A DNA stretch of 64,000 nt, from the IMG/VR virus record IMGVR_UViG_3300047546_001881, positions 1 through 64,000 of that record. One strand, given 5' to 3'. Source of the DNA: a virus. Positions 1 through 64,000 of the stretch are shown here, in pieces. Each line of letters opens with the position of its first letter. Position 1 is the stretch's first letter. The notes below the pieces were generated by a model that made no database searches, was not told the origin of the DNA, and was given only the letters and a program-made list of their open reading frames with translations. Position numbers and translations under genes: made by a program.

Positions 1-2
1 CG

Positions 3-239
3 GTGTGGCTGGACGATGTGCCCTTGCTCCCCGACCTCACCGATCCCGCCACGCTGGGCTGCCTGCTCGCGCTGGTGCGGGAAAAATGGGGCGATTCTGA
101 AATGCACTTGGCTCTTGGTGCAAAAGGTTGGGTATGGTTAACGGGCGAGAGCCGCGTTTATGACGTTGTAATGCCAATAAGTGCAGGAGAAACCGAAGCC
201 GATGCTCTTGTTAATGCGCTGGAAGCAGAATGTCCTTGA
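3..239 (+). CDS. Small phage protein, possibly 5' truncated
   Basis: A 78-residue reading frame opens with GTG at base 3 and may continue beyond the window edge. Its first part (DLTDPATLGCLLALVRE) and its end (TEADALVNALEA) resemble a family of small proteins I know from GC-rich phages. The first 90 bases are GC-rich with C/G-ending codons and the rest is AT-richer, so the gene looks chimeric or partly ameliorated. No enzymatic motif is visible and the function is unknown. Confidence 0.6.
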   Translation: MWLDDVPLLPDLTDPATLGCLLALVREKWGDSEMHLALGAKGWVWLTGESRVYDVVMPISAGETEADALVNALEAECP

Positions 240-270
240 CAACCTAAACGAGAGCGGTTAAGATATAAAC

Positions 271-477
271 ATGCGATACCTTCGATACTCCGAACCCGAT
301 ATGGATGGAAAACAAAAGATTATTCGTGTTTCTGTTGAACAAGCCGTAAAGCAAGCAAAATATATTGCTGAACGTCTTAACTATATTTATGAAAGCGATG
401 AAGAAGCACTACAGGATTTTATTGCTGTAAATTGGGCATCTTATGAAGATGCTTATTGTGATGAAGAAAGTTCTTGA
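271..477 (+). CDS. Hypothetical protein, 68 aa
   Basis: Acidic, soluble small protein with AT-rich codons matching the bulk of the window. It has no recognised domain. Its 3' end overlaps a short GC-rich gene remnant in another frame (461-595). Confidence 0.5.
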   Translation: MRYLRYSEPDMDGKQKIIRVSVEQAVKQAKYIAERLNYIYESDEEALQDFIAVNWASYEDAYCDEESS

Positions 478-595
478 CAGGAGACTTATCAATAGCGACT
501 ACTGGCGCGGAAATACCGAAGCCGAGGCCCTGGTCGCCGCCCTGGAGGCTACGCCGAACACAAGCGGCGAACATCGCCGCAAGGGGGAGAGATGA
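461..595 (+). pseudogene. 44-aa remnant related to the first gene of the window
   Basis: ATG at 461 opens a 44-codon frame whose C-terminal part (DYWRGNTEAEALVAALEA) matches the end of the protein at 3-239 (TEADALVNALEA). Only the tail of that family is present and its GC-rich codons contrast with the AT-rich sequence just upstream. I read it as a recombination remnant, although it could still be translated. The next gene starts inside its last codons. Confidence 0.45.
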
Positions 596-945
596 GTCGC
601 TCCGATATGACTTTCTTGAACAAAATCCTTCCGAGGGCACAAGCGCACGGGGAAGCCGTCGCAAACCATCATTTCGTGACGATGCTCAACCCCAAGTACA
701 GGGGCGATGGCTTCAAGTGGGAAGGGTTCGTTGAGTTCGCGGTTCGATGGGCCGAGGTGTCCTGTTGGCAATCGTTCACCGACGCCGAGTGGAAGCGGTG
801 GGAGAAGGAAATCAAGGCCGCTGTGGGCAAGTCTGCCAAGTATGCTGCTGAGCGCATCTTAGAAGAATCGGGGCTGCTTGAGTGGTGGCCCGACCCGACC
901 CGCACCGCTGCGAGGAGGAATGATGACCTACTCCATGAACACTAA
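592..945 (+). CDS. Hypothetical protein, 117 aa, GC-rich codons
   Basis: ATG at 592 sits just after an AAGGGGGAGA ribosome-binding site. The product is rich in Trp, Lys and Glu, has no membrane segment and shows no motif that I recognise. Its base composition is well above that of the downstream genes, consistent with recent import into the accessory region. Confidence 0.7.
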   Translation: MSRSDMTFLNKILPRAQAHGEAVANHHFVTMLNPKYRGDGFKWEGFVEFAVRWAEVSCWQSFTDAEWKRWEKEIKAAVGKSAKYAAERILEESGLLEWWPDPTRTAARRNDDLLHEH

Positions 946-1130
946 CAACTTAAATAGATGTAATCATTGTGGAGAAGATCATTGAAGTCCGTCAAGACGG
1001 ACTTGTCCCGGAACACACCATAGTCCGAGGAGGAAAGACCTCCTGTAAGGGAGTTGGATTTCTTCCCATATATGATGAACAGGGTCTTCCAAGAGAACCC
1101 GAGACAGAGACCTGTCGCAAGGAGGAGTGA
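923..1130 (+). pseudogene. Small zinc-finger protein split by a +1 frameshift
   Basis: A strong GAGGAGG site precedes ATG 923. This frame encodes 20 residues with CNHCGEDH and ends at TGA 983-985. Skipping base 983 continues through VRQDGLVPEH to SCKGVGFLP and a stop at 1128-1130. The joined order C-x2-C-G, then DG-x-x-P-x-H, then C-x-G-x-G fits a small phage zinc-binding protein family. A GGAGAA stretch lies one codon before the CAT TGA site, an arrangement reminiscent of the prfB frameshift signal, but a plain one-base insertion is equally possible. If there is no shift, GTG 969 could start a separate 53-residue protein. Confidence 0.5.
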
Positions 1131-1423
1131 TGAATAAACAAGTTTTCTCTTGCCTGATAACTCCAGATATGCTTGCTTCCCTAAAGCAAGCTAGTGAAGT
1201 AGGGAATGTACAGTTCCATTGTTTGCTCGGACCTAATGCAGATCCTTTTGCCGGTCAGAGCGAATTTCATGATCGGATTACATCAGCATTCAACGAAATA
1301 GCCGACTTCGAACAGGAAGTTCGTGCGCAAGTTTCTGCTATCTTTGCAAAGTACAAACTTGGAGATCATGGTTTTGGCGCTAGTATTAGCGTTTACTATA
1401 ATCGAGAAGAAGACAAAACTTAA
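1130..1423 (+). CDS. Hypothetical protein, 97 aa
   Basis: ATG at 1130 overlaps the stop of the preceding frame (TGATG) and follows an AAGGAGGAG site inside it. GTG 1127 is an alternative start three bases earlier. The product is soluble and mixed alpha/beta with no recognised domain. Confidence 0.65.
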   Translation: MNKQVFSCLITPDMLASLKQASEVGNVQFHCLLGPNADPFAGQSEFHDRITSAFNEIADFEQEVRAQVSAIFAKYKLGDHGFGASISVYYNREEDKT

Positions 1424-1447
1424 TATTGCAACAAAGAGAACTGACAT

Positions 1448-1723
1448 ATGTCTTATATGAATCAAACTTTTCGCAAATTTGGAGATTATCCATTTAATGA
1501 AGAAGGAATCCTCACAGCCGAGGCGTCGTATCAGAACGGTTACGACACAGGACTCACCTGGAAAGAGTCCTACACTCCAGGCGGCCCCATGGTGTACGGC
1601 CCAGGAATGAAAAAGGACAAAGATTGGATCGCCTATTGTGCCGCGTTAATAGAAAACCACAATAAGTGGCACGATGGATTCCAAGATGGACGTGCCGCAG
1701 CAGTAAAGAAACTTGCACTGTAA
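1448..1723 (+). CDS. Hypothetical protein, 91 aa
   Basis: Aromatic-rich protein with many Gly, Tyr and Trp residues (for example NGYDTGLTWKESYTPGG). No membrane segment and no known family that I can name. Confidence 0.65.
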   Translation: MSYMNQTFRKFGDYPFNEEGILTAEASYQNGYDTGLTWKESYTPGGPMVYGPGMKKDKDWIAYCAALIENHNKWHDGFQDGRAAAVKKLAL

Positions 1724-1789
1724 ACAGAAGTACTAGCCGCTACTATCATAAAACTCAAAACAGCTACTAACATTATTACAAGAAGAAAA

Positions 1790-1966
1790 ATGGCTCGATT
1801 AAATAAATTACTTGGCAAGCTACCAAAAAAATTTCACTGGTCACTTCACAATTTAGTAGCACATCCTTTATCAGAAATTGTTTATTTAATAGGTTGCGAA
1901 AATCTCTCTAATACAATTCACGATGCAACAATTCCTGAGCATCTTCCAGGTACAGGAAGAGGGTAA
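1790..1966 (+). CDS. Small phage protein with HNLVAHPL motif, 58 aa
   Basis: ATG at 1790 is preceded by AGAAGAAAA. The protein contains SLHNLVAHPLSEIVYLIG followed by IHDATIPEHL. This spacing of HN-x-x-AHP and HD-x-T-x-P matches a small conserved phage family of unknown function that I have seen in many tailed phages. The His and Asp residues could bind metal, but no activity is established. A perfect hairpin begins at its stop codon. Confidence 0.7.
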   Translation: MARLNKLLGKLPKKFHWSLHNLVAHPLSEIVYLIGCENLSNTIHDATIPEHLPGTGRG

Positions 1967-2004
1967 GTAATCTTGTTTGTAAAATGAACAAGATTACTTT
2001 CTTA
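1965..2004 (+). terminator. Intrinsic terminator-like hairpin
   Basis: Perfect 13-bp arms at 1965-1977 and 1987-1999 with a 9-base loop, followed by a short T-rich stretch. It separates the small gene ending at 1966 from the membrane-protein gene at 2036. Confidence 0.6.
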
Positions 2005-2035
2005 CCTACTAACAAATAATCTTAGGAGATATCAA

Positions 2036-2242
2036 ATGCGTAATCTTGAATATTATGGTAATGTTGTAACAAATGCATTTATAGTATTTGGTTTCGTACT
2101 AGCTCCAATAATTTTTATTATGTGGATGGCTTATCTCGCTGCTGGATCTTTGGGACTTGTTGCAGCATCTTTTTTGATGCTTGTTAGTTTTGTCATTGGT
2201 ATCTCTATGGAGAATGAACGTAGAGGTAAGCATGACAAATAG
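2036..2242 (+). CDS. Small membrane protein, 68 aa
   Basis: Two hydrophobic segments (about residues 15-37 and 40-58) end in a charged tail. TAGGAGATATCAA gives a clear ribosome-binding site. Function is unknown. The next gene starts inside its last codons. Confidence 0.7.
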   Translation: MRNLEYYGNVVTNAFIVFGFVLAPIIFIMWMAYLAAGSLGLVAASFLMLVSFVIGISMENERRGKHDK

Positions 2243-2477
2243 AAGAGTTACACGTTGTCTTACTTGGGGCGAAGAAAAAGCTACTGGTTTTCCATTACTT
2301 GATAATCAAGGAAAACGTATTGGATTCATTGATTTGAGAGAATGGGTAACTCTCTGTGGAGCCTCTGATAAAGATCCAAAAGAAGCTTGCGGAATAGATG
2401 TCACCAGACTTAGACCAAAAGGTATTTGTCCAAAATGTTGGTCCGTCTACAAACTTCAAATAATGAGCCTCACATGA
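2232..2477 (+). CDS. Hypothetical protein with CPKC motif, 81 aa
   Basis: ATG 2232 overlaps the end of the upstream membrane-protein gene. The product starts MTNRRVTRC and carries a C-terminal CPKC plus two more cysteines, so zinc binding is possible. Its stop overlaps the ATG of the first mini-lectin gene (ATGA), so the tandem array is probably translationally coupled to it. Confidence 0.6.
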   Translation: MTNRRVTRCLTWGEEKATGFPLLDNQGKRIGFIDLREWVTLCGASDKDPKEACGIDVTRLRPKGICPKCWSVYKLQIMSLT

Positions 2478-2650
2478 CTAACAGAATAACTTTCCTCACT
2501 GACGAGACAAACCACCGCGTCTTCCGGGGTGGTAGCTGGAGCAACGTCCCGCAGCTCGCGCGGGTCGCCAACCGCAGCTACTTCACCCCCGACTTCCGCA
2601 ACTTCATCCTCGGCGTTCGGCTTGTGGAAGAAATCGAGGACACAAAATGA
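2474..2650 (+). CDS. Mini FGE/C-type-lectin-fold protein, copy 1
   Basis: 58 residues containing RVFRGGSW, then ARVANR, TPD and LGVRLVEE. These are the conserved C-terminal landmarks of the formylglycine-generating enzyme (FGE/SUMF1) fold, which is also the variable domain of many diversity-generating retroelement (DGR) target proteins. The N-terminal three quarters of the fold and the catalytic cysteines are missing, so enzyme activity is unlikely. Nearly every non-framework codon ends in C (AGC, AAC, GTC, CTC, TAC, TTC, GAC, ATC), the signature left when AAC codons of a template are randomised at adenines. ATGA overlap with the upstream gene. Confidence 0.75.
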   Translation: MTNRITFLTDETNHRVFRGGSWSNVPQLARVANRSYFTPDFRNFILGVRLVEEIEDTK

Positions 2651-2793
2651 CTAACAAAGAAATTTACTACTCTTACAGAGGTGGTGGCTGGTTCTTTGCA
2701 CCAGTGTTTGCGCAGATCGTAAGCCACAGCGTAAATTCTTCTAATGGTACTAGCTACTTCCTTGGCCTTCGACTCATTGAGATTGAGGAGTAA
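2647..2793 (+). CDS. Mini FGE/C-type-lectin-fold protein, copy 2
   Basis: 48 residues: MTNKEI, RGGGW, FAQIV and LGLRLIEIEE. It has the same framework as its neighbours, but residues between the landmarks differ (SHSVNSSNGTSYF). The ATG overlaps the stop of copy 1. GAGGAG near its own end serves as ribosome-binding site for copy 3. The conserved Arg after AQIV is replaced by His. Confidence 0.7.
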   Translation: MTNKEIYYSYRGGGWFFAPVFAQIVSHSVNSSNGTSYFLGLRLIEIEE

Positions 2794-2795
2794 AA

Positions 2796-2939
2796 ATGAC
2801 TGATAAGAACACTGTCTATCTCAATCGGGGCAGTACTTGGTACATCACTACAATGTGTGCGCAGATCGCTATCCGCTTTTACGACACCCCTGACTTCCAC
2901 GATTACTATCTTGGCCTTCGACTTATTGAAATTGTTTAG
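2796..2939 (+). CDS. Mini FGE/C-type-lectin-fold protein, copy 3
   Basis: 47 residues with NRGSTW, CAQIAIRF, TPDFHDYY and LGLRLIEIV. TPDF and the terminal LGLRLIE are shared with copies 1 and 2, while the core positions are different. The first Gly-Gly of the RGGSW motif is degraded to RGSTW. Starts two bases after the stop of copy 2. Confidence 0.7.
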   Translation: MTDKNTVYLNRGSTWYITTMCAQIAIRFYDTPDFHDYYLGLRLIEIV

Positions 2940-2947
2940 GAATAAGA

Positions 2948-3094
2948 ATGACTAAAGAAACAAACCACCGTGTCCTCCGAGGTGGCAGCTGGGGTCTTGG
3001 CGCGCAGTACACTCAGATTGTCGATCGTTATAGCAGCACCTCCAATTTTCGGTTCAGTCGCCTCGGGTTTCGACTTATTGAAGTTAAGGAGTAA
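2948..3094 (+). CDS. Mini FGE/C-type-lectin-fold protein, copy 4
   Basis: 48 residues: MTKETNHRVLRGGSW is almost identical to the start of copy 1 (TNHRVFRGGSW), followed by a divergent core (GLGAQYTQIVDRYSS) and LGFRLIEVKE. The sharp contrast between a matching N-terminus and a different core suggests segmental exchange or targeted diversification. Confidence 0.7.
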   Translation: MTKETNHRVLRGGSWGLGAQYTQIVDRYSSTSNFRFSRLGFRLIEVKE

Positions 3095-3096
3095 AG

Positions 3097-3264
3097 ATGA
3101 CTAACAGAACAAAACGCCGCCTCTGCCGGGACTGCGGTTGGCTCTTCCACCCGCAGTCCGCGCAGGTCGCCATCCGCTACTTCATCACCCCCGTCTACCG
3201 CGACTACCGCGACGACCTCCTCGGTGTTCGACTAGTTGAGGTTATTGAAGAAGTTAATGTCTAA
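3097..3264 (+). CDS. Mini FGE/C-type-lectin-fold protein, copy 5
   Basis: 55 residues: RDCGW replaces RGGSW, then QSAQVAIRYFITP, RDYRDD and LLGVRLVEV. This copy is strikingly GC-rich with almost exclusively C-ending variable codons, like copy 1 and unlike copies 2 and 6. AAGGAG at the end of copy 4 is its ribosome-binding site. The stop overlaps the start of copy 6. Confidence 0.7.
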   Translation: MTNRTKRRLCRDCGWLFHPQSAQVAIRYFITPVYRDYRDDLLGVRLVEVIEEVNV

Positions 3265-3400
3265 AAAGAAAATCTATCGTATTTACCGAGGCGGAAGCTG
3301 GAATATTGATTCGCAAATTGCGCAAGTTGTTCTTCGTGACTTCAGTACTATTCGTTACCACTACAGCAGTCTTGGAATTAGACTTGTAGAAGTTATATAA
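3257..3400 (+). CDS. Mini FGE/C-type-lectin-fold protein, copy 6
   Basis: 47 residues: RIYRGGSW, IAQVVLRDFS, SSLGIRLVEVI. It is the AT-richest copy and its codons match the rest of the phage, so it may be the oldest resident of the array. It overlaps copy 5 by 8 bases. Confidence 0.7.
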   Translation: MSKKKIYRIYRGGSWNIDSQIAQVVLRDFSTIRYHYSSLGIRLVEVI

Positions 3401-3414
3401 AATCCTCCACTTGA

Positions 3415-3444
3415 TTAGTTTAACTAATATTCATTAACTATAAT
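3415..3444 (+). promoter_or_regulatory. Possible promoter upstream of the MazG-like gene
   Basis: A TATAAT hexamer at 3439-3444 lies 18 bases after TTAGTT (3415-3420) in the AT-rich gap between the mini-lectin array and the next operon. The -35 match is weak and AT-rich sequence produces such boxes by chance. Confidence 0.3.
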
Positions 3445-3476
3445 TACTAAACAAGTTTAACTTGTATGGAGAAAAT

Positions 3477-3776
3477 ATGAATGGATTGATTAAAACTACT
3501 GGAGCAGGTCAACCAGAACATACAAAGACTGTTAGAGAGATTGTAGAGTCACAATCTCTTAGTACTAAAATTAAAGAAGATATTCTAGCAAGACTAGATA
3601 CTGGCGAACACAAATATGGCCATAAACTAAAAATGAATTGGCCCAAAGCAAAACAAGAGCTATATCAAGAATTGCTAGATGCATATGTTTATGCTTTAAG
3701 TGCTGAACTGTTTGAGGTTGCTGAAAAGATTATTGACTTGATTAGTATCCTATTCTTAGGAGAGGAAAATGCTTGA
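3477..3776 (+). CDS. MazG-like nucleotide pyrophosphohydrolase candidate, 99 aa
   Basis: ATG 3477 follows a GGAG site at suitable distance; TTG 3462 is a less likely start. Residues in the middle read TGEHKYGH, then KQELYQELLDAYVYAL. A KYG turn followed by a helix with E-x-x-D resembles the single-domain all-alpha NTP pyrophosphohydrolases of phages, which hydrolyse (d)NTPs to monophosphates. The first EExxE metal motif of classical MazG is not evident. A role in nucleotide-pool control would fit the nearby PurA-like enzyme, but this is a family guess. Confidence 0.45.
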   Translation: MNGLIKTTGAGQPEHTKTVREIVESQSLSTKIKEDILARLDTGEHKYGHKLKMNWPKAKQELYQELLDAYVYALSAELFEVAEKIIDLISILFLGEENA

Positions 3777-3993
3777 AGAAATCTTACAATGTAAAGAGTA
3801 CGTAAACTGGATCATTGCCTATGTAGGCTTTCTCCTACTAGCTGTAGTTTCTGGTATGGGGTGGGCGTTATCTACTCCTATAGAAATCTTTGTTGCAGTA
3901 AATCTTGCATTCTTGTTCATTACATTTGGTATTCAATCTTATTGCTGGAAGCTTTCAAATAAAATATTTGCTTCTTGCAAAATTAATGATTGA
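3769..3993 (+). CDS. Small membrane protein, 74 aa
   Basis: Two predicted transmembrane segments (about residues 13-31 and 37-58). It overlaps the upstream gene by 8 bases and uses AGGAGAGG as ribosome-binding site. Function is unknown. Confidence 0.6.
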   Translation: MLEEILQCKEYVNWIIAYVGFLLLAVVSGMGWALSTPIEIFVAVNLAFLFITFGIQSYCWKLSNKIFASCKIND

Positions 3994-4087
3994 AAACCTA
4001 TCACCTAGCTTGTATGCATTAATAGGAACATTGATAGTATTTACTCCTGTAATTATATCAATAGTGATTTTGCTACTTGCTAGGTGA
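3986..4087 (+). CDS. Single-pass membrane microprotein, 33 aa
   Basis: ATG 3986 overlaps the stop of the preceding membrane gene. Residues 9-31 are almost entirely hydrophobic and end with LLLAR. The tight coupling in a run of small membrane genes supports it, but the evidence is only length and hydrophobicity. Confidence 0.4.
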   Translation: MIENLSPSLYALIGTLIVFTPVIISIVILLLAR

Positions 4088-4090
4088 TTT

Positions 4091-4561
4091 ATGAACTATA
4101 TATTTACAAGTTACAATGGCGGCTTTAAAGCCGCCGCTTCACTTTGTGAAGATGAAACTTTTCGTTCTAAAGTATTAAGTGCTTCTGTTTTGCTTTCTCC
4201 TTTAGAAACAAAAAAACATATAGCTCATGCAGTAACAATAGAGAATCGCCCTTCTATTGGTTTTACTTTTGAGTTTACTACTGCTCTTGCTTTGGCTGCT
4301 TATCTGAAATCAGCGTATACTTACGAGCCATCAGAAATAATCTCTATAGGCTGTTCTACTCGTAATCATCTTCGTCATAAAACAAAAGATGAGCCTTACG
4401 CTTTAATCTCTGTATTACATTTAAACAAAGGCAAAAACCTTTTCTACAATTTTAGAATGTTTGCTAACGAAAAACCAGAAGATACTTTGGCTAAACTAAT
4501 TGTTGATTTAGCTAATATGATTCAATATGGATCTTATCCAAAACAATTACAGGAAATATAA
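4091..4561 (+). CDS. Hypothetical protein, 156 aa
   Basis: Soluble alpha/beta protein beginning MNYIFTSYNGGFKAAASL. No motif recognised. An 18-bp perfect palindrome (4118-4135) encodes part of its N-terminus. Confidence 0.7.
   Translation: MNYIFTSYNGGFKAAASLCEDETFRSKVLSASVLLSPLETKKHIAHAVTIENRPSIGFTFEFTTALALAAYLKSAYTYEPSEIISIGCSTRNHLRHKTKDEPYALISVLHLNKGKNLFYNFRMFANEKPEDTLAKLIVDLANMIQYGSYPKQLQEI
4118..4135. repeat. Intragenic palindrome, 18 bp
   Basis: Two 9-base arms (GGCGGCTTT and its complement) meet without a spacer inside the gene at 4091. A second 6-bp hairpin follows at once (4137-4151). Confidence 0.8.
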
Positions 4562-4632
4562 TGATTGCTCTTATTTCTGCAATTTTGGTAGTAACTATGG
4601 TTGGCATTGGAACAGCAGATCAGCTGAATTAA
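4561..4632 (+). CDS. Putative 23-aa hydrophobic peptide
   Basis: ATG overlaps the upstream stop (TAATG). The peptide is one hydrophobic stretch, MIALISAILVVTMVGIG, with a short polar tail, and a terminator follows immediately. It is too short for certainty. Confidence 0.3.
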   Translation: MIALISAILVVTMVGIGTADQLN

Positions 4633-4637
4633 GCTTT

Positions 4638-4677
4638 ACACAAAACTTAAATATTATTTAGGTTTTGTGTATTTTTT
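4638..4677 (+). terminator. Intrinsic terminator
   Basis: ACACAAAAC (4638-4646) pairs with GTTTTGTGT (4662-4670), with an additional inner A/T stem, and six T follow. The stretch from here to 4747 holds no gene that I can see. Confidence 0.8.
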
Positions 4678-4747
4678 CTTGTAAAAATAGAAAACGATTA
4701 TATCGTTGTTTTAGAATCTTTTAGCCACCTACTGGCAGGGTTAAAAG

Positions 4748-5017
4748 ATGAAGAATTACTTATTTACCGCATTTACTAAGAAACCAAGAAATCCTCTTTC
4801 TATCATTATTAAAGAACATGATACTAAAGATGTTCTTTATGTCACTTACTCTAATGGTCCACAAAACGGGGGTGGATCTTGGGGTGAAGATTTGAGACAA
4901 TTAAATGATAGAACTGTTAATATGATTAAAGAATCTTTCTCTGCTGAAGTTTTTGAAAAGTTCAAAAACACAGTACTAGAAAGAAATGCTTTCAGATTAA
5001 CTCAAACAGAAACTTGA
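4748..5017 (+). CDS. Hypothetical protein, 89 aa
   Basis: Soluble protein with a central GPQNGGGSWGED loop and a predicted C-terminal helix. First gene after a terminator. No family recognised. Confidence 0.65.
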   Translation: MKNYLFTAFTKKPRNPLSIIIKEHDTKDVLYVTYSNGPQNGGGSWGEDLRQLNDRTVNMIKESFSAEVFEKFKNTVLERNAFRLTQTET

Positions 5018-5030
5018 TTGGAGAATTGTT

Positions 5031-5528
5031 ATGATAAAAAGACTACTATTGGCTTTTGCTAATAAGATTATTGAATATGTTTATAAAGATAATAGAAAAG
5101 GAATAGTTGGTCTTTTGATTCTCAACTCTCCAAGCTCTGATGAGGTACTAGATACTTTAATTAAATTAACAGATGCTTTTATGGAAGATTCAATTAAAGT
5201 ATGGAACAAGTATCTTAAGAGCGAGAAGTTTCAAACTTCATTAATAGCTTATCTTATTGAGCGTCCTGATATTGAAAACTTAGCTGAATTCTTAGATGAA
5301 GAAGATGGCTTCATGGCTCTCTTCAACAAGAACTTGAGTTTGTTTTATTACAACATTAATCCTTTTCTATGTTGCCTTAATCCAGAAGATTACTTAGCTT
5401 TTAAAGATTATATGGACGTTCAACTTGACGAGTTTGATGAACTCGTCTTAGACAGCTACGCGGGTATGCTAAAAGTAATGAATGTAGAAGGGATTATAGA
5501 TACTGTTACTTCTTCACTAGATAACTAA
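5031..5528 (+). CDS. Hypothetical helical protein, 165 aa
   Basis: Acidic and predicted all-helical, with a GGAGAATTGTT ribosome-binding site. I recognise no family. Confidence 0.65.
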   Translation: MIKRLLLAFANKIIEYVYKDNRKGIVGLLILNSPSSDEVLDTLIKLTDAFMEDSIKVWNKYLKSEKFQTSLIAYLIERPDIENLAEFLDEEDGFMALFNKNLSLFYYNINPFLCCLNPEDYLAFKDYMDVQLDEFDELVLDSYAGMLKVMNVEGIIDTVTSSLDN

Positions 5529-5539
5529 GGAGTTATATC

Positions 5540-5593
5540 ATGTTAAAAAGAAGAATGCTTCGTCCAGTAGCTCGCTGTAAAGCAGGTTGTTAG
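5540..5593 (+). CDS. Putative basic 17-aa peptide
   Basis: An AAGGAG site 7 bases before ATG 5540 drives the short frame MLKRRMLRPVARCKAGC. The good ribosome-binding site is the only support. It could instead be a leader for the following gene, which starts at GTG 5598. Confidence 0.3.
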   Translation: MLKRRMLRPVARCKAGC

Positions 5594-5597
5594 CTAC

Positions 5598-5909
5598 GTG
5601 CTATTTCATTCATTAACTAGCTTAACACTTCTAAGCTTTGCCGTTTATGGTTTAGCTTGGACAATTACTAAATCTAGTTTGTTTTTTGATATCAGGGCCA
5701 AGGTTTTTGAGACCTTTGGCCCTGATTCAAAACTAACAAAACTAATCAACTGTATAGTCTGTACATCTTTCTGGGTTTCTTTCTTCATACTTTTTATTAA
5801 TGAAGATACATTCACTTTTAATTTATCATTTACAGACTATCTTACTTGGGCTTTTTATAGCGTTGCTTTTACTTGGATGGTAGGTTTATCTACTGGGGAT
5901 GCTTCTTAA
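5598..5909 (+). CDS. Phage membrane protein, DUF1360-like, 103 aa
   Basis: GTG start. Three hydrophobic segments flank NCIVCTSFWVSFF, a Cys-x-x-Cys-x-x-Trp pattern that recalls the DUF1360 family of small membrane proteins. Function is unknown. The 3' end overlaps a convergent minus-strand gene. Confidence 0.5.
   Translation: MLFHSLTSLTLLSFAVYGLAWTITKSSLFFDIRAKVFETFGPDSKLTKLINCIVCTSFWVSFFILFINEDTFTFNLSFTDYLTWAFYSVAFTWMVGLSTGDAS
5691..5726. repeat. Intragenic hairpin with one bulge
   Basis: A 10-bp arm at 5691-5700 pairs with 5717-5726, extended inward by AGG/CCT with one bulged base. It lies inside the membrane-protein gene. Confidence 0.7.
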
Positions 5910-6132
5910 CTTCTTCTTTTAAGTCTTCAAGAGCATCTTCAAGTTTAATAAATATTACCTTATGTTCCATAAGCATTCCTTTTAAGTCTCTTTGATACTC
6001 AGTAAAAGCTTGAAGAGTTTTCTCTTCTCTTTCTTTGTTGTCTGACTTTTGTTGAATGTTCATCCAAAGAAGAGAAGCAGTCCACAATCCAAGTGGACCA
6101 TAACTAGCTAAATTTTCAAGAATAGATTCCAT
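5890..6132 (-). CDS. Small membrane-anchored coiled-coil protein, 80 aa
   Basis: A hydrophobic N-terminal segment (about residues 9-26) is followed by a long charged helix of heptad type. This architecture is common among small phage lysis-associated or virion-anchoring proteins. It is a single minus-strand gene between plus-strand operons, diverging from the PurA-like gene by 18 bases. Confidence 0.55.
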   Translation of the reverse strand: MESILENLASYGPLGLWTASLLWMNIQQKSDNKEREEKTLQAFTEYQRDLKGMLMEHKVIFIKLEDALEDLKEEVKKHPQ

Positions 6133-6150
6133 AATCTCACCGAGAGAAAA

Positions 6151-7149
6151 ATGTCTATTGAATATGCCGATATAGTTTTTGGCTTAGCCTGGGGCGACGA
6201 AGGCAAAGGCAAAGTAATATCTAAACTATCTAACAACTACGATATCGTAGCAAGGTGGGCTGGCGGTGCAAACGCCGGACATACCATTTACCTAAATGGT
6301 AAACGCTATAAGTCTCATATTATACCAAGTGGAGTCTTTACAGATAGTTTATCTTTTATTGGACCTGGATGCGTTGTAAATGAAAGCTCTTTCTTAGAAG
6401 AGATTTCGTATTTAAAAGAGAATGGATTTGACACTTCTCTTGTAAAGATATCTCCCAAAGCTTTCCTTGTACAAGAAGAGAACCTGATTCAAGATTCTCA
6501 AAACAATATTATTGGCACAACCAATAAAGGTATTGGCCCTACCTATACTGATAAAGTAGCAAGAAGAGGTAAGCGAGTCATTGATAGCGAAAAGCTATTC
6601 CCTTATATTGAAGATGTAACTCTTCGTGGAAGGATACTCTGTGAAGGCGCACAAGGCTTTTGGTTGGATCTTGATTGGGGTAACTATCCATACGTCACCT
6701 CAAGTACAACGCTGCCTTATGGGGCTTGCAGCCTTGGCATATCGCCCAAAAAGATAAGAGACATCATAGGCGTTGCTAAGCTTTATGATACTAGGGTTGG
6801 TCTTGATCCAGACTTCCCTGCTAGCTTAAACCAAGATCCGGAACTTTCTTTAATCCAAACTCTTGGAGAAGAGTTTGGAACTACCACTGGTAGAAAAAGA
6901 ACAGTAAACTGGTTAAACCTTGATAAGCTAATACAGGCAATCAATATATCAGGCGCTACAACTATTATCATTAACAAGTGCGATATTATTGAGAAAGCTA
7001 AGTTATTTAAGTTTTATTATTCAGGTCATCTTCAAGAGTATGACAATCTCTTCATGATGATTGATGCAATTAGAGATATACTTCTCTTTCGCTGTTTATC
7101 ACTGAAGAAAGAACTTATTTACTTCTCTTTCTCTAACTCTTCTATTTAG
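6151..7149 (+). CDS. purA: Short adenylosuccinate synthetase-like enzyme (PurA/PurZ family)
   Basis: 332 residues of the adenylosuccinate synthetase family, which joins aspartate to IMP using GTP. Visible motifs are LAWGDEGKGK with the catalytic Asp16, GGANAGHT with the catalytic His, GTTNKGIGPTYTDKVARRG, CEGAQGFWLD, YPYVTSSTT and the aspartate loop TTTGRKR. It is about 100 residues shorter than the bacterial enzyme because the segment between KVARRG and EGAQG is compressed, as in archaeal PurA and in the phage PurZ enzymes that make the 2-aminoadenine precursor. As I recall, classical PurZ replaces the catalytic Asp, which is kept here, so an IMP enzyme is the default. A GMP-reductase-like gene lies at 43098. 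Confidence 0.8.
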   Translation: MSIEYADIVFGLAWGDEGKGKVISKLSNNYDIVARWAGGANAGHTIYLNGKRYKSHIIPSGVFTDSLSFIGPGCVVNESSFLEEISYLKENGFDTSLVKISPKAFLVQEENLIQDSQNNIIGTTNKGIGPTYTDKVARRGKRVIDSEKLFPYIEDVTLRGRILCEGAQGFWLDLDWGNYPYVTSSTTLPYGACSLGISPKKIRDIIGVAKLYDTRVGLDPDFPASLNQDPELSLIQTLGEEFGTTTGRKRTVNWLNLDKLIQAINISGATTIIINKCDIIEKAKLFKFYYSGHLQEYDNLFMMIDAIRDILLFRCLSLKKELIYFSFSNSSI

Positions 7150-7156
7150 TAGTTCA

Positions 7157-7198
7157 GTGGCTTTCGCCACGCTGTTTGGTGGTTGTTATTACAACCAC
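7157..7198 (+). promoter_or_regulatory. TTTC-loop hairpin plus GTTTGG and second hairpin
   Basis: GTGGC-TTTC-GCCAC (7157-7170) is followed by GCTGTTTGG and then a second perfect 8-bp hairpin (7179-7186 with 7191-7198). It sits 7 bases after the PurA-like stop and just before the photoproduct-lyase gene. The same TTTC hairpin with GTTTGG occurs near 11863, 11918 and 20978. There is no clean T-run, so its role as terminator or leader element is open. Confidence 0.55.
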
Positions 7199-7208
7199 TG
7201 GACTAAAA

Positions 7209-8258
7209 ATGGAGCTTCTAGATATCAAAAAGATTTACTTGCAAGAGTCTTGTGAATCTCAAGAAAGAACACAGCAAATCTTACAAAGATTTCCTACTGC
7301 AGAAAAAATCTTAGTAAAGAATCATTGGAAAATTCCAGAGCTTCAAGACGAAAGTCTAATTGAAAGCTGGAATCTGGTAAAGAAAAATATTTTAGTAATA
7401 GGTAATATAAAAAGCTTTACTTCTACTTCTAATGGAAGAAGTACAGATTTTATAGCTCCTAGTCACTCAAATGGTTGCGCTCTATCTTGTGCTTATTGCT
7501 ATGTTGGAAGACGTAAAGGTGCTTCTAATCCAATTACAGTCTTCTCTAATATAGAAGATATAATCAAAGCAATAGATAAGCATGCTTCCGTTTTACCTGA
7601 TAAGACACCTAATCAATGTGATCCAGTTTATTGGACCTATGATATAGGCTGTAACAATGATGCTTCAGTAGATGATTTAGTTTCTGATAATGTAAAAGAT
7701 CTAATTGATTACTTTGCTGATTCAAAAAATATCAAAGCTTCATTTGCTACCAAGTTTGTAAATAACAAATTACTAAACTACAATCCTAAAAATAAAACTC
7801 GCATTAGATTCTCTCTAATGCCTGAAAACGTAAGAAAAGTAGTAGATGTAAGAACATCTACTACAACTCAAAAAATCAAAGCCATTAACGATTTTCATGA
7901 AGCAGGCTATGAAGTTCATTTAAACTTCTCTCCAGTTATTCTTACTGAAACTTGGGAAGAAGATTACGCTGAACTATTTGAGGAAATATTTGACAATGTT
8001 TCAGGTTCTGCCTATACGAATCTAAAACATGAAGTTATATTTCTAACTCATAACGAAGCTTTACATGATCTCAACTTAAAATGGCACCCAAAAGCAGAAG
8101 ACTTACTTTGGCGTCCTGATATACAAGAACCTAAGTTTAGTTTAAACGGCGCCAAAAACATTAGATATAGTAATGCTTACAGATACAGTTCTATTTATAT
8201 CTTTAAAACTCTTATAAATAGATACCTTCCTTTCACTCCAATCAGATATATATTTTAA
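7209..8258 (+). CDS. Spore photoproduct lyase-like radical SAM protein
   Basis: 349 residues from ATG 7209. Cys90, Cys94 and Cys97 in CALSCAYCYVGRRKG form the radical SAM C-x3-C-x2-C [4Fe-4S] motif, and YDIGCNNDAS downstream matches a conserved region of spore photoproduct lyase-type proteins. That family reverses a UV thymine dimer (spore photoproduct) with a 5'-deoxyadenosyl radical. In a phage it could repair DNA or act on another substrate. A GTG at 7176 lies inside a hairpin element and is unlikely as start. Confidence 0.75.
   Translation: MELLDIKKIYLQESCESQERTQQILQRFPTAEKILVKNHWKIPELQDESLIESWNLVKKNILVIGNIKSFTSTSNGRSTDFIAPSHSNGCALSCAYCYVGRRKGASNPITVFSNIEDIIKAIDKHASVLPDKTPNQCDPVYWTYDIGCNNDASVDDLVSDNVKDLIDYFADSKNIKASFATKFVNNKLLNYNPKNKTRIRFSLMPENVRKVVDVRTSTTTQKIKAINDFHEAGYEVHLNFSPVILTETWEEDYAELFEEIFDNVSGSAYTNLKHEVIFLTHNEALHDLNLKWHPKAEDLLWRPDIQEPKFSLNGAKNIRYSNAYRYSSIYIFKTLINRYLPFTPIRYIF
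7839..7864. repeat. Intragenic hairpin, 11-bp arms
   Basis: Perfect arms at 7839-7849 and 7854-7864 with loop AAGA, inside the radical SAM gene. A second one (8-bp arms, 5-base loop) lies 25 bases upstream at 7801-7821. Confidence 0.8.
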
Positions 8259-8428
8259 TGTTCAATCACGCTGAAACCGAAATCCTCAATCAGTCTCTTA
8301 CCAACTACAAGAATATTTTGCTTGAGGAACAAGAATGCTTTGCTCCGAATGATGAAGAATATCATTCTATCGAAGCTGAACTTAATCTCCTAGCAACCAT
8401 TCAAGAAAAACTAAAGAAGCAAAAATGA
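8258..8428 (+). CDS. Hypothetical helical protein, 56 aa
   Basis: ATG overlaps the upstream stop (TAATG) and its own stop overlaps the next start (ATGA). Acidic, helix-rich, without known domain. The double overlap strongly suggests translational coupling. Confidence 0.6.
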   Translation: MFNHAETEILNQSLTNYKNILLEEQECFAPNDEEYHSIEAELNLLATIQEKLKKQK

Positions 8429-8631
8429 CAAACGAACGCTTTATTGTTAGATCAATTTACGACAAGGCTACCGACACCACTTCATGGATTATTAAAGATA
8501 ATCATCGCTCTCCGGAGTACATTGCAGGAGTGGGTACTAGGTTTTCGAGTTTTGAAGAAGCTTCTTATGTAGCTTGGGCACTAAACACTAATCCTCAGTT
8601 TCAGAGACAAGTCTATACTACGACTTTCTAG
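8425..8631 (+). CDS. Hypothetical protein, 68 aa
   Basis: Soluble alpha/beta protein (FIVRSIYDKATDTTSWIIKD). Slightly GC-richer codons than its neighbours. No family recognised. Confidence 0.6.
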   Translation: MTNERFIVRSIYDKATDTTSWIIKDNHRSPEYIAGVGTRFSSFEEASYVAWALNTNPQFQRQVYTTTF

Positions 8632-8639
8632 GAGTGACC

Positions 8640-8858
8640 ATGTACGTATCAGTTCAAGAGATTCAGAATCTCATTGAAAACCTTAAAGGTACTTATGGTG
8701 CAGACGCTACCATCAGTGTAGCTCGATTCATTTCTCTGCTAAATCTTCTTATTCAAGAAGAAGAAAAGCGCATGGATTTGATGGCAGAGGAATACTTTGC
8801 TAGACAGCATCAGCTTGAAGGTCGAGAAAGCCAGCTCCAGCTGAAGCTTTACGGCTGA
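8640..8858 (+). CDS. Hypothetical helical protein, 72 aa
   Basis: ATG 8640 has a CTAGGAG site five bases upstream, making it a better start than GTG 8634. Predicted two-helix protein ending in a Gln/Glu-rich heptad region. Last gene before a strong terminator. Confidence 0.6.
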   Translation: MYVSVQEIQNLIENLKGTYGADATISVARFISLLNLLIQEEEKRMDLMAEEYFARQHQLEGRESQLQLKLYG

Positions 8859-8870
8859 TACTGTACATAG

Positions 8871-8922
8871 CGTCCAGTCTATTCTGTGGTTTATCCTCAG
8901 TTTAGACTGGACGTTCTTTTTT
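8871..8922 (+). terminator. Intrinsic terminator
   Basis: CGTCCAGTCTA (8871-8881) pairs perfectly with 8903-8913; the 21-base loop can itself fold; TTCTTTTTT follows. Confidence 0.85.
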
Positions 8923-9087
8923 ATGAAAGTAAATAAAATACCCCCTGTCTTATCTTTAACATCTAACAGAGATTTAATTAAGTATTGTAGTACTTGTAAG
9001 TACTACAATCGCACAACCATTCTTGTTAATGGTTTCTGTATTAGATGTTATCAACAATCTTTACCAAAGAAAAAAGATGTACAATAA
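8923..9087 (+). CDS. Small zinc-ribbon protein, 54 aa
   Basis: Two knuckles, YCSTC and FCIRC, separated by 13 residues give a classic four-cysteine zinc ribbon. The ATG directly follows the T-run of a terminator and has no obvious ribosome-binding site. The gene contains a perfect 12-bp dyad and overlaps the start of thyX by 11 bases. Confidence 0.5.
   Translation: MKVNKIPPVLSLTSNRDLIKYCSTCKYYNRTTILVNGFCIRCYQQSLPKKKDVQ
8984..9009. repeat. Perfect dyad upstream of thyX
   Basis: ATTGTAGTACTT and its exact complement are separated by only GT. It ends 67 bases before the thyX start, inside the small zinc-ribbon gene. It could be an operator-like site or an RNA hairpin. Confidence 0.6.
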
Positions 9088-9838
9088 AACAATACATTTA
9101 TATGATGATCAAATCGGTAAAGTTGAATATGTAGAGCATATGGGCAGTGATTTAACTGCAGTTAATAGTGCAAGAGTGTCTTTTGGAGTTCACAAAACTG
9201 AACTTGATAATAAAGACAAGAAACTTATTCAGTATCTAATTGATCATAAGCATACATCTACTTTAGAACATAACATTGTTACTTTAAGATTCAAAGTACC
9301 ATTGTTTGTTCGATCCCAGCATCACCGACACCGTACCTGGTCATATAACGAAATTTCTCGTCGCTACACTGACAGTGGTATTGAGTTCTATGAACCAGTA
9401 GAGTTTAGAACTCAGCACAAGTCAAATCGACAAGCAAGCAATGCGCAAGAGTTAATTGATCCTCTAATCTTGCATGAAGATGACGGATTGTTCTTTGTCG
9501 GAGATGAAGCAGGAATGCCTGCCTCACAATTGGTAAGAGAGCACCACAAGAATACACTTGCTTTGTTCGAAGCACTGATAGCTGCTGGTGTGTGCAGGGA
9601 GCAAGCACGAGGTGTTCTACCTCAGAATCTCTACACAGAATACTATGGAACTGTTAACGCTAATAATCTATTTAAGTTTATTAGTTTGCGCCTTCACGAA
9701 GGCGCTCAGTGGGAAATAGTAAAAGTAGCTGAAGCTTGTCTTGAGATTGCATATGATCTTTGGCCTGAAATTACAAGTGCTTTTATAAAAGCTTCTCCTA
9801 ACAATCTTATGGAAGATTACTTCCTTAAAAAAGGTTAA
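9077..9838 (+). CDS. thyX: Flavin-dependent thymidylate synthase
   Basis: 253 residues from ATG 9077. The signature HRHRTWSYNEISRRY (about residues 80-95) is the ThyX motif RHR-x7-S-x-R/N that binds dUMP and FAD. ThyX methylates dUMP to dTMP using methylenetetrahydrofolate and reduced flavin, with no need for a separate dihydrofolate reductase. The usual family length is 220-260 residues. With RNR, dUTPase and dCMP deaminase elsewhere in the window it completes a phage dTTP route. An upstream in-frame start at 9023 would lie inside the preceding small gene and is less likely. Confidence 0.92.
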   Translation: MYNKTIHLYDDQIGKVEYVEHMGSDLTAVNSARVSFGVHKTELDNKDKKLIQYLIDHKHTSTLEHNIVTLRFKVPLFVRSQHHRHRTWSYNEISRRYTDSGIEFYEPVEFRTQHKSNRQASNAQELIDPLILHEDDGLFFVGDEAGMPASQLVREHHKNTLALFEALIAAGVCREQARGVLPQNLYTEYYGTVNANNLFKFISLRLHEGAQWEIVKVAEACLEIAYDLWPEITSAFIKASPNNLMEDYFLKKG

Positions 9839-9843
9839 ATCCA

Positions 9844-10224
9844 ATGGAAAGAGATTGGCGCTTATATAACAATATTGATGCTAATACTTTTCTTTTAGAA
9901 ATGTTAGAACTTGGCAAGCCTTTAGAAGTTTCGCTAGTAGGTGCATTTGATGAAGAAGGTAGAGGAAGCCGAAGAGACATCCCTTTACCTTTTCATAAAG
10001 ATGGCGACTATACTACCGAATATAAAGATAAAATTAAGTATGTTGGTCTTTATTGTTTACGTGAAGGAGGTGACGCTTCTTTACTAATAGAAGATTCCTA
10101 TTTAAATGTGTTGACTATTAAATTGAAAACTGGACAAGCGATAGTTTTTAATAATACTACTTGTAGACATGCAAGAGAAGGTACTGTTAGTGATAGAGTT
10201 CTTTTAAGAGTCTGGATAGGCTAA
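9844..10224 (+). CDS. Small 2-oxoglutarate/Fe(II) oxygenase-like protein
   Basis: 126 residues. LPFHKDGDY supplies His51-x-Asp53, CRHAREG supplies His109, and DRVLLRVWIG supplies Arg118 and Arg122 in the place of the 2-oxoglutarate-binding Arg. This H-x-D...H...R order in a beta-rich context is that of Fe(II)/2OG dioxygenases of the TauD/TfdA type. It is much shorter than those enzymes and would be a minimal core. It starts six bases after thyX and probably shares its transcript. Thymine or peptide hydroxylation are possible roles, but the substrate is unknown. Confidence 0.55.
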   Translation: MERDWRLYNNIDANTFLLEMLELGKPLEVSLVGAFDEEGRGSRRDIPLPFHKDGDYTTEYKDKIKYVGLYCLREGGDASLLIEDSYLNVLTIKLKTGQAIVFNNTTCRHAREGTVSDRVLLRVWIG

Positions 10225-10234
10225 AGGAAAAACA

Positions 10235-10810
10235 ATGCATCCCATTCTACAAAAAGTTCAGCAATTAGGTTTTAAGGTCTTTTCAGACGGAGACTACGAT
10301 TTAAATATTATTGGTGTTCGCAAAGCTAATGGTACTCCAAATGCTTTTGACGATACCCTTTACTGCATTTATAAAGTAAATGGTGTATGGCAAGTTAAGC
10401 AGTGGAGGATCACAACTGATCCTGGACTTTATTGGTTAAATAATCCAATGAACAGAATGGGTACAGCAGCAGTTGTAGCTGACAGACAATATAGAAGTCT
10501 TTGGCAGATTGGACTGCACAAGGGCTCTTATAAAGCCCTTGTGCAAGCTAACGACGTTTCAGTACACAGAGACACTAATAAAGATTCTAAAGTAGATTAT
10601 GATCCAACAAATATTCAAACTGGTCACTTTGGAATTAACTGTCATCGTGCTACTGAAAATAAAGGCGGCTCTATCAAAGTAGATAAGTGGTCTGCTGGCT
10701 GCCAAGTATTTGCTGATCCTGGTGACTTTGCAGAGTTCCTCTCTATATGTGACAAGCAAGTATCAGAAAGAGGTTGGACTAAGTTCACCTATACATTACT
10801 AAACGAGTAG
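10235..10810 (+). CDS. YkuD-like cell-wall enzyme (putative lysin)
   Basis: 191 residues, start supported by AAGGAAAA. In about residues 130-160, FGINCHRA is followed by KWSAGCQVF. A His and then a Ser-x-Gly-Cys about 16 residues later match the catalytic pattern of the YkuD/L,D-transpeptidase fold, which is also used by phage muralytic proteins of this size. A role in peptidoglycan cleavage is the likely reading. No signal peptide is visible. Confidence 0.55.
   Translation: MHPILQKVQQLGFKVFSDGDYDLNIIGVRKANGTPNAFDDTLYCIYKVNGVWQVKQWRITTDPGLYWLNNPMNRMGTAAVVADRQYRSLWQIGLHKGSYKALVQANDVSVHRDTNKDSKVDYDPTNIQTGHFGINCHRATENKGGSIKVDKWSAGCQVFADPGDFAEFLSICDKQVSERGWTKFTYTLLNE
10516..10544. repeat. Intragenic hairpin, 11-bp arms
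   Basis: GCACAAGGGCT (10516-10526) pairs with 10534-10544 around a 7-base loop, within the YkuD-like gene. Confidence 0.8.
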
Positions 10811-10814
10811 TATC

Positions 10815-11075
10815 ATGAATGTCTTAGGTAAGATACTAGTAACTTTATCTCAGTTAAACGCTTTATATGAGTTATTAGATTGGGATGAAGAACTTGCAAC
10901 AGCTCTTTTAGAGAGATGGCACTTAAATCAAAGTGCCATCTTATGTGTACCTGCTAGTTTAAGAGCCTCTTACATGGCCTCTTACTTACCTGAGAATAAT
11001 ATTGAACACATATATTCGTTAACAAATTGGTTGATAGAAAACGGAGCTAATGGTGGGAATTTTTTCCAGAATTAA
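10815..11075 (+). CDS. Hypothetical helical protein, 86 aa
   Basis: Helix-rich protein (LSQLNALYELLDWDEELATALLERW). It overlaps the next gene by 26 bases. No known domain. Confidence 0.6.
   Translation: MNVLGKILVTLSQLNALYELLDWDEELATALLERWHLNQSAILCVPASLRASYMASYLPENNIEHIYSLTNWLIENGANGGNFFQN
10914..10941. repeat. Intragenic hairpin, 11-bp arms
   Basis: AGATGGCACTT (10914-10924) pairs with 10931-10941 with a 6-base loop AAATCA. Confidence 0.8.
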
Positions 11076-11484
11076 AAACAAATTTATACCTGAAGTAAAT
11101 TCTGTAACAGCTACATTTACTAGTTTACCAGGCTTTACTAAAGAGCATAGCGCATGGCTACTTACAGACGCTTCAGGTAATCATTGGCGTTTTAGAAACG
11201 GACAGCCTTCACCTCTAGGAAAATATAATCCTAAAGATAGAGGTACTCTTTATGTAGATTTATCCATTGAAGAAAATAAAAGATTTGCCGTTGTTCTAAT
11301 GAAAAAAACTATTGATGTAGTAACGCATCCAAACGAAGAAGATACTAAATATGTAATTGATGCTAAGTGTTCAATTACTGGAATTGAGATTAAGAATTCA
11401 GAAAAAAATCTGTTTGATACTTTGTTTGCAATAGTAGAAGCTAGGGGGTTTTTATTCTTGCCAGAATCTTCAAAGCCCTTTTAA
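11050..11484 (+). CDS. Hypothetical protein, 144 aa
   Basis: Mixed alpha/beta protein with no recognised motif. Its 3' end runs 44 bases into the convergent HNH gene, which suggests the HNH gene was inserted here or that the tail of this frame is new. Confidence 0.6.
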   Translation: MVGIFSRIKNKFIPEVNSVTATFTSLPGFTKEHSAWLLTDASGNHWRFRNGQPSPLGKYNPKDRGTLYVDLSIEENKRFAVVLMKKTIDVVTHPNEEDTKYVIDAKCSITGIEIKNSEKNLFDTLFAIVEARGFLFLPESSKPF

Positions 11485-11815
11485 TATCTGAAGTGCTGAA
11501 TATCTCTCTTAGCTCTGCAATTAATTTATTCTTTGGATTCTTACTTCCATGGACCCCTTGAGGTCCCATATGACAGCTCTTACATAAAGTAATTCCGTTA
11601 TCTAAAAATAAAGTATACTCTGGAACATAAAATTTACTTACCATGTGATGAGCATGACTGTTCTTTTTACTTCCACAAGATAAGCAAGTGAATTCATCTC
11701 TTGTTCTTATCTTCTTAGACCAGTCTTTTAATAAAGACTGGTCAGCTCTTGGAGCAGTTCTCTTGTATTTAATTTTAGGTTTTGGCTTTCTATATAAGTT
11801 TCTTTTTAAAAGCAT
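11441..11815 (-). CDS. HNH endonuclease
   Basis: 124 residues. A basic N-terminus precedes CLSCGSKKNSHAHHMVSKF, with the His-His of the beta-beta-alpha-metal active site, then NGITLCKSCH and VHGSKNP. The two Cys-x-x-Cys pairs bind the structural zinc. It is a free-standing HNH of the kind that often spreads as a homing endonuclease. It is alone on the minus strand and convergent with its left neighbour. Confidence 0.85.
   Translation of the reverse strand: MLLKRNLYRKPKPKIKYKRTAPRADQSLLKDWSKKIRTRDEFTCLSCGSKKNSHAHHMVSKFYVPEYTLFLDNGITLCKSCHMGPQGVHGSKNPKNKLIAELREIFSTSDIKRALKILARIKTP
11718..11743. repeat. Intragenic hairpin, 11-bp arms
   Basis: GACCAGTCTTT (11718-11728) pairs with 11733-11743 around TAAT, in the HNH gene. 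Confidence 0.8.
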
Positions 11816-11862
11816 AAGAGCCTCTAAAATAAGTATACTTTAATTAACTTATAGAAAACAGT

Positions 11863-11952
11863 AGCGGCGTTTCCGCCGCTGTGTTTGGTGGATGCTGGCA
11901 AACTTAATTAGAAGTTTGCGGCGTTTCCGCCGCTGTGTTGTTTGGCCGTTTG
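11863..11952 (+). promoter_or_regulatory. Two repeated TTTC-loop hairpins before ssb
   Basis: AGCGGCG-TTTC-CGCCGCT (11863-11880) then GTGTTTGG, and GCGGCG-TTTC-CGCCGC (11918-11933) then TGTGTTGTTTGG. The two copies share more than 20 bases. They occupy the 172-base gap between the HNH gene and ssb and resemble the elements at 7157 and 20978. A leader or promoter-proximal RNA element is likely; ssb codons suggest strong expression. Confidence 0.6.
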
Positions 11953-11987
11953 GCTATTACCACAACATTAACTATTCAGGCAAAACT

Positions 11988-12362
11988 ATGAACAACTTTA
12001 TGGGTATTGGTAACATTGGTCAGGATCCCGAGCTGCGCACCACTCCTAGTGGTCGTGCAGTTACCAACTTTAATGTGGCGATTGATCGCCGCTTCTACGC
12101 TGGTGAGGGCAACGACCGTCGCCTTGTTCGTGAGACTGATTGGATCCCTGTAGTTGTCTGGGGACCGCTTGCAGAGAACTGCGTTAAGTATCTGCAAAAG
12201 GGTAGCAAGATTGGTTTCGAGGGCACGATTCGTCCTCGCAACTACACTGATACCAGTGGCACCCGTCATAGCACCTTTGAGATCGTCGCTAGCAAGGTGC
12301 ATTTCCTCGAGCGCATTCGCGGCAACCATGACGAAGTGGTTGACACCGAGACTTCCGCTTGA
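11988..12362 (+). CDS. ssb: Single-stranded DNA-binding protein
   Basis: 124 residues with a bacterial-type SSB OB fold: MGIGNIGQDPELRTTPSGRAVTNFNVA at the start and TDWIPVVVWGPLAENCVKYLQKGSKI in the middle. It coats ssDNA during replication and recombination. The usual acidic DDDIPF-type tail is absent; the protein ends in EVVDTETSA, so recruitment of host SSB-tail partners is doubtful. Codons are GC-richer and highly biased (CGT, GGT, AAC) compared with neighbours, suggesting high expression. It is flanked by hairpin elements upstream and a terminator downstream, so it is probably monocistronic. Confidence 0.92.
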   Translation: MNNFMGIGNIGQDPELRTTPSGRAVTNFNVAIDRRFYAGEGNDRRLVRETDWIPVVVWGPLAENCVKYLQKGSKIGFEGTIRPRNYTDTSGTRHSTFEIVASKVHFLERIRGNHDEVVDTETSA

Positions 12363-12365
12363 TTT

Positions 12366-12406
12366 AAAGAACGAGTTCTGTGCATTAGCACGGGACTCGT
12401 TCTTTT
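12366..12406 (+). terminator. Intrinsic terminator after ssb
   Basis: AAAGAACGAGT (12366-12376) pairs with 12395-12405, followed by TTTTCTTTT. Confidence 0.8.
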
Positions 12407-12434
12407 CTTTTATCGAAGGAGTAACTTATGCCCG

Positions 12435-12914
12435 GTGTATTATAAAGATTTTATAAATCATCCCCACTTTTTTGATCCTTCTCCTCCAGGTAAGCAAACT
12501 CATTTTGCTGTCGGATACATAGGTAAACAAAAGCTTATCGGATATAATAAGAATAAAACTAATCCTAATTTTGTTTGGAAAGGAAGCAAAGACATTATAG
12601 TTTCTTCGATTCACGCAGAAATTGATGTGCTTGCTAAAATTCCTCTACACAAAAGAAAAGATTTAGTTTTGTATGTAACTAGATTGAAAAGAAAATCTAA
12701 TAATGGTTACACCATTCATGATAGTAGACCTTGCTGTCATTGCATTGATTTTCTTATCAAAAACCATGTTAAGCTTAAGAATATCTGGTATACAGATTCC
12801 AATGGCAAGTGGACTTGCCTCAAAGATACATATGGAGATGAAGATGAGATTCTTGCAAGAAAGCACTACTGCGTTAGTAAAAAAGCTGAGAGACACCAAT
12901 CTAGCAAAAGATGA
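12435..12914 (+). CDS. Cytidine/deoxycytidylate deaminase-like protein
   Basis: 159 residues in the frame opening with GTG 12435. HAE at residues 60-62 and PCCHC at 99-103 are the zinc ligands and proton-shuttling Glu of the cytidine-deaminase fold. Spacing and the following LKNIWYTDSNGKW fit a nucleotide or nucleic-acid deaminase. It differs from the canonical dCMP deaminase at 26075, so a different substrate is possible. The start is unclear: a good GAAGGAG site serves ATG 12428, which reads only five codons in another frame. One fewer base in between would fuse it to this frame. Confidence 0.65.
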   Translation: MYYKDFINHPHFFDPSPPGKQTHFAVGYIGKQKLIGYNKNKTNPNFVWKGSKDIIVSSIHAEIDVLAKIPLHKRKDLVLYVTRLKRKSNNGYTIHDSRPCCHCIDFLIKNHVKLKNIWYTDSNGKWTCLKDTYGDEDEILARKHYCVSKKAERHQSSKR

Positions 12915-13014
12915 TCTGATTATAAAATATGAGAAACTCATTAGTGAGCTTCTCGTAGAACTTAAACAGATGAAACAAGAATTAGAAGATAGGAATGCAA
13001 ATGATAGTCAATGA
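12844..13014 (+). CDS. Small coiled-coil protein, 56 aa
   Basis: ATG 12844 with GGAG at 12834-12837, overlapping the end of the deaminase gene. Long charged heptad helix (KYEKLISELLVELKQMKQELED). Longer frames upstream would read through the deaminase gene and are unlikely. Confidence 0.45.
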   Translation: MRFLQESTTALVKKLRDTNLAKDDLIIKYEKLISELLVELKQMKQELEDRNANDSQ

Positions 13015-13264
13015 GTATCTATGCTATTTCCTATCTTTTATAGGGTTGGTACAAATTGTTTCTGTTACTAAGATTTTTCTTAACTTTGTTTATTTTAAAT
13101 TGAAGAAGATAGATCCTCCCCTGTCTTTGGAAGAAATGAATATACAGATGTTAAAAAGAGAAAACTCTCAGCTTCTAAATAAGATAGAGCATTTAGAAAA
13201 AGAAAATTCAGATATTACTAATTTAATATTACAAAGGATGTCTAATGCAAACCTACGAAGTTGA
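13001..13264 (+). CDS. Membrane-anchored coiled-coil protein, 87 aa
   Basis: An N-terminal hydrophobic segment (about residues 4-27) is followed by a heptad helix (LKRENSQLLNKIEHLEKEN). This shape resembles small phage spanin- or holin-associated proteins, but no specific signature is present. TAGGA precedes ATG 13001; ATG 12995 is an alternative. Confidence 0.5.
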   Translation: MIVNEYLCYFLSFIGLVQIVSVTKIFLNFVYFKLKKIDPPLSLEEMNIQMLKRENSQLLNKIEHLEKENSDITNLILQRMSNANLRS

Positions 13265-13541
13265 AGTCGCTACTTACCATGCTTTTCTTATTAAAGCTGA
13301 AAACGAAGAGGCTGCTAAAGAAGAAGCTCTTTCAAGAGCAGATAACCAGCCTTCTATTTATGAGGCTGTAGTTTTAGACTGTGACCTTTATGAGACTGAT
13401 GTAGAAGAGCTGTTTGATTCTGGACTTGTTCCATACACTCCATACGTTAAACCACAACCAGTAACTACACCTGAGCCAGCTGGCTATTCTCCTTATATGA
13501 GACAGCAGACTCAGTCTGGTTATCGTTTTTACGCTGCATGA
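13245..13541 (+). CDS. Small protein with Pro-rich tail and GYSPY motif, 98 aa
   Basis: An N-terminal alpha/beta part (YEVEVATYHAFLIKAENEEA) is followed by a Pro/Thr-rich linker and PAGYSPYMRQQ. Related short motifs occur in the products at 16258 (YAGYAEFMSN) and 16845 (NTGYSTYSSV). Function unknown. Confidence 0.6.
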   Translation: MQTYEVEVATYHAFLIKAENEEAAKEEALSRADNQPSIYEAVVLDCDLYETDVEELFDSGLVPYTPYVKPQPVTTPEPAGYSPYMRQQTQSGYRFYAA

Positions 13542-13552
13542 AGTAATGAGTG

Positions 13553-13592
13553 GCAAGGTCGTATAGTTTTTCTATGCGGCCTTGCTTTTTTC
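13553..13592 (+). terminator. Intrinsic terminator
   Basis: A 14-bp stem with two G-T pairs (13553-13566 with 13572-13585) is followed by TTTTTT. A second perfect 8-bp hairpin lies at 13621-13641, 18 bases before the Lon-like gene. Confidence 0.8.
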
Positions 13593-13658
13593 TTTGCAAA
13601 AAAAGTAAAAGAAATATGACCTTATTACAAAAGGTAATAAGAAGAATAGAGTATTCTA

Positions 13659-15434
13659 ATGTCATCTCCCTCAATACCATTGATTATACTGAGCATTGAA
13701 TCTGGAATACCAATACCAGATACTCGCTTTTCTTTCGTTTTACCAAATGTAGATGCTAAGAAATTTAGTGTTCCTCGCACTACTATTAATGGTTCAAAGC
13801 AAAAGTATTTTGCTATAGCTATATCATTTGAAAATGAAGATAACTTATCTGTTATCCAAGATACAGAAAATAAGCTATTTTCAATAGAAGAGTATGGTGT
13901 TCTTTGCGTTTTAATAAGTAGCGAAGCTTCAGATTATTCTATTACATACAATTGTAAGGCTATTGAAACCTTTCAATTGAGTTCTTTTACTTTAAACAGC
14001 GAAGAGACTTACTCTGTTACTTACAGTAAGTTAAAAAATAAAGAAGTCTTCGGAGAAGAAGAACTTTATAACGACTTAATTACTCTTGTTACTCATATTA
14101 GAGATAAAGAAGATATCTTTTCGCAAGAGGCAGCCAATGCACTGGCTGCAACTAAAAATCTAACTACTATATGTAACGTTATTGTCCACGACTTAGATAT
14201 ACCTAAACAAACAAAGCTACTATATCTACATGCTCAATCTAATTTAGATCGAGTTACCATAGTAACTAAATGCTTGTTTGATATCTTAAGAGAACGAAAT
14301 AATATTTCAAATACTCTTCCTAAGAGAATGAATAGAAATATATTAGATTTCGTCACAAAAGACTCAGAAGACAATAACGAAGAAGATGATTCATCTACTA
14401 CTGATGATGAATCTCCTCCTACTTTAAGAGAAGTATCTTCTATCGCTGAAGAATTAATGCCTAAAGAATTTAAACAGGCATTAGCAGAATGTAGAAGTAG
14501 ACTTAAATCTTTGCCAAACCAAAGCATGGAATATCATGCTTTGAAAGAGTATCTTACTTGGTTAGAAAAAATTCCTTGGGGCAAAAAGTCTTACTCTACA
14601 CCTGATCTTAAAGCTTTAAAAGAGTATATGAACGAAAGTCATTTTGGATTAGATGACGTTAAACAAACAATTATGGAGCACATGGCTATTGAAAGTATCT
14701 GTGGTACTTCTAAAGGTCATGTACTCTGCTTTGTAGGACCTCCTGGAACTGGTAAGACTAGTATTGCTAACGCAATAGCTAAAGCTACCAATAGAAAAGC
14801 AATTAAGATTGCTTTAGGTGGTCTTGGAGATGAAGCAGAAATAAGAGGTCATCGCCGCACTTACGTTGCTTCTAGACCAGGCAGAGTAATTGCAGGAATT
14901 GTTTCCAAGGAAACAATGGATCCTATGTTTATCTTAGATGAAATAGATAAATTAGGTCACGGTAAATCTGATCCTTCAGCAGCTCTTCTAGAACTATTAG
15001 ATCCTGAACAAAACCATGAGTTCATAGACAGATACTTAGAAGTTCCAGTAGATCTTTCTAACGCTATGTTCGTCTGCACAGCAAACGATGAAGACAGTAT
15101 ACCTGCTGCTCTTAAAGACAGATTTGAAATCATCTACTTCAGAAACTATGAAGAAGATGAACGCAAAAAGATATTGAAAGATTACATAATACCAAATGCA
15201 ATATCTGACTACAATCTAGGTAATTTAAAAATATCTTTTGACGAGAGCTCGCTTTTGCTCGCTAGTTCCGTGGTTGGCTTAAGAGAAATAAAGACTACTG
15301 TTAAAAAGCTTTTAAGAAAAGCTGCTCTAGAAATACTTTCTGGAGCTGAATCAGTAGTAATTGATGAAAAAAGTATCAAAGACAATCTCAAAGTAAACAA
15401 AAATAAACACTTGCAAAGAAAAGTAGGTTTTTAA
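13659..15434 (+). CDS. Lon-type AAA+ ATPase lacking the protease domain
   Basis: 591 residues. Residues 1-250 are divergent and acidic; a Lon-like helical region (LKEYLTWLEKIPWGK) leads to Walker A GPPGTGKTS near residue 361, the Lon-specific GGLGDEAEIRGHRRTYV, Walker B FILDEIDK, and LLELLDPEQN. These are hallmarks of the Lon AAA+ module. The protein stops shortly after the ATPase domain, so the Ser-Lys protease domain of Lon is missing. It should unfold or remodel proteins rather than degrade them, perhaps as an adaptor or decoy for host Lon. The next gene overlaps its stop by one base. Confidence 0.85.
   Translation: MSSPSIPLIILSIESGIPIPDTRFSFVLPNVDAKKFSVPRTTINGSKQKYFAIAISFENEDNLSVIQDTENKLFSIEEYGVLCVLISSEASDYSITYNCKAIETFQLSSFTLNSEETYSVTYSKLKNKEVFGEEELYNDLITLVTHIRDKEDIFSQEAANALAATKNLTTICNVIVHDLDIPKQTKLLYLHAQSNLDRVTIVTKCLFDILRERNNISNTLPKRMNRNILDFVTKDSEDNNEEDDSSTTDDESPPTLREVSSIAEELMPKEFKQALAECRSRLKSLPNQSMEYHALKEYLTWLEKIPWGKKSYSTPDLKALKEYMNESHFGLDDVKQTIMEHMAIESICGTSKGHVLCFVGPPGTGKTSIANAIAKATNRKAIKIALGGLGDEAEIRGHRRTYVASRPGRVIAGIVSKETMDPMFILDEIDKLGHGKSDPSAALLELLDPEQNHEFIDRYLEVPVDLSNAMFVCTANDEDSIPAALKDRFEIIYFRNYEEDERKKILKDYIIPNAISDYNLGNLKISFDESSLLLASSVVGLREIKTTVKKLLRKAALEILSGAESVVIDEKSIKDNLKVNKNKHLQRKVGF
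14520..14543. repeat. Intragenic hairpin, 9-bp arms
   Basis: CAAAGCATG pairs with CATGCTTTG around a 6-base loop in the Lon-like gene. Confidence 0.75.
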
Positions 15435-16255
15435 TGCACACTACAATTAGTCTTTCCTCTCTACCAGAAAGACTAGCAAAAAGCATTATCAGCATACATA
15501 ACAGCAATTCTTTTCTTAGTAAACTAGATCGTCTTAATCCAGTATATGCAGGTGGCTATCCAATGGCTCTTCTCCTTGCTCCAAGAAGCAAGGAGAATTC
15601 TATTACTAGTCACTACTCTGACTATGATTTATATTTCCAAAACCAAGATCAATGTAAAGATGCTATTGAGCTTATTAAAGCTGAATACACTGATCATGAA
15701 GAATTTGTAACTGAAAACGCTGTTACGATTGTTGGTAAGAAAGAAGAAAAGAAAATCACTTACCAAGTAGTAACAAAATTTAACTACAGTCCAGTAGATG
15801 TAGTTAATACTTTTGATTTTACAAATTGCGCAATAGCTTACACTCCTCATAATAATACTTTTACAACTCACGTAGATACAGTAAAAGATCATTGTGAAAA
15901 GAAGCTAAATATCCACAATCCTTGGATGCTAGATAAACTTCTAAATGATGAATTGACTGAAGACCAGATTAAAACTCTTGCTTCAGTTCAAATCGTAAGA
16001 TTTAAGAAGTACATGTATCGCTGGGATTACGAACTATCAGATTCTGCTTTTCAGAAACTAATAGAAGTATACAATAAGTTTCCGAGTATTATAGCAAAAA
16101 GAGGCTCTCCTTTAGTTATTGAAGAAGGCTCTTATAAAGGCTTTGTACACTTAGTAAAAACAAATCAAAACTTATGGCTTGGAATGCGTAGTTGCATAAC
16201 AAAACATAGGTTGTTTACAAAATTTGTAGATAAACACAAAGTATTTAGGAATTAA
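15434..16255 (+). CDS. Nucleotidyltransferase-fold protein, 273 aa
   Basis: AGGYPMALLLAP followed by SDYDLYF gives the GG...D-x-D-like core of the polymerase-beta nucleotidyltransferase fold, and VDVVNTFDFTNCAIAY is a conserved-looking segment after it. Such phage proteins are predicted nucleotidyltransferases of unknown substrate. It overlaps the Lon-like gene by one base, so the two are probably co-translated. Confidence 0.55.
   Translation: MHTTISLSSLPERLAKSIISIHNSNSFLSKLDRLNPVYAGGYPMALLLAPRSKENSITSHYSDYDLYFQNQDQCKDAIELIKAEYTDHEEFVTENAVTIVGKKEEKKITYQVVTKFNYSPVDVVNTFDFTNCAIAYTPHNNTFTTHVDTVKDHCEKKLNIHNPWMLDKLLNDELTEDQIKTLASVQIVRFKKYMYRWDYELSDSAFQKLIEVYNKFPSIIAKRGSPLVIEEGSYKGFVHLVKTNQNLWLGMRSCITKHRLFTKFVDKHKVFRN
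15570..15597. repeat. Intragenic hairpin, 11-bp arms
   Basis: TTCTCCTTGCT (15570-15580) pairs with 15587-15597 around a 6-base loop, within the nucleotidyltransferase-like gene. Confidence 0.8.
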
Positions 16256-16257
16256 AA

Positions 16258-16569
16258 ATGACTTACTCTTCTTACTTCTCTACTCCAGTAAATGATGTAG
16301 CCGCTGCAACAACTTCACAAGAGACTGCTCCTGCTACACAGTATGCTGGTTACGCTGAGTTTATGTCGAATCTAAATGATTCGAACTGGCTGTACTTCGT
16401 CTCTAGCGACGAAGAGATCTTTGCTCCAGTAACTCTTACTGCTTTCAAGCGTAGAGAAGATGCTAGAAACCTAAAGCGCCAACTAAGTGCCACTAATCCT
16501 AACGAGAATTTCTTTATTCAAAGATTCTCAGTTAGCATTTTCAACGATAATCTTAACGTAATTACCTGA
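16258..16569 (+). CDS. Hypothetical protein with GYAEF motif, 103 aa
   Basis: An Ala/Thr/Pro-rich N-terminal region leads into YAGYAEFMSNLNDS, followed by an alpha/beta part (ALTAFKRREDARNLKRQL). The GY-x-x-F/Y motif is shared with the products of 13245 and 16845. It begins two bases after the preceding stop. Confidence 0.6.
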   Translation: MTYSSYFSTPVNDVAAATTSQETAPATQYAGYAEFMSNLNDSNWLYFVSSDEEIFAPVTLTAFKRREDARNLKRQLSATNPNENFFIQRFSVSIFNDNLNVIT

Positions 16570-16575
16570 TTGCAT

Positions 16576-16616
16576 GCCTGGGTGGTATTTCACGATACCA
16601 CCCAGGCTTTGTTGTT
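16576..16616 (+). terminator. Intrinsic terminator
   Basis: Perfect 13-bp GC-rich stem (16576-16588 with 16595-16607), 6-base loop, then TTTGTTGTTT. Confidence 0.85.
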
Positions 16617-16642
16617 TAATTTATTTTCTTTAGTAGTTTCAC

Positions 16643-16864
16643 ATGAAATACAAATTAGTATGTTATGACTCTGACAATTGTGGTTTCGTTGAATATTTAG
16701 AAGATATTCCGGACGATTTTATTTGTGAAAATTGTGCAGGCATATCAGCTTTATACAATATTCACTCAACTCCAATTCACACTAGATCTAAACCAGATCT
16801 AGATAAAGAACTAACCAAACTATTAGAGAGAGTAAATAAATACAATGGAAATCAATCTCAATAG
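16643..16864 (+). CDS. Small zinc-finger-like protein, 73 aa
   Basis: Cysteines at CYDSDNC and CENC are arranged like a rubredoxin-type zinc knuckle, followed by a charged helix. Overlaps the next gene by 20 bases. Role unknown. Confidence 0.5.
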   Translation: MKYKLVCYDSDNCGFVEYLEDIPDDFICENCAGISALYNIHSTPIHTRSKPDLDKELTKLLERVNKYNGNQSQ

Positions 16865-19670
16865 TCTTCCTCATGCTATCCCTGCATCTGTAGCTAGAAG
16901 TGTCATTGATGCCGCTTACGACAGACTATCTCTAAGACAAAGATGGAATTATAACGCAGTTCATACTTACAAAACTGTAGATCTTCTTTATATTTATGCA
17001 ACATATGCTCTAAGAGCACATAGATATTACTTTGATCCTGAAGTCACTCAACTTCCTTCTTATGCTCATCTTTGTGAATTTGTTCAAGATTTTGAACAAG
17101 CAACAGAGAGAGGAGAAGATGTTGAGTCAAAGCTTTACTTGACTGTTGCAGAGGCAATTAAATCTCTTCTAGAAGCTTCAGTTTCTGGCACCGAAGAGTT
17201 CAAGCAAAACGAAGTTACAAAATTTATATTGCAACTTTACAGTGGTCTCAGGTCTAACAACTTCGCTTTAAATTCTTCTTATCTTTCGTACCATCAAAGA
17301 GCTTCTCATTTCTCAAATGCACGCTATGAGTTTGACAAGAGATATGCTCACTACGTTCAAGACAACTGCAATTATTATTTGCTGCCTCGGCCTGATAGTA
17401 TTGATGAATATATTATAGCTCCAAAGAAGAACTTTTATTCTGTTGATTTGGGAGAAAACAGAACTGCTCTTTCTCACTTCTCTTCTGAAGTAATTAAGAA
17501 CTTTTCTACAATTATTGATTTCTCTCAAATTAAAATTAATCTGACTCCTTCAAATGGATTAAGTCAATATCCAATTCCTACAGGTAATGACTTCGTTCAT
17601 ATATCTTTTGGTACTTCACCATCTATTTCAACATTGCCTTATTCTGCAGGATCAATTGTAGGCGAGAACTTTCTTTCAGAAAACTGCTTTAATTCTTTTG
17701 CCAACAAAAATGATCTTGTTAATGTATATACGTTAGAGAGTCCCTTTAGAGGGACTCCTTCTCTAAACAAAACTACAGTTAAAAAGAAGCTTCTAAATTC
17801 TGTAATTTATATTATGCCAATTGTTACTAACATTGGTATTTTTAACTTTGTTACTGGACAAGAAGAGTCTGTACCTTTCATTAGAATAAAGATCAAAGCA
17901 GATGAAAAGAAGATAATTAAATATAAATCTTCTTTAAACTGGATGATTGATTTTATCTGTAAGATTACGAATCAAAAAGGTATGGAGTTCTATGCTCCCG
18001 AAGAATATGAGAAACTTCTAAAGAATAGATTTGGAACTGCTGGTAAGTATTATAAAACTCTTGTTGATTTCCTATCTAGTTTAAAGATTGGTTTAGCCGA
18101 ATACAAAGATAATAGCTTCAATACTATAATAGATGCATTGGCATCTGACTCATTCAAATATCATGAGATAGCTTCTTCTGCTGTTGATATTCCAAATTTG
18201 TCAGAAGCCATCAAGAATGAAAAGATGCTCGAGAGACTAACTGGTCAGTTGAATGAATTGAGCAATTCTTTCCTTTCAAAAAATAATGAAATAGATAAGC
18301 TCAATGCTTCTCTTTCATCTTTTGAAGATGAGATTGCTTATCATCTTCGAAGATTAGAAAATCTTAAGAATGACAAAGAAACTCTTATTTTGAAATCTCC
18401 AATACTCAAAAAAGAGCTTTCTGATATTGAAAAGAGTAGAAACGCTTTATCTGAAGTTATAGAACCCTTAAATGCAAAAGTTAAAGAGTTCAATACGCAG
18501 AAGCATGAAATGCTTCTTGCGTCTATAGATAGCGCCGATACGAAGTTCTTAGATAATCTATCTTCTAGTAACATGAAACTAAATAATGTTTACTATACGA
18601 TTCCAGCAATTCCATATTTCAAAGGAATGACTAGAGACTTCACAAAGTATTTTAAGCTTCCAATTGAAAAGCTACCTTCTGGTCTTATAGGTTGTAGCGG
18701 GTATAGAGAAGACTATATGATCTCTATACAAAGCTTACCTAAGATTGCGTATTGCGCTCAAAACAAGTTGCCTCTATCTATGGAAGATGTTCTGACTGAA
18801 GAAGGTATAGTAAAACTCAATCTCTTCCGTCCAGAAGAAATAAGTTTTGCTTTAACTCCTAGTTTGATAGCAGTAGACTTTTCTACTCTTAAGCCTTCTA
18901 TTATCAAGATTGACGGGACGCAAAAGTCCGTTGTTGGTGGACCTTATAACGTAATCTTATTTGCTGTTATTAACTTTGACTGGCACAGGCGTGTAACAAG
19001 TTCTACTAACTATATGTACATATCAGCTAAAGAAAGTAGTAGCGTTGTTGGAATAGATAAAGACTACAATGATACTACTTACCTAAAGATTAAAATTCAT
19101 CCTCATACTGGTGGCATTTATGCACCTAAGAGTGAAAACTTCTTTAGTTGTCTTAAAGGCAAATATGACTATTGTTGTCTAGGTGAAGGACTTCCTGGCA
19201 TCTACAAAGGCTTTGAATTAGCAAACGTAAGAATGGCTTTGTTCTCTGCTAAAGCTTGGATTGAATCAACTAATAGCGGAGATACTTGGGGTAGAACATA
19301 TACTATGTTCCCCGCTCTAAGTGAAGTTAATCTTAATGGAATCGAAGTAGAGGAAACGGAAGCTCCAGTAGAAACTAATGAAGTTTCTACTGAAGAAGAA
19401 ATTACTGATACTGAAATGCTAATGATCCTTCAAGGTGTAATTGATAATATCAATACTACACTTTCAACAACTCCAGTAGAACAGCCAGTTGTATTTATAG
19501 ATTTAACACAACCTGAATTGCAACAAACTGTAGAAAACATAGTTGAAGCAATTAACGAATCTCTTAGTCTGCCACCTATACCTCCAATAGTAGTAGCAGA
19601 ACCAACTCCTGTTGTTAGTAATACCGGTTATTCTACTTATTCCAGTGTAGTTAATTCTCTCATCGCATAA
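16845..19670 (+). CDS. Large protein of unknown function, 941 aa, central coiled coil
   Basis: The N-terminal 450 residues are mixed and Tyr-rich. A long coiled coil spans about residues 465-565 (NELSNSFLSKNNEIDKLNASL and onward). A beta-rich region follows, then an acidic Thr/Val/Pro-rich linker and the terminal motif NTGYSTYSSVVNSLIA. No catalytic motif is recognised. Size, coiled coil and tail suggest a structural or packaged protein, yet it lies in the replication half of the window and is closed by its own terminator. Confidence 0.7.
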   Translation: MEINLNSLPHAIPASVARSVIDAAYDRLSLRQRWNYNAVHTYKTVDLLYIYATYALRAHRYYFDPEVTQLPSYAHLCEFVQDFEQATERGEDVESKLYLTVAEAIKSLLEASVSGTEEFKQNEVTKFILQLYSGLRSNNFALNSSYLSYHQRASHFSNARYEFDKRYAHYVQDNCNYYLLPRPDSIDEYIIAPKKNFYSVDLGENRTALSHFSSEVIKNFSTIIDFSQIKINLTPSNGLSQYPIPTGNDFVHISFGTSPSISTLPYSAGSIVGENFLSENCFNSFANKNDLVNVYTLESPFRGTPSLNKTTVKKKLLNSVIYIMPIVTNIGIFNFVTGQEESVPFIRIKIKADEKKIIKYKSSLNWMIDFICKITNQKGMEFYAPEEYEKLLKNRFGTAGKYYKTLVDFLSSLKIGLAEYKDNSFNTIIDALASDSFKYHEIASSAVDIPNLSEAIKNEKMLERLTGQLNELSNSFLSKNNEIDKLNASLSSFEDEIAYHLRRLENLKNDKETLILKSPILKKELSDIEKSRNALSEVIEPLNAKVKEFNTQKHEMLLASIDSADTKFLDNLSSSNMKLNNVYYTIPAIPYFKGMTRDFTKYFKLPIEKLPSGLIGCSGYREDYMISIQSLPKIAYCAQNKLPLSMEDVLTEEGIVKLNLFRPEEISFALTPSLIAVDFSTLKPSIIKIDGTQKSVVGGPYNVILFAVINFDWHRRVTSSTNYMYISAKESSSVVGIDKDYNDTTYLKIKIHPHTGGIYAPKSENFFSCLKGKYDYCCLGEGLPGIYKGFELANVRMALFSAKAWIESTNSGDTWGRTYTMFPALSEVNLNGIEVEETEAPVETNEVSTEEEITDTEMLMILQGVIDNINTTLSTTPVEQPVVFIDLTQPELQQTVENIVEAINESLSLPPIPPIVVAEPTPVVSNTGYSTYSSVVNSLIA
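17738..17757. repeat. Intragenic hairpin, 8-bp arms
   Basis: GAGTCCCT pairs with AGGGACTC around TTAG, with an imperfect outer extension, in the 941-residue protein gene. Confidence 0.7.
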
Positions 19671-19675
19671 TAATA

Positions 19676-19710
19676 AATGCTTGGAGGAGTAAAATCCTCC
19701 AAGCATTTGT
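19676..19710 (+). terminator. Terminator-like hairpin
   Basis: Perfect 13-bp stem (19676-19688 with 19695-19707), 6-base loop, short TTT. It isolates the 941-residue gene from the JAB gene. Confidence 0.75.
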
Positions 19711-19760
19711 CTCTAGCCTTAGTATTTGTATCTTCAAACATTTTACACTATAGGCTAAAA

Positions 19761-20972
19761 ATGAATCCCCTAGGTAGTTTTAAAATTCTAAACAACAATA
19801 TTAAGATTCAGATATCTCATAAAGATCTATTTGCAATTCAACATCTAGTTAGTATAGCTCCTCAAGAAGCTCAATGGTTCCATAGACTAGAGACAATTAA
19901 GACTAAAAGCGAAACTATTTTTCGCATTTACGATATCTACATTCCAGAACAGTATTGCTCAGTCACAGAAGTTGAGTCTACTAGTTCTATGATGATTAAC
20001 TTTTACAGAGAACTGATTTCAAATAACTCTGTAGAAGCTACAAATGCGATTCTATCTTCACTGAATGTATGGTGTCATAGTCACCATACCATGTCTCCAA
20101 GTCCAAGCGGGCAGGACAACAATCAGTTTCTACAGCTAATTAAGTATGCAGTAGACTCTAACAATGTTGTTCCTCAAATTATGCTAATCTTTAATAAGAG
20201 CAATCAGTATTACTCACGAATCTTTGATCCTCAAAATGGACTAGTATACGAAAATGTTCCTATATGTGTAGAGACTGAAGATCTGAGTTGGATTGATAAA
20301 GCTGCTGCTGCAAAGTTTAAGAAGCCAGCTCCAAAGAATATCTTTTCTCAAGATACTACTTCAGGAAAATTGAATTTCCCGCAAAATGCTTCTATTGAAA
20401 GAACATTCATTGGAATTGAAAAGCAAGTTCCTGATCTGTCTTTTAAAGAGACTTCTAGGTCTTCTAAAAAAAAAGATCACAGCAAGCAAATTACAAGCCC
20501 TTCAGCGTTAACGTCTAAAGCAATTAATAAGCTATTTCTAGACTATTGGAAAGTCCATTCTTCAGATGAAGAAAACATCGCTATTCTAATGAAGAAAATC
20601 TTCTCTACAAATTCTTCTTGCCAGAAAGAAGCTGGTGAACTTGAAGATATTATTATTAAGAGAGTTGGCAGTGATAATAAATATTGCGCTCTTCTTAACT
20701 TGATTCAAGTTCAAGATGACGATGAAGATTTGAGAGAATGGGAGAAGTTTCAGTTTGATTACGATCAAGCCGAAGTTCTTATGAATTCAGAAAGATTCTA
20801 TGAAATTCTTACCGCTGGTTGTATCGACGACATCCTCCTTACTCATACAATCTTTCTAGTCAATTGCTTGTATGGCTCTATGTATACAACAGAAGAAGAA
20901 AGAGAAAAGCTAATTGATTGGTGGCTCACAGAAACTGGAACTTGTAACTATAAGTTCGGTGAGCATTTCTAA
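19761..20972 (+). CDS. JAMM/JAB-domain metalloprotease (deubiquitinase-like)
   Basis: 403 residues from ATG 19761. Glu36 in APQEAQWF, His106-Ser-His108, seven residues, Ser116 and Asp119 form a complete JAMM motif (E...H-x-H-x7-S-x-x-D), which binds the catalytic zinc of JAB isopeptidases. Context such as YDIYIPEQYCS and PQIMLIFNK matches the bacterial and phage JAB proteins found beside E1 and ubiquitin-like genes. About residues 230-403 form an additional helical region of unknown role. The E1-like and Ubl genes follow, so the predicted job is to mature the Ubl C-terminus or release it from targets. An earlier in-frame ATG at 19677 lies inside a terminator stem and is unlikely. Confidence 0.8.
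   Translation: MNPLGSFKILNNNIKIQISHKDLFAIQHLVSIAPQEAQWFHRLETIKTKSETIFRIYDIYIPEQYCSVTEVESTSSMMINFYRELISNNSVEATNAILSSLNVWCHSHHTMSPSPSGQDNNQFLQLIKYAVDSNNVVPQIMLIFNKSNQYYSRIFDPQNGLVYENVPICVETEDLSWIDKAAAAKFKKPAPKNIFSQDTTSGKLNFPQNASIERTFIGIEKQVPDLSFKETSRSSKKKDHSKQITSPSALTSKAINKLFLDYWKVHSSDEENIAILMKKIFSTNSSCQKEAGELEDIIIKRVGSDNKYCALLNLIQVQDDDEDLREWEKFQFDYDQAEVLMNSERFYEILTAGCIDDILLTHTIFLVNCLYGSMYTTEEEREKLIDWWLTETGTCNYKFGEHF
20067..20089. repeat. Intragenic hairpin over the JAMM motif codons
   Basis: GTATGGTG (20067-20074) pairs with CACCATAC (20082-20089), 7-base loop. The hairpin covers the codons of the catalytic His-Ser-His. Confidence 0.7.
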
Positions 20973-20977
20973 TCTTT

Positions 20978-21011
20978 AACCATAGCGCCTTTCGGCGCTT
21001 TGGTTGTTTGG
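20978..21011 (+). promoter_or_regulatory. TTTC-loop hairpin plus GTTTGG before the E1 gene
   Basis: AGCGCC-TTTC-GGCGCT (20984-20999), extended by AACCA/TGGTT across a T-T mismatch, then GTTTGG. It starts 5 bases after the JAB stop and 30 bases before the E1 start. It could end JAB transcription or mark the E1-Ubl leader. Confidence 0.6.
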
Positions 21012-21040
21012 TTCTTTGTTAGTAAACAATAGAGGTCAAC

Positions 21041-21730
21041 ATGACTGAAGTATCTTTCTTGAGGCATGCAGGATTCTTCAGTCCTGAAGATGCTGAAACT
21101 CTAAATATTATTGGTGTTGGTGCCACAGGCTCAAACATCGGTTTGATTGCTGCAAAAATGGGGTTCCACTCATTCAAAGTCTGGGATGCAGACATAGTTG
21201 AGAACCATAATTTGCCAAATCAAATTTACGATGTTGAGCATGTTGGGATGCGAAAAGTTGATGCATTTAAAGCAGTGCTTCAACGATTCAATCCCAATAT
21301 TAAAGTAGAAACTCACCCATACTTCTTTGAAGCATCTCATAAATCTCTACTAGATGATGGTCCTCTTGTATTGACTGTAGATACAATGAGTGCTCGTAAA
21401 GACATTCATTCTGCATTCCATATGAATTATCTAGTAAACAAAGTTTATGAGACCCGACTTGGCTTTGATTATGGCGAGCTAAACATCATTGATAATATGA
21501 ATATCGTCCAATCAAGCAAGTGGGTAGACTGCTTAAGAAGTGACAGTGAGCTTCCAGAAGGCCCCTGTAATCTTCGAATTTGTACTACGCTAGTAGGTCT
21601 TGTAGCTTCTTATACCGTTCATACAATCTGCGCTTTTCTTTCTACAAAGCGCTCCCAAGTTGATTGTTCAGGCATAAAACCAAAAACAATTTTCAACTTT
21701 GGTCCTCAAATTTACACTCATTCACTATAG
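21041..21730 (+). CDS. E1/ThiF-like adenylating enzyme
   Basis: 229 residues. GVGATGS at 25-31 is the glycine-rich nucleotide loop, VWDADIVENHNLPNQ (47-61) matches the D-x-D...N-L-x-R-Q signature of ThiF/MoeB/E1 enzymes, and TVDTMSARKDIH supplies the Asp near the Mg-ATP site. Usually Arg is found where this protein has Asn60. Several cysteines near the C-terminus (VDCLRS, GPCNLRIC) could form a thioester or zinc site, but which one is not clear. It lies ten bases before the ubiquitin-like gene and after the JAB gene, so its likely role is to adenylate the Ubl C-terminus. Confidence 0.82.
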   Translation: MTEVSFLRHAGFFSPEDAETLNIIGVGATGSNIGLIAAKMGFHSFKVWDADIVENHNLPNQIYDVEHVGMRKVDAFKAVLQRFNPNIKVETHPYFFEASHKSLLDDGPLVLTVDTMSARKDIHSAFHMNYLVNKVYETRLGFDYGELNIIDNMNIVQSSKWVDCLRSDSELPEGPCNLRICTTLVGLVASYTVHTICAFLSTKRSQVDCSGIKPKTIFNFGPQIYTHSL

Positions 21731-21740
21731 GAAAACTATC

Positions 21741-21956
21741 ATGCGTGATATCGTACTCGTTCGCGTTCCAGGTCCAGGCGCTTCAACCGTTCAGGTTACC
21801 GACACTATGACTGTTGCTGAGTTCGCAGCTCGCGAAGCTCTTAACGGTCGTAACATTGTTCTCGACGGTACTGGTCTTGAGCCACAGGCTTGGTCCAGCA
21901 CCACTCTTGCTGGTGTTCGCGAACTATTCGCAACTGGCAGCGTTAAGGGTAACTGA
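21741..21956 (+). CDS. Ubiquitin-like beta-grasp protein, 71 aa
   Basis: 71 residues: two beta strands (DIVLVRVPG, STVQVTD), a helix starting TVAEFAAREAL, further strands, and an ending FATGSVKGN. The strand-strand-helix-strand order, length and VKG-type tail match prokaryotic ubiquitin-like proteins such as those of phage JAB/E1 clusters and PRTRC protein C. One residue (Asn71) follows the terminal Gly, so JAB cleavage could expose it for E1. The gene is much GC-richer and more codon-biased than its neighbours, like ssb and the gene at 31405, suggesting abundant product. A strong terminator follows. Confidence 0.7.
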   Translation: MRDIVLVRVPGPGASTVQVTDTMTVAEFAAREALNGRNIVLDGTGLEPQAWSSTTLAGVRELFATGSVKGN

Positions 21957-21983
21957 ACCCTTTAGCTCTTTTACATTGCTAAC

Positions 21984-22024
21984 AATGCTCGTCCTACTTA
22001 CCAAAGTAGGGCGAGCATTTTTTT
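21984..22024 (+). terminator. Strong intrinsic terminator after the Ubl gene
   Basis: A 15-base stem with one G-T pair (21984-21998 with 22005-22019), 6-base loop, and a T8 run. Confidence 0.9.
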
Positions 22025-22045
22025 CCTTTCAACAAAAGTTTATAC

Positions 22046-22432
22046 ATGGTTGTACAAGTTATTGGTCTTCCATGTTCTGGAAAAACAACTGCAATAAAAA
22101 CGTTTCTTGAAATGAATCCTAGTATCAAACATATAGATATTAGAGATTACAAGAACGAAAACGAATTTAAAAAAGCTGTTACCAGTTTCGTGGATAAAAA
22201 AGTTGAAATTGTAGCCGAGAGTGCTTCTGGCTTCTATATAGAGAAAACAAAAGTTATCAAATTAGAAATCCCTAAGATGGAACTCTATAGTAGATCCTTA
22301 GTTAGAGATAAAACATTTGATGCAGACTACCTTTCTTTATTAGAAACTGTTATGCTTAGAACAAAATATACAGTGAGTACTAAAGATGGGCTCATAGCTC
22401 TATTATCTAAAATGTTTGAGGCAAAACAATGA
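22046..22432 (+). CDS. Small P-loop ATPase/kinase-like protein, 128 aa
   Basis: GLPCSGKTT near the N-terminus is a Walker A motif. The rest is short and lacks a clear Walker B or lid, so nucleotide or small-molecule kinase is only a class-level guess. ATGA overlap with phoH implies co-expression. Confidence 0.6.
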   Translation: MVVQVIGLPCSGKTTAIKTFLEMNPSIKHIDIRDYKNENEFKKAVTSFVDKKVEIVAESASGFYIEKTKVIKLEIPKMELYSRSLVRDKTFDADYLSLLETVMLRTKYTVSTKDGLIALLSKMFEAKQ

Positions 22433-23307
22433 GAACTTTAAGAATCTTTGATTTAACTGAAGATGATATAGTCGCAAGTGCTTCTGAACACCCAACGTAC
22501 TTTCCATCAGTACCAGACGATTTAGCAATAAATTCGTTTCTTATAGTAAGTGATTCAGATAAATCAAAAAAGATTTTGTGTAAAGTTGTCAGGCCAAAAA
22601 CTATTATAAAGATAGTAACATCTCCAAATACTAACTACTTTGGTATTGCATCCAAAGATGCAAACCAAGCAGCGTTTCTAAACTGTCTTGCAGATCCAAA
22701 AGTAAAAGTATCCGTATGTATAGGTGAAGCAGGAACAGGTAAAACTACTCTTGCTTTAGCTTATGCATTGCAGATGCTTTCAGAAAAGAAGATGAATGTA
22801 TGCTTGTCTAAGCCTACTACTTTAGTAGGAAGCAATAATACATTTGGTCCTATACCCGGAGATGTTAACGAAAAGTATGCTCCACATACTCAGTCTTATG
22901 AAATTATTCTTAAGAAGTTAACTGGTGCAAGAAAGTCTTATTTAGAAATGTTAAAAAGCAATGAGTTAATAAAGTTCGAACCCATTGAATATGTTCGCGG
23001 CAACACTTATGAGAATACAGTATTCATCTTAGATGAAGCTCAAAACTTATCTTGGCACGAACTTAAAACTGTCGTATCTAGAATAGCAGAAGACAGTAAG
23101 ATGATTGTTCTTGGAGATCCAGCTCAGATAGATACTGGAGAAACTTTTACTTCTACAGGTTTATTTAAGATGTTAAACTCCAAAGCATTTGGTAACTCTG
23201 AAATAACTTCTGCTATTGAACTTAATCGTCAATACAGAGGACCCTTACCTACTCTTATTTCAGAGATAGATAAAGAGATAGTAAAATGCACAAACAAGAA
23301 GCAGTAG
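22429..23307 (+). CDS. phoH: PhoH-like ATPase
   Basis: 292 residues. Walker A GEAGTGKTT near residue 100 and Walker B FILDEAQN, then MIVLGDPAQID and ELNRQYRG, are the hallmarks of the PhoH family, an RNA/DNA helicase-like ATPase common in phages. The exact job in infection is not settled in the family. It overlaps both neighbours and belongs to a run of coupled genes. Confidence 0.88.
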   Translation: MRTLRIFDLTEDDIVASASEHPTYFPSVPDDLAINSFLIVSDSDKSKKILCKVVRPKTIIKIVTSPNTNYFGIASKDANQAAFLNCLADPKVKVSVCIGEAGTGKTTLALAYALQMLSEKKMNVCLSKPTTLVGSNNTFGPIPGDVNEKYAPHTQSYEIILKKLTGARKSYLEMLKSNELIKFEPIEYVRGNTYENTVFILDEAQNLSWHELKTVVSRIAEDSKMIVLGDPAQIDTGETFTSTGLFKMLNSKAFGNSEITSAIELNRQYRGPLPTLISEIDKEIVKCTNKKQ

Positions 23308-23534
23308 ATGAAGTATTAAAACTACTTTCATCTTTTAGTATTAAAGATAAAGTAGAAGTCTTAGCAAATGTATTTATAGTTCTAGGTGTTCCTGGTATTA
23401 AGACAACTGATGAAATAACTAGATCTAACATTATAGATATAGTTTTGCGCGATATAGAGAAAAATGGACAGACTCTTACTAATGCATTAGTGAGACAAGG
23501 TCTATTGATACTTACTTGGTTAAAAGAGGATTAA
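23286..23534 (+). CDS. Hypothetical helical protein, 82 aa
   Basis: Overlaps the end of phoH by 22 bases. Predicted helical protein (EAVDEVLKLLSSFSIKDKVEVLANVFIVLG). No family recognised. Confidence 0.55.
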   Translation: MHKQEAVDEVLKLLSSFSIKDKVEVLANVFIVLGVPGIKTTDEITRSNIIDIVLRDIEKNGQTLTNALVRQGLLILTWLKED

Positions 23535-23537
23535 AAT

Positions 23538-24014
23538 ATGAGAAAGTTTCCTGGTACTTACCCTGTTTATAAAAAGAATGGTGCAGCTCAATTCACAGTA
23601 ATTCCTCCTAAAGTAGATGCTGGTGGTCGAATTACTAAGAACGGAGCCATTCTTCTAGAAGTTGCCTCTGCTGTTGGAGATAAAGCTTACGACTGGAAAG
23701 CAAAGATTAGCTTTGCTATTGGTGTAAATGATATTGCGCTTTGGTTCAATGATCCAAATGCTCAAGTTAAACTAATTCACAAGACTCCTGAGTCTTCACT
23801 AATGAAGACTTTAGAAGTCATTCCTGGAGAAGGTCAGTACTCTGGTACTTATCAGTTAAAGCTTACTGAAAAAGATTCTTCCAACAATGCATTCCGTAGT
23901 ATCTTTGTCCCCGTTACCAACGGAGAATATACAATACTACTGCGCTTGTTCATGCATGCAATGCCATTGCTAATCGGCTGGGATAATGAATCCCAGCTTG
24001 ATCACAGTGCATAA
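23538..24014 (+). CDS. Conserved-looking beta-rich protein, 158 aa
   Basis: Mostly beta strands with a hydrophobic C-terminal helix (YTILLRLFMHAMPLLIGW). The strand pattern faintly recalls Whirly-like ssDNA/RNA-binding proteins, but this is an impression without a diagnostic motif. Located between phoH and the SpoVG gene. Confidence 0.6.
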   Translation: MRKFPGTYPVYKKNGAAQFTVIPPKVDAGGRITKNGAILLEVASAVGDKAYDWKAKISFAIGVNDIALWFNDPNAQVKLIHKTPESSLMKTLEVIPGEGQYSGTYQLKLTEKDSSNNAFRSIFVPVTNGEYTILLRLFMHAMPLLIGWDNESQLDHSA

Positions 24015-24313
24015 TGGAAACAGGAGACAAGTTCTCTTGGCAAGTTAAGACTAACCAAGAAGAACTGCACTTAAGCTCGAGCACACTGTTAGATCTACTA
24101 TTCTCTAAAGTAAATAAAGTAGAAAGAGAAGACTTTGCAGTCTTGATAGAAGAGTTTTGTAACTTTCTAAACGCTTCTAAAAGACTTACGTCAATGAATA
24201 TTATGCAAGTAGCTACACTAGCATTTAGTGTGGGTTACTTCTATAGATTGTTTCTAGAAAAGAATAAAGTCGAATTTGGAAATAGCAAAGTACTAAATAA
24301 GGAAGAAAAATGA
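24014..24313 (+). CDS. Hypothetical helical protein, 99 aa
   Basis: One-base overlap with the upstream stop (ATAATGG context). Helical, charged C-terminus. Unknown function. Confidence 0.55.
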   Translation: METGDKFSWQVKTNQEELHLSSSTLLDLLFSKVNKVEREDFAVLIEEFCNFLNASKRLTSMNIMQVATLAFSVGYFYRLFLEKNKVEFGNSKVLNKEEK

Positions 24314-24495
24314 ATTTTCTAGTAAGTTTATTCGCTAGTAGATTTGTCAAAATGATTGCTCAAGAAATCGTAAAAGCTATGGTCGTGGTAGCTGCTAGAG
24401 TTACTTTTCTAGCACTTAATGATCATAGATACAATCAGAAAAAAATAGAGAACAAATATAGGATTAAAGATGTTCAACTACTCGGTCAAAATTAA
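24310..24495 (+). CDS. Small basic protein with hydrophobic helix, 61 aa
   Basis: ATGA overlap with its predecessor. Residues 1-40 form a hydrophobic or amphipathic helix and the tail is basic. It overlaps the SpoVG start by 26 bases. Confidence 0.5.
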   Translation: MNFLVSLFASRFVKMIAQEIVKAMVVVAARVTFLALNDHRYNQKKIENKYRIKDVQLLGQN

Positions 24496-24874
24496 GGAAA
24501 TTCCTAACCCTAAAGGCAAAATTGTTGCTTTTGCATCTCTCGTAATTGAAGATGTATTTGAAGTTGATGGTTTCAAGATTATCAACGGTGCTAAAGGTTA
24601 CTTTGTCTCTCATCCCCAGCATAAGGGTAAAGACAAAGATGGAAATGATACTTACTTTGATGATGTTCGCTTTAGCGGCGATACTGCAGATGCTATAAAA
24701 GAAGAAATTCATCGCGCAATTATCCAGCAGTACAACCGCTCTGGAGGCAACCAGATGCAAAGCAGAGCTCAGACAGCTCAGAGTGCGAACAAGGCAATTC
24801 AGCCTACTCAGAACTCAAGACAACAGCCCACACAGGCTCCATCAGCCCAGCAGGGTAGACAGCCTCTCTGGTAA
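24470..24874 (+). CDS. spoVG: SpoVG family nucleic-acid-binding protein
   Basis: 134 residues. Residues 1-80 match SpoVG: VKIKEIPNPKGKIVAFASLVI, FEVDGFKIINGAKGYFVSHP and TYFDDVRF. SpoVG proteins bind DNA and RNA and act as regulators in Gram-positive and spirochaete bacteria. A Gln/Ser/Pro-rich disordered tail of about 45 residues, ending in QPLW, is added here. Its presence in the PhoH operon, just before a terminator, suggests a regulator or RNA-binding helper of replication genes. Confidence 0.8.
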   Translation: MFNYSVKIKEIPNPKGKIVAFASLVIEDVFEVDGFKIINGAKGYFVSHPQHKGKDKDGNDTYFDDVRFSGDTADAIKEEIHRAIIQQYNRSGGNQMQSRAQTAQSANKAIQPTQNSRQQPTQAPSAQQGRQPLW

Positions 24875-24888
24875 TTTAACTTACCACT

Positions 24889-24920
24889 GGTCCCCTCCTT
24901 GTAATGAGGAGGGGACCTTT
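24889..24920 (+). terminator. Terminator-like hairpin
   Basis: GGTCCCCTCCT (24889-24899) pairs perfectly with 24907-24917; only TTT follows. Confidence 0.7.
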
Positions 24921-24942
24921 GCGTCTTACAATAGGTTACTTA

Positions 24943-25512
24943 ATGGAAACTGATAACCAGACTGAAGAAGAAGTAAATAATATTACCGATGTAATAACTT
25001 CGGATGATATCAGTAAAGCTATTGTAGAAGGTGCAGAAATCTACTCTCAGATTACTGAAACTTTTATTAAAGAGTTTGTATTTTATGACAAGACTCTTTA
25101 TGAATGGGCAACAGATCTAATGGTAGAGATACCTAACAAAAACAATCTAGATGGTAATTCATTTAGAGGATGCTTAATAGAGCTTGCAAATAATATTCAG
25201 ATTGCAAGTAATTATTATAGCGTTGCTTCTTCAATGGCAGATGGTATTGCTGGCGGCAACTCCATCAAAAAATCAGATGTAATGTCTGCAATAGTTAACA
25301 ATTATTCTAAGAGAGGGGCAAGGAGACCCGCTGGAGCAGTCATTGAAAAAATGGCTGAGTCTTATATGTCTTCTACTGTTTCAGCAAGTGTTGCTGCTAA
25401 AATTGTAAAGAACTTTTGGCGGCAAAGACTTGATACTTTGATTGATATTAGAAAAGTACTAGAACAAGTAGGCATGTCTCTTAATGTAGAAACGAAATGG
25501 ACAAACCAGTAG
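24943..25512 (+). CDS. Hypothetical protein, 189 aa
   Basis: ATG 24943 is preferred because the in-frame ATG at 24904 lies in the terminator stem. Acidic N-terminus, helical body with SKRGARRPAGAVIEKMAESYM. Overlaps the end region of the next operon start. Unknown function. Confidence 0.6.
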   Translation: METDNQTEEEVNNITDVITSDDISKAIVEGAEIYSQITETFIKEFVFYDKTLYEWATDLMVEIPNKNNLDGNSFRGCLIELANNIQIASNYYSVASSMADGIAGGNSIKKSDVMSAIVNNYSKRGARRPAGAVIEKMAESYMSSTVSASVAAKIVKNFWRQRLDTLIDIRKVLEQVGMSLNVETKWTNQ

Positions 25513-25520
25513 AGGTCAAA

Positions 25521-25769
25521 ATGTCTAAAATTAGAAAAGATTGTATATATCAAATCTCTACTTTGCATATACCAAAGTCATTTTGGGACTTTGGTAAGTA
25601 TATCTTTATGAAGTACTTGACCGGTTACTACGTTTATGTAGATGCCCCATCTTCTAAAGATCCAGAATGGCTTAAGCCAATTATGGAAGATGCTTACAAT
25701 GCTAACTGCACCTTCATTGATTTTAGTGAAGATGCTCCTCTTCTTAATAAATACGAGGTATATGAATAA
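25521..25769 (+). CDS. Hypothetical protein, 82 aa
   Basis: ATG 25521 is preceded by AGAGGTC. Aromatic-rich (FWDFGKYIFMKYLTGYYVYVD). Its last base overlaps the next start. Confidence 0.55.
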   Translation: MSKIRKDCIYQISTLHIPKSFWDFGKYIFMKYLTGYYVYVDAPSSKDPEWLKPIMEDAYNANCTFIDFSEDAPLLNKYEVYE

Positions 25770-26074
25770 TGCTTAACCAAGCATCTGTCGCAGTTAGAGT
25801 TTTGGAAGATGGTGAAACCTGGACAACTGGCGACGTAAAAGTTGCCTTCTTAACTCAAGAGCAGTTTAAGTTTCTCTGTGAAGATTCTTCTATTTCAGAT
25901 GTGGTTAGTTCATTTAATGTTCCAATGACTAATTTAGAACTTGCTTTTGCTAACTTAATTGCAGAGATTCTTTCTAATCCAGAAAACAGTTCTCTTGCTA
26001 GATCTTTATCTATTTCAGAAGAAGAAATAGACGATCTATACGACAAAGCAATGTTTCTAGTTCGGAAATATTAA
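25769..26074 (+). CDS. Hypothetical protein, 101 aa
   Basis: Soluble mixed protein with an acidic helical C-terminus (ISEEEIDDLYDKAM). It abuts the dCMP deaminase gene without a gap. Confidence 0.55.
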   Translation: MLNQASVAVRVLEDGETWTTGDVKVAFLTQEQFKFLCEDSSISDVVSSFNVPMTNLELAFANLIAEILSNPENSSLARSLSISEEEIDDLYDKAMFLVRKY

Positions 26075-26539
26075 GTGAATCAAAAGCATTTAGAAGTACG
26101 AATTAATCAACTAGTATCTTTAGCTAAAGCTTCTACTTGTCCTAGAGGCAAAGTCGCTGCAATGCTAATAGATCCTACAAGGAATACTATTATAGCAGAT
26201 GGTTATAATGGCCCTCCTAGAGGGCCAGATCCTCTGTGTGGCGGTCTTGTTTGTGATAGAAATATCCAGCAAGTCTCCTCTGGCACCAAAATAGAAGTTG
26301 GCTGTCACCATGCAGAGATGAATGTTATTTGTAATGCCGCTGCTAACGGTACCTCAACTAGAGGTACCGTTATGCTGACAAACGTTGTTCCATGTTTGAT
26401 GTGCGCCAAGCTAATACATCATTCAGGAATAGTTAAAGTTATTACTATAGCTAATAGTTACCCTGGAGGAAATGCAGGAATTGTTTACTTAAATAAAGTA
26501 AATATACCTGTTGAACAAATATCTTTGGAGAAAACATGA
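26075..26539 (+). CDS. dCMP deaminase
   Basis: 154 residues, GTG start directly after the upstream stop. GCHHAEMN supplies the zinc-binding His and catalytic Glu, VPCLMCAKLIHHSGI the two zinc cysteines. The substrate-side GYNGPPRGPD segment is typical of deoxycytidylate deaminases, which turn dCMP into dUMP for thymidylate synthesis. It lies a short distance upstream of RNR and dUTPase, so the three act in one pathway. Two perfect hairpins are embedded in the gene. Confidence 0.88.
   Translation: MNQKHLEVRINQLVSLAKASTCPRGKVAAMLIDPTRNTIIADGYNGPPRGPDPLCGGLVCDRNIQQVSSGTKIEVGCHHAEMNVICNAAANGTSTRGTVMLTNVVPCLMCAKLIHHSGIVKVITIANSYPGGNAGIVYLNKVNIPVEQISLEKT
26209..26227. repeat. Intragenic hairpin, 8-bp arms
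   Basis: TGGCCCTC pairs with GAGGGCCA around CTA; it encodes GPPRGP in the deaminase. Confidence 0.75.
26344..26372. repeat. Intragenic hairpin, 12-bp arms
   Basis: TAACGGTACCTC (26344-26355) pairs with 26361-26372 around AACTA, in the dCMP deaminase gene. Confidence 0.85.
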
Positions 26540-26784
26540 TTGATGGCTTAGTTCTTGGCAGCATCACATGGTTAAGTTATGTATTCAGCTTTATGCACTT
26601 TCCATTAATACTAAAGCGTTTCTTACTTAAGAACTTTTTCTTGACTGATATTCTATCTGTTACTTTTACTTATATGCTTTTGAGTTCAGTCTCACAAAGT
26701 TTAGGCTCCGTAATTGGATCTATCTTCTGTGGACTGCTAGTTGATATCTCCTTGATGATTAAAAACGCATGGGATAAATCATGA
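26536..26784 (+). CDS. Membrane protein, 82 aa
   Basis: ATGA overlaps at both ends. Two or three hydrophobic segments. Unknown function. Confidence 0.6.
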   Translation: MIDGLVLGSITWLSYVFSFMHFPLILKRFLLKNFFLTDILSVTFTYMLLSSVSQSLGSVIGSIFCGLLVDISLMIKNAWDKS

Positions 26785-27035
26785 ACTCTTATAATAAAAT
26801 GTTCTTTCAACTTTTTAGAAGAGAGATTGAAGATAATATCAAAAACATTACAGATGAAGAACTAGCAGCAATTCTTATTGCTCTAGAAGATCCTGAATCA
26901 GAAGTATGTTCAAGAGATATTATGTCTATGCTTATTGGTGTTCCAACTGATGATCTAAGTCAGGTAGTTAAGGAAATATATGAAGAGTCGCAGGTTGACT
27001 GGCAGCTTCCGAAGATCGCACCTTCAGAAGAATAA
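26781..27035 (+). CDS. Hypothetical acidic protein, 84 aa
   Basis: Helical, rich in Glu and Asp (ITDEELAAILIALEDPESE). Coupled to the membrane-protein gene by a 4-base overlap. Confidence 0.6.
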   Translation: MNSYNKMFFQLFRREIEDNIKNITDEELAAILIALEDPESEVCSRDIMSMLIGVPTDDLSQVVKEIYEESQVDWQLPKIAPSEE

Positions 27036-27054
27036 GTTACATTATTTTTTATAA

Positions 27055-27228
27055 ATGTTGACTTATCTTAAAAAAGGTATTATAAGTTTACTTACATATT
27101 TTATAGTTTTTGCAGGAATAGTATGGACCTTAGTGTCCATACTATTCTTTTTACTGCCGGTTGTAACTGTATATATTCTATGTAAGCTTATTGATCCAAA
27201 GTATAAAATCATTGCAAATGAAGGATAA
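27055..27228 (+). CDS. Small membrane protein, 57 aa
   Basis: ATG 27055. Residues 9-42 are almost wholly hydrophobic and may cross the membrane twice. A perfect 13-bp hairpin spans its middle. It ends one base before the RNR start. Confidence 0.5.
   Translation: MLTYLKKGIISLLTYFIVFAGIVWTLVSILFFLLPVVTVYILCKLIDPKYKIIANEG
27116..27147. repeat. Intragenic hairpin, 13-bp arms
   Basis: The longest perfect loop-separated stem in the window: 27116-27128 with 27135-27147 around CTTAGT, inside the small membrane-protein gene. Confidence 0.85.
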
Positions 27229-27229
27229 T

Positions 27230-29308
27230 ATGTTTTTAAATACAATTTCTACTGAAAAGAAAATTAGAACTTTCTCTCTTAGTAATAACTTTCTTGATAG
27301 TTATGTTGATACTCAACCAAAGTGGGGACCTGTCGGATACTTCACTTATAAAAGAACTTATGCAAGAGCATTAGAAAATGGTGACACAGAAGAGTTCTGG
27401 CAAACCTGTAAGAGAGTTGTAGAAGGCGTTTATAACGTTCAGAAACAACACTGCAAATCAATCTCACTCCCATGGGATGATCGTAAAGCCCAGCTCTCTG
27501 CACAAGAAATGTTTAAGAGAATGTGGGAATTTAAGTTTCTTCCTCCAGGAAGAGGCTTATGGAGTATGGGTACTTCTATCATTGCAGAAAAAGGTGGCGC
27601 TGCATTAAATAATTGCGGCTTCGTAACTACTGCAAACATTGATATAGACTTTGCAGATCCATTTTGTTTCCTAATGGATATGTCAATGCTTGGTGTTGGA
27701 GTTGGTTCTGACACAAAAGGTGCAGGCAAAGTAAACATTATTCCACCTAAAGTTGGTGGCACTTTTGTTGTAGAAGATTCAAGAGAAGGTTGGTGCGCTC
27801 TTCTTAGAGTAGTACTTGATGCACATATAGGTAAGGGTATTCTTCCTAGAATAATTGATTATTCTAAGGTCAGACCTCTTGGCGCTATCATTAAAGGTTT
27901 TGGCGGTATAGCCTCTGGACCTGGTCCTCTTGTTAAGATGATTGATTCTATCTGCAAAGTATTAGAAGTTCAGGCGCCTACTCCTATTACTTCTTCTATG
28001 ATTGTTGATATTCACAATCTAGTAGGAGCTTGTGTAGTTGCCGGCGGTGTACGCCGTACTGCAGAGATTATGTTTGGTGACTGGAAAGACGAAAACTTCA
28101 GGAATCTAAAAGATCCAACTGATCTTAACAACTGGTCATCTGAACTTTATTCTTTAACTTCTTCAGAAGATACTTTTGAAGGCAAGGAAGAAAGAATAGA
28201 AGAGCTAAAACACTTAATTGAAAACCATCCTTTACGTACTCATAGATGGGCAAGTAATAACTCCATCTTTGGTCAAATAGGTATGGACTACACAAAGGTT
28301 GCAGAATCTTTAGCTAAAAATGGTGAGCCAGGTATTATCTGGCTAGCTGCTATGAAAGATTATTCAAGAATGAATGATCCTAAAGATGAGAAAGATTACA
28401 GAGCTGCAGGTTGTAATCCATGCGCTGAGCAAACACTTGAAGATAGAGAACTTTGCTGTCTAGTAGAAACATTCCCTGCTAATCACTCAAGTGCAGAAGA
28501 TTATTTAACTACTCTTAAGTATGCATATCTTTATGCTAAGACAGTTACTTTAATACCTACTCACGATGAACGTACAAACAGAACCATGATGAGAAATCGT
28601 AGAATCGGTTGCTCTCAAACTGGTATTCAGCAAGCAATAATTAAGTTTGGTAGAAGAACATTCTTAAATGATTTCTGTGATGCAGGTTACAAAAGAATTC
28701 AGAATCTAGATCTCTCTTATTCAGAATGGTTAGCTGTACCAAGAAGCATTAAGACTACTTCTGTTAAACCAAGTGGAACAGTAAGTCTTCTTTGTGGAGC
28801 TTCAGCAGGTATTCATCATCCACATAGTGAATATTATATTCGTAACATTACAGTTCAAGAAACAAGTCCACTTGTTCAGGCCTGTATTGATGCAGGATAC
28901 CAAGTAGAGAAGTATGTTTATGCTGGCAATACTATGGTTGTATCTTTTCCAGTAAAAGAAGAAAACTTCTCTGCTTCCAAAAAAGATGTAAGTATCTGGC
29001 AACAGTTTAAAGACGCTGCAGATCTTCAAGCTTATTGGGCAGACAACCAAGTATCAGTTACTGTAACATTTAAAAAAGAGGAAGAGAGTCAGATTAAACT
29101 ATGTCTTGAATCTTTCGAGGACAAGCTTAAGTCTATCTCTCTACTACCTCTAGTAGAGCACGGTTACGTACAAGCTCCTTACATTGAAATAACTAAAGAG
29201 CAATACGAAGCTATGATTCAGAATATTAAACCTTTAATACTCAACTTCAACACACATGAAAAAGATGACAACTATTGTGATGGTGGAGCCTGCGAGATTA
29301 AATTATGA
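27230..29308 (+). CDS. Adenosylcobalamin-dependent ribonucleotide reductase (class II)
   Basis: 692 residues from ATG 27230 (AAGGAT upstream). NNCGFV, NPCAEQTLE with the thiyl-radical Cys and its Asn/Glu partners, VKPSGTVS and a C-terminal CDGGAC redox pair identify a monomeric class II enzyme of the Lactobacillus leichmannii triphosphate-reductase type (usual length about 740). It reduces ribonucleoside triphosphates to dNTPs using adenosylcobalamin, works with or without oxygen and needs no separate small subunit. It feeds dUTPase, which overlaps its stop by 4 bases. Confidence 0.9.
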   Translation: MFLNTISTEKKIRTFSLSNNFLDSYVDTQPKWGPVGYFTYKRTYARALENGDTEEFWQTCKRVVEGVYNVQKQHCKSISLPWDDRKAQLSAQEMFKRMWEFKFLPPGRGLWSMGTSIIAEKGGAALNNCGFVTTANIDIDFADPFCFLMDMSMLGVGVGSDTKGAGKVNIIPPKVGGTFVVEDSREGWCALLRVVLDAHIGKGILPRIIDYSKVRPLGAIIKGFGGIASGPGPLVKMIDSICKVLEVQAPTPITSSMIVDIHNLVGACVVAGGVRRTAEIMFGDWKDENFRNLKDPTDLNNWSSELYSLTSSEDTFEGKEERIEELKHLIENHPLRTHRWASNNSIFGQIGMDYTKVAESLAKNGEPGIIWLAAMKDYSRMNDPKDEKDYRAAGCNPCAEQTLEDRELCCLVETFPANHSSAEDYLTTLKYAYLYAKTVTLIPTHDERTNRTMMRNRRIGCSQTGIQQAIIKFGRRTFLNDFCDAGYKRIQNLDLSYSEWLAVPRSIKTTSVKPSGTVSLLCGASAGIHHPHSEYYIRNITVQETSPLVQACIDAGYQVEKYVYAGNTMVVSFPVKEENFSASKKDVSIWQQFKDAADLQAYWADNQVSVTVTFKKEEESQIKLCLESFEDKLKSISLLPLVEHGYVQAPYIEITKEQYEAMIQNIKPLILNFNTHEKDDNYCDGGACEIKL

Positions 29309-29754
29309 TTCTTAAGTATTCAGAAATTATACCTGTCAAAACTCCTATAAGAGCCAATCCATCAGATGCTGGACTGGATATCTTTTGTGCAGAAGATATA
29401 GATGAAATTCTTATTTCTAGAAACTCAAACAAAGTATTAAGAACTGGTCTGAAGTTTGAGATACCACACGGCTATATGCTTATGGTATGTAACAGGAGTA
29501 GTGTTGCTAGCAAATATAACTTAGTTGTTGGCGCACACATTGTAGACTCTGGCTACAATGGCGAACTTTTTATTGATCTTCATAACATTGGTGACGCTGA
29601 TCAAGTAATTACTCGCGGTCAAAAGATTGCTCAAGTAGTACTTGTACCAATTGTTCCTTTTATACCAATGCTTGTTCCAGAAGATAACCTATACAATGTT
29701 CCATTAACTATTTCTAATAGAAAAGATGGAGCAATGGGTAGCACTGGAATATGA
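29305..29754 (+). CDS. dut: dUTPase
   Basis: 149 residues with the five trimeric dUTPase motifs in order: PSDAGLDIFCAED, NRSSVASKYNL, VDSGYNGELFIDLHN, RGQKIAQVVLVP and a shortened glycine motif GAMGSTG. It hydrolyses dUTP to dUMP, preventing uracil incorporation and supplying ThyX. Coupled to RNR by ATGA. Confidence 0.93.
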   Translation: MILKYSEIIPVKTPIRANPSDAGLDIFCAEDIDEILISRNSNKVLRTGLKFEIPHGYMLMVCNRSSVASKYNLVVGAHIVDSGYNGELFIDLHNIGDADQVITRGQKIAQVVLVPIVPFIPMLVPEDNLYNVPLTISNRKDGAMGSTGI

Positions 29755-30356
29755 ACATAGAACTAGACTTTGGTTCTAACGAGCTTGATTTAAGAAGGCT
29801 AATGAGAGCAATTCTTGATCAAGCTATTGATGATTATGTAAAACTACAGCATCCTGCTTCAAGAAAAAAGAAGTATATGCAAGAAGCTTTTGAATCTTCA
29901 GTAAATATGTTCTTTGATGAAACATATACATTCATGTATCTTTGTGACGATGATGACGATCCTATGGATTTTTCAGAATTCATTCACAAACTAATGGATG
30001 ATGATAGAGTAGAAGCTCGTAAAATACGTAATCATGTAGTAACTCTTGCAAAAACATTTTGGGATAATAAGCTAGTGAATACTATTTCTATACCAAGTAC
30101 AGTTCAATATGAAGGTAATGTCTATCAAGTTAGACATACAGAAACTGCAAGAGAGTTTGGCGTAGACTTTGATAACAAGACTTTGTCAATCAATAAAAGT
30201 TTACGCACAACAGAGAATCAAGAAAACTTTCTTTTACTTTGCTTAAAGATAGTTTGTTTTCACGAAGATATTAAAATACCTTTAGCATCTTTAAACAAGC
30301 TTAGTGGTTCTATCTTTAAATTACTAAAGATGAACTCATGCTTTATAGGTGCTTAA
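29751..30356 (+). CDS. Hypothetical protein, 201 aa
   Basis: Acidic helical N-terminal half with a run of five Asp (CDDDDDP), basic C-terminal half. It overlaps dut by 4 bases. The N-terminal region (RKKKYMQEAFESSVNMFFDETY) resembles small conserved phage proteins, but no function is known. Confidence 0.6.
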   Translation: MNIELDFGSNELDLRRLMRAILDQAIDDYVKLQHPASRKKKYMQEAFESSVNMFFDETYTFMYLCDDDDDPMDFSEFIHKLMDDDRVEARKIRNHVVTLAKTFWDNKLVNTISIPSTVQYEGNVYQVRHTETAREFGVDFDNKTLSINKSLRTTENQENFLLLCLKIVCFHEDIKIPLASLNKLSGSIFKLLKMNSCFIGA

Positions 30357-30357
30357 C

Positions 30358-31392
30358 ATGTCTACATTGGGAGCCGACATTCCTACTTACTATTCTATCA
30401 ATAGTGAGACAGTTGTTGATTCTGGTTGGACTGTAAAAGAGTTTTTAGTTCCACAAGAAGGAATCATTAAAAGAGTTAGAGCAGGCGTTGAACAAGGCGC
30501 GGCTACTTTTGATTTAGCTTTTGCTACTTCAAATGTATTCAGCACAAAGAATATCTTTCTTATGTACTCTAATATAGATACAGAAGTGATGTTCTTAGAT
30601 TCAAAAGAGAACTTGTATTACAAAGTTCCACTACCAACTGAAACGCCTACAGATCCTGATCAAAACTTTGTTTATACTTCTACTGGTAAAGCCATTTATT
30701 TAAAGTACTTTTCTAAGTTGAAAGAATTTTATAAAGTATATTCTTCTTTTACATCTCAAGATCATCAAGAAGCAGTCTCAATTATTAATCAAATAATTTC
30801 TTTAAAAAGAGCACAAGCTTCTCTATCAAAAATAAATGGAAAAATATCAGAGTATAATGAATACAAGGAAGAAGCTGTATCTTTAGAAAAGATAGCAGAG
30901 CAACATCAGACTGCTGCCTCTCGCGGCACAACTGTACAAGAAAATAATTTTTCTAATAAAACTCTGCTTCCAATCTATATATGGCTAAACGTTAAAAGTG
31001 GAAATAAAAAGATTTGGTATCAACTTGACATAGAAAATGTAAACAATGATAATGTATGCTCAGTAGAGGGAAGTAGTTCGAAGTATCGAACTGTTCCGGA
31101 AAATCCAATCTGTTGTGCTTCATCCAATGGTGAAGTTGTTCATGAAATATCTCTTGGAACTCTAGCAAGAATAGATCTGACACCTAGACTTGATGGCACC
31201 ACTACCACCTTTACTTTGCAAGAAAAGATTTATGGCGATGTAGTTATGTTGTCCTTGAATGGACAGTTACTCGGCATGAATATGGACTTTACTTTTGATA
31301 AAGAAACTAACTCTGTGTCTCTAATAGAGGCACCAGAGACTACCGATGTAGTGATCCTACATTATATTAATCAACCAATCTATAACTTGTAA
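30358..31392 (+). CDS. Putative virion protein with C-terminal LNG-type domain, 344 aa
   Basis: ATG 30358 follows the upstream stop directly. A beta-rich N-terminal part, a helical stretch (about residues 140-190) and a C-terminal beta domain reading VVMLSLNGQLLGMNMDFTF, then VVILHYINQP. The last domain also occurs in the products of 31405 and 32802, and similar N-G-x-x-L...D-F/Y modules occur in phage fibre and baseplate proteins. Confidence 0.6.
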   Translation: MSTLGADIPTYYSINSETVVDSGWTVKEFLVPQEGIIKRVRAGVEQGAATFDLAFATSNVFSTKNIFLMYSNIDTEVMFLDSKENLYYKVPLPTETPTDPDQNFVYTSTGKAIYLKYFSKLKEFYKVYSSFTSQDHQEAVSIINQIISLKRAQASLSKINGKISEYNEYKEEAVSLEKIAEQHQTAASRGTTVQENNFSNKTLLPIYIWLNVKSGNKKIWYQLDIENVNNDNVCSVEGSSSKYRTVPENPICCASSNGEVVHEISLGTLARIDLTPRLDGTTTTFTLQEKIYGDVVMLSLNGQLLGMNMDFTFDKETNSVSLIEAPETTDVVILHYINQPIYNL

Positions 31393-31404
31393 CAGGATAA
31401 TACC

Positions 31405-32421
31405 ATGGCACTCGTAAAACAACTCAAACTAAAGCAGCTCGATATCGTATCATACGTTGAGGGCGAAGTTGCCGAAGAAGCAGCTCGCGCTCTTGCCGCT
31501 GAAGGCGTTCTTGCTGCAGACCTAGCTGCAGAGGCAGCCACTCGTGCTGCCGATGACGCTACTCTACAAGGCAACATCGACGCAGAAGAGGCCCGTGCTC
31601 TTGCTGCAGAAGGTGTCCTCGCTGCAGATCTAGCAGCCGAGACAGCTGCTCGTATTGCAGATGTAGACGCTGAGGAAGCTCGTGCAATTGGCGAAGAGGG
31701 TCGTATTGAGACCAAGTTTGACGGTGAAGTTGCAGATCTCGAGGCTGCTGTTGCAGCCGAGACTTCTGCTCGCGAATCCGCAGACGACAACCTCCAGAGC
31801 CAAATTGACAACATTCTCAGCAACGTCGATCCAGCTGCTCTCGATTCTCTAACCGAGATCGTAGCTGCTTTCCAGGCTGCTGACGGTGATCTACAAACTT
31901 CAATCACTACTCTTTCTAGCGATGCTGCTGCTGATCGCGCTGCAATCCGTTCCGAGTTTGCCGCTGCCGATGCAACCCTACAGGGTAACATTGATGCAGA
32001 GGAAGCTCGTGCAATGGCTGCAGAGGGCGTTCTACAGGACAACATCGACGCTGAGCAGGCTGCTCGTGAAGCAGCAGTTACCGCTGAAGCTGCTACTCGT
32101 CTAAGCCAAGACACTCTAGTTAAAGGCTTTGCCGATGGCATCAAAGTTAAGAGCTTCCAGCTTGCTGGTAACTCCGGTAGCTTTACTGTTAACGGCGCCG
32201 ACAAAGAGTGGACTCCTAATCTAACCAACAAACAGCTAAAGAGTGCTGTAAGCATGTACCTCAACGGCCAGAAGCTTGTTGCAACTGGCGGCGGTATCAC
32301 TGGCGACTTCTCTGCAGATCCAAGCACTGGCAAAGTTGTCTTTGCTTCAAGCATGGTTGATGCAGCTGACGTTGTTGTATTCGAGTACCTCGAGTCAGCA
32401 ACCGCCCCAACCCTCAGCTAG
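31405..32421 (+). CDS. Ala/Glu-rich coiled-coil virion fibre protein, 338 aa
   Basis: Residues 20-235 are repeats of the type EARALAAEGVLAADLAAE, a long trimeric-coiled-coil-like rod, interrupted by NNA repeats such as LQGNIDAEEARA. The C-terminal domain (MYLNGQKLVATGG..., VVVFEYLES) matches the neighbours. GC content and codon bias are far above the flanking genes, implying very high expression and a structural role. A strong terminator follows. The long antisense frame is a consequence of the repeats. Confidence 0.75.
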   Translation: MALVKQLKLKQLDIVSYVEGEVAEEAARALAAEGVLAADLAAEAATRAADDATLQGNIDAEEARALAAEGVLAADLAAETAARIADVDAEEARAIGEEGRIETKFDGEVADLEAAVAAETSARESADDNLQSQIDNILSNVDPAALDSLTEIVAAFQAADGDLQTSITTLSSDAAADRAAIRSEFAAADATLQGNIDAEEARAMAAEGVLQDNIDAEQAAREAAVTAEAATRLSQDTLVKGFADGIKVKSFQLAGNSGSFTVNGADKEWTPNLTNKQLKSAVSMYLNGQKLVATGGGITGDFSADPSTGKVVFASSMVDAADVVVFEYLESATAPTLS

Positions 32422-32453
32422 TAATAGCTTAAGTAATTAAGTAATTAATTACT

Positions 32454-32485
32454 GGGGGCTACCCTCAAAAGGGGTAGCCCCTTTC
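32454..32485 (+). terminator. Intrinsic terminator after the fibre gene
   Basis: GGGGCTACCC (32455-32464) pairs with 32472-32481, followed by a T-rich stretch. Confidence 0.85.
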
Positions 32486-32511
32486 TATTTATAGAAGTTA
32501 CAGAGGATACT

Positions 32512-32805
32512 ATGTTAAAAAAGATATTAGTAAACCTTTCTACAAGAACACTACCCAGTGCATGGGAGAAGTCTCTTAGAGACTCAAGTCCATTTCCTAC
32601 TGGAGAGTTCTTGCTTCTTGCTCAGAAGACTAAAGCAAAGAATTACGAAAAAGAATTAAAGACTGATAAAGCTTCTTTCACTAAGGCACTTTATGTATTA
32701 TTCGTAAATATAAATACTGCTCTTAGAGATAATGATAAGGACTTGCTTAAGACAAGTTTAGTTGAACTAAATAAACTTACTTTATTATGGATATCATTGT
32801 TATGA
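32512..32805 (+). CDS. Hypothetical basic protein, 97 aa
   Basis: Lys-rich helical protein with an AGAGGATACT ribosome-binding region. ATGA overlap with the next virion-like gene. Confidence 0.55.
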   Translation: MLKKILVNLSTRTLPSAWEKSLRDSSPFPTGEFLLLAQKTKAKNYEKELKTDKASFTKALYVLFVNINTALRDNDKDLLKTSLVELNKLTLLWISLL

Positions 32806-33398
32806 AATTTAATCTTGAAACTGCCAAGACTAAAATATCTAACAACTTATTTAACCTTATGTCTAAACAAACTTCAGATCTAGTTTCTAAAAAGCTAACT
32901 CTGTATGTCAAAAGTACAGAGGCAGTAGAAATGGTTCAAACTTTGGTTAATCGTTATGACGAAGCAATTGAAACCATAACTAAATTAATGAAGATGAATA
33001 AGAACTCTCAAGATCATCTTAAGAGTCAAGTGGATATTTCTCTAGAAAGAATAACTAACCTTTCTAATCTTTTGAAAGATTTCCAAAAAGAAACTAAAGA
33101 TATTTTGACTCAGTTAAATAAGAAGACTCCACCCAACGTATGGAAAACAGAAGTTCTTTCCGTTAGCACTTCTTTTTCTAGATACAGGGTTGACGGTAAG
33201 TTCTTTGCGTTTACAATTAAAGATGAGTTAACCCCAGCATCTGTAAATGAATGCGTCAAAGTTCATCTTGATGGCATTCTACTAATGCATGGTAGTGACT
33301 ACTCTATTGAGCCTTCGGAGACTTCAGTTACTTTTCAGTTTGCTGAAGACTTACGCAAAGACTCAATTGTTGTCTTAGAATTACTTAAAGATATTTAA
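32802..33398 (+). CDS. Coiled-coil virion-like protein with LDG-type C-terminal domain, 198 aa
   Basis: ATG 32802. Helical coiled coil over residues 30-115, then a beta domain with VKVHLDGILLMHGSDYSI and SIVVLELLKDI, the same module as in the two preceding virion-like proteins. It overlaps the convergent nucleotidyltransferase gene by 14 bases. Confidence 0.6.
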   Translation: MKFNLETAKTKISNNLFNLMSKQTSDLVSKKLTLYVKSTEAVEMVQTLVNRYDEAIETITKLMKMNKNSQDHLKSQVDISLERITNLSNLLKDFQKETKDILTQLNKKTPPNVWKTEVLSVSTSFSRYRVDGKFFAFTIKDELTPASVNECVKVHLDGILLMHGSDYSIEPSETSVTFQFAEDLRKDSIVVLELLKDI

Positions 33399-33825
33399 GC
33401 GCTTTCTTAAAAGCATCTTGAGGCAACGTTTCTATTAGTTCACTAGAGTTATATTCTTTATCTGCTCTGTGAATTATTAGCCTGGAACCTACCTGCTTTA
33501 CAGCAGGTAGTTCCGGGAGCGTTTCCTCGCTGTAGTCCGGCCCCTTTATATAAATCTTTGGTCTTAATCTTAAGATTAATTTACTTGGGTCATCTTCTAA
33601 AAAGACAACTACGTTGTCTATATATTTACAAGAGTTCAAGACATAGCTTCTATCTACAAGCTGAACTGCTTTATCTCCGTACTTTTTAATTAAGTACGGA
33701 TCTGCATTTATGCCTACCGTTACTTTTCCATACCTAGCAGCAAACTCAAATAATCTTACATGCCCAGCGTGCATGATATTAAAAGTTCCAGTAACTAATA
33801 CTTCAGTTTCTTTAAGAGGTGACAT
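33385..33825 (-). CDS. HldE/RfaE C-terminal-like (cytidylyl/adenylyl)transferase
   Basis: 146 residues. VTGTFNIMHAGHVRLFEFA holds the H-x-G-H nucleotidyltransferase motif; NADPYLIKKYG, RSYVLNSCKYIDNVVVF and LRPKIYIKGPDYSEE follow as in the adenylyltransferase half of HldE, which makes ADP-heptose precursors. A kinase-like partner resembling the other half of HldE lies at 44098. It is a solitary minus-strand gene. Confidence 0.75.
   Translation of the reverse strand: MSPLKETEVLVTGTFNIMHAGHVRLFEFAARYGKVTVGINADPYLIKKYGDKAVQLVDRSYVLNSCKYIDNVVVFLEDDPSKLILRLRPKIYIKGPDYSEETLPELPAVKQVGSRLIIHRADKEYNSSELIETLPQDAFKKALKYL
33489..33510. repeat. Intragenic hairpin, 9-bp arms plus outer stem
   Basis: CTACCTGCT pairs with AGCAGGTAG around TTAC; an outer GGAA/TTCC pair with one bulge extends it. 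Inside the HldE-like gene. Confidence 0.75.
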
Positions 33826-34397
33826 TGCTATTATTTTTATCCTTGATGGTATTCTTAGAAACCATGTTTATTATACACATGATTTCACAACATAAAGCTT
33901 CATATCAAGACATTAAAACAAAAACTGAAAAAGAATGCAGTCTTTATGCTGCAAGTCTTGAAACAGAATATAAGCTTAAGCTTGATGAAGAGCTTAATAG
34001 ATATAGACAAGAAATAGCTGAACGTGAAGAAAAATACAAAGAACTTTTCTATAAGAACGAAGTAGCTAAGATTAGAAGCGATACTCTAAAGAAGAGTGAA
34101 AAGATTTCTAGAGGCTTTACTGTAGAAAACTTTGCGCCATTCTTACAAGAGAAATACAACCCTACTGATTTCAGACATATTGGCGATCCAGTAGATTATT
34201 TAATAATTGATGGATTAACAGATGTAAATCAAGGGGTAAGTAATGAGATTAGAGGAATAGTCTTATTAGATATAAAGACAGGTTCCTCTAAAATGAATAA
34301 AGTACAAAGAAGAATAAGAGACGCAGTTGCTGAAGGCAAAGTGTCTTTTGAAATATTTAATCCAGATATAGATGAACCAGAAGACAATCAATCTTAA
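33819..34397 (+). CDS. Membrane-anchored endonuclease related to Holliday junction resolvases
   Basis: 192 residues. An N-terminal membrane helix and coiled coil precede FAPFLQEKYNPTDFRHIGDPVDYLIIDGL and IVLLDIKTGSSKMNKVQRRIRDAV. This matches the COG4741-type predicted endonucleases, with Asp and D-x-K of the PD-(D/E)xK active site. GTG 33819 is the assumed start; ATG 33846 is possible. It stands directly before recA. Confidence 0.7.
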   Translation: MTLLLFLSLMVFLETMFIIHMISQHKASYQDIKTKTEKECSLYAASLETEYKLKLDEELNRYRQEIAEREEKYKELFYKNEVAKIRSDTLKKSEKISRGFTVENFAPFLQEKYNPTDFRHIGDPVDYLIIDGLTDVNQGVSNEIRGIVLLDIKTGSSKMNKVQRRIRDAVAEGKVSFEIFNPDIDEPEDNQS

Positions 34398-34412
34398 AAG
34401 TAGGAATTAAAC

Positions 34413-35477
34413 ATGGCTAAAAACATTACTGGTATTGCAGAGATTGATGTAATTGCTAGAGCTCTTGCAAAGAAGTTTGGAAGAGATTCAATTATGTCTA
34501 TGGGTCCTCAAATTGTTGCCTGTGACACTGTTACCACAGGTAGTACTTCTTTAGATTGTACAATTGGTGTAAATGGTTTCCCGACAGATCGCATCATAGA
34601 AATCTTCGGTCCAGAAAGTGCAGGTAAGACTTCTCTTGCTCTGCAATTTATGAGACAGTATCTACAGAACAAAGGTTATCAAAGGCCGCCCGTATTCATT
34701 GACTTAGAAAGAACCACAAGTCTTGATTTGATTAAGTCTATGGGTATTGATGCAAGCAAAGTAATCTTCTGTTACCCTGATACTGCAGAAGAAGCTTTGC
34801 AGATTGCGGTTGATCTTGGTAAAAGCGGAGCCGTTGGTCTTGTTGTCTTTGACTCTGTAGATGCAGCTCAAACAGAGAAAGAGACTAATCGTTCAATGAA
34901 CGAAATGGGTGTTGGCGACTTACCTAGAATAATGAGTAAGTCACTACGCACACTTTCTAAGGTGTGCGTAGATAGTAAGGTTTGTTACATTTTTATCAAT
35001 CAGATACGTATGAAGATTGGCGTCATGTATGGAAATCCAGAGACAACTAGCGGCGGTAATGCTTTGCCCTACTATGCGTCTTTGAGACTTAGAGTAACCT
35101 CTAAGCCCTCTGCAACAGCACCTAATATCTTAGATATGAAAGTAAAAGTTATTAAGAATAAGCTAGCTCCTAGAACTTCTGATTCTGCTGAGTTTGAATT
35201 CATTGCGGGTCAAGGTATAGATCCCTATGGAGACTTAATTTCTTTTGCTAAAGCTCTTGGAATTATTAGATTTGCAGGTTCAGCAGTTAAGCTAGCTATA
35301 CCAGGACAAGATGAAACTACTATGTGCACAGGAGGAAAAGTTGGAGCACAAGAAGCTATTAGATCAGATGAACAGTTGTATAAGCGTATTTCAGAAGCAT
35401 GCAGAGCAAAATCCACTATACAAGGTGGATCTCCAGATGCTGACGAGCCTGAAGAACAGAATACAGCTGACGAATAA
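34413..35477 (+). CDS. recA: RecA recombinase
   Basis: 354 residues. Walker A GPESAGKTS near residue 66, FIDLERT, Walker B LVVFDSVDA, the DNA-binding loop region and NQIRMKIGVMYGNPETTSGGNAL are bacterial RecA hallmarks. It forms filaments on ssDNA for strand exchange and recombination-dependent replication. The acidic C-terminal tail (PDADEPEEQNTADE) resembles that of bacterial RecA. It sits between a resolvase-like nuclease and split dnaE. Confidence 0.93.
   Translation: MAKNITGIAEIDVIARALAKKFGRDSIMSMGPQIVACDTVTTGSTSLDCTIGVNGFPTDRIIEIFGPESAGKTSLALQFMRQYLQNKGYQRPPVFIDLERTTSLDLIKSMGIDASKVIFCYPDTAEEALQIAVDLGKSGAVGLVVFDSVDAAQTEKETNRSMNEMGVGDLPRIMSKSLRTLSKVCVDSKVCYIFINQIRMKIGVMYGNPETTSGGNALPYYASLRLRVTSKPSATAPNILDMKVKVIKNKLAPRTSDSAEFEFIAGQGIDPYGDLISFAKALGIIRFAGSAVKLAIPGQDETTMCTGGKVGAQEAIRSDEQLYKRISEACRAKSTIQGGSPDADEPEEQNTADE
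34944..34971. repeat. Intragenic hairpin, 10-bp arms
   Basis: CTACGCACAC (34944-34953) pairs with 34962-34971 around an 8-base loop, in recA. Confidence 0.8.
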
Positions 35478-35787
35478 AGCTACATTCGAGAATATAGATG
35501 AAGCTTTAAGTATTTTAAATAAGTTTGATAAGCTTCTAGCCTCTAGTAACCAAGAGGAGCTAGAAACAATGTCTTCTATTCAAGATACTTGCCCAGTAAC
35601 AGAACAAAAGTTATTTGAGGTATTGGAATCCGGCAGTCACAACTACTTAATAACTCATGGTCTTTGTGACATATGCAACAAGTATTACGCTAAAAGCGAA
35701 TTGTGTTTAGCAGAGGGTATTGACTTTCCTTCTTGGCCGCTTAGATTTATCAACACTACTTGTAAAATCTGTTTCGATAAACAATAA
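35440..35787 (+). CDS. Small zinc-finger-like protein, 115 aa
   Basis: ATG 35440 (GGTGGA upstream) overlaps the end of recA. The C-terminal half has CDIC and CKIC pairs about 40 residues apart, suggesting a zinc finger. Unknown role. A longer frame from 35311 would overlap recA extensively and is less likely. Confidence 0.5.
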   Translation: MTSLKNRIQLTNKATFENIDEALSILNKFDKLLASSNQEELETMSSIQDTCPVTEQKLFEVLESGSHNYLITHGLCDICNKYYAKSELCLAEGIDFPSWPLRFINTTCKICFDKQ

Positions 35788-35798
35788 ATAGGAAGTTA

Positions 35799-37067
35799 AT
35801 GACAACGAACCCCTTTGTCCATTTACATCTCCATACTGAATACTCACTCTTAGATGGTATAAATAGAATAAATTACTTGCCTAAATATATTAAAAGTATT
35901 GGTCAAGAAGCAGTTGCCATGACAGATCATGGCAACGTTTCTGGTAGCTACTCTTTCTACAAGCAATGCAAGAAAGATGGCGTCAAACCAATCATAGGAA
36001 TGGAATCTTACTATACTGTACAAGATAGATCTGTTAAAGAAGTAGATGACTTAGGTGAGTCTTATTATCATCTTGTTTTGATTGCTCTTAATAACACTGG
36101 TCTTAAAAATCTATTTAAGCTTTCTTCTTTAGCTTACACTGAAGGTATGTATAGAAAGCCAAGAATAGATGATGCTCTGCTTGGCGACTTATCTGAAGGT
36201 CTCTGTGCGACTTCCTCTTGCCTAGGAAGTCGCGCTTCACAACTTATCCTAAATGGTAAAGCGTCAGAAGCTGAGAAGCTAATTCATCATCATGCAGCTT
36301 TATTTAATAAGAAGTTCTTAATTGAACTGCAGCTACATGAGATGGAAGATCAAAAGAAAGTTAATCAAGTACTATTAGATATAGCTAACAGAAATAACTA
36401 TCCAATCATTCTAACGAATGATTGTCACTACACTCATCCAGTAGATAAAGCTTTACATGAGATTGCTTTGTGTATGCAAACCAAAAGTACTCTTTCTGAT
36501 GAAAAGAGATTTACATTTGGAGATATAGACGTACACGTAGCAAGCCATGACTGGATGTGGCAAAGAGCTCAAGAAGCAGGAATACCTTACGATGCAATAA
36601 GTAACACTGCTGCTTTAGCAAATATGGTTAATAGTAAAGATTATTTCTCTGATAGAAAGAATAGATATCCTCAATTCAAAGACCTATATGAAGGCATGAA
36701 TAGTTCTGAACATTTAGAAATATTAGCTAAACAAAAGCTATATGAAAGGTTTGGTACTATGCCTCCCAAAGAGTACAGAGAAAGACTAGATTATGAGTTA
36801 AAAGTAATTAAGAAGATAGGCTTCTCTGATTATATGCTGATTGTTTGGGAATTTCTAAAAGGTGCAAGAGACTCTGGTGTAGAAGTTGGTCCAGGAAGAG
36901 GTAGTAGTGGCGGAAGCTTAGTAGCTTACGCCTTAGAAATAACTAACTTTGATCCAATTAAATACGGACTAGTGTTTGAGAGATTCCTGAATATCGGAAG
37001 AGCTGCTCAACCACTAATCTTTAATGATGAAATGTATGCTCAAGTAGAAGCTAATCTTAAAGACTAA
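35799..37067 (+). CDS. dnaE: DNA polymerase III alpha, N-terminal half (PHP domain)
   Basis: 422 residues. HLHTEYSLLDG, MTDHGNVSG and TNDCHY are the metal-binding motifs of the PHP domain, complete enough for possible proofreading. The protein continues into the palm as GPGRGSSGGSLVAYALEI and LVFERFLN, then stops shortly before the catalytic aspartates, which are encoded at 38075. The reading frame is interrupted at TTAAAG (37057-37062) by an inverted fibre-like gene. A TTAAAG also opens the second half, and joining the two restores an uninterrupted alpha subunit. Confidence 0.88.
   Translation: MTTNPFVHLHLHTEYSLLDGINRINYLPKYIKSIGQEAVAMTDHGNVSGSYSFYKQCKKDGVKPIIGMESYYTVQDRSVKEVDDLGESYYHLVLIALNNTGLKNLFKLSSLAYTEGMYRKPRIDDALLGDLSEGLCATSSCLGSRASQLILNGKASEAEKLIHHHAALFNKKFLIELQLHEMEDQKKVNQVLLDIANRNNYPIILTNDCHYTHPVDKALHEIALCMQTKSTLSDEKRFTFGDIDVHVASHDWMWQRAQEAGIPYDAISNTAALANMVNSKDYFSDRKNRYPQFKDLYEGMNSSEHLEILAKQKLYERFGTMPPKEYRERLDYELKVIKKIGFSDYMLIVWEFLKGARDSGVEVGPGRGSSGGSLVAYALEITNFDPIKYGLVFERFLNIGRAAQPLIFNDEMYAQVEANLKD
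36207..36233. repeat. Intragenic hairpin, 10-bp arms
   Basis: GCGACTTCCT pairs with AGGAAGTCGC around a 7-base loop, in the first dnaE half. Confidence 0.8.
37057..37062. repeat. Left TTAAAG of the dnaE interruption
   Basis: Occurs in frame as CTT-AAA-G. The matching copy is at 38085-38090 (ATT-AAA-G). Fusion at this hexamer joins LK to AFYIPERY without a shift. Confidence 0.55.
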
Positions 37068-38053
37068 GGTATTGGTTTAAAACCCAATACTAGATAAAAG
37101 CCTGAACCATTCATTCCTACGTTATTAGATGCAAGTGTTATCTTCCAGGTATTATTTGTAAGATACTGCTTGGAAGATAATACTGCACTAAGAGGAATAT
37201 TGGTAACGGTGTTAGCAGTTAAACTGTTCATATCAAAAGCTACAGGTAAGCTACTTACTCCAGCAGCTACATTTTGAATATCTAGCTGTAAGCTACCAAC
37301 AGTATTTACTACATCACAGTATATACCTGCAGAGACAAGTTCTGTTTTGAAAGGATACCAACCTATATATTCTATTGTAATTCCTGGTGCTTCTGGTAAT
37401 TCTATTCTTTCAACATTAACTGTCCAATTTTTAGTATCAGCCATTGTTGATACTAAAGTATCTAATGACTCTACAGATGGTAAATTAGATGCATTGCCTA
37501 TAAAGATGTTACCTTTATTAAGATTAGGTACATCATTAGTACGACCGGCGCCACCAATTTTGATAGAACCATTACTTGCATGAACCCTTTGTACTTTAGC
37601 TAAGTTTTGTACAAGAGAAGATTCACCAGCTGGCTTACTTGTCTGTAAGCCAGATGCACCTACATATAAACTATTATTTAAAGCCCATCCAGGAGTACTT
37701 GTATCAATATTATGTAGTGTTCCAAAAGTAACTACTTCTACATTGCTACCTAAACTAGCAGAGTTTCCGGCTACACCAAATGCAGGCATCTTAGCTGCGT
37801 TAGTACAATCAGCCTTACTTACAACAGGTTTACTTCCACTTACACCTGAAATGTAAACTGGATCTCCAAGTACAAGTGCTTCACCTGCATTAGCATTAAA
37901 GACAATTCTTTGTGCTTCTTCAGAAGCAATTACTGTACCGAAACTAAAGTTACCTGCTCCATCTGTAAGCAGAACTTCATCTGCAGCACCATCTGTTATT
38001 CCTAAATCAGTTAAAGTTCTAGGTATAAACTTACCATTCTCAATAATACTCAT
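37064..38053 (-). CDS. Tail-fibre/decoration-like protein inserted in dnaE
   Basis: 329 residues from the ATG at 38053. LTDGAGNFSFG, a segment LVLGDPVYISG, then TPGWALNNSLYVGASG and KVQRV are typical of phage tail fibre, spike or decoration proteins; the C-terminal third is beta-rich. Its stop codon lies on the left junction with dnaE and its start 22 bases from the second dnaE ATG, so it exactly fills the gap in the polymerase gene on the opposite strand. A virion gene here is out of place. Confidence 0.7.
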   Translation of the reverse strand: MSIIENGKFIPRTLTDLGITDGAADEVLLTDGAGNFSFGTVIASEEAQRIVFNANAGEALVLGDPVYISGVSGSKPVVSKADCTNAAKMPAFGVAGNSASLGSNVEVVTFGTLHNIDTSTPGWALNNSLYVGASGLQTSKPAGESSLVQNLAKVQRVHASNGSIKIGGAGRTNDVPNLNKGNIFIGNASNLPSVESLDTLVSTMADTKNWTVNVERIELPEAPGITIEYIGWYPFKTELVSAGIYCDVVNTVGSLQLDIQNVAAGVSSLPVAFDMNSLTANTVTNIPLSAVLSSKQYLTNNTWKITLASNNVGMNGSGFYLVLGFKPIP

Positions 38054-38074
38054 AACAACACCTTGGAATTTAAT

Positions 38075-40489
38075 ATGGAAGATATTAAAGCTTTCTATAT
38101 ACCTGAAAGATACAAACAAGTAGATGTAGACTTTCTTGAATTTGAAGAAGATATGATATCTTCTAAAGATAAAAGCATTATACTATCATTACTTAACAAG
38201 AGTTCAACTGGATTATCTAAAATGGATAATCCATATAATAGTATAATTTTATATCTTACTGGTCTTACAGATCAGTTCAATTTTGTTCAAGGAAGATCTG
38301 ATACTATCGGAGGCAGCCCTCCAGATGTTGATATAGATTTCGATGCATTAGAAAGAGAGAAAGCAATAGAGTGGGTCGTGCAAAAATGGGGACGAACTCA
38401 AGTTGCTAACATTATCACTCATGGTACTTTTAAGCCTAAGTCTTTAGTTAAGTCCTACTACAGAGTAACTGAAGGCTCTTCAAAAGATATGGGGGATCTT
38501 CTTAAAATGATCCCCCCAGCTAAGTTTGGTAAAGAATCTACAATTGAAGAGATTGTAACCAAAGAGCCAGAGTTTAAAAACTTCGAACCTTTTTATTCTT
38601 CTGCTACTAAGCTAGAAGATATGATTTCGAACTTTGGTATACATGCAGCAGGTATTGTCATCTCCGACTTCCCCATTTACGATGTAGTTCCTGTATGGAA
38701 GAATAGTAAAGCTGATTTCATCACTCAGTTTGACAAGAAGGAAGTAGAAGATTTAGGTCTTATTAAGTTTGACTTCTTATCTATTGATACCTTGTCGATT
38801 ATCAAAGAGTGCATAAGACTTATAAAAGAGAAAAGAAACCTTACAATTAATCCATGGCAGCTACCTGATGGAGATCCCAAAGCATATGCCGCTATGAATA
38901 GCGGCTACTTGACTGGATTGTTTCAAGTAGAAACTTCAGGTAAAGCAAAAGATCTAATACAGAGAATCAAGCCTCAAAGCATTCCTCATATTAGTGATAT
39001 CAGTGCACTGAATAGACCTGGACCAGCTCAAGCTGGTCTTGATGAACAATACATTACTAATAAGAACAATAACTGTCCACCTGAAGAACTTCCGAAAGTT
39101 GTTGCTGACTTACTTAAAGATACTTATTGGACTCTTGTTTATCAAGAACAAGTTATGGAGATCTTTTCTAAGTTAGCTGGCTTTACAATGAAAGAGTCAG
39201 ATGATATTCGAAGAGCAATGGGCAAGAAAGACAAAGATGTTCTATCTGCTTATGAAGAACAATTCATTCAAGGCTCTATTAAATTATCTGGACTAAAACA
39301 AGATTATGCTAAAACTCTTTGGGAAGAACTACTAGGTTTCGCAGACTATTGTTTTAATAAGAGTCATAGCGTAGCTTACTCAATAATCACTTATGCAACA
39401 GCATATTTGAAAGCGAACTATTCTACTGAATTCTTTTGTGCGCTAATGACTGTTAGATCCCAATCTTTACAACCTAAAGATTGGGCTTGCAAAGCTCCAG
39501 AATACATTAATGAAGCAAAGTACTTTGACGTAGAAATAAATCCACCATCAGTTAATGGCTCTGACTTAGAGTTTTCAATGAAAGATGGAGAGATTTATTT
39601 TGGTCTTAATGCAATTAGAGATGTAGGTGGTACTGCCGCCAAATCTATTGTAAAGACAAGAGGCCGGACTCCTTATAAAGATATCTTCGATTTCTTATTT
39701 AGAGTTAACGGAAACAAAGTAACAATTAAAACTTTTGTTAGCTTAATTAAATCTGGCGCTTTTGACAAAATGGGTTACATTAGAAGTGAACTCGTACTAA
39801 AGTCTCAATTACTTTATGATTACGTTAGAGATATACAAGAATATAATCTTAGATTAACTGAAATAAAAGAACGAGATGCTTATAACGAACAAGCAAATGC
39901 ATTGATTGAAAAAAGAGATAATCTAAGAAAAGAAGTAAAAGCAATAGAAAAGGAAATCAAGAAGTCTGGTACTACAGTTGCTTTGTCTGCAAGGTTTGAA
40001 GAAGCATCTTCTCAATTGACAGAAATAGAAGAGATGCAAATTAAAAGACTTCCAGCTCTTAAGATAAAAGAAGAACCAGTTAAACCAGAACTAGTTAGAA
40101 CTAAAAGTGTTCCTTTAGATTTGTCACAAATAATGGAGCAAGCTCATTATATTGGCTGTTATATTGGATCACATCCAGCAGCTATGATAGGCTCCGGTTA
40201 TGACAAGATAGAAGATTGTTATATTGGTCAAAGGCCAAGTCTTTGCGGTATTGTAAATAGCATTAAAGTAATCTCTACCAAGTCAGGACAGAAGATGGCC
40301 TTCTTGGAAATAGACGATTCTACTGCAACTGCTGAACTTACAATATTTGCAAGTCTCTGGACTAAACTATCTGCCTTGAATATTGTTCCTGGATGTTTGA
40401 TTTCTGATATTGAGTGCAAGGTGGAAAACGAAGACCCAATAAAACTTGTAGCTTTCAATTTAAAATTAGTTAGGAGCCCTAATGAGTAA
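38075..40489 (+). CDS. dnaE: DNA polymerase III alpha, catalytic C-terminal part
   Basis: 804 residues from ATG 38075 (TTG 38063 is possible). SPPDVDIDF near residue 85 carries the two catalytic aspartates and is followed by HGTFKPKS, LIKFDFLSIDTLS with the third aspartate, LNRPGPAQAG and the YQEQVMEI-type finger region. FNKSHSVAYSIITYATAYLK and a C-terminal OB fold (SLCGIVNSIKVI) complete the DnaE architecture. The PHP domain and start of the palm are in the separate gene at 35799, so the polymerase must reassemble from two chains. No DnaQ exonuclease gene is in the window. Confidence 0.9.
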   Translation: MEDIKAFYIPERYKQVDVDFLEFEEDMISSKDKSIILSLLNKSSTGLSKMDNPYNSIILYLTGLTDQFNFVQGRSDTIGGSPPDVDIDFDALEREKAIEWVVQKWGRTQVANIITHGTFKPKSLVKSYYRVTEGSSKDMGDLLKMIPPAKFGKESTIEEIVTKEPEFKNFEPFYSSATKLEDMISNFGIHAAGIVISDFPIYDVVPVWKNSKADFITQFDKKEVEDLGLIKFDFLSIDTLSIIKECIRLIKEKRNLTINPWQLPDGDPKAYAAMNSGYLTGLFQVETSGKAKDLIQRIKPQSIPHISDISALNRPGPAQAGLDEQYITNKNNNCPPEELPKVVADLLKDTYWTLVYQEQVMEIFSKLAGFTMKESDDIRRAMGKKDKDVLSAYEEQFIQGSIKLSGLKQDYAKTLWEELLGFADYCFNKSHSVAYSIITYATAYLKANYSTEFFCALMTVRSQSLQPKDWACKAPEYINEAKYFDVEINPPSVNGSDLEFSMKDGEIYFGLNAIRDVGGTAAKSIVKTRGRTPYKDIFDFLFRVNGNKVTIKTFVSLIKSGAFDKMGYIRSELVLKSQLLYDYVRDIQEYNLRLTEIKERDAYNEQANALIEKRDNLRKEVKAIEKEIKKSGTTVALSARFEEASSQLTEIEEMQIKRLPALKIKEEPVKPELVRTKSVPLDLSQIMEQAHYIGCYIGSHPAAMIGSGYDKIEDCYIGQRPSLCGIVNSIKVISTKSGQKMAFLEIDDSTATAELTIFASLWTKLSALNIVPGCLISDIECKVENEDPIKLVAFNLKLVRSPNE
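38085..38090. repeat. Right TTAAAG of the dnaE interruption
   Basis: Partner of the hexamer at 37057-37062, in the same reading frame of the polymerase. Confidence 0.55.
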
Positions 40490-41558
40490 ATGGTCCCCAG
40501 AAGAAGAACATTTATTACGTCTTCTTATTAAAACAAATGACTATGATGAAATAGCAGAAGAGTTTGACAGAAGACATGCAAGGAGCCTACCAGGTCATCT
40601 AGTCAAAAGATCTACAGAAGCTATAAGAAAGAAATGTAATCGAGATTCAATTACATCAGTAACTGAATATGCTGATCCATATGCATCAAGATGGGAGCAA
40701 ATAAAGTTAATGCAGAAAGAGTATCTTATGGACTCTGAAGCTTTAACTACTGGTATCGTAGAGAATCCAAGCAGAAAGATACTTTGCTTAAGTGATATTC
40801 ACTTTCCATTTGCTTTAACAGATGAAATAGATAAAGCCATTAAGTTACATAAAGATGCAGATATCGTTGTTTTGAATGGAGACATTCTTGACGGTTATAT
40901 CTTCTCTACTTATTCGAAAGCTAAACGAATTGCAGCTCTTAAAGAGTACATGGCAGCCTTTGAGTTAGTTAAAAGACTCTCAGAGTCTTTTAATCTTGTT
41001 ATCATCGTAAGAGGTAACCATGACGATAGACCTGCTAGAACTTTAGCTAAGAAAGAGTTTGAGACAGAAGCCACTCAAGTACTTCGTCCAGACTTACTTG
41101 CCAGAATAGCTAATGGAGAAGCTTTAGATGAATCAGGAGATCTAATAGCAAAGTTAAATTTTGATAACGTTGTTTATCAAAAGTATGACTCTTGGTATGT
41201 GAGGGTAGGTAAAACTATCTTTGCTCATCCAGATGCTTACTATGGCGGTTGGCCCGGCCAAACCGCCGTTAAGCTTTGTGATTACTTCTCTAAGAGAATG
41301 GGTAGTGATGCTTTTGATTCAATAGTAGTAGGCCATACACATCGCTCTTATAAGGGTGTTGTTATGAACAAACTTCTAATAGAACAAGGAGCAATGGCTT
41401 CTCGTATGCCTTATCAGCATAGAGCAGACTTACAGTTTCCTCATGCAATGAATGGCTATGCAGTGATATATCAAGATGAAGAAGGTAATACAGACTTCAA
41501 CAAGAGTGTAGCTGTATTTCTTGGCAGTCAACTTCCACCTAAAAAGGCAATACTATGA
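40482..41558 (+). CDS. Calcineurin-like phosphoesterase with N-terminal Myb/SANT-like region
   Basis: 358 residues. Residues 1-55 (KWSPEEEHLLRLLIKTNDYDEIAEEF...RSTEAIRKKC) look like a Myb/SANT helix-turn-helix that could bind DNA. Metallophosphoesterase motifs follow: SDIHFPF, LNGDILDG, RGNHDDR, FAHPDAY and VVGHTHRS, which hold two metal ions. A DNA-associated phosphodiesterase or nuclease is plausible. It overlaps the polymerase gene by 8 bases. Confidence 0.8.
   Translation: MSKWSPEEEHLLRLLIKTNDYDEIAEEFDRRHARSLPGHLVKRSTEAIRKKCNRDSITSVTEYADPYASRWEQIKLMQKEYLMDSEALTTGIVENPSRKILCLSDIHFPFALTDEIDKAIKLHKDADIVVLNGDILDGYIFSTYSKAKRIAALKEYMAAFELVKRLSESFNLVIIVRGNHDDRPARTLAKKEFETEATQVLRPDLLARIANGEALDESGDLIAKLNFDNVVYQKYDSWYVRVGKTIFAHPDAYYGGWPGQTAVKLCDYFSKRMGSDAFDSIVVGHTHRSYKGVVMNKLLIEQGAMASRMPYQHRADLQFPHAMNGYAVIYQDEEGNTDFNKSVAVFLGSQLPPKKAIL
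40969..40993. repeat. Intragenic near-perfect palindrome, 12-bp arms
   Basis: Arms at 40969-40980 and 40982-40993 separated by a single C, within the phosphoesterase gene. Confidence 0.75.
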
Positions 41559-41842
41559 CTACTAAACTAAATGATAAAGAACTAATCGAGACTCTTCGAA
41601 ACATATCAATGAAAGCTGACTTTGCTAATAGTCAAATTCTACATCTTGGCTTAATTGTAGAATACTATGCAGAAGTATTGACTGCTGCTGGAATAGACTT
41701 ACAGTTAGATAAGTATGAAGAGTGGGCTAAGAATAGATACGAAGAGATTAAACAGTTTAGTAAAACTGAATTAGGTACAGAGCTAGCCCAAGAGTTTAAA
41801 GAGCAGCTCTCTAAAATATCTGAAATTGATTTAATGGAGTAA
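41555..41842 (+). CDS. Hypothetical helical protein, 95 aa
   Basis: Acidic all-helical protein coupled by ATGA to the phosphoesterase and placed just before a Cas4-like nuclease. No family recognised. Confidence 0.6.
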   Translation: MTTKLNDKELIETLRNISMKADFANSQILHLGLIVEYYAEVLTAAGIDLQLDKYEEWAKNRYEEIKQFSKTELGTELAQEFKEQLSKISEIDLME

Positions 41843-41845
41843 ATT

Positions 41846-42871
41846 TTGGCTTGGTCTTTTATCACTCATGTCACCGAACACTTAGCTAAACCTAAACTTG
41901 GAGAACAAAAGGAACCAACGCAGTGGCCTTCAGAAGCCACTGCAATAATTAAAAATGAGCACGGTGAAGAAGAAGTAGTTGGCAAATGTAGAAGACAAGC
42001 ATTCTTCAGATTGGTATTAGACTGGTACAATTACGATAATGAAAAGTATGGTTTCTATGCACCTTTGGTAGAAACCATACATAGGTTCTCTACTCCTACT
42101 GACCCGTATCTAAGATGGATATGGAAAGCAGGCGAGCTTTACGAAGAGATGCAGATTGATCTTGCTAAAAGGTCAGGAGTTTATATTGCAGATCAAGTAG
42201 CAATATACATTCCAAGTCATAGTGTCTCTGGAAAGATTGACCTTGTGACGGTCAATCCTTTCACTTCTAAGCTCAAGGCAGTTGAGTTCAAGTCAGTATA
42301 TGGCTTCAATGCTAACGCAGTTCTAGGCACTCCAGGAGACCGCAAAAACGGCTCTTTGGGCACACCTAAAGAAAGCCATTTGATGCAGATTGGTATTTAC
42401 GATTATTGGTATGCTTCCAAAGATGATAGATTCGAAGCTTCATCTTTAGTGTATGGTGCAAGAGATACTGGTCGTTACGCAGAATACGAGATTACAACTC
42501 CACTATGTGAAGATGGTTTACACCATATTGCTTATAGTGGAATCTCTCCTACTACGACTTCTACTACAATTACAGACATTACAATAGAAAATGTATTAGA
42601 AAACTATAAGTATGTCTCTGATTGTTTAAATGGTGGAATCGTTCCAAAGAGAGACTTTGAAGCTAACTACTCTGACGAGAAAATAGAAGCTCTCTATCAA
42701 AGAGGAGAGCTTGGCAAAATGGATGCTGCTCAACACGAGAAGAGAAAAGCTCAACTCGAAGAAGGCAAAACCAGAGTTGTTAAAAGAGTAGAAAAGGGAG
42801 ACTGGCAATGTCGCTTCTGCAACTTTAAGGATATTTGTTACGACTCAGAATTAAATCCAAAGGAGATCTAA
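41846..42871 (+). CDS. Cas4/RecB-like PD-(D/E)xK exonuclease with Fe-S cluster
   Basis: 341 residues, TTG start supported by GGAG six bases upstream. GKCRRQAFFR near the N-terminus and CRFCNFKDIC near the C-terminus provide four cysteines spaced as in the [4Fe-4S] nucleases Cas4 and AddB. SGKIDLVTV and LKAVEFKSV supply the Asp and E-x-K of the active site; SHLMQIGIYDYW is the downstream QxxxY-like motif. It probably processes DNA ends during recombination or replication. Confidence 0.78.
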   Translation: MAWSFITHVTEHLAKPKLGEQKEPTQWPSEATAIIKNEHGEEEVVGKCRRQAFFRLVLDWYNYDNEKYGFYAPLVETIHRFSTPTDPYLRWIWKAGELYEEMQIDLAKRSGVYIADQVAIYIPSHSVSGKIDLVTVNPFTSKLKAVEFKSVYGFNANAVLGTPGDRKNGSLGTPKESHLMQIGIYDYWYASKDDRFEASSLVYGARDTGRYAEYEITTPLCEDGLHHIAYSGISPTTTSTTITDITIENVLENYKYVSDCLNGGIVPKRDFEANYSDEKIEALYQRGELGKMDAAQHEKRKAQLEEGKTRVVKRVEKGDWQCRFCNFKDICYDSELNPKEI

Positions 42872-43125
42872 TGCCTGACAGCTACTTCTTTGTAAAAGTC
42901 TGGATTAATAAGAATCTTAATGTATTAGGCCCTTACATTCGTATTAAAGATGCAGCAGATATATTGGTTGATCATATAGAAACATTAGTAGTTTCTAAAT
43001 CAAATCATAGAAGCATAACTTACAAAGCAGAAATTCACGAAAGTATCTTAACTGATTCTGGTTGGGAAACAATTAATGTTCCAATCATGGAGAACGAATG
43101 TTATTTGAAAACCAAAAGACCTTAA
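42871..43125 (+). CDS. Hypothetical protein, 84 aa
   Basis: ATG 42871 follows AAGGAGATCTA and shares one base with the preceding stop. Soluble alpha/beta protein (SYFFVKVWINKNLNVLGPY). Overlaps the next gene by 28 bases. Confidence 0.6.
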   Translation: MPDSYFFVKVWINKNLNVLGPYIRIKDAADILVDHIETLVVSKSNHRSITYKAEIHESILTDSGWETINVPIMENECYLKTKRP

Positions 43126-44162
43126 CAATTAGGTCTAAGAATGATCAGCTGTTTTCAGATTATTTAACCACTAACGACGTAACTTTATATCCTGGTACTG
43201 GGGTACTAAATTCACGTTCAAAAGCAATTGTAGATCCATTTATATTCTCTGCTCCTATGGATACTGTTACTGGTTTAGCCTTAACAAAAGAAATGGTAAG
43301 ATTAAATCAGTTTCCAGTAGTTTGTAGATTTACTCAAAGCTGGGAAGATACTTTTGCTTGGTGGATAGGAAATGGTTGTCCATCAAATGTTTGGTTTGCT
43401 ATAGGCTTAAATGATTCTAAGCATTTAGATATTTTAGAAAAGAATGCTAGCTTAATTAATAAGATAAATCTCTGTGTAGATGTTGCTCATGGAGATAGCT
43501 TATATGTTTATGACTACATCAAGAAGCTAAGATCCCTTAGCTATGTTGATGGAATCATGTCAGGTAGCATATGCACTCCACAAGGAGCTCTTGCTAGCTT
43601 GTATAGCGGCTGCACTCATCTTCGTATTGGTGTAGGACCTGGAGCTGCTTGTACTACAAGACTAATGACAGGGTTTGGATTGCCAAATCTAACTGCAGTG
43701 TATTCAATTAATAGTGCACTTGAAGAAGTAGGTATGAGACAAGATGCTATCCTGATAGCTGATGGTGGTATTAAAAATCCTGGAGATGCAGTTAAATACA
43801 TTGCCGCTGGTGCTAATGCGGTTATGTTGGGTAATGAATTCAGCACAACTCATGAGTCTGATGGCTGGGAGCTTGATCCTAAGTTTGATAAGTTATTTAA
43901 AAACTATAGAGGTCAAGCTTCTGCCAGCTTTCAGAAAAGTATTCTTGGTAAGACATCTTCTTGCCCCGAAGGGGCAACAGGACCTCTAATTAAACCTACA
44001 TGTTCAGTTGAAGATGTAGTCTGTAAATACATTGGAGGCATGCAGTCTGCAATTAGTTATGCTGGATATACTTCTATGAGAGAGATGAATCCTTACAATG
44101 TTATCTTTAAAAGAATTACTGCATCAGGCTGGATTGAAGGAACGCCTCACGGAACTAAGTAA
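43098..44162 (+). CDS. GMP reductase / IMP dehydrogenase family enzyme
   Basis: 354 residues, a TIM-barrel of the IMPDH/GMPR family: SAPMDTVTG, GVGPGAACTTRLMTGFG with catalytic Cys185, ADGGIKNPGDAVKYIAAGANAVMLG and YRGQASASFQ. The CBS-domain insertion of bacterial IMPDH is absent and HESDG follows as in GMP reductases, so deamination of GMP to IMP is slightly favoured over the reverse oxidation. With the PurA-like enzyme at 6151 this would give a GMP-to-AMP route. Confidence 0.82.
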   Translation: MLFENQKTLTIRSKNDQLFSDYLTTNDVTLYPGTGVLNSRSKAIVDPFIFSAPMDTVTGLALTKEMVRLNQFPVVCRFTQSWEDTFAWWIGNGCPSNVWFAIGLNDSKHLDILEKNASLINKINLCVDVAHGDSLYVYDYIKKLRSLSYVDGIMSGSICTPQGALASLYSGCTHLRIGVGPGAACTTRLMTGFGLPNLTAVYSINSALEEVGMRQDAILIADGGIKNPGDAVKYIAAGANAVMLGNEFSTTHESDGWELDPKFDKLFKNYRGQASASFQKSILGKTSSCPEGATGPLIKPTCSVEDVVCKYIGGMQSAISYAGYTSMREMNPYNVIFKRITASGWIEGTPHGTK

Positions 44163-44961
44163 AGATAAAATCTTTTGTTTGGGTGACCCAATCATTGATT
44201 GTTACTCTGTAAAAGATAGCAGTGATATCAAGATATTTCCCGGAGGTGCTTTAAATGTTTTTGCAAACATTACAAGTATCTCTGGGAATGCTTATTATCT
44301 AGATCCTGTTTTAGATTTACTTGTAAACAGTTCTGAACTAGAACTGTTCTTTACTAATTTAGTTTCTGGAAGAACTGATTATGGTAAGTATTCAAAATCT
44401 TTGTTTCTACCAAGCAACACTTTAATTAAAATAAATTCAAAGTATAACAATTACCTTCCAGTAGATACTTATTTACTGGAAGATTTAAAAATAAAAACTC
44501 TAGTTCTTTCAGATTATTGTCGTGGTTCACTTTTAAGTTGTAGTAATTCGTTAACAGCAGATGTTGTTATTGTAGATAGTAAAAAGAGAAGTTTAGACTT
44601 AGATATAATAGGTTCTGGTATTAAGATATGGCACGCTACAGGTAAAGAATATACTGATTTCTGGGCTAAGAACTTTCATTATGTTTTTCATACTAATGGT
44701 TCAGAACCAGTTAAGATAATAAATGTTAAAGATAAAACAGTAATATTTACTCTTCCTGTTCCACAAACAAAAATAATTTCTACTTGTGGTGCAGGAGACA
44801 CTTTTGTAGCAGCAATTAGTGCTTACATTCATAAGCACTTTAATTCTAGTGAAGACAATTTCGAGTCTCTACTAAGAGAAGCAGGACTCTTTGCAATAGA
44901 GTGCTGCCAAGATGTTATATCACAGCCGTATACATCTATAACTAAACATACATTAGGGTAA
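44098..44961 (+). CDS. PfkB-type sugar kinase resembling HldE kinase domain
   Basis: 287 residues. FPGGALNVFANI, TLVLSDYCRGSL and STCGAGDTFVAAISAY are the signatures of PfkB kinases of the heptose-7-phosphate kinase (HldE/RfaE N-terminal) type. Overlap of 64 bases with the preceding gene is large, so a later non-ATG start is possible. The cognate nucleotidyltransferase-like half is separate at 33385. Likely substrate: a heptose phosphate for modified surface sugar. Confidence 0.72.
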   Translation: MLSLKELLHQAGLKERLTELSKDKIFCLGDPIIDCYSVKDSSDIKIFPGGALNVFANITSISGNAYYLDPVLDLLVNSSELELFFTNLVSGRTDYGKYSKSLFLPSNTLIKINSKYNNYLPVDTYLLEDLKIKTLVLSDYCRGSLLSCSNSLTADVVIVDSKKRSLDLDIIGSGIKIWHATGKEYTDFWAKNFHYVFHTNGSEPVKIINVKDKTVIFTLPVPQTKIISTCGAGDTFVAAISAYIHKHFNSSEDNFESLLREAGLFAIECCQDVISQPYTSITKHTLG

Positions 44962-44963
44962 AA

Positions 44964-47453
44964 ATGTACATTACTAATCTAGAAGAAACAATCTCTGTTT
45001 TACGCTCCAAACTCAGAGATTATCTTGTTATAAAGAAAGGTGTCCGTTCTAATGCAAAGAAGATGCAATGCTTTGTTCATCACGATAGTGATCCAAGTAT
45101 GCACTTCAATCCTAAAACTAATGAAGAGACAATCAAGTGCTTTTCCTGTGGATGGCACGGAGATATCTTTGCAGCAGCTGCAGTCATTGAAGGGCTTCCT
45201 TCTAATGGTGGTGACTGGCTACAAGTTACTGTACCTTCATTATGTGAAACGCTTGGAATTAGCGTTTCACTTGGAGAACCTTCTCCTGCTGATAGAGAGA
45301 AGATTAAATTAAAAAGACTCTTGCAAGATACTAAAGATATTCTCTCTGTTGAATCCCAGACCAATCCTTATGTTTCTCAAAGAAATTGGCAGCAAGATTT
45401 ACTCCCTGCCTATTCTATAGATGAAGATGTACTAATTTCTAAATTAGTACAGAAAGGTTGGACTGCAGAAGAGGTAACTCTTTCTGGAGCAATTAAAACA
45501 AGATATATTTCTTTGTTCTCAGAACAAGCAATTACTTTTATTATCAATGACCCGTATGGTCATCCAATAGGTTTTGTTTCTAGACCAATAAATCCTAATG
45601 GTAAAGCAAAATATATTAACTCTCCAGAGTCTTCTCTTTATACTAAAGGAGAAACTTTACTTGGTCTTGATACAGCAATTAAAGCTGGTGAAGCCAAGAC
45701 AAATGGTTTGTATATTGTAGAAGGTCCAGGAGACCTAGCTCAGCTTTACAGAACAGGTGTAAAAAATGCTGCTGCTGTTTGCGGCACAGCATTAACAGAA
45801 AAGCATATTGTTATTCTTAAATCTCTTGGTATAAGAAAAATATTCTTGTGCTTGGACTGGGATAATCCAGGTATCTTAGCAACGCAAAGAATACTTGAAA
45901 CAGTCATAGGTGCTACTAGTGGTGTATCTGTAAGTGTTGTTGGTAAGCCAGATAACTCTACAGCAACTGATCCAGATGAGTTCTTAAAGAATGTAGAAGA
46001 TAAAAATGATAGACCTTTCTTAGAGCTAGAAAGAAAAACTGCTTTTGAATGGCAGCTATCTCAGACATCAGAAAATGATTCGCCAGATGTTATCTGTCAA
46101 CGAATGATTCCAAGTATTGCTGCCGAAGAAGCAGCAATACGCAGAGAAATTCTTATCAATGCTTTGCAAGAGCATACAGGTATTAGTCGGCAAGCAATCT
46201 TAACTGATGTTAATGCACTAAGAGATGATTCATTTAATAAGCGTAAAGAGCAACTAACTTCAGCTGCAGAGCTGTATCTACAGTCAGTCAGAGAAGATCC
46301 AGAAAATATCCAAGCTCACGTATCTGCTCACGAAGCTAAGATTCATAATATCGAGAAAGAGTTTAGAAAGCATAGCGTAGGTATCAACTACCAGCTTTCT
46401 AGATATGAAGCTACACAAGAAAGACGCATGATCTCAGATCATGACGTTAACATGAGTACCTTCAACATGAATCATCATAGAGACTTTGCAGAAGCAATGA
46501 GCGGAGGTATGCCCTGGACAACTGGTTGCTTGATGTATGTTGGCGGTAGAGCTAACTCAGGCAAGACAGCAACTGTTCTTTCTATGGGTTGCGATGTAGC
46601 TTTGTCTGATGAAAATGCAATTGTAATTATTCATGCAACAGATGACAGTTATGAGCAAATTGAGCCAAGACTAAAGACCAATATCTTTGGAATGATTTCT
46701 CAAAGAAACGAGAAGCTTACTATTGGTATGGTTGTTCAGCCTCACTCTCAGTTACCTCAAAACTCTGAAGTATATCAGTCAATGTATGACGAAGCTGACA
46801 CTCTAATGAAAGAGTTAATAACTAGCGAACGACTAGTTATTATTGATTCAGAAGATGGCAATACTTTATCTGTTCTTGAGAAGAATGTCAGATACTACAG
46901 ACAAAGATATCCAGGCAAGAAGCTACTCCTTATTTGTGACAACACTCACAACTATATGGATTATATTAATATGGATCAGTCAACACGAATGACTTTTATT
47001 AGTAATCAGCAAAAGCTGATTACTGTAAAGTATCAGTGTTGTATGATTGCTACTGCAGAATACAGAAAGAATATGCCAATGGATCAGAGCAAAATGCGTC
47101 TACCTGTAGACGATGATCTTGCTGATGCAAGAGCATTGATGTACAGACCAAACGTTATCTTTCATGTATACAACGACATACATGATAGAAAAGAATTTGC
47201 TGAAATCTTCTGGAGAGATCAAGCAGGTAGAATAATGCCAAGACTTATGCTACATTTTACTAAGAACAAGATATCTGGCTTTAAAGATAAGCTTATTCTT
47301 GATCTAGATCCTCAGACTGTTTCTTTGACTCCAAAGAAATCTTTTGATGCTCTAAGAGAAGCAGAGTCATATATTGACATGAAAGAATCTGGTACTGCTA
47401 AGATACAAGGACACAATATTGTGTACTTAGAGGCTAATGAATATGAAGAATGA
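44964..47453 (+). CDS. Bifunctional DNA primase-helicase
   Basis: 829 residues. A CHC2-type zinc finger (Cys36, His39, Cys59, Cys62 in CFVHHDSDPS...KCFSC) is followed by a Toprim domain (LYIVEGPGDLAQL near 250, FLCLDWDNPG near 295) and, after a linker, a RecA-like DnaB-family helicase domain (Walker A GGRANSGKTAT near 523, LLLICDNTH as Walker B). One protein thus primes and unwinds the replication fork, like T7 gp4. It starts two bases after the kinase gene. Confidence 0.88.
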   Translation: MYITNLEETISVLRSKLRDYLVIKKGVRSNAKKMQCFVHHDSDPSMHFNPKTNEETIKCFSCGWHGDIFAAAAVIEGLPSNGGDWLQVTVPSLCETLGISVSLGEPSPADREKIKLKRLLQDTKDILSVESQTNPYVSQRNWQQDLLPAYSIDEDVLISKLVQKGWTAEEVTLSGAIKTRYISLFSEQAITFIINDPYGHPIGFVSRPINPNGKAKYINSPESSLYTKGETLLGLDTAIKAGEAKTNGLYIVEGPGDLAQLYRTGVKNAAAVCGTALTEKHIVILKSLGIRKIFLCLDWDNPGILATQRILETVIGATSGVSVSVVGKPDNSTATDPDEFLKNVEDKNDRPFLELERKTAFEWQLSQTSENDSPDVICQRMIPSIAAEEAAIRREILINALQEHTGISRQAILTDVNALRDDSFNKRKEQLTSAAELYLQSVREDPENIQAHVSAHEAKIHNIEKEFRKHSVGINYQLSRYEATQERRMISDHDVNMSTFNMNHHRDFAEAMSGGMPWTTGCLMYVGGRANSGKTATVLSMGCDVALSDENAIVIIHATDDSYEQIEPRLKTNIFGMISQRNEKLTIGMVVQPHSQLPQNSEVYQSMYDEADTLMKELITSERLVIIDSEDGNTLSVLEKNVRYYRQRYPGKKLLLICDNTHNYMDYINMDQSTRMTFISNQQKLITVKYQCCMIATAEYRKNMPMDQSKMRLPVDDDLADARALMYRPNVIFHVYNDIHDRKEFAEIFWRDQAGRIMPRLMLHFTKNKISGFKDKLILDLDPQTVSLTPKKSFDALREAESYIDMKESGTAKIQGHNIVYLEANEYEE
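45244..45270. repeat. Intragenic hairpin, 10-bp arms
   Basis: GTGAAACGCT pairs with AGCGTTTCAC around a 7-base loop, in the primase-helicase gene. Confidence 0.8.
45428..45451. repeat. Intragenic palindrome, 11-bp arms
   Basis: TGTACTAATTT and its complement separated by CT, in the primase-helicase gene. Confidence 0.8.
46114..46140. repeat. Intragenic hairpin, 10-bp arms
   Basis: GTATTGCTGC pairs with GCAGCAATAC around a 7-base loop, in the primase-helicase gene. Confidence 0.8.
46816..46842. repeat. Intragenic hairpin, 10-bp arms
   Basis: TAATAACTAG pairs with CTAGTTATTA around a 7-base loop; fourth such element in the primase-helicase gene. Confidence 0.8.
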
Positions 47454-47859
47454 TATAGATAAACCAGAGATATTAAATGGTATTTGTATTGGTCCAGAAC
47501 AGCTCTTAGCAGGAGAGGTTGAACCAGTAATCGTTGATAAAACTTGGGGAAGGGAACTCATCTATGCAAATGATGAAAGATATTGCGCTAAGGTTTTACA
47601 TATCGAACCAGGACAAGGTACTTCTCTTCACTTCCATATTAACAAGCATGAGACCATGCTTGTTATCAACGGATCTCTTCTTATTGAATACATACATGAC
47701 AAGAAACTTGTAACTAAAGTAGTAGAGCCAACAGAAGCTTTTGTCATTCCTCCTGGTTTACCTCATAAGCTCTCTTCTAATAGTAAAGATACTCCAGTTA
47801 CATTTGTAGAAGCATCAACCATTTCTCGCGATAGCGATTCAATTAGGATAAGCAAATGA
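47437..47859 (+). CDS. Cupin, mannose-6-phosphate isomerase-like
   Basis: 140 residues with a double-stranded beta-helix: TWGRELIYANDERYCAKVL, then HFHINKHETMLVINGSLLIE and PPGLPHKL, carrying the metal-binding histidines and Glu. This resembles the C-terminal domain of type II mannose-6-phosphate isomerase/mannose-1-phosphate guanylyltransferase. It could serve the GDP-mannose dehydratase at 53791. Confidence 0.78.
   Translation: MNMKNDIDKPEILNGICIGPEQLLAGEVEPVIVDKTWGRELIYANDERYCAKVLHIEPGQGTSLHFHINKHETMLVINGSLLIEYIHDKKLVTKVVEPTEAFVIPPGLPHKLSSNSKDTPVTFVEASTISRDSDSIRISK
47640..47665. repeat. Intragenic hairpin, 11-bp arms
   Basis: TAACAAGCATG pairs with CATGCTTGTTA around AGAC, over the metal-binding part of the cupin gene. 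Confidence 0.8.
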
Positions 47860-48245
47860 AAGATAGTGACCTTGGTATTTACTGTGTTAATCATAAGAAG
47901 TTCTATTATTTAGAAAGTGGTGAAGTACCTTTTCCAAATCCAATAGCTAAGTTACGTAGTACTCTTCAGCAAAGAAACTTAATTGATTTTACACCTGAAA
48001 GCTACATGGATACATCAAACTATTTAGTTAAAACTATTCGTGAAGCAAGAGCTAATAACTGGGAAATGGAACGGATCTTTGCAAGCACTTATATTAAGCA
48101 ACTGTTTGCCGAAAGAGAAGCAGCTGCTACTGCTACTACAAGTACATCTGCAGAAAGCAGTTGGGGTAAAAAGCCTGTAGCTCCAGCTACAGAGACTGTT
48201 GCAACAGATAAGAAGCAAAGTAAAAAGGCAGCTTCAGCTAGCTGA
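47856..48245 (+). CDS. Hypothetical protein with Ala/Thr/Lys-rich tail, 129 aa
   Basis: ATGA overlap with the cupin gene. Structured N-terminal 85 residues and a low-complexity tail (AAATATTSTSAESSWGKKP...). Unknown function. Confidence 0.6.
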   Translation: MKDSDLGIYCVNHKKFYYLESGEVPFPNPIAKLRSTLQQRNLIDFTPESYMDTSNYLVKTIREARANNWEMERIFASTYIKQLFAEREAAATATTSTSAESSWGKKPVAPATETVATDKKQSKKAASAS

Positions 48246-48253
48246 AACAGAAT

Positions 48254-49093
48254 ATGAAAAAGTTTAAAGATATAGTCTTTGCTATTAATCTTACTATTAT
48301 ATTAATTACTTTTTCTTTTGTTGCTGGAATCTTCTTTCAAAAGAGGATAGGAGGTCAAAGCGGAACTACTTTAAATACTGAACCCCAAAAGGTTCAGTAT
48401 CAAGAGTACGACTACGATGATCTCCTATCCTCAATGGAAGATGAGAACTATAGACTCCAAGAGCTAATAGACTTGTATGAATCTACTCCTGAAAAGATTA
48501 AATACATAACTAAAACTGAAACTATTATTAAAGGCGGCGAAACTGTAATTGTTCGCATTCCTGAAAACAAGATAGAATCTTATACTTTTCAGTTTGAAAA
48601 CGGTATGCCAGTAGCTCTCTTTACTGCAACAGATAAAGAGTACTTATATAAAGTATACGATTTAAGTTTAACTACAGATATTCTATTAGCTGAGAAAGAT
48701 GCTGTAGTTATAGTAACTGGTGTTTCTTCTTCTGATCCTAATAAAGCTTACCAGCTACCTACTAAAGTTACATTGAAGAAAGCTGTAGAAAAGAAAAAGA
48801 TCATAGATCCAAATCTTTATTTGGGTTTTACTTTTGATTTAAATAAAAACTTAGATTCTCAAGTTTATGCATCAATTGGTCTACCTTTTATACATCCAAC
48901 ATCAAGTTTAGATTTAGCTACTCCAAGAGTCTCGTTTAATCGAGACTCTACTAAAATTGGTTTAGATATAGCTTCCTGGAACCTTGCAGAAGAACTACCC
49001 GTACTTAATGATATATGGGTTGGTCCTGGTGTCAGCAAGAATTTAACTGATAGTACCACTACTATAGATTTAACATTAGGAAGTAGATTTTGA
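48254..49093 (+). CDS. Membrane-anchored protein with beta-rich C-terminus, 279 aa
   Basis: One N-terminal transmembrane segment (about residues 8-28), a coiled-coil or acidic linker, then a beta-rich region from about residue 185 ending in IDLTLGSRF. The ending and alternating pattern look like an outer-membrane or envelope-spanning protein, which would suit a spanin-like role, but there is no decisive motif. Two hairpins lie within it. Confidence 0.55.
   Translation: MKKFKDIVFAINLTIILITFSFVAGIFFQKRIGGQSGTTLNTEPQKVQYQEYDYDDLLSSMEDENYRLQELIDLYESTPEKIKYITKTETIIKGGETVIVRIPENKIESYTFQFENGMPVALFTATDKEYLYKVYDLSLTTDILLAEKDAVVIVTGVSSSDPNKAYQLPTKVTLKKAVEKKKIIDPNLYLGFTFDLNKNLDSQVYASIGLPFIHPTSSLDLATPRVSFNRDSTKIGLDIASWNLAEELPVLNDIWVGPGVSKNLTDSTTTIDLTLGSRF
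48375..48400. repeat. Intragenic hairpin, 10-bp arms
   Basis: ATACTGAACC pairs with GGTTCAGTAT around CCAAAA. A further 9-bp stem with a 6-base loop lies at 48926-48949 in the same gene. Confidence 0.8.
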
Positions 49094-49836
49094 TTCCAGC
49101 AAATGCAGGCAGCTGTTTAACTGAAGGTCAGCTTAGAGCTTATTTCAAATGTTCTAAGCTGTATTCTTACGGCGAAGAACTAAAGTATGAAGATGGTACA
49201 GCAATATTAAAGTCTGCAATAGAATACTTAATTACTAGATCTTTAAAAAAGGAAATATATGATCCATTTAAAGATTTAGAATATGCAGTCATGAAATCTA
49301 CAACTACTATTGCACAGAATAAAGGATTACTAGAAGGCCAAATAGATAGATTACTTCATTCCACAATCTTACATCTTAATGCCTTCTTTAAACTTTTTTC
49401 TTTTTCTACTTATCATCCTGTAATTGGTCCGCTAACTCTTAGACTAAAAGTAAGCAAGACTCCTATTACTTTAGAAGTCTCTGGTTTGTTTAGAAGCAAG
49501 AAGAATTCAACTATACATGCAGTATGTTTTACCCCATATGCATTAGAGCATGCAGCTCTAAATGATCCAGTTAATCTCTTGAAGATGAAAGTTCTTGAAC
49601 CTTACGTAGAGAAGCATACTCAAACTCAAAGAGCTAAAGTTAAACTTCACATCATTGGTGTTACAGAGAAAGGAACTTTTAATTACTTTACTATCGACAA
49701 TAACAGTGTAAATGATTCCTACTATAAACAAATAACTATAATGGTTAAGTGTTTAGAAGCAGGTAACTTCTACCCTGTACTACCATGCCCATGGGCATGT
49801 AAGCATAAAGCTGTTTGTTCTGGAGGAGTTAAATGA
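49090..49836 (+). CDS. Degraded Cas4/AddB-like Fe-S protein, 248 aa
   Basis: TTG start overlapping the upstream stop. YFKCSKLY near the N-terminus and CPWACKHKAVC at the C-terminus place four cysteines as in [4Fe-4S] Cas4-type nucleases. The expected catalytic stretch reads LEVSGLFRSKKNSTIHAVCFT, without the Asp and D/E-x-K. It is probably a catalytically dead partner, perhaps for DNA binding beside the intact homologue at 41846. Confidence 0.6.
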   Translation: MIPANAGSCLTEGQLRAYFKCSKLYSYGEELKYEDGTAILKSAIEYLITRSLKKEIYDPFKDLEYAVMKSTTTIAQNKGLLEGQIDRLLHSTILHLNAFFKLFSFSTYHPVIGPLTLRLKVSKTPITLEVSGLFRSKKNSTIHAVCFTPYALEHAALNDPVNLLKMKVLEPYVEKHTQTQRAKVKLHIIGVTEKGTFNYFTIDNNSVNDSYYKQITIMVKCLEAGNFYPVLPCPWACKHKAVCSGGVK

Positions 49837-50135
49837 CAAATGCTTTTGGTACCCATTTCATTGTAATTAATGATGCACAACAAGTACTTAATCCAAAGAT
49901 ATTTTCTGGTGGCCCTTGGCTACACTTAGTATCTTTTGTTAGAGGTTTTAAAGAGTACATCTGCTTTAAACATGTACCAACTGATCAAGTATACATAGAG
50001 TCTGTAGATCCCACTTCTCCTACTTTGTTTCAGAAGATTGAATCTAATTCAGAGTTTGAAGACGCTCAAGACTTTCTAAGACAGAAAGGTTATTTAGACT
50101 TTTCTGTTAATAAGGAATTTAACGTTGCAAGGTAA
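49833..50135 (+). CDS. Hypothetical protein, 100 aa
   Basis: ATGA overlap with the Fe-S protein gene; 11-base overlap with the next nuclease. Aromatic alpha/beta protein. Unknown role. Confidence 0.55.
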   Translation: MTNAFGTHFIVINDAQQVLNPKIFSGGPWLHLVSFVRGFKEYICFKHVPTDQVYIESVDPTSPTLFQKIESNSEFEDAQDFLRQKGYLDFSVNKEFNVAR

Positions 50136-50544
50136 AAAATGGAAGAATCAATTTAATACAATTGAGTCTGCATCTGTTTTGCACAATCATGTTAGATCTA
50201 TACTTGCTAATGATTCATTCTTTAAAAGAATGAATTGCTTTCAAGAAGTACCTGTTTCAGATTTAGTTCCAAGCTACTCTTCTAATGCACATAGAGTAGA
50301 TTGGTACATTCAACAATTAATGGCAATAATAGAAGTTCACGGTAAGCAACATTACGACTTACAGAACTTTGGAAACAAACCATACATTGAAGCACTAAAA
50401 GACTTCAATAATGGTAAGTATAGAGACAATATGAAAAAGACTGCTTTAATTGAAGCAGGCTTTATCTATGTAGAAGTTCCATACAACTTAGTTAAGAAGC
50501 TAACTGGTCCTTCTCTGAAAGAATTAATACTTAGCTTAAGGTGA
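50125..50544 (+). CDS. Vsr/DUF559-like endonuclease, 139 aa
   Basis: TTG start (AAGGAATTT upstream). HRVDWYIQQLMAIIEVHGKQHYD holds Asp and E-x-H/K of the PD-(D/E)xK fold, and YRDNMKKTALIEAGFIYVEVPY is the conserved second half found in Vsr-like and DUF559 nucleases. It likely nicks or cleaves DNA during recombination or repair. Confidence 0.65.
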   Translation: MQGKKWKNQFNTIESASVLHNHVRSILANDSFFKRMNCFQEVPVSDLVPSYSSNAHRVDWYIQQLMAIIEVHGKQHYDLQNFGNKPYIEALKDFNNGKYRDNMKKTALIEAGFIYVEVPYNLVKKLTGPSLKELILSLR

Positions 50545-50547
50545 TAA

Positions 50548-50937
50548 ATGGCAAGTAGAGGAAGAGGCGCTAGAGCTAAAGGCGCAAACTTTGAAAGAAG
50601 TTTAGCTAAAATAATAACCGAATCTACATCTATAGAAGCTAGAAGAGGATTAGCTCAAACCAGAGGAGGTGGCGCTGAAGTATCTGACGTAGAAATGCCA
50701 AAGATACACATAGAAGCTAAAAGACAAAAGCGCTGCAATATTAGAGCTGCACTTGAACAAGCAATCAATGATTGCCAAGTAAATGGAAAGATTCCAGTAG
50801 CTGTTACTAAAGACGATAGAAAAGACGCATTAGTAACAATGCGTCTTGATGACTGGCTTCCTATGCTTGATGCATATCTGGAACAAGATGTACAAGAAGC
50901 TACCAACAAATCAGAAACCACTGATAGCGAGTCCTGA
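50548..50937 (+). CDS. Hjc-like Holliday junction resolvase
   Basis: 129 residues: GANFERSLAKII (catalytic Glu), RGGGAEVSDVEMP (Asp), IHIEAKRQKR (E-x-K) and a basic surface match archaeal Hjc/phage resolvases of the PD-(D/E)xK superfamily. It would resolve branched DNA produced by RecA-dependent recombination before packaging. It starts three bases after the Vsr-like gene. Confidence 0.75.
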   Translation: MASRGRGARAKGANFERSLAKIITESTSIEARRGLAQTRGGGAEVSDVEMPKIHIEAKRQKRCNIRAALEQAINDCQVNGKIPVAVTKDDRKDALVTMRLDDWLPMLDAYLEQDVQEATNKSETTDSES

Positions 50938-51565
50938 TGCAGATGAATTTGCTGCAGAATGGAAAGCTAAATGTGTTAATAAAAAGTCTGATTTAACTAG
51001 ATTATATGAACTCATCCTTCCCACGTTTAAAGCGTGGGAAGAGATGTTAGTTTCTGGCACCTATTCTAAGGATATTAATATCTTTACGATGGTTAGGTTA
51101 TTGTCTTCAGATCCACATATTTCAGACATGAAGATTAAAGCTTGGATTAAAGAAACAAAGATTAAGTCATCTATAGTAGATGAACTTACAATGTTATTCA
51201 TGACTACTATGAGAAGATATAGATTTGTTTCTCAAACAAATTCTTCTAATATGGTTGAGTATATTGTAATCAGAGATATAAAATTTGCTTTAAAGGACTT
51301 GATCAATAGTTCTTGGGCAAGAGTAAAGCATCGAAAATCTTTCGGCTATTACTTAAAAGGAGAATACGAAGACTCTTATTATCAGGAGTTGCCCGATTAC
51401 TTCCTTTTATATATACTTAGAAAAGATCGTTGGCTTAACTATTTGTCTACCTTAATCCTTGAAGGATATACTACTTACGAAAGATCAGACATAGTTCAAA
51501 TTAAAAGACAGAACTTATTTGCAGAGGAAAAGAAATTATGGCTCTTACTAAAAGACAAGCTATAG
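50888..51565 (+). CDS. Hypothetical protein, possibly sigma-factor-like, 225 aa
   Basis: ATG 50888 overlaps the resolvase gene by 50 bases; the frame is open further upstream. Helical and basic. The C-terminal ERSDIVQIKRQNLFAEEKKLW could be a helix-turn-helix and the middle part has a vague region-2 flavour of divergent phage sigma factors, but this is weak. Confidence 0.5.
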   Translation: MYKKLPTNQKPLIASPDADEFAAEWKAKCVNKKSDLTRLYELILPTFKAWEEMLVSGTYSKDINIFTMVRLLSSDPHISDMKIKAWIKETKIKSSIVDELTMLFMTTMRRYRFVSQTNSSNMVEYIVIRDIKFALKDLINSSWARVKHRKSFGYYLKGEYEDSYYQELPDYFLLYILRKDRWLNYLSTLILEGYTTYERSDIVQIKRQNLFAEEKKLWLLLKDKL

Positions 51566-52035
51566 AGTTTGAAAGTTCACCTAACATGGTTAGTAACCAG
51601 CAAGCTCTTGTTAAAAGAATTATTAACAGCGAACCAAGAACTACTATAAAGAGAGTAATACCTGGTGGCGCAACTATTACTGAGGACATCTCAGAGAAAG
51701 CACTTGCACCTACTATCTATACTTGGCTTAGACATTGTGCTCACTTTACTGAAGCTACAATTTCTTTTGCTAAAGATCCCTCAACTATTCATTGTTCAAA
51801 AGCTAAAGTTGTAGACTTTCAGACTACATCTAAGTATACAGAGTGGGAGCAAAGAGGTAAGCGCTGGCTTTCTGAACGAGTAGCAGATATCATTACTCGT
51901 AAGGGAGTTGTCTCTGTAGAGATTAAGAAAGATGGCATCTATCTAAATGTAGATAAGACCAACTCTTTCAATGCAGCTCACGAAGACTGGGAACCATATG
52001 TAGAGTTCTCTCCTTTCAAACCACCACAGTTTTAG
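51538..52035 (+). CDS. Hypothetical protein, 165 aa
   Basis: AGAGGAAAAGAA precedes the ATG, which overlaps the upstream gene. Mixed protein with a long N-terminal basic helix. No family recognised. Confidence 0.65.
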   Translation: MALTKRQAIEFESSPNMVSNQQALVKRIINSEPRTTIKRVIPGGATITEDISEKALAPTIYTWLRHCAHFTEATISFAKDPSTIHCSKAKVVDFQTTSKYTEWEQRGKRWLSERVADIITRKGVVSVEIKKDGIYLNVDKTNSFNAAHEDWEPYVEFSPFKPPQF

Positions 52036-52043
52036 GAATCAAT

Positions 52044-52322
52044 ATGCAGTCAAAGTCTTTTCTTAATCTAGAAAAACAGATTAGAGCCGAAGTTAAAGAA
52101 CTAAAAGAGAAGCTAAATTCTTTGTCATCAGCCGCTGCTGAGGCAGCAGCTGAAGTAGCAGAAAAGGTAGTTGTTCCAGATCTAACAAAAGAGCTAGAAG
52201 CAGCTACACTTGCTAACGAAGAGCTAAAGAAAGAGAACACTTCACTAAAGAAGAAAGTCGCTACTCTTGAAAAGAAAGTAGAATCTCTAACTGCTGAAGT
52301 TAAAGAACTAAAAGCTTCTTGA
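52044..52322 (+). CDS. Coiled-coil protein, 92 aa
   Basis: Nearly the whole length is a heptad-rich helix with Ala-rich middle and Lys/Glu tail (KKKVATLEKKVESLTAEVKEL). Last plus-strand gene before a terminator and the minus-strand late block. Confidence 0.65.
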   Translation: MQSKSFLNLEKQIRAEVKELKEKLNSLSSAAAEAAAEVAEKVVVPDLTKELEAATLANEELKKENTSLKKKVATLEKKVESLTAEVKELKAS

Positions 52323-52341
52323 TAAACAAGTAGCACAAATT

Positions 52342-52375
52342 AAGAAACCAGTCGTAATGACTGGTTTCTTTTTTT
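52342..52375 (+). terminator. Intrinsic terminator between convergent blocks
   Basis: Perfect 12-bp stem (52342-52353 with 52359-52370), 5-base loop, T7 run. It may also help stop minus-strand transcripts arriving at 52386. Confidence 0.88.
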
Positions 52376-52385
52376 ATGAACTCAT

Positions 52386-52610
52386 TTATGTTAGTGGCTC
52401 TTCTTCTATTGCAGTTACTCTTTCTTCTAAAGCATCTAGTTTAACCATTACTTCTTGCTGTTTAGTTTGACTAATAACTAGTAGCTCGTGTACCTGACTT
52501 ACACTTGCTAATCTTGATATAGCAACGATTGCATCGTTAAGAGTATTTTCTAGAGCAGTAATACGAGATAAAAGATTATTGTATTTACTTTCTGTTAAGG
52601 TAAAAGACAT
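52386..52610 (-). CDS. Small coiled-coil protein, 74 aa
   Basis: Heptad helices throughout (LLSRITALENTLNDAIVAI; VKLDALEERVTAIEEE). Last gene of the minus-strand operon; overlaps its upstream neighbour by one base. Probably an oligomeric virion or lysis-associated protein. Confidence 0.6.
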   Translation of the reverse strand: MSFTLTESKYNNLLSRITALENTLNDAIVAISRLASVSQVHELLVISQTKQQEVMVKLDALEERVTAIEEEPLT

Positions 52611-52969
52611 TAAGACTCCAGTAGCTTTTTAAGTACTTCTATTGAAATAGCAACAGCGCCACCACCAACTCCACCATAAGCTAACTTCTCTGCAAATGTA
52701 ACTTGAAGTGTAGTCATATCTGATTCAAGTTTAGTTACTTTAGTTTCTATCTTACCTATATCACTCTTGACTTGATCTAATGACTGATTAGTTAGTGCTT
52801 GCTTAGATTTAGTTTCACTATAGTGACTAATCATATCATCTATCTTTTTAGATAGATTATCCAAGCTATTATCTATTTTGTTTTCAATAGTAGTAAGTCG
52901 ATATGTTAGTAAGTTAACTTCAATCTTGAAGTCTGAAATATCTTGCTGAGATTCGTTTGAATTAGACAT
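52610..52969 (-). CDS. Coiled-coil protein with hydrophobic C-terminal segment, 119 aa
   Basis: Long coiled coil over residues 10-90, then a hydrophobic Gly/Val-rich stretch (LAYGGVGGGAVAISIEVL). The layout resembles phage holin-accessory/hemolysin-XhlA-like proteins, but with reverse topology certainty low. Overlaps the HAD gene by 8 bases. Confidence 0.55.
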   Translation of the reverse strand: MSNSNESQQDISDFKIEVNLLTYRLTTIENKIDNSLDNLSKKIDDMISHYSETKSKQALTNQSLDQVKSDIGKIETKVTKLESDMTTLQVTFAEKLAYGGVGGGAVAISIEVLKKLLES

Positions 52970-53378
52970 CGTCTATCTCTTCCAGAGTGCTAAGAGTTGA
53001 ATCTATCTTGGCAAACTTTACATCAAACTCTTCTTTTATTTTATTGCTTTCATTAATAAAGTAAAAAAGATGTTCGATATTAGATACATGAAAAGCTTTA
53101 TCATCTACAAAGAGATCTGCATTTGGTTTACCAAAATAGATTTCGTCGTAAACAAAGCCCCATTCATCTAATTGTTCAAGAGTTAATTTGCCAATATTTT
53201 TAACGCAAACCCCTTGGTTAGAAGAGGCAGTAGCCATTCCTCTGGCAGTCTGAATTATAATAGTATGGTTCTCTTCTTTCAACTTTAACAGAAGCTCTTT
53301 AATACCTGGGAACGGACTTGCAGTTTCGTAAGGCTTACCAGTACACAAAGTATTATCTAAATCAAAACAAATTCTCAC
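52962..53378 (-). CDS. HAD-superfamily phosphatase, 138 aa
   Basis: GTG at 53378 is preceded by AAGGAGCTGCT, so this start is preferred over a longer frame from 53435. ICFDLDNTLC is the D-x-D-x-T HAD motif I, IIIQTARGMA motif II, and LFVDDKAF motif IV. Length and motifs resemble capsule/sugar-phosphate phosphatases; a role with the heptose or mannose genes is possible. Confidence 0.78.
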   Translation of the reverse strand: MRICFDLDNTLCTGKPYETASPFPGIKELLLKLKEENHTIIIQTARGMATASSNQGVCVKNIGKLTLEQLDEWGFVYDEIYFGKPNADLFVDDKAFHVSNIEHLFYFINESNKIKEEFDVKFAKIDSTLSTLEEIDDV

Positions 53379-53447
53379 AGCAGCTCCTTTGCTAGTAAAT
53401 AGCTTAGCTATTGCTATAAGAATTATTCTAAACAATAACTACCTTAA

Positions 53448-53453
53448 TATAAT
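53448..53453 (+). promoter_or_regulatory. Possible -10 box in the divergent gap
   Basis: TATAAT lies in the 90-base AT-rich gap between the minus-strand HAD gene and the plus-strand gene at 53469. No good -35 is visible. Confidence 0.25.
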
Positions 53454-53468
53454 AGGTGTAAAAGAATT

Positions 53469-53789
53469 ATGAAACAATCTGTCATAGATATAAAGCTTCT
53501 AAATTTAGAAGATAAGTTAGAAAACTTTGCAACAAGAATTAGTAATAATAATTACATTACTGAAATTGATTCTTCTCATTACAAAGCTTTAGAAATACTA
53601 TTTGATGAATACGGTCCTGAAGGTAGAACCTTTGCAGATGCTTTTGAAGGTTCAGATCTTTATTACACTTTATTAGACTTATATCAAAGCTTAAAACTTA
53701 ATCGTAGTTCACGTTTAGTAAAAGACTTACATTTGATTCAAAAAGATTATAACGAAATACTTGAAGACCTATTAGATGGTAAAGAATAA
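53469..53789 (+). CDS. Hypothetical protein, 106 aa
   Basis: Acidic helical protein. First gene of a two-gene plus-strand island with GDP-mannose dehydratase inside the minus-strand late block. Unknown function. Confidence 0.6.
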   Translation: MKQSVIDIKLLNLEDKLENFATRISNNNYITEIDSSHYKALEILFDEYGPEGRTFADAFEGSDLYYTLLDLYQSLKLNRSSRLVKDLHLIQKDYNEILEDLLDGKE

Positions 53790-53790
53790 G

Positions 53791-54783
53791 ATGAAGTCTA
53801 ATTATATTACAGTCATTACTGGTGTTACTGGACAAGATGGAAGTTACTTAGCAGAGTTACTACTAAAGTTTGGTTATACAGTAGTTGGTATTACAAGGCG
53901 TAAGAGCGTTAATTCTGGACTTGAAAATCTAACTAATGTAATAAATGATCCAAGATTTACATTGATTGAAGGAGACATTCTAGATCCAAGCTTCATTGTT
54001 AATGTTGTAACCAAGTACAAGCCTGCTGATTGGTATAATCTTGCGGCCCAATCAAACGTTGGTCATTCTTTTAAAGAACCTTCTTTAACTTTTGAAGTTA
54101 ATGCTAATGCAGTTCTAATACAACTAGAAGCTATTAGAATGTTTAGTCCAAGTACACGTTACTACCAAGCATCAACCAGTGAGCTTTGGGGAGGCCTCCA
54201 GTGTCCTAAAACTGGTTATAACGAGTCAATGGGCTTTCATCCTAGATCGCCTTACGGTGTATCTAAACTAGCTTCATATTGGACTGTAGTTAATTATAGA
54301 GAAGCTTATGGACTCTTTGCTTGTAACGGAATACTACATAACCATTCCTCTCCACGAAGAGGAATAGATTTTGCTACTAGAAAAATAACTCATGGAGTAG
54401 CAAAGGTAAAGCTGGGACTAGCAGATCATGTAGCTATGGGTGATCTATCAGCTTTTAGAGATGAGGGGCACTCAAAAGATTATGTAGAAGCTATGTGGCT
54501 AATGTTAACTGCAGAGCAACCTGCAGACTACGTCATTTCTACTGGCAGAGGAGCTTCTATATTTCAAATGTTTGACTTTGTTTGCAATTTAGCAGGTCTA
54601 AGATTTGAAGACGTTTACAGAGTTGACCAGCGTTTTATGAGGCCTTCCGAAGTTCCTTATTTGCTGGGAGATTCTACTCTAGCCAAAAGAGAACTTAAAT
54701 GGAGGCCAACTTATTCTTGGGAAACTTTATTAGAAGAAATGTATCTTAACGATCTTAAACTATTAACTTCTAATAATCTCTAA
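53791..54783 (+). CDS. gmd: GDP-mannose 4,6-dehydratase
   Basis: 330 residues from ATG 53791 (ATG 53776 is also in frame). ITGVTGQDGSYLAELLL is the NAD(P)-binding Rossmann loop, NLAAQSNVGHSF and STSELWGG precede the catalytic YGVSK, and NHSSPRRG is typical of GMD. It converts GDP-mannose to GDP-4-keto-6-deoxymannose, precursor of fucose, rhamnose and perosamine. Overlaps the convergent glycosyltransferase gene by 21 bases. Confidence 0.88.
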   Translation: MKSNYITVITGVTGQDGSYLAELLLKFGYTVVGITRRKSVNSGLENLTNVINDPRFTLIEGDILDPSFIVNVVTKYKPADWYNLAAQSNVGHSFKEPSLTFEVNANAVLIQLEAIRMFSPSTRYYQASTSELWGGLQCPKTGYNESMGFHPRSPYGVSKLASYWTVVNYREAYGLFACNGILHNHSSPRRGIDFATRKITHGVAKVKLGLADHVAMGDLSAFRDEGHSKDYVEAMWLMLTAEQPADYVISTGRGASIFQMFDFVCNLAGLRFEDVYRVDQRFMRPSEVPYLLGDSTLAKRELKWRPTYSWETLLEEMYLNDLKLLTSNNL

Positions 54784-56835
54784 TAATCTTCTTGCTGTGT
54801 GGGTATAAGTCTCATTAGCTCTTATCCAATCCGCACAAGCAATCCCTCTCTCTTGTAATAGAACTCTATCTTCTGCAGCTTCTAATATCCTGTCTTTCAA
54901 AGACAGGATATCTGGCTCTGCCCAAGAACCAAAATCATTAGATTCATTGTTGTAAGCTTTGAGTACTGGAATGGTTGAATAATAACTGGCTTCTTTTAAC
55001 TCATACTTAACTGAGTAGTTGAAGTCTAAGTTCATTATTGATTGTAAGCCTGCAAAATTTGCTGCAATAACAGGCATACCGGTACTCATTGCTTCTCTTT
55101 GTGGAAGTCCATAGCCTTCACCTTTAGTTGGACTTAGTAAGCAATCGCAGGAATGCACGAGATCAACCAGCATAGCTGTATTGTACTTCCAAGATATAAT
55201 TTCAATATTCTTTAGATAGCGGTATTCTACTGGAATATCACCATCTGTTAGTTTTAAAACTAACTCTATATTTGGATTCTCTTTGCTTGCTAAAGAAAAA
55301 GCTTCTAAAGCAGCTCTGTAATTCTTTCTTTCATACTCCCAATGGGAGTTAGCAAAAAGTAAGAATCTGACAGCTTTATTAGTTTTTCTTTTCTTGTATA
55401 TCCATATCTTTTCATTTACACCTAATGAACATATCTCTATAGGTACTGCAGTTCCTTGGTTTTGAAAAGCAATTTTATTTTGTTCGCAAGGTACTATAAG
55501 TCTATCAAAAAGATTAATAGTTGGAATCCAAGTGCTTGGTGGCTTGGTAGTTTCCCACATAGTGAAACAGCTTTTAGTAAGAGATGAATTAAATTCTTCT
55601 TTCCAGGAAGGTAGAGAGTAGTAGATTAAATGCTTCCCTTTATCTTTTGAAATTAACTTTTCAGATTCATTACCAATGAAATCTCTCCAATCACTTGCTT
55701 GTTCTTCAGCATTCCAAGATACAGAAGTAAGGCGCCCAAGGTGAACTGCTATTTGTTCAGCAGAACTTCCATAGCCATCAACAGGAGAAAGCACTGAAGA
55801 AAAAATTATTTCTTTTCTAAAGTTGTTAGCTTTGGTCCACGCTTTATCAAATACTTTCTTTGCTGGTATATCAGACATACATTTGAAATTAATATTGCAC
55901 TGTTTATACCAGCAACCTAAACATCCTAAGTTAACAGCAGTTACTGCTTCGTGACTAGGGTAATGATTGATTCTTGCTTGGGGAGGAATAGAGCCAAATA
56001 AAGCTATAGTAGGTATTTGGAGTGCACCTGCCAAATGCATTGGTCCAGTATCTGGAGTAACAAAGCTATGGCATCTCTCGATAAGAGATGCCATCTTTCT
56101 AACAGTAGTATTGCTGCAGTCTATTACAAAATCTAAAGACTTTAAATCTGAGTATTCATTTTGAAAATCAAATAAAAGAATCTTAGCAACTGCAGATTTT
56201 TCTTTTACCAGTTCTACAAACTTAAGAACTTCTTCTCGAGCCCAAGATCTTTTGTGTTCGTTAGAGCTTGGACATAAACCTATTAGGATCTTTCCAAAAG
56301 TATTTCTATCTTTTAGATAGTTAATTGCCCATTCCCTTTCATCTGATTCTACTTTATAGAAAGGTAAAGGATTATTTAGCTCTTTAATTCCTAAAGCATT
56401 AGCAAATATATCAATTCTATTCTTTGGTTTGAATTGAGTATTCTCATAAGCAATACAAACAGAAGATATATCTACAACTTTGCTGTATTTGTTTCTATCA
56501 ACATATCTAGCATCTATTAGGTTATCTATAAAAGGTGCATTCTTTAGCATCTCTTTATAAGAGCAATCCCAGGTACTGTGCATATCTACGGCTACAGTAA
56601 TCTTTAAATCTGGATACTTTTCTTTTAAAGCTCGAATACCGGGAGTGATCATTAGCACATCACCTATACCTCCAACTGATCTTATTATGCATATGTGACC
56701 AGAAGAAGGTACTGATGTGCTTTTCAAGACAAAAGATTGATTACTAATAACATTTGCGCCCCGAGTCTCTGCTACAACTACTTGGGGTTTTAGCAAGTTA
56801 TTGTTTTTATCTTTTGTATATCTTCTAAATGTCAT
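54763..56835 (-). CDS. Fused GT9 heptosyltransferase-like and GT4 glycosyltransferase
   Basis: 690 residues. The N-terminal half has IIRSVGGIGDVLMITPGIRALK, IGLCPSSNEHKRSW and TPDTGPMHLAGAL, typical of GT9 heptosyltransferases that use ADP-heptose. A Cys-rich linker (LGCLGCWYKQCNINFKC) follows. The C-terminal half has LSPTKGEGYGLPQREAMSTG, the E-x7-E region of GT4. It is probably involved in glycosylating virion proteins or altering host surface sugar. Two intragenic hairpins. Confidence 0.82.
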   Translation of the reverse strand: MTFRRYTKDKNNNLLKPQVVVAETRGANVISNQSFVLKSTSVPSSGHICIIRSVGGIGDVLMITPGIRALKEKYPDLKITVAVDMHSTWDCSYKEMLKNAPFIDNLIDARYVDRNKYSKVVDISSVCIAYENTQFKPKNRIDIFANALGIKELNNPLPFYKVESDEREWAINYLKDRNTFGKILIGLCPSSNEHKRSWAREEVLKFVELVKEKSAVAKILLFDFQNEYSDLKSLDFVIDCSNTTVRKMASLIERCHSFVTPDTGPMHLAGALQIPTIALFGSIPPQARINHYPSHEAVTAVNLGCLGCWYKQCNINFKCMSDIPAKKVFDKAWTKANNFRKEIIFSSVLSPVDGYGSSAEQIAVHLGRLTSVSWNAEEQASDWRDFIGNESEKLISKDKGKHLIYYSLPSWKEEFNSSLTKSCFTMWETTKPPSTWIPTINLFDRLIVPCEQNKIAFQNQGTAVPIEICSLGVNEKIWIYKKRKTNKAVRFLLFANSHWEYERKNYRAALEAFSLASKENPNIELVLKLTDGDIPVEYRYLKNIEIISWKYNTAMLVDLVHSCDCLLSPTKGEGYGLPQREAMSTGMPVIAANFAGLQSIMNLDFNYSVKYELKEASYYSTIPVLKAYNNESNDFGSWAEPDILSLKDRILEAAEDRVLLQERGIACADWIRANETYTHTARRLLEIIRS
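54885..54911. repeat. Intragenic near-perfect palindrome, 13-bp arms
   Basis: Arms 54885-54897 and 54899-54911 flank a single C, in the glycosyltransferase gene. Confidence 0.8.
56068..56094. repeat. Intragenic hairpin, 11-bp arms
   Basis: ATGGCATCTCT pairs with AGAGATGCCAT around CGATA, in the glycosyltransferase gene. Confidence 0.85.
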
Positions 56836-58739
56836 TCTAAGAAGTCTACTCTTAAACCTAACATAAAGACTTTTACTGCAGTTCCACCATTAAAATATCC
56901 AACACCATGAATGGGAGATATTCTTAGTGTAAGAAAACCATTCATATCAGGCATTGCTGTTATGTTTAATGTGCCGAATTCTAAAACACAAACTCTATAA
57001 TCTAAAGCTGAATGACTAGAAGTTGCAGTAGTATATCCTGAAGGATCTGAACTAGAGTTAAAGTTTAATTGTGTAAGCTGAAGACCATCTGTAAAGGGTG
57101 CAATTGTTCCTGCAGCCCCAGAAGGATCTTGGTGACTTGTTAAACTGAAACTGAAAGTGTTGCTTGGGTTAGCTGCCCAAGCACCTGGACTAATTTCTCT
57201 ATCTGTAAAGAAGTATCCAGTTACTTTTATCTTTGTTGGGTATTCCCAACCCACACTTGTTTTAACTCTTGGAATACCTATAGTTGCATAGGTTAATTGA
57301 TCTGATTCAGACATACCAGTTTTAAAAGTAAACTGAACAGCATTGTGTGCATACCACAGGTCGGTTGCAAGTCCAGGCCCTATGCCTGGTTTTAATTCTC
57401 TTGTTGTTCTTAGTACTGTGTTGTTATTATGAAGACTACTTGTATATTCTTGATTTGGAATGGAGTTATCAATAGGAGTTAAAAGAGGTGTACCTGCAGG
57501 CTCTTCATCAACAGAGAGATCAGTATTAGTAACTGGCATCTGTTGAGCAGATCTTTGATCAAAGTCATTTGGTCTTAACCAAATAGAAAATACTGGTTTT
57601 GCTTCGTCAACAGCAGAAGGTATCCATGTAGATGTTGCGCTATCAAAGCGCAACACATCTTGATCACTAGGTGCAGAAGCATCCACATCTACTAAATCGT
57701 CTAGTTCTAATCCATAGACAGATATCTCTAAATCTTTTACACCTGCAGTAAACTTAATATTATCCCCTGCAAAAAGATTTAATGTATCGTTTGGAGTAGT
57801 CATCTCTATAAAAGTAGAGCCGATCAACATTCCGCTAGTAGAACTTAAACTATATTCTTTAGTTGAGTGCAAGTCTCTGTCTATTTGTTTTATTGCTTCT
57901 ACTAAGCTATCTCCATTAGAGATTAAGTTGTTACCTGGTCCTGGTCCTGTAGGAGTTGCTGAAGAGTAATTCGGACTGTCATCTAAACAGTTTGCTTGTC
58001 CAACAAAGTTGTGAATGTTTGTTAAAGCGTCGCTAAGTAAGTAGCCTTCTCCACAATACTCAATTGCACTTGCTGGGATTAAAGCATCGTAAATAAAGTC
58101 AGATACTCTAATCTCTAAAGAAAGATCTGGATATGTATCTGTGAAACAAGACTCGAGTCCAAAAGCTGGACCACCTACAACTAACTGAGACATGATCTCG
58201 TATACATGCCTTGCCATTGAATACTGAAGATTAGCCTTACCGTCGCAATCATAGGTATAACATTCGGCTAAAGTGTCTTTCTTTAATTGACCCATATTTA
58301 GATCAATGCACTGAATCAATGATCTTAACTCTGTATCATCATATTCTTCGCTAGTAGACTTATCTTCTTTAAGAGCTTCTAGTTGAGAAGCTAAACACAT
58401 AATAGTTCCAGTAATAGAATGCGGCTGCCCTCTTGTGTAATCCCACAAGCACTCCATTCCGTTCTCTGTAGCCCAAGGCTCAGTAGTAACAGTCCAGCCA
58501 GAGATACCACCTTTCTCTGAATCCAGAACATCATATTCGTGTTCTGGACTTGAACGAAGGGTTCTGATTGCAGGATAAATGATGTTGTTCCAGTTATGAA
58601 CATTAACTGCTGCATCAATCTTTGCAGCTCTAACAAAAGCTTTCATTTGATCTTTGTTAGTAACGTCATTCACTAATCCTGTACTTTGAAATATCTTGGT
58701 TAGTGTATTCTTAAAGAATTCGCTGCGAATTAAAGCCAT
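56832..58739 (-). CDS. Large virion protein (tail fibre/baseplate-like), 635 aa
   Basis: LDDLVDVDASAPSDQDVLRFDSATSTWIP is the phage fibre/baseplate motif type D-V-x...D-G-D-V-L-x-(Y/F)-D...W-x-P, and the last 250 residues are beta-rich. It overlaps the glycosyltransferase gene by 4 bases and its upstream neighbour by one base, so the four minus-strand genes are translationally coupled. The N-terminal 250 residues are helical with no recognised domain. Confidence 0.7.
   Translation of the reverse strand: MALIRSEFFKNTLTKIFQSTGLVNDVTNKDQMKAFVRAAKIDAAVNVHNWNNIIYPAIRTLRSSPEHEYDVLDSEKGGISGWTVTTEPWATENGMECLWDYTRGQPHSITGTIMCLASQLEALKEDKSTSEEYDDTELRSLIQCIDLNMGQLKKDTLAECYTYDCDGKANLQYSMARHVYEIMSQLVVGGPAFGLESCFTDTYPDLSLEIRVSDFIYDALIPASAIEYCGEGYLLSDALTNIHNFVGQANCLDDSPNYSSATPTGPGPGNNLISNGDSLVEAIKQIDRDLHSTKEYSLSSTSGMLIGSTFIEMTTPNDTLNLFAGDNIKFTAGVKDLEISVYGLELDDLVDVDASAPSDQDVLRFDSATSTWIPSAVDEAKPVFSIWLRPNDFDQRSAQQMPVTNTDLSVDEEPAGTPLLTPIDNSIPNQEYTSSLHNNNTVLRTTRELKPGIGPGLATDLWYAHNAVQFTFKTGMSESDQLTYATIGIPRVKTSVGWEYPTKIKVTGYFFTDREISPGAWAANPSNTFSFSLTSHQDPSGAAGTIAPFTDGLQLTQLNFNSSSDPSGYTTATSSHSALDYRVCVLEFGTLNITAMPDMNGFLTLRISPIHGVGYFNGGTAVKVFMLGLRVDFLE
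57633..57655. repeat. Intragenic hairpin, 9-bp arms
   Basis: TGTTGCGCT pairs with AGCGCAACA around ATCAA, in the 635-residue virion gene. Confidence 0.75.
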
Positions 58740-60739
58740 CAGATTACCCTTACTTGAAAACTATTGATGTGAGGAGAGATATTTAAATCGTTTGATTTGA
58801 TTATTGCTTTTACCCAAAGTTTATTTGAAGATCCATTCTTAAGCATAAAGTTTACTTTTACTTGTTCATTAAAAGATGAACTATCTGAAGGATCTATTTT
58901 AACTTTAAAATAAAGACTTCCGTTATACTCTTCTATTGTATAAACACTCAAATCATTATTAAGTTCTCCCGAGTTAAAAAGCTCTGGAGTTACATAGTTC
59001 ATTAAAATACCAAAGTTTCTCCCCAATGCATTATAAACTTTGTTCCCTGAAAAATCACTACTGTATTTGTATCCTTCTATAATCAATTTATGATTGTAAG
59101 GATATATTGGGTCTGAGTTTTTCAGTAACTCAACTGTCTTTAAGTTTTCATCTACTGCATACCAGTTCATATGAGATGTTTTGAACTTATGATAGCCTTG
59201 AGGCAGCGAGACAACTCCAGAGACAATCTTTCCATTTATCTCGGCTCCTCTTGGGCCGAGATCCACTCTCTTACCTTCTACTGAATCTATATAAATTACT
59301 GTACTGTATTGTTGATTTCTATCATCATAAACCCATCCACTTTCAGTTCCATACAAGCGTTTACCTTGTGGTAAGTTTCTTTCAACTACAGTATTTTGTA
59401 ATATAAATTTATCTGCCCACTCAGCTTCAATCTTTAAGTTACACAAAGCCTCTTCAGAGTATTCTAAATTAACTCTTTCAGGTGCAGTAGTAACTAATGC
59501 ATATGGATGAGATAGTGGCTCGATATAAGAATAGCTTTCCTCTGGATTAGAGTTATTAAACTTAACAGTACTAAAGCTAGTTGAATTATAAGATGCTGGA
59601 ATCCAGTTGATTCCATCATTACTTAAAAAGAACGAAACACTAGTTTTATCTGGGACTATGCAGCAAGTACCATCTTTCATAGTTGCTTGTGTAAAGTTTA
59701 CTGGGTTGTTTAGTTCATCATAAAGACTATAGGGGCCTGCAACTAATACAGATTCTGAGTTGCGACTAAATCTTCCTTTAGTGAATTCAAGTGAATCTAA
59801 ACTAAAAATATATTTGCTATTACCAATAGATGGTGTCTCGTCAGCAGCATATTTTGTTAAGTAAATTTTAACTTTCTTGATGTCTTCTTGGGCTATAGTA
59901 ATAGTGTTAAGTCCAGTAACAAAGTAAGATTCATTTCCTACCATAGAGTAGGTGCTGCCATCTTTTGAAACTAGAACTAAATACTTCATTCTTGAGTTTG
60001 CATTTACTGCATTGCCAGCTAACTTAATTTCAGATAGAAATTCTGGCTTGTCAAAGTCTGCTTCTATAATACAAGACACTTCTCCAGTCTTGTATTTAGT
60101 GTAAACGTAATACTCCCATACAACTCCATCTTTCTTTTTAAGAGCGTTAATGGAAGAGACAGCAGATGCACTTACAAAGCCTTTCTTGCTATTTGCTGTA
60201 AAAGACAAATTAACAAAATCTAAATCTGCTACTTCGCAGTTATCTCTTCCAAGAGTTACGTAACCAGGCTCAATAGAAACTGTAGATTGCTGTTGATCAA
60301 TAAATTCAGAAGTAACAAAGTCTTCTTGTACACCATACAAGAAGATATCTGCTTTGCTATTTAGCAAGATTAGATTGTCTAATCTTCTTTCAATGCTTTG
60401 GATCAGTCGATTACATCTATGAGTCGTTACACTAAAGCCAGTAAAAGTATCAAACATCTTTTCAGCAAGAGCATCTATTCTTTCAGAAATAGCAACTGAA
60501 TCTTCGACCATTGCCTTTCTGTTTAAGTTCTCATCTTTAGCTGATGAAACACTTAGAAAGTTTGGATGCTTAACATCAATAGTTGAGAATCCAACCAAGT
60601 CTAAGTTTGGATATTTCTTTTTATACTCTATTTCTTTTTCTCTTAAAGTAGCTGGACTAGGAGTTCTTTTAAACTCCTTAATATAGTCCTCTACAATTCT
60701 TTTTTTAAGAAGAGTATTGTATTCTTGTCGAGTAGACAT
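58739..60739 (-). CDS. Large virion protein (baseplate/tail-like), 666 aa
   Basis: A helical N-terminal part (about residues 1-140) with a coiled coil (CNRLIQSIERRLDNLILL), then beta-rich sandwich-like regions including LSEIKLAGNAVNANSRMKYLV, which resembles discoidin/F5-8 domains. Stop-start overlaps on both sides. No catalytic motif. A structural tail role is inferred from size, composition and neighbours. Confidence 0.65.
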   Translation of the reverse strand: MSTRQEYNTLLKKRIVEDYIKEFKRTPSPATLREKEIEYKKKYPNLDLVGFSTIDVKHPNFLSVSSAKDENLNRKAMVEDSVAISERIDALAEKMFDTFTGFSVTTHRCNRLIQSIERRLDNLILLNSKADIFLYGVQEDFVTSEFIDQQQSTVSIEPGYVTLGRDNCEVADLDFVNLSFTANSKKGFVSASAVSSINALKKKDGVVWEYYVYTKYKTGEVSCIIEADFDKPEFLSEIKLAGNAVNANSRMKYLVLVSKDGSTYSMVGNESYFVTGLNTITIAQEDIKKVKIYLTKYAADETPSIGNSKYIFSLDSLEFTKGRFSRNSESVLVAGPYSLYDELNNPVNFTQATMKDGTCCIVPDKTSVSFFLSNDGINWIPASYNSTSFSTVKFNNSNPEESYSYIEPLSHPYALVTTAPERVNLEYSEEALCNLKIEAEWADKFILQNTVVERNLPQGKRLYGTESGWVYDDRNQQYSTVIYIDSVEGKRVDLGPRGAEINGKIVSGVVSLPQGYHKFKTSHMNWYAVDENLKTVELLKNSDPIYPYNHKLIIEGYKYSSDFSGNKVYNALGRNFGILMNYVTPELFNSGELNNDLSVYTIEEYNGSLYFKVKIDPSDSSSFNEQVKVNFMLKNGSSNKLWVKAIIKSNDLNISPHINSFQVRVI

Positions 60740-63700
60740 TATTGAAACCTGAAAGAGATATTGTAGAAGATAGGCGAGAAGTAGTTCTTTAACTCTTTAA
60801 TAGGCGTGTAGTTGTCCCTAGTAAAGTAATAGACTTTAATTCTTTTGTTAATCGGAAAAGTACTTTGTTGTTCTGTTCTTATTGATACTGAATTACTTTC
60901 AGGATCATAGGTCCAAGAATCCATCTTCTTGACTATATCATATTCTGCTTTATAGTTTGCCACTTTGTATTTAACTATAGGATTTGAAGACATTCTGATG
61001 TCTTCTGCGCAGAACAGAACGCCATTTACATAATCAACAGAATAAAGTCCTCTTGATATAAAGCTTGGATCTTTATAAGAGTAGTTATACTTTATTCTTC
61101 CAGGCAGAGTTCCTCTGCTACCTGATAAAGCGACTCTAACTTCTACTTTACCTTCAGCACTAACAGTATAGTCGCCTACGCTAGTAAGGCTGGAATCTAA
61201 AGTTTTGAAGACTTCTGTGTCTTCAAAAACTACACCAAGAGCGGCGTAATAGTTAACTCCTGCTGCAAGATTGAAAGTAACAATACCACTGGTATCGGAA
61301 ACGATTTCTATCGTTTCCTCTTTATCCATGTTTTTCAATCCAAGAAACTCTACTTTGCCATCTTCGTATGCAACTTCTCTTGGATAGATCTCTGGATTCT
61401 CTTCAAAAATATCAGCAGACAAACGTAAACTATTAACTACAATATAGTTGTCTGGTAAATCTAATATCTTTTTAGATGCAGCAATATCAAACAGCTTTTG
61501 TTTAGAAAGCACTGCACCAGTTCTAATATCAATACCAACAAAGTCTGAAACCTTTTCTTGGTTAGGAGAGTATTCTCTATCTTTTGTAATGACAGAATCA
61601 GAAGAAATAATTATTCCTTTGACTTTTTTGTTTTCTCCCCAAATCTCATAATTAGTGTCTTCTAGAACTTTAATATTTGAATGAGAGTAAACAAGTTTGA
61701 CTGGAGAGATTTCCCCAACACTTGCTTCAGATATAGTCTTACTTAGATAAACCCTTCCATTTGTTTCATCTACGTAATAAAGAATCTCTTTAGGAGAAGT
61801 TCCAGAATCATCTTTTACATCCACGTATATTGATGTTCTAGTAAAGATGATATCATTCTCAGATTGAAAAGATACTGAACTTGCTACAATGTTTGTGTTA
61901 TTTAAATTTAAGATTTTGGTTAATAGAGGAACTTTTATAGAAGTGGTACTTAGGCTAGCTGGTAAGTAACTAATTCTTATTCTATCTTTATCAGGATCGA
62001 AGAGATCGCTAAAGGCAGCATAGTATCCGTCACTTCTTTCTTCTAATAGAAGTCTTTGGCTTGGAAATTTCCAGGTAACTGGGGCCAACTGCCTTCTATG
62101 CTGCACTGCTATTCTCTTCCAATCACTGTCCATTGCCCATATATTATCAGTAGTTCCAGTGCCGTTCTGAATATCTTCAAATGAAACCGCTGATCCAGTA
62201 CTATCTACTTGTGCTAGTAATTCTTTGTTGTTAACTAGCAAAGACATATCTTCTGGCAAAAGACTATATCCTTTACCATCAAGCTCAATAGGCAAGTTAA
62301 TAGTAAAGCCCTCTCCAGGCTCTAGTCTTGGCGTTGTAGCTATTTGGATAGCTTCTCTTGGGTCATCGGTCCTTCTACAGATACGAGGCTGGTATACGCC
62401 AATATTTCCGTTGTAGGGTCGTTCAGGTAAAGGAACTTTATTTGGAGATTGATTCAATGAAATCAACTGAGAGATGACACTTACATTGACACTTATATCT
62501 TCATTGGTAAATGAAGATATATTAGTAAATGCGTCATCATTACGTTTAGTATAAAGTCTCCAGAAAACGTTAGTCTTATCTCCGTCTAGTTTTATAGTTT
62601 TGGCCGAACGATTCTCGTCAAAGCCAAAAACATCCAGATCCCAATCTTCTCCACCATTGCCTGAGAAGTCTAACGTTGCTTTAAAAAGATTTGGATTCTT
62701 TGGAAAAACACTAGATGTAGACTCTGCTACATAAAGTCCATCTGGTATTTCTAAAGCATTAGAAGAGATTCCGCCTTCATTGGCGAATCTCAATCTTTGA
62801 AACTCTATGTGTTTAATTCCTATAGAGTAGCGTTTCCTTGTTACCAATCTATTATCAGTTGTAGGTATGTTAAGTAGGTGAGAGTTTTCTTGCTTGCAAA
62901 CAATCTTTACTGAATTACAAGATACTGGCAAAAAGGTAAGCTGCCAAAAGATATCATTACCAACTGACTTAACAATAAAGTTTTCATATTTAACTTTGGG
63001 TCCAACTTGTTCTTTAACAGAAATTGTCTTGTTACCAGGTACATAGAAAAGGATATCTTCTATTTCAAAACTTAAAGACTCAGGTATTACAGCGGGTCTT
63101 ATTTGTATTCTATTTAAGATTTCTGTTGAAGAGAAATCGCAACAAATAGAAACTTTCATAGGCCCAGAATCTAGTCTTTCGTATTCAAAATAGCTATTGG
63201 GCTCTTCATCAAACATTGAAGCTGGATTTACATTCTCTACGGTGACAGCAGCATCAGAGTTTCCAGGCGTACCATTTCCATTACTTAAATAAACTGAGCT
63301 TGGCTTGATCTGCTCTGTAGAGACGATACCTAGAGTTGCTATACCTTCAGAGGTATCAATGTTGAGTAATGTTCCGCCAGTATCTGAATCAGACAAGAAA
63401 TCAAAGTTTAGAAATTTCTCTGCAAGTACCCACTTAGCTTTCTCTCTATCCCAAAGATCTAAAGCTGCTTTCTTCTGTCTGACTCTTTTCAAAGAACCAG
63501 TTATTTCTATTAGCTCTTTTACTTTAGTGTTGTAACCATCAATATAAGTTTGAGCAAGCTTTTCTAGCTTGCTCATATTGAGATCAGTCTTATACTTTAA
63601 GTTTGATTTCTCTTCACTAAAGTTATCTTTATCACAGTTAGAGTTAACAGATACTTCTGGTACCGTTAACTTGTTCTGAATGATCTTGTTAAAGATCTCC

Positions 63701-63837
63701 AGGACTCTTGCTTCTAGCAAGAGTCTATCTTCTATTGTTCTAGCAGAGCTAACTGAAGAGATTGTGCTTTCAAGTAGAGTAACAATCCCATCAATTTCTA
63801 AAGAGTGACTTCTCTTAGCAATATTATTTAAAGGCAC
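60739..63837 (-). CDS. Very large virion protein (baseplate/tail-like), 1032 aa
   Basis: GTG start preceded by AGGAGAGTTAACT. Coiled-coil N-terminal 130 residues, then repeated beta-sandwich regions; LNRIQIRPAVIPESLSFEIEDILFYV resembles the discoidin-like part of its downstream neighbour, suggesting an internal family relation. Largest gene of the window; part of the minus-strand late operon. Confidence 0.65.
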   Translation of the reverse strand: MPLNNIAKRSHSLEIDGIVTLLESTISSVSSARTIEDRLLLEARVLEIFNKIIQNKLTVPEVSVNSNCDKDNFSEEKSNLKYKTDLNMSKLEKLAQTYIDGYNTKVKELIEITGSLKRVRQKKAALDLWDREKAKWVLAEKFLNFDFLSDSDTGGTLLNIDTSEGIATLGIVSTEQIKPSSVYLSNGNGTPGNSDAAVTVENVNPASMFDEEPNSYFEYERLDSGPMKVSICCDFSSTEILNRIQIRPAVIPESLSFEIEDILFYVPGNKTISVKEQVGPKVKYENFIVKSVGNDIFWQLTFLPVSCNSVKIVCKQENSHLLNIPTTDNRLVTRKRYSIGIKHIEFQRLRFANEGGISSNALEIPDGLYVAESTSSVFPKNPNLFKATLDFSGNGGEDWDLDVFGFDENRSAKTIKLDGDKTNVFWRLYTKRNDDAFTNISSFTNEDISVNVSVISQLISLNQSPNKVPLPERPYNGNIGVYQPRICRRTDDPREAIQIATTPRLEPGEGFTINLPIELDGKGYSLLPEDMSLLVNNKELLAQVDSTGSAVSFEDIQNGTGTTDNIWAMDSDWKRIAVQHRRQLAPVTWKFPSQRLLLEERSDGYYAAFSDLFDPDKDRIRISYLPASLSTTSIKVPLLTKILNLNNTNIVASSVSFQSENDIIFTRTSIYVDVKDDSGTSPKEILYYVDETNGRVYLSKTISEASVGEISPVKLVYSHSNIKVLEDTNYEIWGENKKVKGIIISSDSVITKDREYSPNQEKVSDFVGIDIRTGAVLSKQKLFDIAASKKILDLPDNYIVVNSLRLSADIFEENPEIYPREVAYEDGKVEFLGLKNMDKEETIEIVSDTSGIVTFNLAAGVNYYAALGVVFEDTEVFKTLDSSLTSVGDYTVSAEGKVEVRVALSGSRGTLPGRIKYNYSYKDPSFISRGLYSVDYVNGVLFCAEDIRMSSNPIVKYKVANYKAEYDIVKKMDSWTYDPESNSVSIRTEQQSTFPINKRIKVYYFTRDNYTPIKELKNYFSPIFYNISFRFQ
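61203..61228. repeat. Intragenic hairpin, 10-bp arms
   Basis: TTTTGAAGAC pairs with GTCTTCAAAA around TTCTGT. A 9-bp stem with loop TTCT lies nearby at 61297-61318. Confidence 0.8.
62494..62521. repeat. Intragenic hairpin, 12-bp arms
   Basis: TATATCTTCATT pairs with AATGAAGATATA around GGTA, in the 1032-residue gene. Confidence 0.85.
63551..63575. repeat. Intragenic hairpin, 10-bp arms
   Basis: TGAGCAAGCT pairs with AGCTTGCTCA around TTTCT, in the 1032-residue gene. Confidence 0.8.
63703..63725. repeat. Intragenic hairpin, 10-bp arms
   Basis: GACTCTTGCT pairs with AGCAAGAGTC around TCT, in the 1032-residue gene. Confidence 0.8.
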
Positions 63838-63854
63838 AGTTAACTCTCCTAGAT

Positions 63855-64000
63855 TTAGTTACTGTTAGAGCCGGCAGCTATTCTTCTTTTAACAGAAGCT
63901 TTCATAACTTTACCACTAGGAGTATTTTCTATATTCCTGTTTTGGATTGCAAGAGAGTACTCTCTAATAACATTGGTTAAGTAAACATTATTAGAACTTG
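63855..64000 (-). CDS. Partial CDS, C-terminus only
   Basis: The complementary strand is open from the window edge to a TAA at 63855-63857 and encodes 48 residues ending VKRRIAAGSNSN. Its stop lies 17 bases upstream of the next gene's start, consistent with the late operon continuing beyond the window. Too little is present to name it. Confidence 0.65.
   Translation of the reverse strand, partial: SSNNVYLTNVIREYSLAIQNRNIENTPSGKVMKASVKRRIAAGSNSN

Follow-up and report, generated by a model that had tools for sequence, protein, structure and literature searches.

A four-gene phage module that probably conjugates and removes a ubiquitin-like protein

What is known of ubiquitin-like conjugation in bacteria comes mainly from plasmid operons and anti-phage defence. 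What, then, is a phage doing with a JAB metalloprotease, an E1-like enzyme and a small ubiquitin-like protein (Ubl) encoded side by side, and is this set complete? We addressed the question for the window, that is, the whole 64,000-nucleotide stretch analysed here, taken from an IMG/VR virus record of 75.7 kb (IMGVR_UViG_3300047546_001881). ORF translations place the JAB, E1 and Ubl genes as three consecutive genes on the plus strand, exactly as the original prediction had them, and the gene directly upstream appears to supply a fourth component (Table 1). We consider it quite probable that together they represent a phage-encoded Ubl conjugation and deconjugation system, in which the Ubl would pass from the E1 through an E2-like protein to a target, with the JAB responsible for maturation and removal. 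No published description of this phage module was found among open-licence papers other than preprints.

Table 1. Coordinates of the module and its features in the window
Feature	Position	Strand	Basis
941-aa protein: coiled coil in the centre, E2 (UBC)-like domain at the C-terminus	16845..19670	+	homologue directly adjoins JAB in nearly all relatives
E2-like domain, residues 660-832	18822..19340	+	AlphaFold model; extended family vs human E2s by hhalign
HPH752-754, counterpart of E2 HPN motif	19098..19106	+	invariant in 12 close relatives; aligned to HPN
Cys778 (CLG), candidate E2 catalytic cysteine	19176..19178	+	invariant; aligned to UBE2D2 catalytic Cys
JAB/JAMM metalloprotease, 403 aa	19761..20972	+	weak Pfam Prok-JAB match below cut-off; JAMM residues conserved
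Short, GC-rich hairpin in the JAB-E1 gap	20984..20999	+	confirmed in the sequence
E1/ThiF-family adenylyltransferase, 229 aa	21041..21730	+	Pfam ThiF E 1.2e-18
Cys176, candidate E1 thioester cysteine	21566..21568	+	Cys in 55/55 sequences incl. crAss-like phage E1s
Ubiquitin-like protein (Ubl), 71 aa, C-terminus ELFATGSVKGN	21741..21956	+	AlphaFold, Foldseek, elevated GC3
K69-G70-N71 processing signature	21945..21953	+	K-G-N in Ubl ORFs of 42/46 independent E1 loci
Intrinsic terminator 3' of Ubl	21984..22019	+	16-bp stem plus T run

The hairpin and the terminator that were said to bracket the E1-Ubl pair are both present. The JAB ORF has an alternative start at 19677; relatives favour 19761. 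Further upstream in the window, a Lon-like AAA+ ATPase (13659-15434) stops soon after the ATPase part, apparently without a protease domain; in about 10 relatives a homologue precedes the module, and one may speculate that it could serve Ubl conjugates.

The activating enzyme and the protease both carry the residues expected of their families. In the E1, the GVGATGS, D49-x-D51 and NLPNQ motifs behind the proposed E1/ThiF-like fold are all there, in agreement with the Pfam match. D49, D51, K72, D114 and R119 are invariant in all 55 E1s compared, and Cys176 is equally universal, crAss-like phage E1s included. Judged by its Rossmann GxGxxG motif, its adenylation-site residues and the conserved cysteine, the window E1 is a member of the E1/ThiF superfamily. 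Where the canonical NLxRQ motif has Arg, this E1 has Asn (N60, present in 44 of the 55), and the lack of the Arg is a point against the conjugation reading. The zinc-site pattern of the JAB, Glu...H-S/T-H-x7-S-x2-D, is represented by E36, H106-S-H108, S116 and D119. Across 52 JAB sequences, S107, H108, S116 and D119 do not vary (52/52), H106 is retained in 51 and E36 in 43, so that the complete JAMM motif claimed at the outset is present and its core nearly invariant. The C-terminal part of the JAB is a separable domain, since it forms a separate ORF in two of the recruited loci (L007, 7535-8008; L014, 8828-9253).

The 71-residue product was assigned no family by Pfam, NCBIfam or PHROGs; its ThiS matches were weak. 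The lack of a β-grasp fold in this product had been named beforehand as one of two refuting outcomes, and the fold that was predicted is β-grasp. The AlphaFold model, built from an alignment of 21 Ubl units, has a pLDDT of 91.8 and the β-grasp order E-E-H-E-E-E; a Foldseek search of the PDB returned ubiquitin, ThiS and ISG15, all at probability 1.00 with E near 2e-3 and TM near 0.6, ubiquitin and ThiS being the closest. The codon bias noticed originally is real as well. The GC3 of the Ubl gene is 0.38, a value reached in none of 2000 simulations; bulk usage applied to its amino acids predicts 0.18. Hairpins with T runs, non-identical in sequence, follow the Ubl gene in several relatives, among them most of those examined that have a single Ubl. 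Together, the codon bias and the terminator suggest that the Ubl is highly expressed. A 338-aa Ala/Glu-rich gene elsewhere in the window (31405-32421; GC3 0.40) has the same unusual bias and perhaps encodes another highly expressed protein.

At the C-terminal end of the Ubl, an invariant Gly70 is followed by Asn71. Distant Ubls escape the Ubl profile, but ORFs with a terminal KGN, followed by no more than 0-2 residues, make up 37 of 742 near E1 genes and 1 of 1867 elsewhere (Fisher P 9e-20). When forms with tails and tandem forms are included, Ubl-like ORFs whose mature end is K-G-N occur in 42 of 46 independent E1 loci, the exceptions being L063, L082, L083 and L084. Several relatives have a Gly-rich tail after KGN. 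Relatives also encode head-to-tail precursors of two (L016, L017, L019, L053, L058, L062), three (L028, L030, L037) or four units (L029), each unit ending in KGN. Processing after Gly70, as initially proposed, fits both the invariant end and the tandem precursors. Given that E1 enzymes work on Gly at a C-terminus, the near-universal Asn is most simply explained as a recognition (P1') residue for the JAB that would then be removed. Yeast UBI4 likewise ends in one extra Asn past its last Gly. Two smaller observations concern the same region in relatives. Loci L015, L016, L018, L019 and L020 each have one Ubl paralogue with a similar Gly-rich tail (GRPSGGGRGNNP) after KGN. Between the E1 and Ubl genes of L015 (9825-10013), with counterparts in L016-L020, there is a conserved, probably helical protein of 61-65 aa (FDSGNDAAGRRIR-like) that is absent from the window.

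The original prediction found no evident E2 and supposed that transfer might be direct from the E1. This part is not supported: an E2-like domain is encoded immediately upstream of the JAB and is kept in every JAB locus. The 941-aa gene is conserved in all close relatives, and among the 21 invariant columns of 12 relatives all but M1 and N571 fall in the C-terminal domain (G699-P-Y, H752-P-H754, C778-L-G780, W805, N810, D813 and W815-G816 among them). The motifs follow each other as in canonical E2 enzymes, GG-[YF]-x-V-x-[IV], HPN, CL, N-x-x-D; an HPN-like motif, the catalytic Cys and a downstream N-x-x-D, by which E2/UBC sequences are recognised, stand in the right order. The relationship could not be detected directly. 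For the window domain, Pfam, NCBIfam and PHROGs gave no family; its AlphaFold model (pLDDT 87.9, pTM 0.81) retrieved chance matches from the PDB with no E2 among the Foldseek matches listed, and its good matches in BFVD were phage proteins only. A PDB sequence search with the E2-like profile found nothing, and no signal emerged when the close set was compared directly with human E2s by hhalign (P 0.22).

A different picture emerged once the profile was iterated through the recruited loci, which placed an E2-like protein next to JAB and E1 at almost every locus. Compared with a UBC reference of only four human E2 sequences, the extended family scored 34.7 (P 5e-5), the maximum for 150 column shuffles being 17.7; a subset rich in the PHxFxDGxxCxG motif reached 43.0 (P 2e-6; maximum 18.0 in 100 shuffles). 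The alignments superimpose HPN, the catalytic Cys and PNxDD, with the position of Cys778 on the catalytic Cys of UBE2D2. Between the distant and the window set the hhalign match has P 3e-11, and members of the distant set, e.g. APHIFSDGHMCLGN...NTDDAAG, have the same spacing as HPNINSNGSICLDI...NPDDPL. Moreover, profile matches among 4727 ORFs are confined to JAB/E1 neighbourhoods. Because the family aligns to human E2s above shuffles and because its matches are so confined, we call the domain E2-like. The case is good but not final, since the window domain reaches E2s only through its relatives and the Foldseek search of the PDB listed no E2. Some loci have two consecutive E2-like genes 5' of the JAB together with two-unit Ubl genes (L053, 2-2980; L058, 4782-7951; L062, 4883-7905).

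Is this set a peculiarity of one virus? JAB and E1 profiles served to recruit the loci, from which duplicates were removed; E2-like and Ubl genes played no part in the recruitment. Even so, all 43 independent JAB loci also hold an E1 and an E2-like gene, in the order E2-JAB-E1 or E1-JAB-E2 and mostly with overlapping or nearly touching ends. The expected co-occurrence of JAB, E1 and Ubl in other phages was likewise observed, the trio recurring in about 40 other viral contigs. Xanthomonas phage PhiXhv-12 has, besides an E1, a protein of 892 aa that matches the E2 profile (E 3e-5) and a candidate Ubl with SGG as its end; tblastn of the Ubl and JAB against named phages returned no match. One JAB locus came from a contig of a gammaproteobacterial MAG (L085), itself phage-like. 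As the JAB profile matched nothing else in 274 gammaproteobacterial genomes, the system looks phage-borne.

The following pathway would be consistent with these observations. The JAB would cut after Gly70 and free Asn71, and in relatives it would split the head-to-tail precursors. By homology to other E1s, the ThiF-like enzyme would adenylate Gly70 and carry the Ubl as a thioester on Cys176, from which it would be handed to Cys778 of the E2-like domain; the long N-terminal and coiled-coil part of the 941-aa protein probably selects or docks targets. Finally, the Ubl would be joined to target proteins, from which the JAB could also remove it. No E3-like candidate is evident, a further point against the conjugation reading. 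In the window the module is surrounded by replication and nucleotide genes, not tail genes, and in phage crAss001 the genes for primase, uracil-DNA glycosylase and ribonucleotide reductase are close to the related cluster. A role in the early or middle phase is therefore more likely than one in virion assembly. Since the same kit and the same tag ending recur in dozens of phages, phages appear to run their own ubiquitin-like signalling. We lean towards the view that tailed phages in many lineages maintain a complete Ubl conjugation pathway that belongs to them, including a separate E2 family, a K-G-N signal and polyubiquitin-style precursors, to tag host or phage proteins during infection; some phages would have two modules.

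The same genes might be read in other ways. JAB-E1-ThiS operons exist in sulfur metabolism (PMC1779556), the phage E1 resembles ThiF/MoeB, and the Ubl has both weak ThiS matches and ThiS among its top structural neighbours. The Ubl might thus be a ThiS/MoaD-type carrier, trimmed by the JAB and converted by the E1 to a thiocarboxylate, with a thiolated nucleotide, tRNA or small molecule as the product. However, the co-conservation of an E2-like protein in every JAB locus, the tandem Ubl precursors and a C-terminus of KG rather than GG speak against it; an unsystematic look at the ORFs around the loci revealed no sulfur-transfer gene. We therefore regard sulfur transfer as unlikely.

Two further readings dispense with conjugation by the phage. 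In known bacterial systems JABs deconjugate or process Ubls (PMC11354881), and the location in a phage would fit a JAB, perhaps with a decoy Ubl, that strips or blocks the conjugates of host CBASS Cap2, Bil or PRTRC. Yet this phage retains catalytic-type residues in both its activating and its conjugating enzyme, and the high expression suggested by the Ubl codon bias exceeds what a decoy needs, which makes a purely counter-defensive role improbable. Even less credence can be given to cleavage of an unconjugated Ubl during tail assembly. Lambda tail proteins I and K do combine a Ubl with a JAB (PMC1779556), and 2 of the 21 Ubls weakly match Lambda_tail_I, but the lambda case as described there involves neither E1 nor E2-like proteins, Pfam found no NlpC domain in the window JAB, and the neighbouring genes are those of replication and nucleotide metabolism. 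Conjugation and deconjugation by the phage's own enzymes thus remain our preferred reading.

The known systems closest in layout are PRTRC-type operons (Iyer 2006 row 6d; NCBIfam TIGR03735-TIGR03738), which combine Ubl, E2-like, JAB and E1 in one operon. In the PRTRC locus examined (L089; genes named by position and motif, the Ubl by its TIGR03738 match) the internal order is E2-JAB-E1, as in the phage module, and its Ubl, the only PRTRC Ubl examined, ends in GAKG-RAP, near the GAKGN of distant phage Ubls. On the other hand, near-universal K-G-N and tandem forms set the phage Ubls apart. The window E1 scores 23.8 bits against PRTRC_ThiF, below the cut-off of 144.75, the window Ubl does not match PRTRC_C, and the alignment of the single PRTRC B candidate to the E2-like family of the phages covers just the Cys motif and is not significant. 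Among the ORFs read, neither ParB nor the PRTRC D, E and F partners came to notice. The PRTRC E2 relies on a downstream His in place of the missing upstream one (PMC1779556), unlike the phage domain with its HPH. Given the failed cut-offs and this difference, we did not file the module under PRTRC.

BilABCD also has Ubl, E2, JAB and E1 as separate genes, and its JAB exposes the C-terminal Gly of the Ubl (PMC11354881). However, Bil is a bacterial antiphage defence with an ISG15-like two-domain Ubl, an E1 of inactive and active adenylation domains and a CEHH E2 (PMC11354881); the single 71-aa Ubl and the HPH...CLG of the phage place the module outside Bil. CBASS Cap2/Cap3 likewise unites E1 and E2 activities with a JAB protease in prokaryotes, but Cap2 is an E1-E2 fusion (PMC12355090) and, unlike the phage module, the system lacks a separate Ubl gene; in CBASS it is the cGAS-like enzyme itself that becomes conjugated (PMC10097602, PMC10449767). 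The phage module may thus work like Bil and Cap2/Cap3 while being phage-owned and having a different E1, E2 and Ubl. Head-to-tail Ubl repeats are shared with polyubiquitin-like operons (Iyer 2006 row 6e), but those are bacterial and their E2-like domains are described as inactive (PMC1779556, PMC11354881), whereas the phage domain keeps HPH and Cys.

Clusters of crAss-like and Flavobacterium phages, typified by crAss001 gp79-gp76, encode in this order a Ub-like candidate, an HxH...C protein, a JAB and an E1. The E1 is homologous (hhalign 99.7%), with its Cys conserved, and the JAB domain related (58%), and a parallel system in crAss-like phages is possible. In crAss001 (L004, 2265-7487), gp79 has a ubiquitin-like-looking N-terminus and a conserved KxKSG boundary, and gp78 a YMHSH...C motif. 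We keep both only as leads, because neither the relation of gp78 to the E2-like domain (7%) nor that of gp79, which lacks KGN, to the Ubl is significant.

If our interpretation is right, phages own a conserved set of all four parts, seemingly capable of maturing, activating, attaching and removing a ubiquitin-like tag, and would employ protein tagging on the offensive or to replicate. The few E2 families known from prokaryotes would be joined by a large one, and the pathway would be a compact one for reconstitution. Because the mature end would be V-K-G, trypsin would leave a single Gly; a search for Gly-Gly-type remnants would miss this Ubl, which explains how standard GG-remnant proteomics could overlook the system.

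Two loci contain an apparent second module in the same phage (L056, 12101-16444; L042, 12091-16399), with a further E2-like match, a small ORF ending in EGN (L056) and a partial second E1. In the window itself, the DNA polymerase III alpha homologue is split into two pieces (35799-37067 and 38063-40489) corresponding to positions 40-443 and 441-1049 of phrog_405, and a 351-aa ORF on the reverse strand (37064-38119) sits between them.
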